NCBI GenBank assembly: GCA_021814565.1 | Contig: JAKAIC010000009.1 | Coordinates: forward strand, 1 to 37,857 | Source: Actinomycetes bacterium | GTDB taxonomy: Bacteria > Actinomycetota > Actinomycetes > S36-B12 > UBA5976 | Reading direction: 5' to 3' | DNA length: 37,857 nucleotides | In this document: one piece after another, positions 1 through 37,857 of the stretch | Numbering within the stretch: the first letter of the stretch is position 1 | How the letters are laid out: every line of letters begins with the position of its first letter | Translations under genes and position numbers: made by a program | Notes under the pieces: model-generated | Told to the model about the DNA's origin: nothing | Seen by the model: only the letters and a program-made list of their open reading frames with translations | The model's database searches: none

Positions 1-176
1 TTGGTACCGCTCACGAGCACCACGCGACGACCCGCGGAGAGCTCGCGCAAGGCGTCGGGAGCGATGGCGACGAGGACACGCCCCTTGATGGCCACACCCT
101 GCCCGCGGCTCAGCATGCGCGAGGCCAGACCCGCGGCTTCAGCGGCGAGCAGGCCAAGGCGCAGGCGGAACGTCAT
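1..176 (-). CDS. murT: MurT-type Mur ligase, N-terminal fragment (runs off the left edge)
   Basis: Reading the minus strand from an ATG at 176 gives a protein beginning MTFRLRLGLLAAEAAG and ending at the window edge in VVLVSGT, which is the start of the Mur-ligase P-loop (SGTNGKT). An arginine- and alanine-rich N-terminus followed by this loop fits MurT, the ligase subunit of the MurT-GatD complex that amidates the D-glutamate of lipid II in the cytoplasm. Only about 58 codons are present, so catalytic residues and a gatD neighbour cannot be checked. The ATG lies exactly 6 nt after a TAGACT hexamer, which supports a leaderless transcript and this start. The ORF-track entry at 1-189 on the plus strand is an antisense shadow. 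Other Mur-ligase-fold proteins such as FolC are possible but their N-termini differ. Confidence 0.72.
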   Translation of the reverse strand, partial: MTFRLRLGLLAAEAAGLASRMLSRGQGVAIKGRVLVAIAPDALRELSAGRRVVLVSGT

Positions 177-188
177 GCAGGAAGTCTA
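177..188 (-). promoter_or_regulatory. Leaderless -10 element of murT
   Basis: On the minus strand TAGACT (188-183) is followed by 6 nt and then the ATG at 176. This matches TANNNT placed so that transcription starts at the start codon. No convincing -35 is visible. No Shine-Dalgarno-like sequence lies before the ATG. Confidence 0.55.
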
Positions 189-423
189 GGAAGGGGAGCA
201 TTTCCAGCAGGTATCACCACGTTGCCAGCTTGTTGGAGGGCGCACCAACACCGCCACTGCATCCACCACCAGGCTCCGGCGCGGAGGCCGCGCCTGCGTA
301 GGCCGGCATGAGATGCCCACATGCTCGAATGCTCCCATATTGATCCACATTTGAACCGTCTTCGGGCAGTTGCCGAAACTTCCCATGTCCGGTGCAATGG
401 AGCGGCGTCCGCTTTCTCCTATG

Positions 424-1470
424 TCAAGCGGCGAGGGCGACGACTGGCATTTGTGCGGCGTGAGCGTCGTGGAGCAGTGCGTGATAGACGACGTCGGAGA
501 GTCGCCGTTTGAGGACGCGGATGGATTCGGACTTGCTGTCGCCGCCTGCTCGGCGGCGTTCGAGTAGTGCACGGGCTCCGTCGTGCGATTTGGCTTGGGT
601 GATGGCGATGCGGTGCAGGCAGGTGTTGAGCTGCCGGTTCCCGGTACGACTCAAGCGGTGCCGCGTCTTGTTGCCCGACCATACGGGTAGCGGCGCGGTG
701 CCGTTGTGTCTGGCGTAGGCGTCCTTGGACTTGAACCGGCGCACGTCGGCGGTCTCTGCGATGAGTTTGGCAGCGATCAGCGTGCCCACGCCGTGCACCG
801 CGAGCAGCGTCGGCGCCAAGGGTGTGATGAGTGCATCAAGTTCGGCGTCGATGGCCTTGATGTCGATCGTGAGCCGCTCGCAGCGGACGGTGAGGTCCAG
901 GGCGAGGCGGGCCACGAGGCCGTCTTCGGACTGCAGGCGGCGTGTCACTGCATGCAGGTGCTTGGGCCGCCAGATGCTTCTTAAGGGCACGTGCAGTGAC
1001 GGGTCGATCTCGTGCAGATGCCAACGTAACCTGTTGATAATCCTCGTTCGTTCCGCGACCAGGTGGTCCCGGTGCGTGATCAGGAGTTGCACCTCACGGG
1101 ACGGTCCGTCAAGCCTGGCGGTCGGCAGGTTTGGTTCTCGTAGGGCTGCTCTGGCGACAGCGAGCGCGTCGATGGGATCAGACTTGCCGTAGGTGCGTGC
1201 CGAGTCGCGGGAATGCGCCAAGAGTTTCGGTGGGACCCGAACGATGGTCTCTCCGGCACCGAGCAGGTCGCGTTCCAGGCGACGCGACAGTTGCCGGCAG
1301 TCCTCGACTGCCCAGAGGCGCTCGCTATCGAGCTTGCTGGCCCATTCGAGCAGGGCGAGGTCGTCTTCGCTGGTGGTGCCGGTGGTGTGTTCGGCGAGCT
1401 TGCGGCCGCGATCATCGATGGCGACGACAGTGTGGTTGTGCTTGTGAGCATCGATTCCGAGGATCACCAT
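424..1470 (-). CDS. IS110-family transposase (DEDD RuvC-like plus Transposase_20)
   Basis: The protein is 348 aa from the ATG at 1470 and catalyses excision and insertion of the IS110 element. The N-terminal RuvC-like DEDD domain starts GIDAHKHNH with D7, followed by E56 (AVEDC) and D98/D101 (SDPIDALAVARA). The C-terminal Transposase_20 domain has a helix-hairpin-helix (LLAVHGVGTLIAAKL, about 222-236), then PLPVWSGNKTRHRLSRTGNRQLN, where S265 fits the catalytic serine of this family. Length and motif order are normal, so it is probably intact. The ORF track starts 17 codons earlier, but MVILGIDAHK is the family's usual start and GGGAGACAGGG precedes it. In characterised relatives such as IS621 the transposase works with a bridge RNA made from the non-coding end, and that region is present just upstream here. 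Confidence 0.93.
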   Translation of the reverse strand: MVILGIDAHKHNHTVVAIDDRGRKLAEHTTGTTSEDDLALLEWASKLDSERLWAVEDCRQLSRRLERDLLGAGETIVRVPPKLLAHSRDSARTYGKSDPIDALAVARAALREPNLPTARLDGPSREVQLLITHRDHLVAERTRIINRLRWHLHEIDPSLHVPLRSIWRPKHLHAVTRRLQSEDGLVARLALDLTVRCERLTIDIKAIDAELDALITPLAPTLLAVHGVGTLIAAKLIAETADVRRFKSKDAYARHNGTAPLPVWSGNKTRHRLSRTGNRQLNTCLHRIAITQAKSHDGARALLERRRAGGDSKSESIRVLKRRLSDVVYHALLHDAHAAQMPVVALAA

Positions 1471-1499
1471 GATCCCTGTCTCCCTTCTGTTGGGTGGCA

Positions 1500-1660
1500 C
1501 GGGACCGGCCGGCAGGCACACATCAGTGGGGGCGACGCCACGCTCCTATCAAGCCATGCCGGTCGGTCTCAAGCCGATCCGGCCGGCCGCAAAAGGGGAC
1601 CAGGCCACGAAATACGGCAGGGAGTGGTTGAGCGAACCGGCCGGACCAACACCGCCGATC
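1500..1660 (-). ncRNA. Candidate IS110 bridge-RNA region (non-coding element end)
   Basis: In the IS110 group (for example IS621) the non-coding end upstream of the transposase encodes a structured bridge RNA with loops that pair with target and donor DNA. The region upstream of this transposase on the same strand has no ORF and is rich in inverted repeats. The octamer CCGGCCGG occurs three times (1505-1512, 1579-1586, 1637-1644). GGTCGG and CCGATC flank a 7-nt loop around 1561-1579, and the minus strand carries GGCTTGATAGGAGC. The octamers are self-complementary, so they could pair with each other or form stems. This is an inference from position and family. The RNA ends and the loops are not determined. 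Confidence 0.38.
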
Positions 1661-1721
1661 TTCACACTGACGAGAGTGGTGGATTTTCGGGCGTAGCGTT
1701 GTGGCGTAGCCGGGCGTGAAG

Positions 1722-1785
1722 GCCATCGTGCAACAGTCAGTGAGTACCCACTACGGAACTCACAAAGGACGTGTTGCACGATGGC
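1722..1785 (+). repeat. 14-bp perfect inverted repeat covering the IS256 transposase start
   Basis: GCCATCGTGCAACA (1722-1735) is exactly complementary to TGTTGCACGATGGC (1772-1785). The right arm contains the ATG at 1781. A second stem, GTGAGT (1740-1745) with ACTCAC (1758-1763), nests inside. In RNA the two stems would sequester the start codon. A likely role is translational restraint of transposase made by read-through transcription, as known for other IS families. That role is inferred. Confidence 0.75.
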
Positions 1786-1855
1786 TATGGACAATTCTGC
1801 CTTGCTTGAACTCTTGGACGCGCTGAAGGCCGCGGGTGTTGAAGAACGCATCCGG
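1781..1855 (+). pseudogene. IS256-family transposase, N-terminal remnant
   Basis: The frame begins MAMDNSALLELLDALKAAGVEERIR, which is the typical N-terminus of actinobacterial IS256-family (Mutator-type) transposases of about 400 aa. After R25 the frame continues with VLALHPEHSAGLCRS and ends at codon 71, with no likeness to the family. The DDE catalytic domain is absent, so the gene is broken by deletion or rearrangement after codon 25. The first 15 or so bases lie in the right arm of the 14-bp inverted repeat. Identification rests on recognition of the N-terminal pattern, without an alignment. Confidence 0.7.
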
Positions 1856-2015
1856 GTGCTGGCACTCCACCCAGAACATTCGGCAGGTCTCTGCAGGTCT
1901 CAGCATCAATCCCGATTTTCGCGGCAGGTTGGCCTGACGGAGGCTACAGACGTCGGCAATGTCCGTTTCGGTCACGAGAAGGCAGGTGTCACCTGATACT
2001 CGTGATCTGCAAGGT
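1856..2015. other. Unassigned stretch between the IS256 remnant and tadA
   Basis: I see no gene here. Short frames cross it in both directions, none with a start, ribosome site or recognisable family. Visible structure is minor: the octamer GCAGGTCT repeated with a 10-nt period (1883-1890 and 1893-1900), and the palindrome CAGGTG-T-CACCTG (1983-1995) 20 nt past the tadA stop. It may be the scar left when the IS256 element was truncated. Confidence 0.4.
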
Positions 2016-2471
2016 CTAGCGCTGCTGGGCGAAGAAGTCCTGCAGCAATCGCGCCGACTCATCGGCCAGCACGCCCGCCACCACTTCCGGCCGGTGGTTG
2101 AGGCGTCGATCCCGCACCACGTCCCACAGCGACCCCGCTGCTCCCGCCTTGTCGTCGGTGGCACCGAAGACGAGCCGTGCCACACGTGCATTCACAATGG
2201 CGCCCGCGCACATGGTGCAGGGCTCCAGCGTGACGACGAGAGTGCATCCCTCCAGCCGCCATGCACCCACTGCCTGTGCCGCTTCACGAAGCGCCAGGAT
2301 CTCGGCATGGGCAGTCGGATCACCCGAGGCCTCACGCTGGTTGCGACCGCGCCCGATGACCACGCCGGCGGCGTCGATAACCACGGCACCGACGGGCACA
2401 TCGTCACCAGCGCGCATGGCCTGCGACAGCGCCTCCCGCATGGCCAGTTCATCCGTGGCCGTGATCTTCAC
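2016..2471 (-). CDS. tadA: tRNA-specific adenosine deaminase TadA
   Basis: This 151-aa cytidine/deoxycytidylate-deaminase-fold enzyme converts the wobble adenosine of tRNA-Arg(ACG) to inosine in the cytoplasm. The zinc site is complete: HAE at residues 55-57 (His ligand and catalytic Glu) and PCTMC at 84-88 (two Cys ligands). VPVGAVVID and [15 protein letters not shown] are typical TadA segments. The ORF track shows 229 aa, but the extra N-terminus overlaps the divergent upp gene and resembles nothing. I place the start at GTG 2471 because CACAAT (2478-2483) lies exactly 6 nt before it, the leaderless pattern found across this window. ATG 2441 is the alternative but would remove the first helix. 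Downstream lies the insertion-sequence scar. Confidence 0.93.
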
Positions 2472-2477
2472 GGACCC

Positions 2478-2549
2478 ATTGTGCCGGCTCTGCGCGAGCC
2501 GCGGCATGCCCTTCTGCCCAAGGCGCGCGCGCAGCCAGCCCCGTAGGCT
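2478..2549. promoter_or_regulatory. Divergent leaderless promoters of tadA and upp
   Basis: The gap between the two start codons holds a -10 for each gene. On the minus strand CACAAT (2478-2483) is followed by 6 nt and GTG. On the plus strand TAGGCT (2544-2549) is followed by 6 nt and ATG. A small inverted repeat, CGGCTC-5-GAGCCG (2485-2501), lies just behind the tadA -10. No clear -35 boxes are seen. Confidence 0.55.
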
Positions 2550-2555
2550 TTGAGC

Positions 2556-3191
2556 ATGCGCACCCACGTTGCCGATCACCCGCTCATTGCCCACAAGCTC
2601 ACAGCGCTCCGCGATGAGCAGACCTCCTCGCCGGAGTTCCGTCGCCTGGCCGACGAGCTGGTGACCTTGCTCGCCTACGAAGCCACACGTCACATTCGTG
2701 TGCAACCGGTGACCGTGCGTACGCCGGTGGCCGTCACACAGGGGGTCGCGATCGCCGATCCCAAGCCGCTGGTGGTACCGATCCTGCGCGCCGGCCTTGG
2801 CATGCTTGAGGGCATGATGCGCTTACTGCCCAACGCCGAAGTGGGATTCCTGGGCATGGTGCGCGACGAGGAGTCACTGCTCGCCTCGGTATATGCCGAG
2901 CGCATCCCCAAGGACATCGCGGGCCGTCAGGTCTTCATGCTCGACCCGATGCTGGCCACCGGCGGCACCCTCATTGCCGCCATTCGCATGATGCTCGCGC
3001 GCGGCGCCACTGACGTCACCGCCATCTGCCTGCTCGCCGCCCCGGAGGGGCTGGCCAGTGTTGATGCGGCCTTCGAGGGCGCCGTCAATGTCACTATCGT
3101 CACCGCCGGCCTCGATGAGAAGCTCAACGACAAGGGCTACATCGTCCCCGGGCTCGGCGACGCCGGAGACCGCCTGTACGGCACCGTCTGA
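2556..3191 (+). CDS. upp: Uracil phosphoribosyltransferase
   Basis: The 211-aa cytoplasmic enzyme makes UMP from uracil and PRPP in pyrimidine salvage. It is full length and shows the family landmarks: [10 protein letters not shown] (79-88), the PRPP loop in [14 protein letters not shown] (126-139), and the uracil-binding C-terminus [16 protein letters not shown]. The ORF track begins at a TTG two codons earlier. ATG 2556 is preferred because TAGGCT stands exactly 6 nt upstream with no Shine-Dalgarno, so the mRNA is probably leaderless. It is divergent from tadA and converges with the homospermidine synthase gene, sharing a hairpin-rich terminator with it. Confidence 0.96.
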
Positions 3192-3195
3192 CCGC

Positions 3196-3268
3196 ACAGG
3201 TTCCGTCCGGCATCTGCTGTTTGGCATGGTTCCCGACGTTGAAAGGCCTTTCCACGCCGGGAACCTGT
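3196..3268. terminator. Bidirectional terminator between upp and homospermidine synthase
   Basis: ACAGGTTCC (3196-3204) pairs with GGAACCTGT (3260-3268), enclosing the 12-bp perfect palindrome GAAAGGCCTTTC (3241-3252). The right arm reaches the stop codon of the minus-strand gene. There is no long T-run. Position between convergent genes supports a terminator role. Confidence 0.5.
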
Positions 3269-4722
3269 CAGACGAGGAAGTTCTGGAACTGCCAAGGATC
3301 CTCGTCGAGTTCGAGACCATCCCAACCGGCGAAGAGGTCGTAACGGTTCTTCAATGGCGTCCAGTCCACGGCCTGTGAACGGAATTCGCCCAGGAAGGGC
3401 AGGGCCACATCCAGGACCTCGCGCCAGGGCAGGTCATCGGGAACGCAGAGGCCGCGATCGGGATTGTTGACTGCGTAGGTCGATGCAGCCAGCACTGAGG
3501 CTGCCACCTGCAGCGTGGTGGCACTCTGATGTGGCACATGCGAGCGCGCCTCGTCGATGGAGAGCAGCGATCCCGTCCACCATGCCTTCAGGGGATGACC
3601 CATGAGCAGTACTCCCAGGCGATCCTCGCCGCGCACGATCTCGTCATTCATGATGCGTTCGTGCTCGGGGTAGGTCCAGTTGTTGGCCTGCAGTTCGCGC
3701 ATAGACGCAATCGCGGCATCGCTGGGGCAGTACGCGTAGTGGCAGGTGGGGCGGTAGATCTCGCGACCTGCGTCATCGCGCACCGTGAGATGCGCGGGAA
3801 TCGTATATGCCTCACCGTGACGGATGACCATGCCGTTGATCTCGAAATCCGGAACCCATGAACGCACCCACACCGTGGCGCCGGGCTGCGCCATGAGGAT
3901 CTGTGTCTCGGACGACTCGTGGCGAATCCCCTTGGCGGGCAAGCGCTTCTCGTGCGTACCCCAGCCCAGTTCAGCAGGGGCGATGCCCTCCTCATGGAAG
4001 CCGGCGACACTCCAGGTGTTGACGAATTCACCCACCTGCTTGGGCTGCTCGGCGATCTGGGTGTCGCGCTCGGACACGTGGATCACCTTGACGTCCAAGT
4101 GCATGGCCAATTTCGCGAAGTCGCCGTCGACCAGCGCGCTGCGCACGACGGAAGCCCGATCACCCAACAGGTTCTGCTCGAGGCAGGCCATGGCGATGTC
4201 GATGAGCGCCTGCTTCACGAAGTGTGATACCAGACCAGGATTGGCGCCGTGCTCGACGATGGCGGTGGGGCCGGGCGTGCTCCAGCCCGCCTTCATCTGC
4301 TGCAGGCGCTGGTGGCGTACGAGCAAGGTGCGATCACTCGGATGACGCGAATCCGCGGCGCTGTAGGGATCCCATTCCTCCACCGAGGTGTTGATGTAGA
4401 GCACGCCGTGCTCATGGCACCAGCCGATGATGGTGTTGGCGTCAATGTTCCATGCCAGATCGATGAGCAGGTCACCGGCCGAGAGGTACCGCGAGAGCAA
4501 CGCATCCAGGTTCTCGCGCTTCACTTCGTCAATCACGAAGCTGGCACCTGCATTGATGGCGCTGCGGAAGCGCGCACTCACATCCTTCATGTCCATGACC
4601 GTGAGCTGCTCCGGAGTAGCCACCACATGATCGAGGAGAAGCGGTACCGAACACTGCGAGACCGCACCTCCGCCGAGGACGAGAATTCGACCTTTGTAGC
4701 TACCCGCCAATTGAAGCTCCAT
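3268..4722 (-). CDS. hss: Homospermidine synthase (saccharopine dehydrogenase-like fold)
   Basis: At 484 aa the protein matches the length of bacterial homospermidine synthase, the NAD-dependent cytoplasmic enzyme that joins two putrescines (or putrescine and spermidine) to give homospermidine. The N-terminus has a Rossmann nucleotide loop (ILVLGGGAVSQCSVPLLL, about 14-31). The stretch LIDLAWNIDANTIIGWCHEHGVLYINTSVEEWDPY (about 86-120) is very characteristic of this family and sets it apart from lysine-pathway saccharopine dehydrogenases. The later EHGANPGLVSHFVKQAL is also typical. The ATG at 4722 is the only sensible start, with TACAAT (4750-4755) upstream giving a leader of about 20 nt. 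It stands alone as a single-gene unit, with no putrescine-forming decarboxylase in the window. Confidence 0.88.
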   Translation of the reverse strand: MELQLAGSYKGRILVLGGGAVSQCSVPLLLDHVVATPEQLTVMDMKDVSARFRSAINAGASFVIDEVKRENLDALLSRYLSAGDLLIDLAWNIDANTIIGWCHEHGVLYINTSVEEWDPYSAADSRHPSDRTLLVRHQRLQQMKAGWSTPGPTAIVEHGANPGLVSHFVKQALIDIAMACLEQNLLGDRASVVRSALVDGDFAKLAMHLDVKVIHVSERDTQIAEQPKQVGEFVNTWSVAGFHEEGIAPAELGWGTHEKRLPAKGIRHESSETQILMAQPGATVWVRSWVPDFEINGMVIRHGEAYTIPAHLTVRDDAGREIYRPTCHYAYCPSDAAIASMRELQANNWTYPEHERIMNDEIVRGEDRLGVLLMGHPLKAWWTGSLLSIDEARSHVPHQSATTLQVAASVLAASTYAVNNPDRGLCVPDDLPWREVLDVALPFLGEFRSQAVDWTPLKNRYDLFAGWDGLELDEDPWQFQNFLV

Positions 4723-4749
4723 TCGGGCGCACGCACGCCATTGGTCTCG

Positions 4750-4755
4750 ATTGTA
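4750..4755 (-). promoter_or_regulatory. -10 element of the homospermidine synthase gene
   Basis: The minus strand reads TACAAT, close to the TATAAT consensus. Transcription would start near 4743, about 20 nt before the ATG at 4722. The -35 is not clear. Confidence 0.4.
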
Positions 4756-4810
4756 AGCCCCGCAACGGAACCGTCGTCGAGCCTCAGAAGCGCACGGGCC
4801 TTCAGCGGAT

Positions 4811-4816
4811 TAGGGT
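4811..4816 (+). promoter_or_regulatory. Leaderless -10 element of the 34-aa ORF and aminopeptidase
   Basis: TAGGGT is followed by exactly 6 nt (gattcc) and the ATG at 4823. This is the same geometry as the upp, gntR, murT and epimerase genes. The promoter would drive the small ORF and, through it, the downstream peptidase. Confidence 0.5.
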
Positions 4817-4822
4817 GATTCC

Positions 4823-4927
4823 ATGCATCACAGCCATCCCATGGTCTGGGGGCGGGCGCCGCACCGCCGCACCCGCTTCGGCTATCAGTGGCAGGCTCCC
4901 ATCCGCAGCACCGTCAACGATGACTAG
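4823..4927 (+). CDS. 34-aa leaderless small ORF ahead of the aminopeptidase
   Basis: ATG 4823 to TAG 4925 encodes MHHSHPMVWGRAPHRRTRFG followed by YQWQAPIRSTVNDD. It is absent from the ORF track because of its length. The reason to call it a gene is the TAGGGT box exactly 6 nt before the ATG and the 8-nt gap to the GTG of the peptidase gene, which suggests a translationally coupled leader cistron. The product is rich in His, Arg and Pro, with no membrane segment, signal or cysteine. I do not recognise a family. It could be a real small protein, a regulatory uORF, or simply the leader through which ribosomes reach the peptidase gene. Confidence 0.5.
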   Translation: MHHSHPMVWGRAPHRRTRFGYQWQAPIRSTVNDD

Positions 4928-4935
4928 GCAACCAG

Positions 4936-6366
4936 GTGACCAAGAAACTCAACATCGGCTCGCATGACCTTCCCGTGTCCGACCGTCTCGCCGAATTCAT
5001 GAAGACGGGCTGGGCGGACACGGAGAACACGGAAGTTCAGCGCAACCGCAGCGCGGACTACGCAGTGGCACGACGGGCACGTCTCTCGGCAGCCTTCCCG
5101 GGCCTGCGCGTGGTCATCCCTGCCGGCACCTTCCGCGTACGTGTCAACGACAGCGATTACCGCTTCCGTGCCAGTTCCCCTTACTCCTGGCTCACCGGCA
5201 TCGGCGCCTCCGAAGCAGTGCCGGACACTGTGCTCGTCCTCGAGCCCACGCTTGACGGCCACGATGCACACCTCTACCTGCACCCGCGTAGCCCCCGCGA
5301 CACCGATGAGTTCTTCCGCGATCGCCGGCACGGCGAATTCTGGGTGGGACGACGGGTCACGGCCAAGGAATCAGAGGCCCGCAACGGCATCGCCGTCCGT
5401 CACATCGACGACCTGCCCCAGTTGCTCAAGGACGGCACGCCAACGGTGGCGCTGCGCAATGAGGACCCAGCGGTTGACGGCTTGCTGGCACCGGCCAACG
5501 ACCGTGAACTGGAGTTGCTGCAGTGGCTTGCCGAGGCCCGGCTCATCAAGGACGAGTACGAGGTCGAGGAACTGCAGTTTGCGGTCGACGCCACCATCCG
5601 TGGCTTCGAGGATGTCGTACGCGCCTTGCCTGCCGCCAAGAAGGAGCCCAACGGCGAACGCGTCGTCGAGGCTGCGTTCTACGCCCGCGCGCGCCTCGAG
5701 GGCAATGAACCCGGCTATGACACCATCGCGGCCTCGGGCGCGCACGCCTGCGTGCTGCACTGGATCCGCAATGACGGTGCGGTGAAGGACGGAGACCTCA
5801 TGCTCCTGGACGCCGGCGTGGAAGTGGATTCCCATTACACCTCGGACGTCACGCGCACCCTCCCCGTCAGCGGTTCGTTCACGCCGGCACAGCGTCGCAT
5901 GTACATGCTGGTGTACGAGGCGCAGCAGGCGGCCATCGCGGCGGTGAAGCCGGGCGCCAGATTCCGCGATTTCCATCGCGCGGCCATGCGCGTCATCGCC
6001 GAGGGCCTGGCGGACTGGGGCGTGCTGCCCATCTCCGGCGAGGAGTCCATGCTCGACGAGGTCGGGCTGCACCGCCGCTGGACGCTGTGCTCCACCGGCC
6101 ACATGCTGGGCCTGGATGTGCACGACTGCGCTAAGGCGCGGGCCGAGGAATACCTCGATGGAGTGCTGCAGGTGGGCAATGTGCTCACCATCGAACCGGG
6201 CCTGTATTTCCAGCCCGACGACCTGCTGCTGCCCGAGGAACTTCGCGGCATCGGCATTCGCATCGAGGACGACGTCATCGTCACGGAGGACGGCTGCCGG
6301 CTCCTCACCGAAGCCCTGCCCCGGCATCCCGATGACATCGAACGCTGGATGCGTCAGATCGTCTGA
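4936..6366 (+). CDS. pepP: Xaa-Pro aminopeptidase (M24B family)
   Basis: The 476-aa metalloenzyme removes N-terminal residues that precede proline and acts in the cytoplasm in peptide turnover. An N-terminal AMP_N domain (about 35-180, with the motif RASSPYSWLTG) is followed by the pita-bread catalytic domain. All five expected dimetal ligands are visible: D292 and D304 (LLDAGVEVDSHYTSDVTRT), H389 (GHMLGLDVHD), E420 (IEPGLYF) and E444 (RIEDDV). The start is GTG 4936, 8 nt after the stop of the 34-aa ORF, with only a weak AGGCAACCAG upstream, so coupling to that ORF is likely. A strong hairpin terminator follows the stop. Confidence 0.94.
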   Translation: MTKKLNIGSHDLPVSDRLAEFMKTGWADTENTEVQRNRSADYAVARRARLSAAFPGLRVVIPAGTFRVRVNDSDYRFRASSPYSWLTGIGASEAVPDTVLVLEPTLDGHDAHLYLHPRSPRDTDEFFRDRRHGEFWVGRRVTAKESEARNGIAVRHIDDLPQLLKDGTPTVALRNEDPAVDGLLAPANDRELELLQWLAEARLIKDEYEVEELQFAVDATIRGFEDVVRALPAAKKEPNGERVVEAAFYARARLEGNEPGYDTIAASGAHACVLHWIRNDGAVKDGDLMLLDAGVEVDSHYTSDVTRTLPVSGSFTPAQRRMYMLVYEAQQAAIAAVKPGARFRDFHRAAMRVIAEGLADWGVLPISGEESMLDEVGLHRRWTLCSTGHMLGLDVHDCAKARAEEYLDGVLQVGNVLTIEPGLYFQPDDLLLPEELRGIGIRIEDDVIVTEDGCRLLTEALPRHPDDIERWMRQIV

Positions 6367-6381
6367 ACACCGACAACAGCA

Positions 6382-6411
6382 CGGCCCCTGCACCACACGA
6401 TGCAGGGGCCG
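6382..6411. terminator. Bidirectional hairpin between pepP and the VIT1-like gene
   Basis: CGGCCCCTGCA and TGCAGGGGCCG form a perfect 11-bp stem with an 8-nt loop between two convergent genes. There is no T-tail, as is common in high-GC actinomycetes. Confidence 0.8.
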
Positions 6412-6423
6412 CTTGCAGTGTGC

Positions 6424-7131
6424 CTAGGCGACCTGGGTGTGGAACAGTGCACCCACGCCGTAGGTGGCGGCCATGGCCAACAACCCACCGAGGATGACGC
6501 GAATGGTGGGCTTGACCGGGTTCATGCCCGAGGCCACCCCGCTGAAGGTGCCCGCCGCGCCGAGGCCGATGAAGGTGACCAGGAACATCATCTTCACGCG
6601 GATGTTCTCGGGGGTCGACAAAGCCAGGAAGGGCACGACACCACCCAGAATGAAACTGGCGGCTGACGCCATGGCCGCCTGCAGCGGTTTGGCGTCGTTG
6701 TGCTCATGGCGACCGAGTTCCTCCCGCAGGTGCGCCTCCAGCGCATCATGGGCCGTCATCTCGATGGCTGCACGCTCCGCGGTGTGACGTGTAAGGCCGC
6801 GAGCTTGCAAGTACTGGGTGAGCTCCTCCAACTCTGCTTCCGGCTGGTCGTTGAGGTGCTTGATCTCAAGTTGGCGGTCCGCCTCCTCGATGTCAGCCTG
6901 GGAACTCACGCTGACGAACTCGCCGACGGCCATGGCCAGAGCACCGGCGGAGATGGCGGCAACGCCGGCCGTAGCCACACCGCTGGCGGTGGCGCCGGCC
7001 GCGGCCACACCCACCATGATGGATGAGATGGAGACCAGGCCGTCATTGGCACCCAGCACCGCAGCACGCAGCCAACCGCCGCGTCCCGCCTTGTGGGCCT
7101 CCTCATGAGGCACTGTGAGTTCGATGTTCAT
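6424..7131 (-). CDS. VIT1/CCC1-family transporter
   Basis: The protein of 235 aa belongs to the VIT1/CCC1 family of vacuolar iron and manganese transporters and their bacterial relatives, likely exporting Fe2+ or Mn2+ across the inner membrane. The first transmembrane helix has the family signature AAVLGANDGLVSISSIMVGV (about 20-39), followed by a small-residue helix (GVATAGVAAISAGALAMAVGEFVSVSSQAD). A charged cytoplasmic stretch rich in Glu and His (about 75-135) matches the metal-binding domain of the family. Three C-terminal helices follow. I chose ATG 7131 because GGGAGA lies 9 nt upstream; the in-frame ATG at 7140 has no room for it, and the track start at 7257 is too early. The actual metal cannot be told from sequence. 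Confidence 0.9.
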   Translation of the reverse strand: MNIELTVPHEEAHKAGRGGWLRAAVLGANDGLVSISSIMVGVAAAGATASGVATAGVAAISAGALAMAVGEFVSVSSQADIEEADRQLEIKHLNDQPEAELEELTQYLQARGLTRHTAERAAIEMTAHDALEAHLREELGRHEHNDAKPLQAAMASAASFILGGVVPFLALSTPENIRVKMMFLVTFIGLGAAGTFSGVASGMNPVKPTIRVILGGLLAMAATYGVGALFHTQVA

Positions 7132-7165
7132 GCGTCGCATTCTCCCATGGTCGGCTATCTCGACG

Positions 7166-7194
7166 CTGAACCCCGCCTGCCGGTTCGGTATCCT
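7166..7194 (+). promoter_or_regulatory. Promoter of the lipoprotein gene
   Basis: CTGAAC (7166-7171), a 17-bp spacer and TATCCT (7189-7194) precede the gene. A GGAGGA ribosome site lies 4 nt before the ATG at 7218, so this transcript has a leader, unlike many neighbours. Confidence 0.4.
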
Positions 7195-7217
7195 GTGCAC
7201 GTCCATACGGAGGAACC

Positions 7218-7736
7218 ATGCGCATTCCAGTCGCCCTTGCTGCCCTTGCCCTGACACTCTCCGCGTGCGGTGGTGGTGGCACCCCGACAGCAGCTAGCAC
7301 CGCCGGTGCCTCGGCCTCAGCCTCAGCCTCGGCCACTCCGAGCGGCGTGACCGCCAACTTCGGTGCACCTGCAGACCTGGGCAATGGTGTCGCAGTGACG
7401 GTGAGCACCCCCGCCAGCTTCACACCCGGATCGTTCGCCTCCAATGTCATGCCGGGCCAGGTACCGAACGTCTTCAACGTCACGGTCGACAACAAGGGCA
7501 CCACCGCACTCGACATGACGTCCGTGTCCGTCACCGCCAGCACCGCAAGTTCCACCTGCACCGACGTCCTCGACGGCGACAACGGCATCAACGGTGCCCC
7601 GACGGACCCCTTGGCAGCCGGCGCCAGCACCAGCTTCAAGTTCGCCATCTCCTGTGACGCCAAGGCTGGGGCGCCGCTCAGCGTGAATGTCACGGTCGGC
7701 GCCAACTCAGTGACCTTGGACGGCAAACTCGCCTGA
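7218..7736 (+). CDS. Predicted lipoprotein with immunoglobulin-like domain
   Basis: A 172-aa exported protein of unknown function. The lipobox LSAC puts the lipidated cysteine at residue 17, after a short MRIPVALAALALT signal, so it should be anchored to the outer face of the membrane. A Gly/Ala/Ser/Thr-rich linker (about 18-45, including alternating Ala-Ser) precedes a beta-rich domain with VPNVFNVTVDNKGTTALDMTSVSVT, which resembles the DUF4352/telomeric-repeat-factor-like extracellular domains seen in actinobacterial lipoproteins. Two cysteines (in SSTCTD and AISCDA) could form a disulfide. The GGAGGA site fixes the start. It is a single gene ended by a strong hairpin. No specific ligand can be suggested. 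Confidence 0.85.
   Translation: MRIPVALAALALTLSACGGGGTPTAASTAGASASASASATPSGVTANFGAPADLGNGVAVTVSTPASFTPGSFASNVMPGQVPNVFNVTVDNKGTTALDMTSVSVTASTASSTCTDVLDGDNGINGAPTDPLAAGASTSFKFAISCDAKAGAPLSVNVTVGANSVTLDGKLA
7308..7331 (+). repeat. Tandem GCCTCR hexamer repeat in the lipoprotein linker
   Basis: GCCTCG, GCCTCA, GCCTCA, GCCTCG run head to tail and encode Ala-Ser four times, just after the lipid-anchor cysteine. Changes in copy number would stay in frame and only alter linker length. Confidence 0.85.
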
Positions 7737-7748
7737 CTCCAGACACGA

Positions 7749-7779
7749 CGATGGCCCGCAGCAACACTGCGGGCCATCG
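7749..7779. terminator. Bidirectional hairpin between the lipoprotein gene and oppF
   Basis: CGATGGCCCGCAG and CTGCGGGCCATCG form a perfect 13-bp stem with a 5-nt loop (CAACA) between convergent genes. Confidence 0.85.
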
Positions 7780-7801
7780 CTGTTCATGGGTCGGGTTCCC
7801 G

Positions 7802-8782
7802 TCACTCCTCCGGGAAATGGCAGGCCACAATGCGCTGCGGGGCAATCTCGGTGGGGACCGGCGCCTCAAGTCGGCAGCGCTCCTGCGCCTTCCAGCAACG
7901 CGTGTGGAACACGCAGCCGGTCGGCGGGTTCATGGGGCTGGGCAGGTCACCCGAGAGCATGATGCGCTCGCGCTTGCGTTCCAACTGCGGATCCGGGATC
8001 GGCACTGCCGAGAGCAGCGCCTTGGTGTACGGGTGGCGCGGGCTGTCGTAGAGCACCGACGTGGAGGCAACCTCCATGACCTTGCCCAGGTACATGACGA
8101 CGACACGATCTGAGATGTGCTGCACCACTGACAAGTCGTGCGCCACGAAGACGTAGGCCAGTCCGAATTCCTGCTGCAGGTCGTCGAGAAGATTCACCAC
8201 CTGGGCCTGGATGGAGACGTCCAGGGCCGAAACCGGTTCATCGGCGACGATGAACTTCGGTCGCAAGGCGACAGCACGCGCGATGCCGATGCGCTGACGC
8301 TGGCCACCGGAGAACTCGTGCGGATAGCGGTTGTAATGCTCGGGATTGAGGCCCACCCGCTCCATCAGTTCCTGCACGGCACGCCGCACGCCACCGGGTG
8401 GAGTGATCTTCTGGATTTCATAGGAGGCTGCGATGATGCCGCCCACCGTGTGTCTGGGGTTCAGCGAGGAGTACGGGTCCTGGAAGATCATCTGCATCTC
8501 AGAGCGCAACGGCACCATCTCGCGATGCGAGAGATTCGTGATGTCTCGCCCGCGATAGATGATGCGGCCCGCCGTGGGTTCATAGAGCTTGAGGATGGTG
8601 CGCCCGGCCGTGGTCTTGCCACAGCCCGACTCGCCGACCAGACCAACGGTCTCACCCTCATGCACTTCGAGGTCGATGCCGTCGACAGCCTTCACCACAC
8701 CGCGGCGACGATTGAAGACTCCACCGGAATGCGTATCGAAATGCTTCTGCAGGCCCTCGAGCTTCAGGACGACGTCGCTCAT
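7802..8782 (-). CDS. oppF: Oligopeptide/dipeptide ABC transporter ATPase (OppF-type)
   Basis: The 326-aa protein is the second ATPase of a peptide importer and works on the cytoplasmic face with OppD. Walker A is GESGCGKTT (about 50-58), the signature is [13 protein letters not shown], and Walker B is [12 protein letters not shown]. The C-terminal oligopeptide-transporter extension ([17 protein letters not shown]) contains the cysteines typical of OppF/DppF iron-sulfur-like motifs. The first bases overlap the oppD stop in an ATGA, so the two are translationally coupled. It is the last gene of the operon and ends at the shared hairpin. Confidence 0.95.
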
Positions 8783-9807
8783 CGCACACCCCCATGCGCT
8801 GCGCGCAGTTGTTCAGGCGTGAGATGGCAGCGACCCAGATGGCCGGGTTCCACCTCCACCAAGTCCGGCATCTGCGTGGCGCAGCGACCGTCTCCGACAA
8901 GTTGCTTGAGATGGCAGCGCGGCTCAAAAGAACAGCCCGGCGGCATGGCGATTAGCGACGGTGGTTGACCGGGAATCGCATGCAGTCGAGTGGTGGCTCC
9001 AGCCTTGTCCACGCGAGGGATGGACTCCAGCAGACCCATCGTGTACGGCATCATGGGCTGGTAGAAGACATCATCGATGGCGGCCTGCTCAACGATGCGG
9101 CCCGCGTACATGACATTCACTCGATCCGAGAGCTCCGCGACCACACCCAGATCGTGGGTGATGAGGATGAGCGCGGAGTTGAAGTCGCGCTGCAGATCGC
9201 GCAGCAACTGCAGGATCTGCGCCTGCACGGTCACGTCAAGCGCCGTGGTGGGCTCATCGGCAATCAGCAGCGCCGGATTGTTGATGAGAGCCATGGCAAT
9301 CATGGCGCGTTGGCGCATGCCGCCCGAGAACTGGTGCGGGAACTCCTTGGCGCGCTTGTCGGCACCGGGGATGCCCACCATGTCGATCATCTCGACGGCA
9401 CGCTTCCAGGCGTCGGACTTGGAGCCGTGGTGGTGCAGCCGATAGGCCTCAGCCAGCTGATCACCGATCGTGTAGTAGGGGTGCAGGGAGGACATGGGAT
9501 CCTGGAAGATCATGGCCATCTGCTTGCCACGTAGCTTGCGAACCGTCTCATCGTCGGCTGCGATCACGTCAACCGGACCCTCATCAAGATTGAGGATGGC
9601 CTGGCCGGTGATCTTCGCCTGGTGACGGTTGTGCAACCCCATCACGGCGAGGGTGGATACCGACTTTCCGGAACCGGACTCGCCGACAATGGCCAGGGTT
9701 TCGCCACGGGACACCGTGAACGAAATCCCGTTGTTGGCCTTGACCACACCGTCGTGAGTCGGGAAGGACACATGAAGGTCCTTGACTTCGAGGAAAGGTT
9801 GGCTCAT
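8779..9807 (-). CDS. oppD: Oligopeptide/dipeptide ABC transporter ATPase (OppD-type)
   Basis: The 342-aa partner ATPase of OppF. Walker A is GESGSGKS (about 38-45), the signature is [14 protein letters not shown], and Walker B is [12 protein letters not shown]. The C-terminal part has [22 protein letters not shown], the peptide-transporter extension. The start at ATG 9807 overlaps the oppB stop in an ATGA, and the stop overlaps oppF in the same way, so oppB, oppD and oppF form one tightly coupled block. The transported peptide or other solute is not predictable from the ATPase. Confidence 0.95.
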
Positions 9808-10805
9808 GCCACACGCACCCGGGGATCGATGAAGGCGTACAGGAGGTCCACGATCAAGTTCATGATGACCACGAACGCGGCAGCAAGCAGGGTTGTCGCA
9901 ACGATGGTGGGCAGGTCGTAGTCACTCAACACGGCGCGCAAGGAGAGCCGACCCAGGCCAGGCAGGTTGAACACCTGCTCGGTGATGATGGCCCCACCAA
10001 GCAGGCCGGCGAAATCGAGACCAGCCATGGTGGTGATGGGCGCCAGTGCGGCCCGCAGGGTGTGCTTGCGGAGGATGGTCTTCTCACGCAGGCCCTTGGC
10101 ACGCGCAGTCCGGATGTAATCCTCGGAAGAGGTCTCGATGACGCTGGAGCGTGTGAGCCGCGTGTAGATGGCCGCATAGGCAAAGGCCAGAGTGATCCAA
10201 GGCCAGATGAAGGTCTTGAGCCAAGCGAATGGATCATCGAAGGGCGAAACCCAGCGTCCCAGATCGAGTGGGCTCACCAGGTTGAACTTGATGACAACGA
10301 ACAGCAGCAGCATGAGGCCGGAGATGAAGGTCGGGAGCGAAGTGCCGACCAGCACGAAGCCGGTTGCCAGGCGGTCGGGCCAGCGGTGCTTGAAGCGAGC
10401 CGCCAGCACACCGAGTGAGACGCCGAGCAGCAGCCACAGGATGAGCGAGCCGACAGCCAGGCTGAGCGTCACCGGGAAGGCGTCCCGGAGCAGGTTGGTC
10501 ACGCACTCGTGGCGCGTGAACGAGTAGCCGAACGAGGGCGCGGGGCAACTGAAGGCGGCGGAGCCAGTGCCGTAGTTGCGGCCGGCGAAGATGCCGTGCG
10601 CGAAGTTCCAGTACTGCTGCCAGAGTGGAATATCAAGACCCAGGCGATGTCGATTGGCCTCGATGATGTACGGCTTGCAGTGCACACCGCAACTGAGGGC
10701 CGCTGGATCCATCGGCAGCACCGAGAAGATGAGGTACACCGACATGCTGACCAGGATGAGGATGATGACCGTATAGACGAGGCGACGGCCGATGTATTTC
10801 AGCAC
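9804..10805 (-). CDS. oppB: Peptide ABC transporter permease (OppB-type)
   Basis: An integral membrane permease of 333 aa, one half of the peptide channel. The N-terminus MLKYIGRRLVYTVIILILVSMSVYLIFSVLP is the classic OppB/DppB opening with the first helix. The cytoplasmic EAA loop that contacts the ATPases is EDYIRTARAKGLREKTILRKHTLRAAL. The start is GTG 10805 with GGAGG 7 nt upstream. The periplasmic loop after helix 1 is long and carries several cysteines (LSCGVHCKPY, FSCPAP, HECV), which is unusual and suggests extracellular disulfides. It is separated from its usual partner oppC by oppA and an 18-bp hairpin. Confidence 0.94.
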   Translation of the reverse strand: MLKYIGRRLVYTVIILILVSMSVYLIFSVLPMDPAALSCGVHCKPYIIEANRHRLGLDIPLWQQYWNFAHGIFAGRNYGTGSAAFSCPAPSFGYSFTRHECVTNLLRDAFPVTLSLAVGSLILWLLLGVSLGVLAARFKHRWPDRLATGFVLVGTSLPTFISGLMLLLFVVIKFNLVSPLDLGRWVSPFDDPFAWLKTFIWPWITLAFAYAAIYTRLTRSSVIETSSEDYIRTARAKGLREKTILRKHTLRAALAPITTMAGLDFAGLLGGAIITEQVFNLPGLGRLSLRAVLSDYDLPTIVATTLLAAAFVVIMNLIVDLLYAFIDPRVRVA

Positions 10806-10842
10806 CCTCGATCCTCCGATTCGTCGTTGGGGCGGACAGTCG

Positions 10843-10881
10843 TAATCGTTGGGGGCGGCTGTGAGCCGCCCCCAACGATTA
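10843..10881 (-). terminator. 18-bp perfect hairpin between oppA and oppB
   Basis: TAATCGTTGGGGGCGGCT (10843-10860) and its exact complement (10864-10881) enclose a 3-nt loop. It lies 23 nt after the oppA stop and 38 nt before oppB. In this place it would act as a partial terminator or an mRNA-stabilising stem that leaves more binding protein than permease. No T-run follows. Confidence 0.85.
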
Positions 10882-10904
10882 CCGGGACTTGCAGTCTTGC
10901 TTGG

Positions 10905-12647
10905 TTACTTCAGGTACATCGTCGGGAAGAGGAAGGTGCCCTGCGGCCCCCACCACTTCACGCCGCCAACGCCGGACCCGAACGCGTCAGCCGCCTTCGA
11001 GAACATGACGCCCAGGATCCAGTACTGATCCATCGCGTACTGCGCAGCCTTGTGCCAGAGCACGGACTGCTTGGCGCGGTTGGTCTCGCCCATGGCCTGA
11101 TTGACGATCTTGACGAAAGCCGGGTAGGCCGGGTCATTCCAGTTCTGGCTCAGGTCGAAACCACCGTTCTTCACGAACAGCGGCGGGATGACCGTCGATG
11201 CATTCGCCCAGTCTGCGCCCCAACCGGACCGTGACATGTCACCCTGCTTGGAGGTGTTCATGATGGTCGAGTAGTACTGACCGGACGGGATGAAGTTGTA
11301 CGTCACGACGATGCCGGCGGCCTTCATGGCTGCCGAGATGCTCGGCGTCCATGCCTTGTAGGTCGGGGTGTTCGGCAGGTCGATGCTGACGCCCGTGTTC
11401 GTGAGCTTGTTGTACGCGGAGGGGCACTGCGTCTTGGCTTGCTCGAGCAGCGTCTTCACGTACGCCGGGTTGCCGGTGGCCTTCCAGTTCGGGTCGTGGA
11501 TGTTGCCCGTGGTGGGGGCGTAGTCCGGACCCAGGTTGGGCTTGATGGCATTGTCACCGGGGACGCCGTAGTACTTGGTGCCGCCGTTGGCATCGATGAT
11601 CGCCTGGGTGTTCCACGCGAAGAACAGCGCCTTGCGGGCGGCCAAGCAGTTCATGGACGCAGCGTTGACTGCCATGTACCGGGTGTACGGATCCAGAACG
11701 AGCAGGCCGCGCCTGGCGGTTGACGGGTTCTGGAAGTAGGCCGGCACATCCTGCGGGAGCAGGCCGTCGAAGGAGACCGCGTTGGGGATGGAGTCGGTCT
11801 TCATCATCTGGTCGATGACGTCGGGCTGGATACCGAAACGAACCTCGATCGAATCCGGGTAGGGGGTACGGATCTTGTCCGACTTGCGGTTCCACTTGGG
11901 GTTGCGAACCAGCGTCAGCGAATCACCGATCTTGTACTGCTGGATCTTGTAGGGGCCCGTGGAAAGCGGCGCGAGGTCGTACTTCTCGCCGGTGTCCTTG
12001 GACTTCTTGACCGGAGACATGGCCGGGTAGGTCGCGAAGAAGTTGAAGTCGGCAACCGACTTGTTCAGCCTGATCGTGATGGTCTGGCCCTTGCAGGACA
12101 CGGCCTTGTCGTACAGCTTCGCCTGTGCAGGGGTGGCCTTGTAGGGACCCGGGTACTTCGAGGAACCATCGGAGTTCTGCGGGATCGCGAAGTACTGGAT
12201 GCCGTAGGTCGGACCATCGGGGAGCACATCCTGCGCGAATTCACGGGAGATGCCGTACTTCAGGTCGGCACACGTGATCTTGGAGCCATCCTGCCAGGTG
12301 ACGCCCGGACGAAGTGTCCAGGTCCAGGTCTTGGCCTTGTTGCTCGGCACACCAGTGTTGGTGGCCAGGTCAGGTGTCAGGGTGTAGCCGGCTGCGCCAG
12401 CCGAGTACTTGTATGCAACCAGCGTGCGGAACAGGTACGTATTCAGGAACGCGATGTCGCGGCCCGTGTACACGCGCGTGGGATCGATGTGATCCAGCTG
12501 CTGCTGTTGGGTGACGAAGATGAGCGTGCCGCCACTCTTGCTCGCCGCGCTCACCGCGGTGGTCGACACGGCCATCATGGTGCCGGCAAGCAGGGTGCTT
12601 GCAGCGACGCCAGCGATCACGCGGCGGCCCTTTCGGGTTACGGACAT
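10905..12647 (-). CDS. oppA: Peptide ABC transporter substrate-binding protein (OppA-type, SBP_bac_5)
   Basis: The mature protein captures the solute outside the membrane and hands it to OppBC. It has 580 aa from ATG 12647, normal for the family. The N-terminus has a twin-basic region (RKGRRVIAGVAASTLLAGTMMAVSTTAVSAAS), an exported signal without a clear lipobox cysteine. The SBP_bac_5 fold is recognised from GGTLIFVTQQQQLDHIDPTRVYTGRD, the WTWTLRPGVTWQDGSKITCADLKYGI motif (about 115-140), and ALFFAWNTQAIIDANGG. The track begins 36 codons earlier, but a textbook GAAGGAGGA stands 4 nt before the chosen ATG. Its position between oppC and oppB is unusual. Confidence 0.94.
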   Translation of the reverse strand: MSVTRKGRRVIAGVAASTLLAGTMMAVSTTAVSAASKSGGTLIFVTQQQQLDHIDPTRVYTGRDIAFLNTYLFRTLVAYKYSAGAAGYTLTPDLATNTGVPSNKAKTWTWTLRPGVTWQDGSKITCADLKYGISREFAQDVLPDGPTYGIQYFAIPQNSDGSSKYPGPYKATPAQAKLYDKAVSCKGQTITIRLNKSVADFNFFATYPAMSPVKKSKDTGEKYDLAPLSTGPYKIQQYKIGDSLTLVRNPKWNRKSDKIRTPYPDSIEVRFGIQPDVIDQMMKTDSIPNAVSFDGLLPQDVPAYFQNPSTARRGLLVLDPYTRYMAVNAASMNCLAARKALFFAWNTQAIIDANGGTKYYGVPGDNAIKPNLGPDYAPTTGNIHDPNWKATGNPAYVKTLLEQAKTQCPSAYNKLTNTGVSIDLPNTPTYKAWTPSISAAMKAAGIVVTYNFIPSGQYYSTIMNTSKQGDMSRSGWGADWANASTVIPPLFVKNGGFDLSQNWNDPAYPAFVKIVNQAMGETNRAKQSVLWHKAAQYAMDQYWILGVMFSKAADAFGSGVGGVKWWGPQGTFLFPTMYLK

Positions 12648-12669
12648 GAGTCCTCCTTCTAATGTCCTG

Positions 12670-12690
12670 CCGACAGGCTTCGCCCGTCGG
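12670..12690 (-). promoter_or_regulatory. Small hairpin ahead of the oppA ribosome site
   Basis: CCGAC-A-GGC and GCC-C-GTCGG form a stem interrupted by one mismatch with a 3-nt loop, 10-15 nt upstream of GAAGGAGGA. The 223-bp gap between oppC and oppA otherwise shows no gene. The hairpin may be a processing or stability element. Confidence 0.25.
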
Positions 12691-12870
12691 GCCCCACCGA
12701 TTGCCGTGAGCGCCTTTCGGCTCCCGGCGCCCCCGGTCGGAGGGGCTCCCCGCATTGCTGCGGAAACTTGTGTACTGATCGTCGCAGTCGCGATTCTGCG
12801 GCTACTGCCAATCGTCTGTGATCCTCTCCCCAGATTGGTTTCGGATCGGTTTCAGTTGTGTCGCGAACTG

Positions 12871-13836
12871 CTAACGGTCCGCCTTCGGATCGAGTGCGTC
12901 CCGAACCGCGTCGCCAAGGACGTTGAGTGCGAGCACGATCACGATGAGCATGGCGGCCGGAATCAGCAGGTAACTGGGATCCTGCTGCCAGTAGTTGATG
13001 CTGTCCGAGAGCACGATGCCCCAGGTGGTTGCCGGCGGCTGCACACCGACACCGAGGAACGAATACACAGCCTCGGCAGAAAGGTAGACAGGCAGCGTGA
13101 GGCTGAGGAAGACGATGACCGGTGAGAGCAGGTTCGGCATCAACTCACGGAAGAGGATGCGACGCGTGCTGGCACCTAGTGACTGCGCTGCCATCACAAA
13201 GTCGCGTTCGCGCAACGAGAGCACCTGGCTGCGGATGATGCGGGCGAAACCCGGCCATCCGAAGAGCACGAAGAAGATGATGAGCACAACGATGCGTGCA
13301 GTGTTGCCAGTCCCGAGATGCAGGGCCTCCACGCGCTGCGTGAGCGGCAGCGCCAGAGCCACGATCATGAAGGTGGTGGGGAAGGCGAGCAGGAAGTCGA
13401 TGACTCGACCCACGGTGGCGTCAACCCAACCGCGGTAGAAGCCGACGAGCGTGCCCATGAACAGGCCGAAGCCGATGGTGGCCACACTGGCGACGATGGC
13501 CAGCGTGAACGAGATTCGGCTTCCGTACAAAAGCATCGCGAACACGTCACGACCGGCCTGCGGCTCGATGCCCAAGGGGTGGGCCCAGCTGATGGCGCTG
13601 CCACCCTTGGGCATGCCGTAGGAGTTCAACTGATCCGCATACGGGGTCTCGGGATCAAGATGCCACAGCCGCGTGATGAGCGGTGCAGCGAACGCCGTGA
13701 CAACGAAGAACAGGGACACCAGCCCTGCGACGATGCCCGCCTTGTTGCGCTTGAACCGAACCCATGCCAACTGGTTCGGCGTCCGTGAGACCAGTTCCTG
13801 AACAGAGGCCTCTGTTTCGGCCGCAGCGACAGGCAC
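12871..13836 (-). CDS. oppC: Peptide ABC transporter permease (OppC-type)
   Basis: The second channel subunit, 321 aa and about six membrane helices. The cytoplasmic N-terminus is followed by the OppC-type helix AGIVAGLVSLFFVVTAFAAPLI, and the periplasmic loop contains HPLGIEPQAGRDVFAMLLYGSRISF, a hallmark of DppC/OppC. The EAA loop is FVMAAQSLGASTRRILFRELMPNLL. The start is GTG 13836 with AAGGAG 5 nt upstream. It is the first gene of the opp operon, which breaks the usual order of permease pairs (oppB then oppC). A 16-bp palindrome lies 27 nt before the start. Confidence 0.94.
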   Translation of the reverse strand: MPVAAAETEASVQELVSRTPNQLAWVRFKRNKAGIVAGLVSLFFVVTAFAAPLITRLWHLDPETPYADQLNSYGMPKGGSAISWAHPLGIEPQAGRDVFAMLLYGSRISFTLAIVASVATIGFGLFMGTLVGFYRGWVDATVGRVIDFLLAFPTTFMIVALALPLTQRVEALHLGTGNTARIVVLIIFFVLFGWPGFARIIRSQVLSLRERDFVMAAQSLGASTRRILFRELMPNLLSPVIVFLSLTLPVYLSAEAVYSFLGVGVQPPATTWGIVLSDSINYWQQDPSYLLIPAAMLIVIVLALNVLGDAVRDALDPKADR

Positions 13837-13862
13837 ACTCGCTCCTTGACGTCATCATCGAG

Positions 13863-13878
13863 TCGGACATATGTCCGA
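13863..13878. promoter_or_regulatory. 16-bp perfect palindrome upstream of oppC (candidate operator)
   Basis: TCGGACATATGTCCGA reads the same on both strands. It lies in the 196-bp gap between the beta-CASP gene and oppC, 27 bp before the oppC GTG, where a repressor dimer would block transcription. No regulator gene adjoins it. A TAAGTT hexamer upstream could be the -10, but I cannot place the promoter firmly. Confidence 0.5.
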
Positions 13879-14032
13879 TTTGGGTATGAACTTATGCCTG
13901 TTTGCGTTTGCGCACAATTCAACTGCCGTCCAACTCGCCCATCGTTACGGAGACGTTGCCCGCCTATACGTTCGTCGAACACGAATGCCCACTAGGCGAC
14001 GCGGTGAGGGGCCAAAATACCTTCGGGATCCC

Positions 14033-15418
14033 CTAGATGCGGATACGTTCGCCCGCTTTGGGCACCACCGCCATGGTGTCCAGCTCCTGCGCCACGCGCT
14101 TGGCGAACACCTGCGATGAGCCGAGTTCACCGTGTACGACGAACACATTCGCCGGTACCACGCCCGCCGACCGCAGCCAGGCCAATAACTCATCGGCGTC
14201 ACCGTGCACCGAGAACACCGGCACGTCGACCACCTCCGCACGGACCTTGACGTACTGGCCATGGATCTTGAGTTGCGCGGCGCCCTCCTGAAGGGCGCGT
14301 CCGTGTGTTCCGAAGGCCTGGAAGCCCACGAGGATGACGCAGTTGCGGGCATCCGGCAGCAGCGCCTTGAGGTGATGCACGACCCGTCCGCCCGCCGCCA
14401 TGCCGGACGCGGAGATGATGATCTTGGGGCCGCCGCGGTCGAGCGCCATGGACTCCTGCGGTGTGCGTGCCTGCTCGAGGTGGGCCAGATCCATGATGGA
14501 GGAGCCCTGCGCGAGAACCTCGGACCGGAACTCCGGCGCCCTGGCATCGATGGCCGCGCGATACACGGCGAGCGTGGCCAAGGCCATGGGGCTGTCGACA
14601 CAGACCCTGGCAGGGGGGATGCGCTGCTGATCCTCGAGGTCCTTTATGGCCTTCAGCAAGACCTCGGTGCGGTCCACGGCGAATGCGGGGATGACGACGG
14701 TGCCGCCACGCCTGATGGTGCGGGTGATGGCGGACGCCAGCAGCTCCATGCCCTCCGACAGGTCCTGGTGCACACGATCGCCATAGGTTGACTCGATGAC
14801 GACAGCGTCAGCATCGGCCGGGGGATGGGGCGCCACCAGCAGAGGGTGCGCTGGCCGCCCCAGATCGCCGCTGAAGACCACCGTGCGCGCCCGGACCCCT
14901 GTTTCGCGCAGGCGCAGCACCGATGAACCGAGGATGTGTCCACTGGGCTCGAACTCAGCGAAGACCCCGGCGAACAGTTCGAAATCCTGGTTGAAGGGCT
15001 TGACCCGGAGTAGTTCGATGGCGCGCTGGGCGTCCGCAGTGTCGTACAGCGGACGAGGATCAGCGTGCCGCGAGAAGCCCTTCTGACGAGCCCACTGTGC
15101 GTCTTCTTCCTGCAGGTGCGCACTGTCACGCAGCACGATCGCCACCAACTGACTGGTCGCGAGGGTGCAGTAGACCGGACCCCGGAAGCCCTCGCGCACC
15201 AGCGCGGGCAGGTACCCGCAGTGGTCGAGATGCGCATGCGTCAGCAGCACGGCATCGATGGATGCAGGGTCTACCGGGAACGGCTCCCAGTTGCGGGCCC
15301 GGTCATCGCTGTCTCCCTGGAAGAGTCCGCAATCCACGAGCAGGCGCTGCTCGCCGAACTCGACCAGTGTCTTGGATCCGGTGACCGTGCCGGCGCCGCC
15401 GATGAAGGTGAGGAACAT
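14033..15418 (-). CDS. Metallo-beta-lactamase fold, beta-CASP-type nuclease
   Basis: The 461-aa protein joins a zinc metallo-beta-lactamase domain with a beta-CASP cap and a C-terminal RMMBL segment, the architecture of CPSF-like RNA nucleases. The zinc motif is LLTHAHLDHCGYLPALV (about 57-73), with further ligands in EPSGHILGSS and VFSGDLGRP. The beta-CASP part has VVIPAFAVDRTEVLL and CVDSPMALATL, then IIISASGMAAGGRVVHHLK. The C-terminal VFSVHGDADELLAWL provides the last His. Members cut RNA in the cytoplasm, though the substrate is unknown here and the protein is distinct from RNase J. The ATG at 15418 has TACAAA exactly 6 nt upstream, a near match to the leaderless pattern. Confidence 0.9.
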   Translation of the reverse strand: MFLTFIGGAGTVTGSKTLVEFGEQRLLVDCGLFQGDSDDRARNWEPFPVDPASIDAVLLTHAHLDHCGYLPALVREGFRGPVYCTLATSQLVAIVLRDSAHLQEEDAQWARQKGFSRHADPRPLYDTADAQRAIELLRVKPFNQDFELFAGVFAEFEPSGHILGSSVLRLRETGVRARTVVFSGDLGRPAHPLLVAPHPPADADAVVIESTYGDRVHQDLSEGMELLASAITRTIRRGGTVVIPAFAVDRTEVLLKAIKDLEDQQRIPPARVCVDSPMALATLAVYRAAIDARAPEFRSEVLAQGSSIMDLAHLEQARTPQESMALDRGGPKIIISASGMAAGGRVVHHLKALLPDARNCVILVGFQAFGTHGRALQEGAAQLKIHGQYVKVRAEVVDVPVFSVHGDADELLAWLRSAGVVPANVFVVHGELGSSQVFAKRVAQELDTMAVVPKAGERIRI

Positions 15419-15424
15419 GCTGCC

Positions 15425-15430
15425 TTTGTA
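15425..15430 (-). promoter_or_regulatory. Possible leaderless -10 of the beta-CASP gene
   Basis: The minus strand reads TACAAA followed by GGCAGC and ATG. The last base departs from TANNNT. AGGC could instead serve as a weak ribosome site. Confidence 0.3.
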
Positions 15431-15480
15431 GCACCGTCCACAGCCTTCATGTCAGGGCTGTTGTTGAGGATTCCCGTCCT

Positions 15481-16551
15481 CTATGGGCGCGTGGCGCGCC
15501 ACTCCGCCGCCACTTCCAGGAAGCGGGTGTCAGCGGGTGCGTCGCCGACGGTGATGCGGACGCCATCGTCACCGTAGGGGCGCACGGCCAGGCCACGCTC
15601 ATCGCAGAACGCAGCGAAGCGCTGCGAGTCGCTCCCCAGGCGCAGCCACACGAAGTTGGCCTGGCTGTCGGGCAGCGACCAGCCTTGCTGACGCAGCGCC
15701 TGTGTCACCTCAGCACGGGCGCGGATGATGTGGACTACTCGCTCCTGCAACTCGTCCTCGACGGCAAGCGCCGCGAGCGCGGCCTCCTGGGCGATGGAAC
15801 TGACGCCGAAGGGCACCGCGCAGGAACGCAGCGCCTGTGCCAGTTCGTCATGCGCGATCGCATATCCCACGCGCAGCCCCGCCAACCCGTAAGCCTTGGA
15901 GAAGGTACGCAACAAGGCCACGTTCCCATGGCGGCGGAAGAGTTCCAGCCCATCGGGCATATTGGGGTCGTCAGCGAATTCCACGTAGGCCTCGTCAATG
16001 ACGATGGTGACGTCATCTGGCACGCGCTTGATGAAGGCGTCCAGTTCGGTCGCCCTGGCACCGACGCCGGTGGGGTTGTTGGGCTGGCAGATCAGCACCA
16101 TGCGCGTGCGCGCTGTGATGGCTGCGGCCATGGCCTCGAGGTCATGCGACTCATCGGGGCGAAGCGCCACCCGCACGGACACGGCACCGTTGACAGCGGC
16201 ACAGATGGGGTAGGCCTCGAAGGAACGCCAGGCGAAGACCACTTCATCACCCTGATCGCAGGTGGCCTGCACGAACTGTTGCAGGAGACCCACGGAACCG
16301 GTGCCGGTGGCGAGGTTGCTGCTCGCGACCCCGAAGCGCCGCGCGAGCGCATGGTGCAGGGCGGAAGCGGCCATGTCGGGGTAACGATTCATGGTGCGCA
16401 GCGCGCGCTCGGCAGCCTCGATTATCTGCGGCAGAGGTGCATAGGGGTTCTCGTTGCTGGAGACCTTGTAGGTGGTGAGTCCTTGGTGCGGTGCCGGCGG
16501 ACGGCCGGGAACGTAGGCCGGCAATCCGGCCAGTGATGATCGCAGTTTCAT
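15481..16551 (-). CDS. HisC/Pat-type aminotransferase
   Basis: This PLP-dependent class I/II transaminase of 356 aa acts in the cytoplasm. The N-terminal YKVSSNENPYAPLP (about 28-41) and the PLP lysine in LLRTFSKAYGLAGLRVGYAI mark the histidinol-phosphate/aromatic aminotransferase branch; LICQPNNPTG and IVIDEAYVEF complete the fold. Actinomycetes carry HisC proper in the his operon and a second copy called Pat that handles aromatic amino acids. No other his gene is present in the window, so the aromatic role is the more likely, but sequence alone does not settle it. CGGAGGC before ATG 16551 fixes the start. It follows the FMN-binding gene, separated by a hairpin. Confidence 0.88.
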   Translation of the reverse strand: MKLRSSLAGLPAYVPGRPPAPHQGLTTYKVSSNENPYAPLPQIIEAAERALRTMNRYPDMAASALHHALARRFGVASSNLATGTGSVGLLQQFVQATCDQGDEVVFAWRSFEAYPICAAVNGAVSVRVALRPDESHDLEAMAAAITARTRMVLICQPNNPTGVGARATELDAFIKRVPDDVTIVIDEAYVEFADDPNMPDGLELFRRHGNVALLRTFSKAYGLAGLRVGYAIAHDELAQALRSCAVPFGVSSIAQEAALAALAVEDELQERVVHIIRARAEVTQALRQQGWSLPDSQANFVWLRLGSDSQRFAAFCDERGLAVRPYGDDGVRITVGDAPADTRFLEVAAEWRATRP

Positions 16552-16652
16552 GAAGCCTCCGCATTGCCGCTGGGCGGAAGGCTATCTGCGTTGCCCAGTC
16601 CAGTCGTTCGCCGCCATCGAGGTGCCCCAAGCCCTCCATGGCGCGACAAGCG

Positions 16653-16683
16653 GAGAGCCCACCGCACTGGGCGATGGGCTCTC
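16653..16683 (-). terminator. Hairpin between the FMN-binding gene and the aminotransferase gene
   Basis: GAGAGCCCA and TGGGCTCTC form a perfect 9-bp stem with a 13-nt loop, 16 nt after the minus-strand stop at 16699. It probably ends or attenuates the FMN-binding-gene transcript. Confidence 0.6.
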
Positions 16684-16698
16684 GGGGGGAAGCCGGAT

Positions 16699-17169
16699 TC
16701 AGATCTTGGCAATGGCGGAGGCCACCGACTGCAGGAAGCCACCGGAGATGAAGGAGGCACCACTGACGATGTTCACATTGGCGCTCTGTGCCTGCAGGAC
16801 TTCCTGCGTGAGCGTGGGCACCGCATAGTCCGCGAACTGCTGGTTGCTCCCACCGGGCACCTGCAGCACCCGGACGTCGGTGATGGTCCTGCCCTTGACG
16901 GTGAGCGCCACCTGCACCGTGCCGTAGCGTTCCTGCACCGCGGCCCCCGTGATGGTGCGGGTGGCGTTGGGGGCCGTGCCGCCGTTGACCGGGGCCTGCT
17001 TGCTGCTGGCTGCGGATGCAGCAGCGCTCGTCGTCTTGGTGGTCACCGCAACGGGGGATGCCGAGATGATGGTCGGTGCGGCGAGAGTCTGGGCGATGGG
17101 GTTCACCGCGACTGTTGCCACCAGACCCGCCATGGCACCGCCACTGACCAGGAATGCTCGCTTCTTCAT
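16699..17169 (-). CDS. Exported FMN-binding-domain protein
   Basis: The product has 156 aa from ATG 17169. A signal or anchor segment (MKKRAFLVSGGAMAGLVATVAVNP) is followed by an Ala/Ser/Thr-rich linker (about 35-65) and a single FMN_bind domain (about 75-156). The domain ends VNIVSGASFISGGFLQSVASAIAKI, which fits the SGA[T/S] motif where ApbE attaches FMN through a phosphoester bond; here the acceptor position is Ser. Such proteins shuttle electrons outside the membrane. No ApbE or partner reductase is in the window. CATGCT lies exactly 6 nt before the ATG, so the mRNA may be leaderless. The track ORF is 33 codons longer upstream, without support. Confidence 0.85.
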   Translation of the reverse strand: MKKRAFLVSGGAMAGLVATVAVNPIAQTLAAPTIISASPVAVTTKTTSAAASAASSKQAPVNGGTAPNATRTITGAAVQERYGTVQVALTVKGRTITDVRVLQVPGGSNQQFADYAVPTLTQEVLQAQSANVNIVSGASFISGGFLQSVASAIAKI

Positions 17170-17287
17170 GTCGCAAGCATGTCGTCGGGGTGCGCCCCTG
17201 TGGGCCGATTCGGCACACCCGCATCCGACGCAGACGCACTGTGCACCGAATCTTCGTCGTCCTTGCACATCCTTGACATTGGAGACG

Positions 17288-17325
17288 CGTGAGGGGTGCC
17301 ATCACGACGGATGGCACCCCTCACG
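17288..17325 (-). terminator. Terminator of the liv-hydrolase operon
   Basis: CGTGAGGGGTGCCAT and ATGGCACCCCTCACG form a perfect 15-bp stem with an 8-nt loop, 11 nt past the stop of the hydrolase gene. Confidence 0.85.
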
Positions 17326-17335
17326 ACCGTGGAGT

Positions 17336-19000
17336 TCAGTACTTCACTTCAGCCGGTACCCACTCGGGATCGCTCTGGAAACCAAGACCCGTCGCGGACC
17401 GCAGGGCTGCGAACTCGCCAGCTGCTGTCTGGTCCCCTGCATACAGCCAGGAGTTGAAGGCAGGGATCAGCGCCAGATGCTGCGCTCCAGTCAGCAGCGA
17501 CGAGCCGCCACAATGCCCGATGCCGCTCGTGCGCTTGGCCGCGGTTGCTGCGGGGTCACCGAGCACCGTCCAGCCATCGCTGGGGGCGGCGGCGTACATG
17601 GCGACTGCCAGCGGCAGCTTGTGCCGCTTGCTGACGGCACCGGCCGCTGCGGACTTGTCGACGTAACGCTGCACCCATCCCGCCTGCGTCACCGGGTCCA
17701 CTTCATACCCGACGAGCATGGTGGGCACCCGGGCCACGCCACTGTACGAAGGGAATGCCTTCTTCGCGGCATCCACTGCGGCTGGGTTGGCCGGATAGCG
17801 CAACGCCGCATTGCCCTTGCTGGCATCCAGGGCGCCGAGCATCTGGTCCACTACGTCTGTGCCGCCGAGGTTCAGGAAGGTCTCGTACTGTGCCCGCTGC
17901 TCATCGGTGAGCAGGTCGGTGTACGACGTGTTCACGTTGTCGGTGAAGTTGGCACTGCCCGTGGCCAGACCGCCGGCCACGCGGATGCGCGATTCGACAT
18001 CGAATCGAAGCAGCGTTGCCAGCACCGCTGCCTGACCGATGTTCTCCGCCATCGCGGCACTGGTGTTGAGTTGAGAGGCGAGCAGGGGACCACCGGTGGT
18101 GATGCCGTCATAGGAGGCTGAGGCCTCGGGAAGTCCCGCGATGAGTCCAGCCATCAGCACCACGTTGCGCGCCAGCAACTTGGTCGGGGTCACGGCGTTG
18201 GCATTGGCCTTGATGCCGCCCAGGAACCCCAGCACCTTGTTGAGGTCGCCGTAGGCCTGCATGAGCCCCGCCGGACCGGCGTCGTAGGTGAGCTTGAGAT
18301 CGACGCCACCCAGCACCTTCACCACATACAACGCATCGAGTGCCTGCTGGAAGGCCTGAGTGGTGGTCGGCGGTACGGCGCATTCGACGTACGCAGCACT
18401 CACGCGCGGCACTGTCTCCTCCAGTGCGAGCGCGGGCAGCGTGCCCATGCTCTCCCCCCACACCATCACGCGCTTGAGGCCGTACACGAAGCCGGTGCGC
18501 ATCTTGTCGATGAGTGCCTTGCCCGCGTTGTACTCCTCCTGCACGGCCCAGCCCTGAGTGTCACCGCCGCCGACACCGGCCACACCGAAGCCCTTGGCCA
18601 TCAACGCTGCCGCCAGTGCCTCGCTGCCGCCAGAGGCCAGATCGGGCTTGCCGTTGGCAATCCAGGTGGCGCCCAGGCCGGGCACCGTGACCGAGTTGTA
18701 GGCGGGGTTGTTCGAGTAGTCGATGCCCGCTGCCTTCAACGACTGCGGCACCGGAGTGTTCCTGCCGAAGCGGATGCCATGGAAGAAGACGATGACGGTG
18801 CCGTTGAAATTGATGGGGAGGCGCAGTGCGTAGAGACCGAGGCCATTGCCCAGATCACCACTGCACTGGTCCTGCACCTCGCCTGGCCAGCAGGTGCCTT
18901 CCTTGACGCCGGCATTGGCGGGCGCCAGCGAGCCTGCAGCCGCGAGTGACAGCGCGGCCAGGGCACCGAGTATGCGATTGCGTGTTGTGATGCGCCTCAT
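17336..19000 (-). CDS. Secreted alpha/beta hydrolase (lipase/esterase-like)
   Basis: The 554-aa protein has a Sec signal (MRRITTRNRILGALAALSLAAAGSLAPANAG) and an alpha/beta hydrolase fold. VIVFFHGIRFG holds the oxyanion segment and VMVWGESMGTLPALAL carries the nucleophile elbow GESMG (Ser about residue 183). MLVGYEVDPVTQAGWV offers the Asp and RTSGIGHCGGSS the His, giving a full triad in the right order. A long helical insertion sits between nucleophile and acid. The ATG at 19000 has GAGG 7 nt upstream; a GTG at 19012 overlaps the stop of the livK-like gene. It is the last gene of a transporter operon, so its product probably supplies the imported solute. The ester or amide substrate is unknown. 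Confidence 0.82.
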   Translation of the reverse strand: MRRITTRNRILGALAALSLAAAGSLAPANAGVKEGTCWPGEVQDQCSGDLGNGLGLYALRLPINFNGTVIVFFHGIRFGRNTPVPQSLKAAGIDYSNNPAYNSVTVPGLGATWIANGKPDLASGGSEALAAALMAKGFGVAGVGGGDTQGWAVQEEYNAGKALIDKMRTGFVYGLKRVMVWGESMGTLPALALEETVPRVSAAYVECAVPPTTTQAFQQALDALYVVKVLGGVDLKLTYDAGPAGLMQAYGDLNKVLGFLGGIKANANAVTPTKLLARNVVLMAGLIAGLPEASASYDGITTGGPLLASQLNTSAAMAENIGQAAVLATLLRFDVESRIRVAGGLATGSANFTDNVNTSYTDLLTDEQRAQYETFLNLGGTDVVDQMLGALDASKGNAALRYPANPAAVDAAKKAFPSYSGVARVPTMLVGYEVDPVTQAGWVQRYVDKSAAAGAVSKRHKLPLAVAMYAAAPSDGWTVLGDPAATAAKRTSGIGHCGGSSLLTGAQHLALIPAFNSWLYAGDQTAAGEFAALRSATGLGFQSDPEWVPAEVKY

Positions 19001-19008
19001 CGATGACC

Positions 19009-20274
19009 TCACGGGAGCAGATTGGCCGGCGCTGCCGGACGGTTGAAGGTGGACAACTGCACAGGGCCGGAGCCGGAATCCGTCTCATAGACACCTGCCG
19101 ATACGCGCTTCTGCACCAGATCGGCGCCGTAGCGCCCGATGTAGTAGCCGCTGTAGCCCTGATGCGTGGCGCCCTTGAAGGGCACGAAAGCCGCCGTCTT
19201 GAAGTTGGCAGCCTTGGCCATGGCGGCGATCAGGCCCTTGCGTGTGAGCTTCTTGCCCACGGCCTTGATGGCCTGTGCCACCAGGTAGGCGTCGTTCACG
19301 GCACCGATGGTGTAGGACGTCACCGGCACATTGGCAGCACCCAGGATCTTGGTGATGAGTGCGATGTAGCCATCGCTGGCGTCCTCGGCGACCGGGAGGA
19401 AGTTGGGTGAGTACACGCCGGTGAGCAGGGCCTTGGGCACGTTGAGATCGTCCAGCGTTTTCTTGTCGGCACCCACCGCGGACGCCAGCCAGGTCGGACT
19501 GAAGCCGAGCGCCTTGGCGGTGCCGATGGCGCTGGCAGTGGCTGCCGTGACACCGAAGACCACGACCAACTCGCACTTCTGTGCAGCGAAGCCGGCGATC
19601 TGCGCTTTCACGCCAGAGGAGGCGAGCAGCGCTGCGTTGTAGCCGGCCTTGGCGGCGAAACTCATGCCGCCGATTGCGAAGCCCTTGGCCGCGTCTCGAC
19701 CGAAGTCATCATCCTGATAGAGCAAGCAGGCCTTGAGCGACTTGAGCGAATCCGTGTCGGCAATGAACTTCGACATGATCTTGGCCTCCGCGATATAAGA
19801 CGGGAAGCCGGGCCAGGTGTCCGGGTACTTGTGGGCGTTGGCAAAGCCGCTGTAGCCGGAGAGCACCATGAGATCCGGAATGCCACGGCGGTTGAGATCC
19901 TTCACCACCGTGGAGTGGGTTGCTGTACCGAGCCCGCTCATGATGGCGAACACCTTGTCCTGCAGGATCAGCGAGGACACCACGCGCTTGGTCTGTGCGG
20001 GGTCGTACTTGTCGTCCTTGACGATGAAGTTCACCTTGCGGTGATTGATGCCGCCCTTGGCGTTCACGTAATCGAAGTACGCCTTGATAGCGGCACCGAC
20101 ATCCTTGTAGCCGGGCGAAGCAGGGCCAGTCAGAGGCAGGTGGGTGCCGAGCGTGATCGTCGTCGCTGTGACGCCGGTCTCGGTCGGGACTCGCACCATG
20201 CCACTTGCCGGAGTCGCCGTGCCGGCGAGCAATGCAAGTGACCCCAGTGCAGTCAACGGACGGATGAATCTCAA
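19009..20274 (-). CDS. Branched-chain amino acid-type ABC substrate-binding protein (LivK-like)
   Basis: An exported protein of 421 aa with a Peripla_BP_6 fold. The signal is MRFIRPLTALGSLALLAGTATPASG. Family landmarks are TTITLGTHLPLTGPASPGYKDVGAAIKAYFDYVNAKGGINHRKV (about 38-80) and CLLYQDDDFGRDAAKGF. Members bind amino acids, amides, or other small organic solutes. The start codon is TTG at 20274, supported by GGAGG with 6-nt spacing and the absence of another start nearby. It follows livM after 87 nt and its stop overlaps the possible GTG of the hydrolase gene, which ties the two together. There is no lipobox. Confidence 0.9.
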   Translation of the reverse strand: MRFIRPLTALGSLALLAGTATPASGMVRVPTETGVTATTITLGTHLPLTGPASPGYKDVGAAIKAYFDYVNAKGGINHRKVNFIVKDDKYDPAQTKRVVSSLILQDKVFAIMSGLGTATHSTVVKDLNRRGIPDLMVLSGYSGFANAHKYPDTWPGFPSYIAEAKIMSKFIADTDSLKSLKACLLYQDDDFGRDAAKGFAIGGMSFAAKAGYNAALLASSGVKAQIAGFAAQKCELVVVFGVTAATASAIGTAKALGFSPTWLASAVGADKKTLDDLNVPKALLTGVYSPNFLPVAEDASDGYIALITKILGAANVPVTSYTIGAVNDAYLVAQAIKAVGKKLTRKGLIAAMAKAANFKTAAFVPFKGATHQGYSGYYIGRYGADLVQKRVSAGVYETDSGSGPVQLSTFNRPAAPANLLP

Positions 20275-20361
20275 GACGAACCTCCAGCGACGCTGAACAG
20301 GTGGCAGGGGGCGCCCCCATGTTCGGTGAACGTAAACCTCTGCTAACGCCAGCGGAAGTGC

Positions 20362-21351
20362 TCAGCGCGCGCCGGCGCGACGAATGTTCGCAATGCCACC
20401 CGGAGCAAGCCCAACGGTCAATAACAGCAGTCCGCCGTAGACCAGATTGGGAAGGTTCAGCCCCACCTGGTCTGGAAGTCCGAAGTTGGAGACGAGGGCG
20501 GTGAGCCATTCCGGCGTCAGCGCCAGCAGCAGCGCGCCGATCACGGCACCCACCAGACTCTGGCGTCCGCCGACAATGGTGCCGACCAGCAGTGACAGCG
20601 AGAGGCCGATTCCGAACGCGCCCGGAGCCGCCAGTCCCAGGATCTGTGTGAGCACTGCTCCCGCCAAGGCCGCACACACCGCGGATACGGCGAAGGCAAT
20701 GACTTTGGTGCGCGATGTATTGATACCGACGAGTGCCGCCGCTGGTTCGTGGTCGCGGGTGGCACGGATGCTGCGACCCAAGGGAGAGACGATGAGCGAG
20801 GACACCAACGCCACCACGAAGATGGCCGTAGCCCCAGCCACCCAGGCTTGCCAACGCTCGAGCGGGAAGTCCGGGCCCAGGCGGTCGGGCGGGTAGGGGC
20901 CATCAAGCAAGAGGCCTGAATCACCCCCCAACAGGTCCGGGAAGCGGTTGGCGAGTGCCGGCAGGCCCACCGCGAGTCCCAGCGTCAGGCCCGCGAGATA
21001 GGGGCCGCTCAGGCGCGCGGCAACCACGCCCACCGCCACCCCCACCGCAGCACCGACGACTGCCGCAGCCAGCATGCCCAGCCAGCTTGGCCAGCCGTGC
21101 ATCACCGCCAGCGCGAAGGCGTAACCGCCCGATGCCATGAATGCTCCATTGCCCAGCGACACCTGCCCACTGTGCCCCACCAGCACCACCATGCCGAAAA
21201 GTGCGACCGCGTAGGTGGCGACATAGGCGAGACGCAGGTTCCACAGGGCATCGACGCGGTTGTTGACGAGCATCCACAGCAGCGCGGACACCAGCATGAG
21301 GCACATCGTGGCCACGGCCCGGCCCCAAGGTCGCTGCAGGACTGTTCGCAT
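20362..21351 (-). CDS. livM: Branched-chain amino acid-type ABC permease (LivM-like)
   Basis: A membrane permease of 329 aa with about nine helices. The motif GHSGQVSLGNGAFMASGGYAFAL (about 58-80) and the EAA-like loop PLGRSIRATRDHEPAAALVGINTSRTKVIAFAVSA mark the LivM half of the channel. The C-terminal half ends in GLLLLTVGLAPGGI. The ATG at 21351 shares one base with the stop of livH (TGATG), so translation is coupled. Together with LivH, LivG, LivF and the binding protein it forms a complete importer. Confidence 0.93.
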   Translation of the reverse strand: MRTVLQRPWGRAVATMCLMLVSALLWMLVNNRVDALWNLRLAYVATYAVALFGMVVLVGHSGQVSLGNGAFMASGGYAFALAVMHGWPSWLGMLAAAVVGAAVGVAVGVVAARLSGPYLAGLTLGLAVGLPALANRFPDLLGGDSGLLLDGPYPPDRLGPDFPLERWQAWVAGATAIFVVALVSSLIVSPLGRSIRATRDHEPAAALVGINTSRTKVIAFAVSAVCAALAGAVLTQILGLAAPGAFGIGLSLSLLVGTIVGGRQSLVGAVIGALLLALTPEWLTALVSNFGLPDQVGLNLPNLVYGGLLLLTVGLAPGGIANIRRAGAR

Positions 21352-22226
21352 CAGACCCTCCGCACCGTTCGTGCCCCGAAGAGGCCCGCAGGCTGCACCA
21401 GCAGCGTCAGCACCAGCACCACCAGTGCGGCGATGGGAGCATCCGCCGCCTCGCTGTACATCGTCACCAGGGCAATCAGCAGGCCGGTCGAGATGCCACC
21501 AACCATGGCGCCGATCGGCGAATCAAGCCCGCCGACAACTGCTGCAGTGAAGGCGAACACGATGACGATGTCGAAGGAATTGGGCGAGAGGAAGGACAAG
21601 GGCGCGATGAGCACCCCACCCACCGCTCCGATGCCGCCTGCCAATGCCCAGCCCAGCATGAGCATGCGCGATACGCGCACCCCGCTGATGCGGGCGACAT
21701 CCGGGTTGAAGGCCGCGGCGCGCATGGCCAAGCCCAGGCGGGTGCGCGTCATGAAAAGCGTGAGCGCCACCGAAAGCAGGCTGGCGATCACGATGACGAG
21801 CAGGTCGTAGCGGCTCAGCAGGAACACGGTGTCACCGATCTTGATGCCATCGGTGGAGACCGGAGCCGGGAAGGAGCGTATGTCGCCTCCCCAGATCATG
21901 GAGGCCGCAGCCTGCAGCACTGCCAGTAATCCCAAGGAGGCGATGAGTGCCCCGCTCTCGTGCTCGCGCCTGAGCGCTCGTTGCACCAGGCCGTAGGCGA
22001 TGCCGCCGATGACGATGCCTGACACGGTCGCGACCAACAGCCCCAGCAGCCAACTGCCGGTGGCCTGGGAAACCGAGAGCGCCACGAAGGCGGAGACCAT
22101 GGCCTGTCCCGCCTGGGCGAAGTTCACGGCCCGACTCGATCGCCACACGAACACCACGGCCAAGGCGATGAGCCCGTAGACGATGCCGCTGCTCAGTCCC
22201 GAGAGCAGGGTGTTGATGAACTGCAT
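21351..22226 (-). CDS. livH: Branched-chain amino acid-type ABC permease (LivH-like)
   Basis: The 291-aa partner permease of LivM. The N-terminus MQFINTLLSGLSSGIVYGLIALAVVFVWRSSRAVNFAQAGQAM is typical LivH. The EAA loop is RLGLAMRAAAFNPDVARISGVRVSRM, followed by GGIGAVGGVLIAPLSFLSP. The ORF track extends 51 codons upstream into livF, but ATG 22226 overlaps the livF stop by one base (TGATG), the same junction as livH-livM, and the protein then starts at the usual place. Confidence 0.93.
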   Translation of the reverse strand: MQFINTLLSGLSSGIVYGLIALAVVFVWRSSRAVNFAQAGQAMVSAFVALSVSQATGSWLLGLLVATVSGIVIGGIAYGLVQRALRREHESGALIASLGLLAVLQAAASMIWGGDIRSFPAPVSTDGIKIGDTVFLLSRYDLLVIVIASLLSVALTLFMTRTRLGLAMRAAAFNPDVARISGVRVSRMLMLGWALAGGIGAVGGVLIAPLSFLSPNSFDIVIVFAFTAAVVGGLDSPIGAMVGGISTGLLIALVTMYSEAADAPIAALVVLVLTLLVQPAGLFGARTVRRV

Positions 22227-22936
22227 CACGCCACCCCGAGGTAGGCGTGAAGCAGGCGTGAATCCGAGGCCAGCTCGCGGGCCGGGCCCTCCGCCACGAC
22301 GCGGCCCAACGACAGCACGTAGGCATGATCGGACATATGCAGCGCCTTGGCCGCGTTCTGCTCCACCAGCAGGATGCACATCGACGTCTGCTTGGAAAGG
22401 TGGTTCACCAGTTCCAGGATCTGTGCCACCACGAGCGGAGCCAGACCCAGGCTTGGCTCGTCGAGCAGCAGTGCCTGGGGTTCGGCCATCAGGGCTCGGG
22501 CAATCGCCAGTTGCTGTCGTTCACCGCCGCTCAGCGTGTCCGCGCGCTGGCGCCGACGTCCCCGGAGTGCAGGGAAGAGGTCGTACATGGCATCGAGCCG
22601 ACCGCGCACGCTCGAAGCAGGACGAGTGAGGGCGCCGAGCAGCAGGTTCTCCTCGAGGCTGAGCTCCCCGATGGTGGCACGGCCTTCAGGCACGAAGCCC
22701 AGCCCCAGACGCACACGCTCCGCCGGCGCCACCCCTGCGAGGTCCACGCCGTTGAGTGCGATGGAGCCGCTGTGCAGCCGCACCAAGCCGGCGCAGGCGC
22801 GAAGCAGCGTTGACTTTCCTGCTCCATTGGCTCCAACCACCGTCGTGACACGACCGGGCGGGGCGACGAGCGAGACCTGCTCACAGGCGTGCATGGCGCC
22901 GAAACTCACGGTGACGCCCTCGAGCAACAAGGTCAT
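22226..22936 (-). CDS. livF: Branched-chain amino acid-type ABC ATPase (LivF-like)
   Basis: A 236-aa cytoplasmic ATPase. Walker A is GANGAGKSTLL (about 34-44), the signature is LSGGERQQLAIARAL, Walker B is ALLLDEPSLGLAP, and the switch histidine region reads ILLVEQNAAKAL, the standard LivF ending. It overlaps the end of livG by 4 nt (22933-22936) and livH by one base. All catalytic motifs are intact. Confidence 0.94.
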   Translation of the reverse strand: MTLLLEGVTVSFGAMHACEQVSLVAPPGRVTTVVGANGAGKSTLLRACAGLVRLHSGSIALNGVDLAGVAPAERVRLGLGFVPEGRATIGELSLEENLLLGALTRPASSVRGRLDAMYDLFPALRGRRRQRADTLSGGERQQLAIARALMAEPQALLLDEPSLGLAPLVVAQILELVNHLSKQTSMCILLVEQNAAKALHMSDHAYVLSLGRVVAEGPARELASDSRLLHAYLGVA

Positions 22937-23688
22937 GCTGCCGCCTCACCCAGATAGGCCACGCGCACTGCGGGATTGTCACGAATACTGGCGGGGTCAC
23001 CCTCGGCGATGAGTCGGCCGGCATCAAGCACGTAGATGTGATCGCACACGCCCATGACGAAGTCCATGTGGTGCTCCACCACCAGCACGCTGCGTTCGGG
23101 TTTCATGGCACGCACCAAGGTGGACAACTCCGCGATATCGGCGGCCGAGATCCCACCCGCCGGTTCGTCGAGCATCACCAGTTCCGGGTCGGACATCAGA
23201 GCACGCGCCAGTGCCACGCGTTTACGAGTCGGGTACGGAAGATCGGCAGGCATGCGCAAGGCGGCATCTGCGACACCGAACTGCTCGAGCAGGGACTGCG
23301 CCCGTCCCTGCAACTCCCTGTCCCGGCGGCGCATGCGCGGTGACGACAGGAAGGAGCCGGCACCGGTGTGCTGCTCGCGCTGCGCGCCCAGCACCACGTT
23401 CTGCAACACATTCAGGGAGTCGAAGAGGCCCACCGCCTGCAGGGTGCGCGCGATACCGGCACCCGCAAGATCGTGCGGCTGCCACTGTTGCCTGCGGCCG
23501 CGCCACTCGATGTGACCGGCGGTCGGCGCCACGAATCCGCTGATGACGTTGAACACGGTCGTCTTGCCTGCGCCATTGGGACCGATCAGTCCCACGATGC
23601 GGCCCTCGGGGACATCAAGGGAGACATCGTCGAGGATCTGCAATCCTCCGATGCGTACCGAGATGCCGCTGACGCGGAGCAAGGACAT
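22933..23688 (-). CDS. livG: Branched-chain amino acid-type ABC ATPase (LivG-like)
   Basis: The 251-aa first gene of the operon, the ATPase paired with LivF. Walker A is GPNGAGKTTVFNVISG (about 36-51), Walker B is LVMLDEPAGGIS, and the switch region is VLVVEHHMDFVMGVCDHIYVLDAG, typical of LivG. The signature loop reads YPTRKRVALARAL, lacking the glycine of the usual YGQQRRLEIARA, so this half of the ATPase pair is slightly atypical. ATG 23688 is chosen because TACGGT lies 7 nt upstream; the GTG at 23697 lies inside that spacing. Confidence 0.92.
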   Translation of the reverse strand: MSLLRVSGISVRIGGLQILDDVSLDVPEGRIVGLIGPNGAGKTTVFNVISGFVAPTAGHIEWRGRRQQWQPHDLAGAGIARTLQAVGLFDSLNVLQNVVLGAQREQHTGAGSFLSSPRMRRRDRELQGRAQSLLEQFGVADAALRMPADLPYPTRKRVALARALMSDPELVMLDEPAGGISAADIAELSTLVRAMKPERSVLVVEHHMDFVMGVCDHIYVLDAGRLIAEGDPASIRDNPAVRVAYLGEAAA

Positions 23689-23695
23689 GCCGCGC

Positions 23696-23723
23696 ACCGT
23701 ACTTGGCGGGTGGAGGCGGGCAA
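23696..23723 (-). promoter_or_regulatory. Promoter of the liv operon
   Basis: The minus strand has TTGCCC (23723-23718), a 16-bp spacer, TACGGT (23701-23696), then 7 nt and the livG ATG. This gives a leaderless start. The operon runs through livG, livF, livH, livM, the livK-like gene and the hydrolase. Confidence 0.5.
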
Positions 23724-23870
23724 AGGCTTTAGGTCAGATGACGATGCAACAGGTCCCCCCGCGCCCACGAACGGCTTGCGGCGCCCGCTTGGGCCTTCCT
23801 CCCATTGCCAGTTGGCAGCGGCAGGTCTTGGATGGCCCCGTCAGCGTTGCGCTACCGGTAAGGGGCCGCC

Positions 23871-24314
23871 ATGCCGCGCATCACGGGGTCCGTCGATATC
23901 GAACGTCCCATCGTCGAGGTCTTCGATTTCGTCGCGGACGAGGAACATGAACCGTTGTACAACACGCAGATGTTGTCCGCTCGCCGATCAGGCACCGGGC
24001 CCATCGGCGTCGGCGCCAGCTTCCACGTGGTGGTTCAGGGTGTGGGCGGCAAGTCGGAGATGGACATCACCTACATCGAGTACGAGCGCCCTAGGCTCCT
24101 CACCTCCGTCACGCAGGTCGGCGGCATGGAGATTGCCGGGTCGCTGCGCTTCGAGGAGCTTGGCGATGTGACACGGATGCATTGGAACTGGGACATCCGG
24201 CCGCACGGGGTCATGTCGGCCTTCGGACCAGTGATCACCTGGCAGGGCCGACGGCAGGAGGAGCGCATCTGGCACTCGCTGAAGCGTTATCTGGAGGCCA
24301 GCGCGGGCTCCTGA
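23871..24314 (+). CDS. SRPBCC-family protein
   Basis: A cytoplasmic protein of 147 aa with the START/Bet v1-like helix-grip fold: ITGSVDIERPIVEVFDFVADEEHEPLYN (about 4-31) is the typical opening strand and helices, and QEERIWHSLKRYLEAS the closing long helix. The family binds hydrophobic ligands or acts as cyclases/aromatases. No ligand can be named. AAGGGG lies 7 nt before the ATG. It is divergent from livG and 42 nt upstream of msrB, with which it may share a transcript, although msrB has its own possible promoter. Confidence 0.85.
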   Translation: MPRITGSVDIERPIVEVFDFVADEEHEPLYNTQMLSARRSGTGPIGVGASFHVVVQGVGGKSEMDITYIEYERPRLLTSVTQVGGMEIAGSLRFEELGDVTRMHWNWDIRPHGVMSAFGPVITWQGRRQEERIWHSLKRYLEASAGS

Positions 24315-24341
24315 GGAGCGGGGAATGAGCGCCCAGCACGG

Positions 24342-24347
24342 TACGTT
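24342..24347 (+). promoter_or_regulatory. Possible -10 of msrB
   Basis: TACGTT is followed by 9 nt and the ATG at 24357, giving a leader of only 2-3 nt. No Shine-Dalgarno lies between. Confidence 0.35.
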
Positions 24348-24356
24348 GCAACGACT

Positions 24357-24761
24357 ATGACCTACGAAGTGCAACGTTCGCCCGAGGAGTGGCGCCGCAT
24401 TCTCGGCCCTGACGCCTTCCGCGTGCTGCGCGAGGCGGCGACCGAGCCAGCTTGGACCGGTGAGTTGCTCGAGGAGCAGCGCGAGGGCCGCTATCGCTGC
24501 GCTGCCTGCGGGAATGAGTTGTTCCGCGCCGGCACCAAGTTCGACTCGCATTGCGGGTGGCCCAGCTTCTACCAAGCGGTCCGTCCGGATGCCGTGGAAC
24601 TGCGCGAGGATCGCTCGCACTTCATGCTGCGCACAGAGGTGCTGTGCGCCAAGTGCGGGTCGCATCTGGGCCATGTCTTCCCCGACGGCTATGGAACACC
24701 CACCGGTGACCGCTACTGCATGAATTCGCTGTCGCTGGAGTTCGAGCCCGACCAGGGCTGA
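24357..24761 (+). CDS. msrB: Peptide methionine (R)-S-oxide reductase MsrB
   Basis: The 134-aa cytoplasmic enzyme reduces methionine-R-sulfoxide in proteins. Both zinc CxxC pairs are present (YRCAACGNELF at about 42-52 and VLCAKCGSHLGHVFPDG at about 96-112), as is the catalytic cysteine in DRYCMNSLSLEF near the C-terminus, with the family residues FDSHCGWPSFY in between. It is full length and stands alone as MsrB, not fused to MsrA. Confidence 0.95.
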   Translation: MTYEVQRSPEEWRRILGPDAFRVLREAATEPAWTGELLEEQREGRYRCAACGNELFRAGTKFDSHCGWPSFYQAVRPDAVELREDRSHFMLRTEVLCAKCGSHLGHVFPDGYGTPTGDRYCMNSLSLEFEPDQG

Positions 24762-24789
24762 GGTACATCATTGCCGGAAGCTGCGGATG

Positions 24790-24827
24790 GGGTGGGCCGG
24801 CCACCCAGGTGACGGAAACACCCGTCA
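24790..24827. terminator. Weak hairpins between msrB and kbl
   Basis: GGGTGG-5-CCACCC (24790-24806) and TGACGG-6-CCGTCA (24810-24827) are two 6-bp stems in the gap between convergent genes. Either could aid termination. Confidence 0.3.
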
Positions 24828-24852
24828 GGCACCGAAGCAGCGCAGCTCTGGA

Positions 24853-26031
24853 TTACTGCTTCCCGCGCGCGTTGACGAAGGCGGCCGCGGCCGTGCGGAT
24901 GTCCTGCTCGCTGTGCGCAGCGGAGACCTGGGTGCGGATGCGCGCCTTGCCCATGGGCACCACCGGGTAAGAGAAGGCCACTGCGTACACACCCTCCGTC
25001 AGCAGGCGTTTGGCGAACTCGGCGGCGGCCACCGCGTCACCGAACATGACCGGCACGATGGGAGTCTCACCCGGCAGCAGGTCGAAACCGGCGTTGCTGA
25101 GCAGTTCGCGGAAGAGCGCCGTATTGCTGCGCAGCCGTTCACGCAGTTCATCCGATTGCGTGAGCATGGCCAACACGGCTCGGGCCGCCCCCACCACCGA
25201 CGGTGGCACACTGTTGGAGAAGAGATAGGGCCGCGCGCGTTGACGCAACAGGGCGACGATTTCCGCACGGGCAGCGATGTAACCACCACTTGCGCCGCCC
25301 AGCGCCTTGCCCAGGGTCCCGCTCAGGATGTCCACACGACTGCCGACACCCGTCAACTCGGGAGTGCCAGCCCCATGCGCTCCCAGATGGCCTACCGCAT
25401 GGGAGTCATCAACCATGACAAGGGCGTCATAGCGCTCGGCCAGGTCACAGATCTCCGGCAGCCTGGCGATGTAGCCATCCATGGAGAACACCCCATCAGT
25501 GACGATGAGTCGCCGCCGCGCGTCCTGCGAGTCACGCAGGCATTGCTCGAGTTCCTGCATGTCCGAGTTGGCGTAGCGGAAGCGCTTGGCCTTGCACAGC
25601 CGGATGCCGTCGATGATGGAGGCGTGGTTGAGTGCGTCGGAGATAACCGCATCCTCCTCGCCCAGCAGCGCCTCGAAGACGCCGCCATTGGCGTCGAAGC
25701 AGGAGCCGAAGAGGATGGCAGCCTCGGTGCCGAGGAAGGCCGACAACTCGACCTCCAGCGCGCGATGGATGTCCTGGGTGCCGCAGATGAAGCGCACGGA
25801 GGCGGTACCGAAACCGTAGGCGTCGAGCACCTGATGTGCCGCAGCGATGACCAGGGGATGGTCAGCGAGGCCCAGGTAGTTGTTGGCGCACATGTTGATG
25901 AGGTCGCGGCCATCCACTCTGATGTGGGCGCCCTGCGGCGAGGTGATCTGACCCTCCTGCTTCCACAGACCGGCTGCGCTGATCTCATCGAGCTGCAGTT
26001 GCAGGGGCTGCTTCCATGATGAGTAGCTCAC
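24853..26031 (-). CDS. kbl: Glycine C-acetyltransferase (2-amino-3-ketobutyrate CoA ligase)
   Basis: The 392-aa PLP enzyme splits 2-amino-3-ketobutyrate with CoA into glycine and acetyl-CoA, the second step of threonine degradation. [11 protein letters not shown] (about 49-59), [34 protein letters not shown] and the PLP lysine in [15 protein letters not shown] identify Kbl within the alpha-oxoamine synthase family. The track uses TTG 26043, but GTG 26031 makes the conventional GTGA overlap with the tdh stop and gives the usual N-terminus [16 protein letters not shown]. It pairs with tdh in one operon. Confidence 0.94.
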
Positions 26032-27059
26032 AGTTGCGTCCAATCCATGATGACCTTGCCGGCCTGGCCGCTCCTCGCCACCGCGAAGGCTTCGGTGTGG
26101 TCGGCGGCCGAGAAGCGGTGGGTGATGACACCTGAGATATCAAGACCGGACTGCAGCATGACGGACATGGCGTACCAGGTCTCGTACATCTCGCGACCGT
26201 AGATGCCCTTGATGGTGAGCATGTTGGTGATGGCACGATTCCAGTCCATGGGGGTGGGCTCCGCGAACAGCCCCAACAGCGCCAAGCGTCCGCCGTGGGC
26301 CATGTTGGCAACCATGGAGTTGAGAGCGGCGGCGTGACCGGACATCTCAAGCCCGACATCGAAGCCCTCGGTCATTCCAAGCTCCTGCTGCACCTGCTCA
26401 AGGCTGGTGGTGCGTGTGTCGATGGCGCTGGTGAGACCCATCTTGCGCGCCAGCTCGAGGCGATAGGGATTGATGTCCGTGATGACGACATGGCGAGCGC
26501 CGGCATGACGCACGATCGCCGCAGCCATCAACCCGATGGGGCCGGCGCCGGTGATGAGCACGTCCTCACCCAGCACCTTGTGGCTCAAGGCGGTGTGCGT
26601 GGCATTGCCGAAGGGATCGAAGATGGCCGCGATGTCGAGGTCAATGCCCTCGTGATGCGCCCATACATTGGTCATGGGCAAGGCCACGTACTCGGCGAAG
26701 GCGCCGGGGCGGTCGACACCGAGACCTGCGGTGTGCGCACAGAGGTGCCGGCGACCGGCCATGCAGTTGCGGCACCGGCCGCAGGTGAGGTGGCCTTCGC
26801 CGCTCACGATCTGGCCCGGGTGGAAGTCATTGACATTGCTGCCCACCTGCACCACTTCGCCCACGAATTCGTGGCCGATCACCAGCGCTGGCTTGATGTG
26901 CTCCTGTGCCCAGGCATCCCATGATTCGATGTGCAGGTCGGTGCCGCAGATGCCGGTTCGCAGCACCTTGATGAGCACGTCGTTGATGCCGATGACCGGA
27001 TCCGGGACCTCGATGATGTCGAGACCGGGAGCGGCCTGGGTCTTCGCAAGTGCGCGCAT
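26028..27059 (-). CDS. tdh: L-threonine 3-dehydrogenase
   Basis: The 343-aa zinc-dependent medium-chain dehydrogenase oxidises threonine to 2-amino-3-ketobutyrate with NAD+. The catalytic zinc Cys is in GICGTDLHI (about 37-45) with GHEFVGEV nearby. The structural zinc lobe is [15 protein letters not shown] (about 93-107). The nucleotide loop is [20 protein letters not shown] site stands 7 nt before ATG 27059. It overlaps kbl by 4 nt, and together the genes convert threonine to glycine and acetyl-CoA. Confidence 0.95.
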
Positions 27060-27162
27060 GTGAATACCTCCGGGGTACGGGTTTCACAGTACGCCCGCAG
27101 GCAGTGCCGGGGCTCGCTCCGCCACCGCTCGCAGCCACCCACAGGCGTCCTGCCGAATCGGG

Positions 27163-28635
27163 TCAGAGAGTGAAGACGGTGCGATGCCACGCCTTCTGGC
27201 GTTCACCGGTGATGTCAAGCATGACGTGCTTGATGGCCGTGTACTCCTCGAAGGAGTAGGTCGACATGTCCTTGCCGAATCCCGACTGCTTGACACCGCC
27301 GTGCGGCATCTCGCTGATGATGGGGATGTGGTCGTTCACCCAGACGCAGCCGGACTGGATCTCGCGTGATCCGCGCAGTGCCCGGAACACATCCGTCGTC
27401 CACACGGAGGCCGCCAGCCCGTAGACGGTGTCATTGGCCAGCCGCAGCGCCTCATCGTCCGTGTCGACGGGCGTGACCGTGAGCACCGGCCCGAATATCT
27501 CCTCCCGGAAGACCTCCATGCCCGGCTCCACGTCGGCGATCAGTGTCGGCGTGAAATACGCGCCTGCGGAGAGTGCACCTACAGGCATGGTTCCGCCGGT
27601 CACCACCCGCGCATAGGCGCGTGCCCGTTGCACGAATCCCGCGACTGCCTCCCGGTGTTTCATGGATACCAGCGGACCCATGTCCGTGGCCGGGTCCTCG
27701 GTGGGTCCCAGTCGCACCCGTTCGTAGAGCTCCGCCACCCCGGCCACGAACTGCTCGTACAACGAGCGATGCACGATGGCCCGGGTGGCAGCCGTGCAGT
27801 CCTGTCCACTGTTGATAAGGCTGGCGGCGACGGCGCCATGGATGGCCGCCTCCAGATCTGCATCATCGAAGACCACGAAGGGCGCCTTGCCCCCCAGTTC
27901 CAGGTGAACGCGCTTAGCGGTGCCCGCAGCGGCGTCGAGCACCCGACGCCCGACGCTGGTGGAGCCGGTGAAGGAGAGCATGCTGACCTCCGGGTGATGC
28001 AGCAATGCTTCCCCCGCCACCACACCGGAACCGACAATGACATTGAAGACGCCGGCCGGGAGCCCGGCTTCGTGCGCCACCTCGGCGAACAAGGTGGACG
28101 TGAGCGGGGTGATCTCCGCGGGCTTGAGCACGACAGCGTTGCCTGCCGCCACCGCCGGCAGCATCTTCCAGGCCGCCATCTGCAGTGGGTAATTCCAGGG
28201 CGCGATGGAGCCGATGACCCCGATCGCCTCCCGGCGGATCATGGAGGTGTGATTCGGCGAGTATTCGGCAGCCGCCTTGCCGTCGAGGTTGCGTGCCGCA
28301 CCGGCGAAGAAGTCGACGTTGTCGATCGTGCCGGGCACATCGAACTCACGGGCCAGCCGGATGGGCTTACCGGCCTGACGGCTCTCCAGCGATGCGAACT
28401 CCTCCGCACGATCCGACAGCTGCTGCGTGAAGCGACGTAGCACCGCTGAGCGCTCGCCTGGGGTCGCACGCGACCAGTCGCCGAAGGCACCGCGGGCCGC
28501 GCGAACGGCCGCATCCACTTCGTCGGGGCCGGCCTCGTCGATCTCGACGATGCACTCACCGTTGGAGGGATCGATGACCTGCCTGCTGCGTCCCGTCGCG
28601 GAGCGGGTGCGACGGCCGTTGATGAACTGGTGCAT
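27163..28635 (-). CDS. NAD-dependent aldehyde dehydrogenase (aminobutyraldehyde/betaine aldehyde type)
   Basis: The 490-aa cytoplasmic enzyme oxidises an aldehyde to the acid. The catalytic Glu is in LELGGKAPFVVFDDADLEA and the Cys nucleophile in INSGQDCTAATR. The C-terminal VNDHIPIISEMPHGGVKQSGFGKDMSTYSFEEYTAIKHVM is typical of gamma-aminobutyraldehyde dehydrogenases, so an omega-amino aldehyde is a reasonable guess. It starts at ATG 28635, 17 nt after the stop of the ROK kinase gene, as the last member of the iolC-iolB-ROK-ALDH run. Why such an enzyme should travel with inositol genes is not obvious. A different aldehyde substrate is possible. Confidence 0.88.
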   Translation of the reverse strand: MHQFINGRRTRSATGRSRQVIDPSNGECIVEIDEAGPDEVDAAVRAARGAFGDWSRATPGERSAVLRRFTQQLSDRAEEFASLESRQAGKPIRLAREFDVPGTIDNVDFFAGAARNLDGKAAAEYSPNHTSMIRREAIGVIGSIAPWNYPLQMAAWKMLPAVAAGNAVVLKPAEITPLTSTLFAEVAHEAGLPAGVFNVIVGSGVVAGEALLHHPEVSMLSFTGSTSVGRRVLDAAAGTAKRVHLELGGKAPFVVFDDADLEAAIHGAVAASLINSGQDCTAATRAIVHRSLYEQFVAGVAELYERVRLGPTEDPATDMGPLVSMKHREAVAGFVQRARAYARVVTGGTMPVGALSAGAYFTPTLIADVEPGMEVFREEIFGPVLTVTPVDTDDEALRLANDTVYGLAASVWTTDVFRALRGSREIQSGCVWVNDHIPIISEMPHGGVKQSGFGKDMSTYSFEEYTAIKHVMLDITGERQKAWHRTVFTL

Positions 28636-28652
28636 GCGGACTCTGCTCTCCC

Positions 28653-29405
28653 TCACTCCGGCACATGCATGTGCCAGGCGCGGACGCCACCGATGATGCC
28701 GGCACTGTTGGGAACGATGACGACGTCGTCACCCATGCGGCGAACCAGCTCGGGAGTGATGAGACGTGAGTTGCCACCGCCCAGGTACAGGCGATCCCAG
28801 AGGAACACAGGACGCAGGCGCTCAACCATGACACGGATGCGGCGGGACCAGAAGAGATCCCCGATGCGGCGGTGCTCGGTTTCACCGATCCACTCGTCGT
28901 ACGTGGTGGCGGCACGCACGGGCGCGTGCGACAGCTCGATGTGCGGCGCCAGGGTGCCGCCGTCGAACATGGCGCAGCCCAGGCCGGTCCCCAGCGTGAG
29001 CACCAGTTCAAGGCCGGCACCGGTGACGACACCGGCCCCATGGACCTCGGCATCGTTGAGGACGAGTGCCGGTACACCCGATGCGTTCTGCAGCGTGCTC
29101 CGTACGTCGAAGCCGTCCCACGCCTGTGCCAGGGCTGGGTCGCGTCGGGTGAAGGGGCCGCGGACGTTGATGTAGTGCGGCGTGTGGATGACCACGCCGT
29201 GGCGGATCATGCCCGGCATGCCCACCGTCATGCGGTCGGCTGCGGGTAGCTGCTTGCTGATGCCCACGAGCGTCGAGACGAAGCGTTCAGGGCTGAGGGG
29301 ATAGGGAGTCTCGATCCGCACCTGGTGTGCGCGCATGGTGCCGCTCTCGTCCAGCACGGACGCCTTGATGAAGGAACCGCCACAATCGATGGAAAGAGTG
29401 ATCAC
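28653..29405 (-). CDS. ROK-family kinase, polyphosphate-glucokinase-like
   Basis: A sugar kinase of 250 aa with the short ROK layout of actinobacterial polyphosphate glucokinase. The phosphate-1 loop is LSIDCGGSFIKASVLD (about 4-19), the sugar-binding Asp is in PALVLNDAEVHGAG, and the phosphate-2 loop is LVLTLGTGLGCAMFDGG. It lacks the zinc-cysteine motif of larger ROK proteins and has no DNA-binding domain, so it is an enzyme. It lies 9 nt after iolB and is clearly in the iol operon. Substrate could be glucose or an inositol-derived sugar. Confidence 0.8.
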   Translation of the reverse strand: MITLSIDCGGSFIKASVLDESGTMRAHQVRIETPYPLSPERFVSTLVGISKQLPAADRMTVGMPGMIRHGVVIHTPHYINVRGPFTRRDPALAQAWDGFDVRSTLQNASGVPALVLNDAEVHGAGVVTGAGLELVLTLGTGLGCAMFDGGTLAPHIELSHAPVRAATTYDEWIGETEHRRIGDLFWSRRIRVMVERLRPVFLWDRLYLGGGNSRLITPELVRRMGDDVVIVPNSAGIIGGVRAWHMHVPE

Positions 29406-29414
29406 AGGGCGAGC

Positions 29415-30281
29415 CTATTTCGCGCCCGGTCCGTACAGCGGCAGCCGGGGATCGATCTCCTGCGTCTCCCAGGTGCCGCGGATCCAGCCGTGCGCCGGAT
29501 CGTCACAGAAGCGCCAGGCCCTCTCCTCGCCGGGACCAGCCATGACATTGAGGTAGTACAGGTCGTATCCGGGGGGCGCGATGGAGGGGCCGTGCCAGCC
29601 GTGCGGCACCAACACCACATCACCGGACCGCACCTCCTCCATGACGTCGATGGGGCGTTCGGGGTCGGTGCTGTAGACACGTTGGTAGCCCATGCCCACG
29701 CTCGAATCGCTACCGGAGACCTCGTAGTAGTAGATCTCCTCCAACTGTGTTTCGTTCTCGTGTTCCTCGTCGTGCTTGTGCGGCGGATAGGAGGACCAGT
29801 TGCCGCCGGGCGTCAGCACTTCCACTGCGATCATGCGATCAGCATCGAAGGAAGAGGGAGTGCAGAAGTTGTTCACCTGCCTGGAACTGTTTCCGGCGCC
29901 ACGCAATTCGATGGGCACTGCAGCCGCCGCTTGGTAGCGGGTCGGGAGAGTCCGCTGGGCACGAGCGAAGGGGAAGGCGAAGCGCCCACCCGTTGCACTG
30001 GTCACGATTGCCTCGCTTCCCACACCGACGTACAGGAAGTCCGTGGGCGCGCTGAACACATTCACGCGGCCGGTCAGATCGAAGCTCTCATCCCCCACGC
30101 GCACCTGACAGGATCCAGCCAAGGGCAGCACGATGAACTCGGTCCCCTCGGACCTGAAGCGCGTGGAATCGCCGGGGGCAAGATCCACGACTCGCAGACC
30201 CGACCAGCCCCAGCCGGCATTGTCGGGGTCGATGTCCGTTACGACACCCTGCCCGGCGGGACGGAAGTACTGACTGCTCAT
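29415..30281 (-). CDS. iolB: 5-deoxy-glucuronate isomerase
   Basis: The 288-aa bicupin converts 5-deoxy-glucuronate to 2-deoxy-5-keto-gluconate in myo-inositol degradation. The metal-binding motif PPHKHDEEHENETQLEEIYYYEV (about 164-186) supplies His, His and Glu, with a later His in VPHGWHGPSIAPPGYDLYYLNVMAG, which is the IolB signature. The length is normal. ATG 30281 lies 4 nt after the iolC stop, and the GAGG used for initiation lies in the end of iolC. Confidence 0.95.
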   Translation of the reverse strand: MSSQYFRPAGQGVVTDIDPDNAGWGWSGLRVVDLAPGDSTRFRSEGTEFIVLPLAGSCQVRVGDESFDLTGRVNVFSAPTDFLYVGVGSEAIVTSATGGRFAFPFARAQRTLPTRYQAAAAVPIELRGAGNSSRQVNNFCTPSSFDADRMIAVEVLTPGGNWSSYPPHKHDEEHENETQLEEIYYYEVSGSDSSVGMGYQRVYSTDPERPIDVMEEVRSGDVVLVPHGWHGPSIAPPGYDLYYLNVMAGPGEERAWRFCDDPAHGWIRGTWETQEIDPRLPLYGPGAK

Positions 30282-30285
30282 GGAA

Positions 30286-31254
30286 CTACCTCATATCCGT
30301 GACAGCGGTCGGGCCGCTGAGCAGGGCCTGCTCGACTTCGCCCAAGCCGGGCATGGCGTTTGCGCACTCCAGGCGGCTGGCGACCAGCGCACCGGCGGCA
30401 CTTGCGAAACGCAACATGCGCTCCAGCGGCCAGCCCGCGAGCAGCGCATGGCAGATGGCGCCGCCGAAAGCGTCGCCCGCACCCAGACCGTTCACGACCT
30501 CCACTTGCATGGCGGGCACCATGACGGTATCCGTGCTCGTCATGCCCAGGGCCCCGAGCGGCCCCTGCTTGACGATGGCAAGTTCTACACCGGCGTCCAG
30601 CAGCGAGCGGGCTGCGGCAATGGGGTTGGTCTCACCGGTGGCGAGCGCACACTCCTCCACATTGCCGATGGCCACCGTGGCTCGGGGCAAGGCGCGCTGC
30701 ACTTCCCGCTCGGCCTCCTCGCGCGAACGCCAGAAGCGGGCGCGGTAGTCGAGATCCAGCACCGTGTTGGCCTTGTGCCCTCGTGCCCTCCAGGCAGCCT
30801 GATGCGCCTCGCGGCTGGGCTCCTGCGCGAGCCCGGTGAGCGTGCTCCAGTACACGCCCGCGGACTCGATGGCAGCAATGTCGAGTTCGTCAGCGCGGAT
30901 CTGGAAGTAGGGCAAGGGCCCGGATTGGTAGAAGTAGAGAGGGAAGTCGTCAGGCGGGAACAACTCGCAGAAGGTCACCGGCGTCTGCATGCCCTCTACG
31001 GGTGTGGCGTAGCGGGGGCTCACTCCGAAGCGCTCCAGCTCACTGCGCACGAACCTGCCGAAGCCATCCGCGCCGGTCCGTGTGACGATGGCAGTGCTGT
31101 GACCAAGGCGAGCAGCAGCCACCGCCACATTTGTGGCCGAGCCACCCAGGAACTTGCCGAAGGAGGCGATGGCATCCAAACCCAAACCGGTTTGCAGGGG
31201 ATACATGTCGATGCTGACGCGACCGAGACAGACCACCTCGAATCGCTCGCTCAC
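30286..31254 (-). CDS. iolC: 5-dehydro-2-deoxygluconokinase
   Basis: The 322-aa PfkB-family kinase phosphorylates 2-deoxy-5-keto-gluconate at C6. The N-terminal GKFLGGSATNVAVAAARLG (about 33-51) and the catalytic NGLGAGDAFGGAICHAL near the C-terminus are the two PfkB signatures, and CLGRVSIDMYPLQTG is typical of IolC. There is no fused DUF2090 aldolase domain, as found in some proteobacterial IolC proteins. The start is GTG 31254, 7 nt after the -10 hexamer. It is first in the iolC-iolB-ROK-ALDH run and divergent from the GntR gene. Confidence 0.94.
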   Translation of the reverse strand: MSERFEVVCLGRVSIDMYPLQTGLGLDAIASFGKFLGGSATNVAVAAARLGHSTAIVTRTGADGFGRFVRSELERFGVSPRYATPVEGMQTPVTFCELFPPDDFPLYFYQSGPLPYFQIRADELDIAAIESAGVYWSTLTGLAQEPSREAHQAAWRARGHKANTVLDLDYRARFWRSREEAEREVQRALPRATVAIGNVEECALATGETNPIAAARSLLDAGVELAIVKQGPLGALGMTSTDTVMVPAMQVEVVNGLGAGDAFGGAICHALLAGWPLERMLRFASAAGALVASRLECANAMPGLGEVEQALLSGPTAVTDMR

Positions 31255-31315
31255 GACGGGGAGTCTGCCCGTCGGCTGATGTGAGTGTCAACGAGAACTC
31301 CTAATGTCCGGTCAT
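31255..31315 (-). promoter_or_regulatory. iolC promoter and candidate GntR operators
   Basis: On the minus strand a perfect TTGACA (31291-31286), an 18-bp spacer and CAGACT (31267-31262) stand 7 nt before the GTG, implying a leaderless iolC transcript. The 7-bp inverted repeat CGACGGG-7-CCCGTCG (31254-31274) covers the -10. Further upstream ATGTCCGGTCAT (31304-31315), palindromic at 10 of 12 positions, lies between the two divergent promoters. Both are candidate sites for the adjacent GntR protein. Confidence 0.55.
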
Positions 31316-31337
31316 ATGCTCAACCGAGCCAAGGCGG

Positions 31338-31343
31338 TAGGTT
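31338..31343 (+). promoter_or_regulatory. Leaderless -10 element of the GntR gene
   Basis: TAGGTT is followed by exactly 6 nt (gtgcag) and ATG 31350. The GTG used by the ORF track is the first of these six bases. Confidence 0.6.
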
Positions 31344-31349
31344 GTGCAG

Positions 31350-32084
31350 ATGGCACGCCCGTTCTCCTTGGACCGGAACAGCCCGGTTCCCCTGTATTTC
31401 CAACTGTCGCAGGAACTCGAGCGCATGATCCGCGATGGGGATGTGCTCCCCGGCGATCGCATCGACACCGAGGTGGAGTTGGCGGCGAAACTGGGTTTGA
31501 GCCGCCCCACGGTTCGACAGGCCATCCAGGACCTTGTGAACAAAGGACTTCTCGTTCGCCGACGCGGTGTGGGTACGCAAGTGCTGCACGCGCAGATGCG
31601 GCGCTCGGTGGAGCTCACCAGCCTCTATGACGACCTCAGCGAGGCCCAGCACCGACCCAGCACCAAAGTGCTGTCCATGACGGTGAAACCGGCCGACGCC
31701 AAGCTGGCGGAGACCCTGCGCATAGAGGAGGGCGAACGCGTGATCCACCTCAAGCGATTGCGGCTGATGGACGGCGATCCTCTCGCCATCATGCGCAACT
31801 GGCTGCCCGAGAGCCTGCTCGCCACCAGCAAGGATGAGTTGGAGACCACCGGCCTGTATGAGTTGATGCGACGCAACGGCGTGACTGTGCGCATCGCCAA
31901 CCAGCGCATCGGCGCCGCTTCCGCATCCATGTCCGAGTCACGGCTGCTGTCGGTGAAGCCGGGGGCCCCGCTGCTGGTCATGGAACGAACAGCCTTCGAC
32001 GACACAGGGCGCGTGGTGGAGAGCTCATCGCACAAATACCGCGCGGACTCCTATTCCTTCGAGACCACACTGGTCGCCCGCTGA
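31350..32084 (+). CDS. GntR/HutC-family transcriptional regulator of the iol genes
   Basis: A 244-aa regulator: a winged helix-turn-helix (about 10-75, LYFQLSQELERMIRDGDVLPGDRI then LAAKLGLSRPTVRQAIQDLVNKGLLVRRRGVGTQV) and a UTRA effector domain (about 95-240, ending VVESSSHKYRADSYSFETTL). It is divergent from iolC with overlapping promoter space, which makes it the likely local repressor relieved by an inositol breakdown product. ATG 31350 is preferred over GTG 31344 because of the TAGGTT-6-ATG arrangement. The effector is not predictable from sequence. Confidence 0.9.
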   Translation: MARPFSLDRNSPVPLYFQLSQELERMIRDGDVLPGDRIDTEVELAAKLGLSRPTVRQAIQDLVNKGLLVRRRGVGTQVLHAQMRRSVELTSLYDDLSEAQHRPSTKVLSMTVKPADAKLAETLRIEEGERVIHLKRLRLMDGDPLAIMRNWLPESLLATSKDELETTGLYELMRRNGVTVRIANQRIGAASASMSESRLLSVKPGAPLLVMERTAFDDTGRVVESSSHKYRADSYSFETTLVAR

Positions 32085-32085
32085 G

Positions 32086-32115
32086 CCGTGGGCACGGGGC
32101 CGAACGGCTCCACGG
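32086..32115. terminator. Possible hairpin between the GntR gene and the transaldolase gene
   Basis: CCGTGG (32086-32091) can pair with CCACGG (32110-32115) in the 31-nt gap between convergent genes; an alternative stem is GAGCCG with CGGCTC. Either is short. Confidence 0.3.
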
Positions 32116-33189
32116 TCACGCGTCGGGGTTGGGAAGTGTCACATCGCGGACGAAGGCCTCAAGGTCGGCCGTGGCCTGCAGGAACTGCCGCATCGTGCGC
32201 ACCGTCGCACCGTAGGAATCGAATTCCATCGGCAGCATTCCGTCCTCGTTGTAGGCCTTGTCGAACTCCGGCCCGATTCTGTGCAGCGCTTCCAGGATGG
32301 CGGGATCAATGGGCGTGTGAATGCGATCAGCTGCCTCGATGCCGCTGGCATTGGCCTTCTCCTGCCAGGCGAAGGGCGGCGAGATGACGACGTCGCCGCC
32401 CATGGTCTCGCTCCAGTGCAGATGATTGCGGAACGCCGCGACCAGCAGTCGAGTGCGGTAGCCACGCTCCTGGTACAGGGCATAGGCCTTCTTGAAAGCC
32501 GCCACACCCGCCCAATCGCAGATGCTGGCATCCACATCGACACCGTTGCGCTCCACGACCGTGCGCAACCAGTCATCGGTGCGGCCCACCATGATGGTGC
32601 AGACCGGGCCCATGTCCCCGACCGCCAACCCTGCTGCTTCCCTGCGCCCCAAGCCGCGCTCCACCGCCTCTGCCACCGCGATGGCCTGCGCTACGCTGAA
32701 TGACACGGTTGCGTTGATGCTGACGCCGCGATACGTCGCCTCTTCGATGGCCACCACACCGGCGGCGGTGACAGGGATCTTCACGATGATGTTCTTCGCC
32801 AGTCGCGAGAACTCCACGGCCTGATCAACGAGCTTGGCCGCGTCACGGTAGTTCCGTGGATCGGTCTGGATGGAGAGTCGACCGTTGCGGCCGCCGTACT
32901 TCTCGAAGGCCGGCTCCAACAACTTCGCGGCATCCACGGACAGCTTCTTGACCATGGCCCAGCCGATGGCATCCTCCGTGGCCAGTGGATGCGCAGCGCG
33001 GTATTCGCGGATGTTCTCCGCCCATACCTCGGAGTGAGCCTTGAGCGTCGTCATGGCAATCACCGGATTGCAGGTGGCACCCACCGCGCCCCATTGAATG
33101 GAGGTGGCGAGCTCCGCGAGATCCGCCGAGTCATTCCAGAGGACGCTCGGCAGGTTCTCCGTCATATCGAGGAAGGGTGAAACGGTCAT
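32116..33189 (-). CDS. Transaldolase-family protein in the iolD operon
   Basis: The 357-aa protein has the class I aldolase transaldolase fold. GAVGATCNPVIA (about 34-45) is the N-terminal signature, and the Schiff-base lysine lies in NIIVKIPVTAAGVVAIEEATYRGVSINATVSFSVAQAIAVAEA. The order and spacing match transaldolases and the related fructose-6-phosphate aldolases. ATG 33189 has GGAG 10 nt upstream and is 14 nt after the mmsA stop, so it is the third gene of iolD-mmsA-tal. With no iolJ in view, a role in cleaving 2-deoxy-5-keto-gluconate 6-phosphate is attractive but unproved. A plain pentose-phosphate role is the alternative. Confidence 0.88.
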   Translation of the reverse strand: MTVSPFLDMTENLPSVLWNDSADLAELATSIQWGAVGATCNPVIAMTTLKAHSEVWAENIREYRAAHPLATEDAIGWAMVKKLSVDAAKLLEPAFEKYGGRNGRLSIQTDPRNYRDAAKLVDQAVEFSRLAKNIIVKIPVTAAGVVAIEEATYRGVSINATVSFSVAQAIAVAEAVERGLGRREAAGLAVGDMGPVCTIMVGRTDDWLRTVVERNGVDVDASICDWAGVAAFKKAYALYQERGYRTRLLVAAFRNHLHWSETMGGDVVISPPFAWQEKANASGIEAADRIHTPIDPAILEALHRIGPEFDKAYNEDGMLPMEFDSYGATVRTMRQFLQATADLEAFVRDVTLPNPDA

Positions 33190-33203
33190 GGCGAATCTGC
33201 TCC

Positions 33204-34697
33204 CTAGGACTGCGTGGGGAAGCCGAGGTTGATGCCACCGTGGCTGGGGTCGAGCCAACGCGAGGTGACGACCTTGCCACGGGTGAAGAAATGGAAGCCT
33301 TCAACGCCGTGGGCGTGGGTGTCACCGAACAGCGAGGCTTTCCATCCGCCGAAGGAGTAGTAGGCGACAGGGACGGGGATAGGCACGTTGATACCGATCA
33401 TGCCCACCTGCACCTCATTCTGGAAGCGACGGGCGGCACCGCCGTCGTTGGTGAAGATGGCAGTGCCGTTGCCGTACTCGTGGCGGTTGATCAGATCCAC
33501 GCCCTCCTCGAAGGAGTGGATTCGCACCACTGACAGCACGGGACCGAAGATCTCGTCGGTGTAGATCGTCATATCCGTGCGCACATTGTCGAAGAGCGTG
33601 GGGCCCAGCCAGAAGCCGCCGGGCTCTCCGTCGACCACCGGGTTGCGACCGTCGACCACCAGCGTGGCACCGGCCTTGACACCCGCCTCCACGTACGCGG
33701 CCACCTTGTCGCGATGTACGCCGGTGACGAGTGGGCCCATGTCGCAACCGCGACGGCCGTCACCGGTCCGCAGCGCGGGCATACGCTCGGCGATCTTCGC
33801 CACCAGCGCATCGGCAACGGTGTCCATGGCCAGCACCACGGAGATGGCCATGCAACGCTCGCCAGCGGACCCGAAGCCGGCGTTGACGGCCTGATCGGCG
33901 GCCAGATCGAGATCGGCATCGGGCAACACCAGCATGTGGTTCTTGGCTCCGGCCAGTGCCTGCACACGCTTGCCGTGTCTGGTGCCCGTCTCATAGATGT
34001 ACTTGGCAATGGGCGTGGAGCCCACGAAGGAGATGCTCTTCACGTCCGGGTGCTCCAGCAGGCCATCCACGGCCTCCTTGTCACCATGCACCACGTTGAA
34101 GACGCCGTCCGGGAGGCCGGCCTGCTTCCACATCTGTGCCATCAGCATGCTCGCCGAAGGGTCCTTCTCGGAGGGCTTGATGATGACCGTGTTGCCAGCT
34201 GCAATGGCAACAGGGAAGAACCACATCGGCACCATGGCGGGGAAATTGAAGGGGCTGATGATGCCGACAACACCCAGCGGCTGACGGATGGAGTACACGT
34301 CGATGCCTGTGGACACCTGCTCTGAGAACCCGCCTTTCATCAGCTGGCCCAGCCCGCAGGCGAATTCGACGACCTCCTGACCACGCGTGACCTCGCCCAG
34401 CGCGTCGGAGAGCACCTTGCCGTGCTCCGCGGTGATGAGTGCGGCCACTTCTCCCTTGCGGGCGTTGAGGATCTCGCGGAATGCGAACATGATCTGCGTG
34501 CGCTTGGTCAACGAGGTGTCGCGCCAGGCCGGGAACGCCGCCTTGGCAGCAGCCACTGCTGCATCGAGCGTGGTCCGAGAGGCGAAGTCCACCTTTGCCG
34601 ATACCTGGCCGGTAGCCGGGTCGTACACATCACCGGAGCGTTCTTCGCTGCCAGCCCATTCGGCGCCATTGATCCAATGGGTAATCCGTGCCGTCAT
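33204..34697 (-). CDS. mmsA: Methylmalonate/malonate-semialdehyde dehydrogenase (acylating)
   Basis: The 497-aa CoA-acylating enzyme (also called IolA) converts malonate semialdehyde to acetyl-CoA and CO2, the last step of inositol degradation. FNFPAMVPMWFFPVAIAAGNTVIIKPSEKDPS and the Cys nucleophile in GSAGERCMAISVVLAMD are diagnostic for MmsA. As usual for MmsA, the general-base glutamate of other aldehyde dehydrogenases is replaced (QALAGAKNHMLVLPDADLD). The track shows 673 aa, but the first 176 codons are read-through of iolD in another frame. ATG 34697 overlaps the iolD stop by 4 nt, with GGAGCAGGA upstream. Confidence 0.95.
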   Translation of the reverse strand: MTARITHWINGAEWAGSEERSGDVYDPATGQVSAKVDFASRTTLDAAVAAAKAAFPAWRDTSLTKRTQIMFAFREILNARKGEVAALITAEHGKVLSDALGEVTRGQEVVEFACGLGQLMKGGFSEQVSTGIDVYSIRQPLGVVGIISPFNFPAMVPMWFFPVAIAAGNTVIIKPSEKDPSASMLMAQMWKQAGLPDGVFNVVHGDKEAVDGLLEHPDVKSISFVGSTPIAKYIYETGTRHGKRVQALAGAKNHMLVLPDADLDLAADQAVNAGFGSAGERCMAISVVLAMDTVADALVAKIAERMPALRTGDGRRGCDMGPLVTGVHRDKVAAYVEAGVKAGATLVVDGRNPVVDGEPGGFWLGPTLFDNVRTDMTIYTDEIFGPVLSVVRIHSFEEGVDLINRHEYGNGTAIFTNDGGAARRFQNEVQVGMIGINVPIPVPVAYYSFGGWKASLFGDTHAHGVEGFHFFTRGKVVTSRWLDPSHGGINLGFPTQS

Positions 34698-36580
34698 TCC
34701 TGCTCCTTGTTGGTGTACTTCCTCCACAGCAGACGCTGCTTCGCCTTGCCCTGGTTGAGTTCCCTGCGCGCTTCGTCCACTGCGGGACGCTGGCTCACCT
34801 GGGGCACGCCGACCTCCCAGAAGGAGCCGCCCTCGCTCCATCGATGCTTGGCGACCTCGATTACGACCACGTGCACGCCATGACTGCCCTTGGTGGAGCT
34901 CAGCACCTGTCGCAACGCATCGAGTGTGCTGACGTGGTGAGACTGTGCGCCCATCCCCGCGGCAATGGCCGCGAAGTCGATGCGCGGCGGCGTCGGGTGA
35001 TCCACATCTGCCAGCATGGTTTTGAACGAGGCGGCCCCATGCCCCAACTGCAGACGCTCGATCACGTTGAAGCCGCCGTTGTCGCAGACGATGAACGTGA
35101 CATCCGTGCCCGTGAGCGCCGCGCTGTACACGTCCATCGGCAGCATCATGAAGGAGCCGTCGCCACCCATGGCGTAGACGCTGCTTCCAGGCTTGGAGGC
35201 CGCACGCTCCATGGCCGCACCCCATCCGCCGCTGTACTCATAGCCCATGCAGGAGAAGCCGTATTCGCAATCGAAGGAGGCGATGGACTTGCTGCTCCAG
35301 TTCATCACCAGTTCGCCGGCCAATCCGCCCGATGAGGTGAGGATGTAGTCGTCGGGTGCAGCAATGTCATGCACGACACCGATGACCTGGGCGTACGTCG
35401 GCAGGCCATCCCCGGGGGCCAGCCGCGCTGCCATGCCCCGCCGCTGTTCCGTGATCGAGGCACGTGCTCCGTCGAGCCAGGCAGTGGGAGCGGCCCAGTC
35501 ACCCAACTCCCGTGCCAACTCCTGCAGGGACTCCAAGACATCACCGATGACGGGAATCGCGCCGCGCTTCACGGCATCGAAGCGTGCCACGTTCACACCG
35601 ATCAACTGCACATCCGGATCCTTGAACACGGAACCGGACTCGGTGGTGAAGTCCTGCAGTCGTGTGCCGAGGGCGACCACGAGGTCCGGGTTCCAGGCCA
35701 CCGGCAAGCCGGCAGACTCCGCGAACACACCAATGGGACCGGCAAACATGGGGTCGCTGCCGAGAAGTGAGGACTTGCCCGCCACCGTTTCCATGACGGG
35801 GATGGCGAAACGTTGCGCGAAGGCGGCCAACTCAGCCTCGGCCAGTGAATAGTGCACGCCCCCGCCGGCCACGATCAGTGGTCGTTGCGCGCCACGCAGC
35901 GCGCGCGCGGCGGCTGCCAGACTGTCACGTGAAGCCCGCGGCCGGCGGATGCGATGCACCTGCTGGTTGAAGAACTCCGCCGGGAAATCGAAGGCCATGG
36001 CCTGGATGTCCTGCGGCAGGGCAATGGTGACGGGCCCGCAATCTGCCGGATCCAGTAGCACGGCGATGGCCTGGGGCAGGCTGCTGAGCAGCTGGGAGGG
36101 CGAGGTGATGCGATCCCAGTAGCGACTCAGCGGACGCAGGGCATCGTTGGCAGTGACCGAGGGGGCATGGAACTGCTCCACCTGTTGCAGCACTGGATCA
36201 GGCTCCCGGGAGACGAAGGTGTCACCCGGCAGGAGGAGCAGCGGCAAGCGATTGGCCATGGCTGTTCCCGCTGCGGGAACCGTGTTGAGGGCACCGGGAC
36301 CGATCGATGTTGTCACAGCCATCAACTGCCGGCGACGTGCCGCCTTGGCAAATCCGACCGCCGCCAGGGCCATGCCCTCTTCGTTCTGGCCGCGGATGGT
36401 GCGGATCTCCGCGCGGTGCTTCTCCAGTGCTTCACCGAGGCCCAAGGCATTGCCATGCCCGAAAATCGCGAAAACGCCCGGAATCAGCGGTTTCACCTTG
36501 CCGTCCCGATCGTCCTCGATCTTCTGGGCGATGAGGAAACGGACGAGCGCTTCGGCAACCGTCATGCGCATTGTCGGCAC
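34694..36580 (-). CDS. iolD: 3D-trihydroxycyclohexane-1,2-dione acylhydrolase
   Basis: The 628-aa thiamine-diphosphate enzyme hydrolyses the ring of 3D-(3,5/4)-trihydroxycyclohexane-1,2-dione to 5-deoxy-glucuronate. The ThDP motif is GGDGSFMMLPMDVYSAALTGTDVTFIVCDNGGFNVIERLQ (about 470-510, GDG to NGG). The cofactor-activating Glu is in RGQNEEGMALAAVGFAKA, and VARFDAVKRGA is typical. GTG 36580 is preferred: GGAGG is 4 nt upstream and the N-terminus MPTMRMTVAEALVRFL lines up with IolD proteins; ATG 36571 is the alternative. It heads the iolD-mmsA-tal operon. Confidence 0.95.
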   Translation of the reverse strand: MPTMRMTVAEALVRFLIAQKIEDDRDGKVKPLIPGVFAIFGHGNALGLGEALEKHRAEIRTIRGQNEEGMALAAVGFAKAARRRQLMAVTTSIGPGALNTVPAAGTAMANRLPLLLLPGDTFVSREPDPVLQQVEQFHAPSVTANDALRPLSRYWDRITSPSQLLSSLPQAIAVLLDPADCGPVTIALPQDIQAMAFDFPAEFFNQQVHRIRRPRASRDSLAAAARALRGAQRPLIVAGGGVHYSLAEAELAAFAQRFAIPVMETVAGKSSLLGSDPMFAGPIGVFAESAGLPVAWNPDLVVALGTRLQDFTTESGSVFKDPDVQLIGVNVARFDAVKRGAIPVIGDVLESLQELARELGDWAAPTAWLDGARASITEQRRGMAARLAPGDGLPTYAQVIGVVHDIAAPDDYILTSSGGLAGELVMNWSSKSIASFDCEYGFSCMGYEYSGGWGAAMERAASKPGSSVYAMGGDGSFMMLPMDVYSAALTGTDVTFIVCDNGGFNVIERLQLGHGAASFKTMLADVDHPTPPRIDFAAIAAGMGAQSHHVSTLDALRQVLSSTKGSHGVHVVVIEVAKHRWSEGGSFWEVGVPQVSQRPAVDEARRELNQGKAKQRLLWRKYTNKEQE

Positions 36581-36605
36581 GGAACCTCCACGGAGAATTG
36601 AGGGC

Positions 36606-36650
36606 AATCTACTCGCGATTCCGGGCCAACGTCAAAATGTCTATACATTT
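36606..36650 (-). promoter_or_regulatory. iolD promoter with adjoining operator
   Basis: On the minus strand TTGACG (36635-36630), an 18-bp spacer and TAGATT (36611-36606) form the best promoter in the window. AAATGT-4-ACATTT (36635-36650), a perfect inverted repeat, abuts and overlaps the -35 by one base. It is a good candidate regulator site, also placed to affect the divergent epimerase gene. Confidence 0.65.
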
Positions 36651-36686
36651 GCGATGAACGGTAGTGCGGACGTGCAGACCGGCTGT

Positions 36687-36692
36687 TAGCGT
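36687..36692 (+). promoter_or_regulatory. Leaderless -10 element of the epimerase gene
   Basis: TAGCGT is followed by exactly 6 nt (cgctgc) and ATG 36699. Confidence 0.55.
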
Positions 36693-36698
36693 CGCTGC

Positions 36699-37649
36699 AT
36701 GTCACGAATTGCCGTTACCGGTGCCACTGGATTTGTCGGAAGCAATGTCGCCGAGGTCCTCGCCTCCCGAGGCCACGAGGTCATCGGTCTGGTGCGAACC
36801 CTTCCCAGGTTGCCCACCCCTTGGCGACCTCAGCTCACGGACTTCGGCAGCGCAGACAGCATCGCCGCCGCCATGGGCAGCGTGGACGCAGTGGTGCACT
36901 GCGCCATCACCAATGACTTCCACATGCTGATGAACGACCGTCCCAGGGCCTATCAGTCCTTTGTGGACCTCACCAATCTGGTCACGCGCGCGGCGCGGGG
37001 TGCCCACCTCGTCTACATCTCCACGGACTGGACCATGGACGGAACGCGCCACCTCACCCCGGAGACAGATTTCGGGAACCCCATCAACATCTACGGCTTC
37101 CTCAAGGCCATGGGTGAGCAGGTTGTGCGGGACCTCGCTCCTGACTCCGGCGCCGTGTGTCGCATCGGTGGCGTGATGGGCGCGCATCGGTTGCAGGCAG
37201 TGGGACCACGTTCGCAGGACGTTGGCTTCGGTTACTTCGTCATCTCGCTGGTCCAGGCTCTGCAAGCCGGCGAGCGCTTCGCGGTGTGGGGCGGACCCTT
37301 CGTGAATGCGATCGCAACCCCCTCCCTGGCCTCGGAGATCGGGGCCGAGGTCGAGCGGGTGATCCTCCGCGGTGCCACCGGCAACCTGCACCTGGTCGGC
37401 GACGACGCCGTGGGCCGCATGGAGCTGGCGCAACTTGTCTGCGACGTCTTCGATCTCGATCCCACACTGCTCGACGAGATCGACGCGCCGGAGGAACAGC
37501 GCTTCCCGCAAGCCGTGCCGGTCGACACCTCACTCAGCAACACGCTCACCAAGCAGGCGCTGGCATTGGGGGAGACACCACTGCGCGAGTTGCTGGTGGC
37601 ACTGCGGCGAGAGTCGGAGACCGGCGTACTGCAACCGCTCACAAACTGA
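36699..37649 (+). CDS. NAD(P)-dependent epimerase/reductase (RmlD-like extended SDR)
   Basis: A 316-aa cytoplasmic protein. The Rossmann loop VTGATGFVGSNVAEVL (about 6-21) opens the protein. YISTDWTMDG holds the catalytic Thr or Ser region and NIYGFLKAMGEQ the YxxxK pair. The nearest relatives by pattern are dTDP-4-dehydrorhamnose reductase-like proteins. The C-terminal half is less conserved, so the substrate is open. It diverges from iolD over a shared regulatory gap, suggesting a part in inositol or inositol-derived sugar metabolism. The leaderless box fixes the start, and a hairpin ends the gene. Confidence 0.82.
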   Translation: MSRIAVTGATGFVGSNVAEVLASRGHEVIGLVRTLPRLPTPWRPQLTDFGSADSIAAAMGSVDAVVHCAITNDFHMLMNDRPRAYQSFVDLTNLVTRAARGAHLVYISTDWTMDGTRHLTPETDFGNPINIYGFLKAMGEQVVRDLAPDSGAVCRIGGVMGAHRLQAVGPRSQDVGFGYFVISLVQALQAGERFAVWGGPFVNAIATPSLASEIGAEVERVILRGATGNLHLVGDDAVGRMELAQLVCDVFDLDPTLLDEIDAPEEQRFPQAVPVDTSLSNTLTKQALALGETPLRELLVALRRESETGVLQPLTN

Positions 37650-37658
37650 GCGGAAGCA

Positions 37659-37693
37659 TGATGAGGGGTCCTGCAGTGCAGGGCCCCTCATCA
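37659..37693. terminator. Bidirectional hairpin between the epimerase and ABC ATPase genes
   Basis: TGATGAGGGGTCCTGC pairs with GCAGGGCCCCTCATCA over 16 positions (one G-T) with a 3-nt loop, between convergent genes. Confidence 0.85.
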
Positions 37694-37706
37694 CGTCTGA
37701 GCGAAC

Positions 37707-37857
37707 TCAGCGACCGATCTCGTGCTTCAAAGCATCGAGTTCCGCGCCACCGGCCATGGCCTTGGTGAGTTCCTCGAGCTGCAACGTCTGGCGTTCGTAC
37801 TGGCTGGCCAGTTTGCCGCGATTGAGCAGGTAGAACCGATCGCCCACCAGTGCCGCG
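37707..37857 (-). CDS. Sugar-type ABC transporter ATPase, C-terminal fragment (runs off the right edge)
   Basis: Minus-strand frame ending TGA at 37709-37707 reads AALVGDRFYLLNRGKLASQY and then ERQTLQLEELTKAMAGGAELDALKHEIGR. VGDR-x-x-LL-RG and EELTKAMAGGAEL are the usual end of single-domain ATPases of the ribose/xylose/inositol (CUT2) transporters. Only 49 residues are visible, without any Walker motif. Its place beside the iol genes suggests an inositol importer, with the rest of the transporter beyond the edge. Confidence 0.65.
   Translation of the reverse strand, partial: AALVGDRFYLLNRGKLASQYERQTLQLEELTKAMAGGAELDALKHEIGR

What the first reader, a model, noticed from the sequence alone, without database searches (positions are those of the whole stretch)
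1471..1670. Non-coding end of the IS110 element is a candidate bridge RNA locus
An apparently intact DEDD/serine IS110 transposase is preceded on its own strand by about 190 nt without an ORF but with three copies of the self-complementary octamer CCGGCCGG and other inverted repeats. In studied IS110 members such as IS621 this end makes the bridge RNA that specifies target and donor. The neighbour is an IS256 fragment, so the guide may have directed insertion into an IS256 end.
Basis: partly seen in the sequence, partly recalled or inferred. Interest (0 to 1): 0.72.

Follow-up and report, generated by a model that had tools for sequence, protein, structure and literature searches.

The report
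Bridge-RNA IS110 inserted in IS256 end
This stretch encodes the guide RNA of a small jumping gene of the known IS110 kind, and the guide's sequence shows that it aims the element into the tip of another, unrelated jumping gene (IS256), whose relatives it appears to target repeatedly.

Summary
The finding is right. Window 412-1670 (minus strand) is a complete 1,259-bp IS110-group element. The 200 nt before its transposase fold as a two-loop bridge RNA, with strong covariation in 23 relatives (90.5% of cells paired; covariation 0.316 against 0.137 shuffled, 0/500). Across 40 elements each target guide fits its own flanks (left 8.1 matches against 4.1 for foreign pairs, right 7.7 against 5.3; 0 of 20,000 shuffles). 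The donor loop covaries with the element ends at three positions (42/43, 42/43, 43/43). The target is the left terminal inverted repeat of an IS256-family element: its tip lies at about 400-411, the rest at 1671-1855. A sister genome carries a 91% similar, uninterrupted IS256 with the same spacing. Two empty/filled comparisons in relatives fix the junctions. Nine loci of this clade abut IS256 bodies of two subfamilies (28% identical), with guides to match, always on the bridge-RNA side. The mechanism is known, and targeting of transposon ends is known from IS1111 members. New here are the IS256-end targets with matching guides, and that the two bases at the crossover usually differ between the ends. 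Expression was not testable.

The parts
412..1670 (-). complete IS110-group element, 1,259 bp
   Evidence: conserved ends TCAGTG... and TTGACATAGGAGAAAG in relatives with different flanks; spacing of the rejoined flanks equals that of intact IS256 repeats
424..1470 (-). DEDD/Ser recombinase, 348 aa
   Evidence: Pfam PF01548 and PF02371; alignment to ISCro4 and IS621 chains
1471..1670 (-). left non-coding end
1497..1651 (-). predicted bridge RNA; ends approximate, not mapped
   Evidence: fold -76.6 kcal/mol, z -2.6; covariation in 23 relatives
1578..1645 (-). target-binding stem-loop; stem arms 1645-1632 and 1590-1578
   Evidence: 9 of its 13 stem pairs show changes on both sides
1620..1628 (-). 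left target guide ACCACTCCC
   Evidence: 8 of 9 identical to left target 1680-1672; cognate test in 40 elements
1592..1600 (-). right target guide GTCCCCTTT
   Evidence: 8 of 9 complementary to 415-407 (415-412 is donor sequence); cognate test
1503..1568 (-). donor-binding stem-loop; stem arms 1568-1553 and 1520-1503
1543..1549 (-). left donor guide ATAGGAG
   Evidence: identical to right end 422-416; variable base agrees in 42 of 43 elements
1523..1527 (-). right donor guide ACTGA
   Evidence: complements left end TCAGT 1670-1666; covaries at two bases
422..427 (-). TTGACA, candidate -35 box that overlaps the stop codon; joins the left end in the circle
   Evidence: present in all 43 elements listed, 17-nt spacer to nAnnnT-like hexamer; no promoter-scan hit in the linear form
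1658..1663 (-). GAAGAT, weak candidate -10 box in the circle
   Evidence: only 3 of 6 consensus bases
1671..1855 (+). IS256-family left end (inner part of inverted repeat, leader, first 25 or so codons), truncated
   Evidence: 91% identical to 1676-1806 in the sister genome
400..411 (+). outer tip of the same IS256 inverted repeat, cut off by the insertion; outer limit approximate
   Evidence: GGCGTCCG matches the tip of intact repeats at the right spacing

Best explanation
The region 1471-1670 is the left non-coding end of an IS110-group element and encodes its bridge RNA. After excision as a circle, the TTGACA box in the right end is joined to the left end and drives the RNA (inferred). The RNA binds the recombinase. 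Its donor loop pairs with the joined ends of the element and its target loop pairs with both strands of an IS256 terminal inverted repeat. The recombinase then exchanges strands roughly 8-12 bp inside the IS256 tip, with the element's left end facing the IS256 body. Shown from sequence: the ends, the structure, the guide-target and guide-donor matches with covariation, and the IS256 target. Inferred by homology to IS621: transcription, RNP formation, serine-covalent strand exchange, circular intermediate.
For: Intact DEDD/Ser recombinase. Two-loop fold with covariation, 0.316 against 0.137, 0/500 shuffles, and collapse when slid. Cognate guides beat foreign ones in 40 elements, 0/20,000 shuffles on each side. 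Donor guides covary with the ends in 42/43, 42/43 and 43/43 elements. Uninterrupted IS256 repeats for the window's target and for cousins. IS256 on the left-end side in nine loci with clean ends (with for L043).
Against: No expression data. The -10 hexamer is weak, and no separate 5' stem-loop was seen. The two bases before the crossover usually differ between the ends (3 of 43 equal), unlike IS621. The window's own pre-insertion allele was not found; the sister IS256 is 91% identical but differs at the crossover bases.
Confidence: 0.93

Rival explanations
1. The conserved 200 nt is only a structured 5' leader that regulates the transposase, not a guide RNA.
For: It lies directly upstream of the gene, and leader regulation has been proposed for IS110 ends (PMC11208160).
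Against: A leader would not match the flanking host DNA of each copy on both strands, nor covary with both element ends.
Confidence: 0.03
2. The neighbourhood of IS256 is chance clustering of insertion sequences; the element has other targets.
For: IS elements cluster. Cousins do have other targets, such as an IS3-family orfA (L071, L006) and unidentified chromosomal sites.
Against: The junction falls at the same repeat position in independent loci, always with the left end towards IS256, and the guide reads the repeat sequence.
Confidence: 0.03
3. The element is a relic: the RNA was a working guide in ancestors, but this copy is no longer active.
For: Single copy in the genome; the IS256 target is itself truncated; one or two guide mismatches.
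Against: Open reading frame and catalytic motifs intact, stems fully paired, both donor guides match perfectly.
Confidence: 0.25

Closest known systems
IS621 and IS110-group bridge RNAs (PMC11208160, PMC11208158)
   Same: DEDD/Ser recombinase; RNA in the left end; two stem-loops with internal loops, the first matching both strands of the target, the second matching the element ends; TTGACA near the right end
   Different: targets IS256 terminal repeats, not REP elements; no CT core and usually no equal bases at the two crossovers; no separate 5' stem-loop seen; distant protein (IS621 chain E = 0.00031)
ISEc21 seekRNA (IS110 family, PMC11187229)
   Same: IS110-type element with an upstream non-coding region that determines a target-matching RNA
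   Different: different target; RNA length and processing not measured here; sequences not compared
IS4321/IS5075 (IS1111 group; Partridge and Hall 2003, cited in PMC11187229)
   Same: a DEDD element that inserts inside the terminal inverted repeat of another transposon
   Different: IS1111 group, victim Tn21-family; here the RNA lies in the left end and the victim is IS256

Membership tests
[quoted passage not shown]
   PF01548, PF02371; D7, E56, D98, D101, S274 from motif positions, aligned to ISCro4
IS110 family, IS110 group | left non-coding end much longer than right | tested here: met
   200 nt (1471-1670) against 12 nt (412-423) after the stop codon
IS110-group bridge RNA | conserved RNA fold with two stem-loops that carry internal loops | tested here: met
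IS110-group bridge RNA | first loop pairs with both strands of the target | tested here: met
   40 elements, 0/20,000 shuffles on each side
IS110-group bridge RNA | second loop pairs with both element ends | tested here: met
   42/43, 42/43, 43/43 agreement at three variable bases
IS110-group bridge RNA | 5' stem-loop before the two loops | tested here: inconclusive
   not predicted; start of the RNA unknown
IS110-group bridge RNA | promoter rebuilt across the circle junction | tested here: inconclusive
   TTGACA in all, 17-nt spacer, weak -10
IS110-group bridge RNA | RNA is expressed and bound by the recombinase | not testable with these tools
   no RNA data
IS621 subtype (not claimed) | CT core, equal in target and donor | tested here: not met
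   the two bases are equal at both ends in 3 of 43 elements; in the window CG against AG
IS1111 group | RNA in the right end | tested here: not met
   right end is 12 nt and the RNA fold lies in the left end
IS1111 group | subterminal inverted repeats of 7-17 bp | not tested
   not searched for separately

The most novel reading that the evidence does not exclude
A widespread actinobacterial clade of IS110 elements lives mainly on other insertion sequences. Its bridge RNAs are tuned to the terminal inverted repeats of at least two distant IS256 subfamilies (and, in a sister branch, to an IS3-family orfA), follow these victims by guide change, and recombine without a matching core dinucleotide.
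Probability: 0.45. Interest if true: 0.6.

Novelty: new member of a known kind. Interest (0 to 1): 0.45.

Why it matters
The clade gives natural series of guides and targets, with empty sites, for recombinases far from IS621. This makes guide retargeting, tolerance of core mismatch and RNA-guided parasitism among transposons directly testable. Insertion into a terminal repeat would probably disable the victim, so such elements may hold IS256 copies in check (inference).

Tried and rejected
Rfam, permissive search: no bridge-RNA family match. Viral contigs: no relative of the protein, and no copy of the TIR pattern tried; that pattern was written before the crossover was fixed, so it is a weak test. 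Other copies in the own genome: none. An N-terminal coding extension was rejected because of frame-breaking gaps and RNA covariation. A shared core dinucleotide was sought at the crossover and not found. L032, L049 and L084 have IS256 hits nearby but were not counted: L032 and L084 have rearranged left ends, and L049 lacks the left end. Regular expressions misplaced some left junctions; L039, L134, L142, L144 and L147 were corrected after inspection. L032 was left as it was and is one of the 40 elements and of the 43, where it is the one RD misfit. A few right-guide anchors (e.g. L046, L065, L086) stay off, which lowers the right-guide score. The guide shuffles treat elements as independent; related elements share guides and targets, so the test shows cognate specificity, not a count of independent events.

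Full report
Observation. The window carries an intact IS110 recombinase (1470-424, minus). Upstream lie three CCGGCCGG octamers at 1637-1644, 1579-1586 and 1505-1512. The genome holds one copy of the element.

Ends. DNA relatives with different flanks align to the window from about 1643 to 404. Alignments of both ends show a conserved left start [C/T]CAGTG and a right end TTGACA[T/G]AGGAGNNNN that overlaps the stop codon. This gives an element of 1,259 bp at 1670-412. Two comparisons with uninterrupted sites fix the junction. The intact IS256 in L101/L102 reads ACACCGTTAAAGAGATAGACCC, while L088 has ACACCGTTAAAG|CCAGTG...GAGCTAG|AGATAGACCC. The intact IS256 in L103 reads ACACCGTTAGCGAGATAGACCC, while L040, in another genus, has ACACCGTTAGCG|CCAGTG...GAGCTAG|AGATAGACCC.

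Structure. The left end folds at -76.6 kcal/mol (z -2.6) into two stem-loops with internal loops; the octamers form stem arms. On 23 relatives (A1) 34 pairs are kept in 90.5% of cells against 80.8% shuffled. Sixteen pairs change on both sides. The covariation score is 0.316 against 0.137 +/- 0.010, with 0 of 500 shuffles as high, and every slid version collapses. Related sequences inflate the shuffle control, but the slid control and the varied pair types (for example columns 111/159: GC 11, AU 6, CG 6) make chance implausible.

Guides. In the first loop the left guide ACCACTCCC (1628-1620) equals 8 of 9 bases of the left target ACCACTCTC (1680-1672). The right guide GTCCCCTTT (1600-1592) complements AAAG|CGGAC (415-407) at 8 of 9, where AAAG is donor sequence (coordinates). 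Over 40 elements with distinct guides the left guide fits its own target with 8.10 matches against 4.06 for foreign targets, and the right with 7.67 against 5.31; none of 20,000 shuffles reached either sum. In the second loop the left donor guide and the right end agree at the variable base in 42 of 43 elements (T-T 30, G-G 12). The right donor guide complements the left end at two variable bases (T-A 30 and C-G 12, with L032 as the one misfit, whose left end is rearranged; G-C 38 and A-T 5). This is the anatomy of IS621 (PMC11208160).

Target. The DNA next to the left end (1671-1855) is the left end of an IS256-family element. A same-genus genome has an intact IS256, 91% identical over 1676-1806, with inverted repeats GGGGCGTCCCGTGGGGTGGTGGATTTTC and GGATGACGTCCCGTTGAGTGGTGGGTTTTC. 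Joining the window's flanks gives GGCGTCCG+CGAGAGTGGTGGATTTTC, with the same spacing. IS256 bodies lie just beyond the left end in nine loci with clean ends (W, L034, L039, L040, L041, L043, L044, L046, L088). Either repeat can be hit, but IS256 is always on the same side of IS110, as expected if an inverted repeat is the target. The bodies belong to two IS256 subfamilies about 28% identical in transposase, and the guides read CCACTC or CCGTTA accordingly (L088 has a one-base bulge in its guide). The protein tree groups these target classes with a few changes. Cousins read other targets: two lie in an IS3-family orfA, recognised here by its motif ANEILKLASAFFA|RELDPRH.

Difference from IS621. 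In IS621 target and donor share a CT core and cleavage follows it (PMC11208158). Here the two bases before the crossover are the same at both ends in only 3 of 43 elements. The L040/L103 pair shows a target CG and a donor AG. This is unexplained. It may mean a relaxed core or a one-base core.

Literature. In the library held, no paper on IS110 elements in IS256 repeats was found. Targeting of Tn21-family repeats by the IS1111 members IS4321/IS5075 is established (Partridge and Hall 2003, cited in PMC11187229). The library lacks most subscription papers, so novelty of the target is provisional.

Verdict. A bridge-RNA locus of a new IS110-group member, with an IS256 terminal repeat as target. 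The mechanism is known; the target series and the unmatched core are the points of interest. Transcription and activity remain untested.

Noticed in passing
one search set; e.g. L040 against L103, window 1672-1671 against 413-412: The two bases before the crossover differ between the two element ends in 40 of 43 elements, unlike the shared CT core of IS621.
   Followed up: partly
L138 (upstream of its left junction): The left flank repeats the first 78 bp of the same element at 100%, ending just after the left target guide. This fits an insertion into another copy's own guide DNA followed by a deletion between copies.
   Followed up: partly
L071, L006: Cousin IS110s lie inside an IS3-family orfA at the motif ANEILKxASAFFA, with left guides that match it.
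   Followed up: partly
L104 (Rhodococcus pyridinivorans pNAPH): A different, longer IS110 (annotated 1575-2846) is inserted in the same IS256 subfamily's right inverted repeat, so two IS110 lineages hit this repeat.
   Followed up: partly
window 1722-1785: The IS256 leader holds a perfect 14-bp inverted repeat (1722-1735/1772-1785) that covers the start codon; a similar strong hairpin is predicted in L097, L098, L099 and L106. It may shield the start codon from read-through transcripts.
   Followed up: partly
mycobacterial cousins L117-L155: Many right flanks read nCATG or similar right after the element, with right guides ending CATGCGTTTT, so some cousins may favour sites near gene starts.
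   Followed up: no
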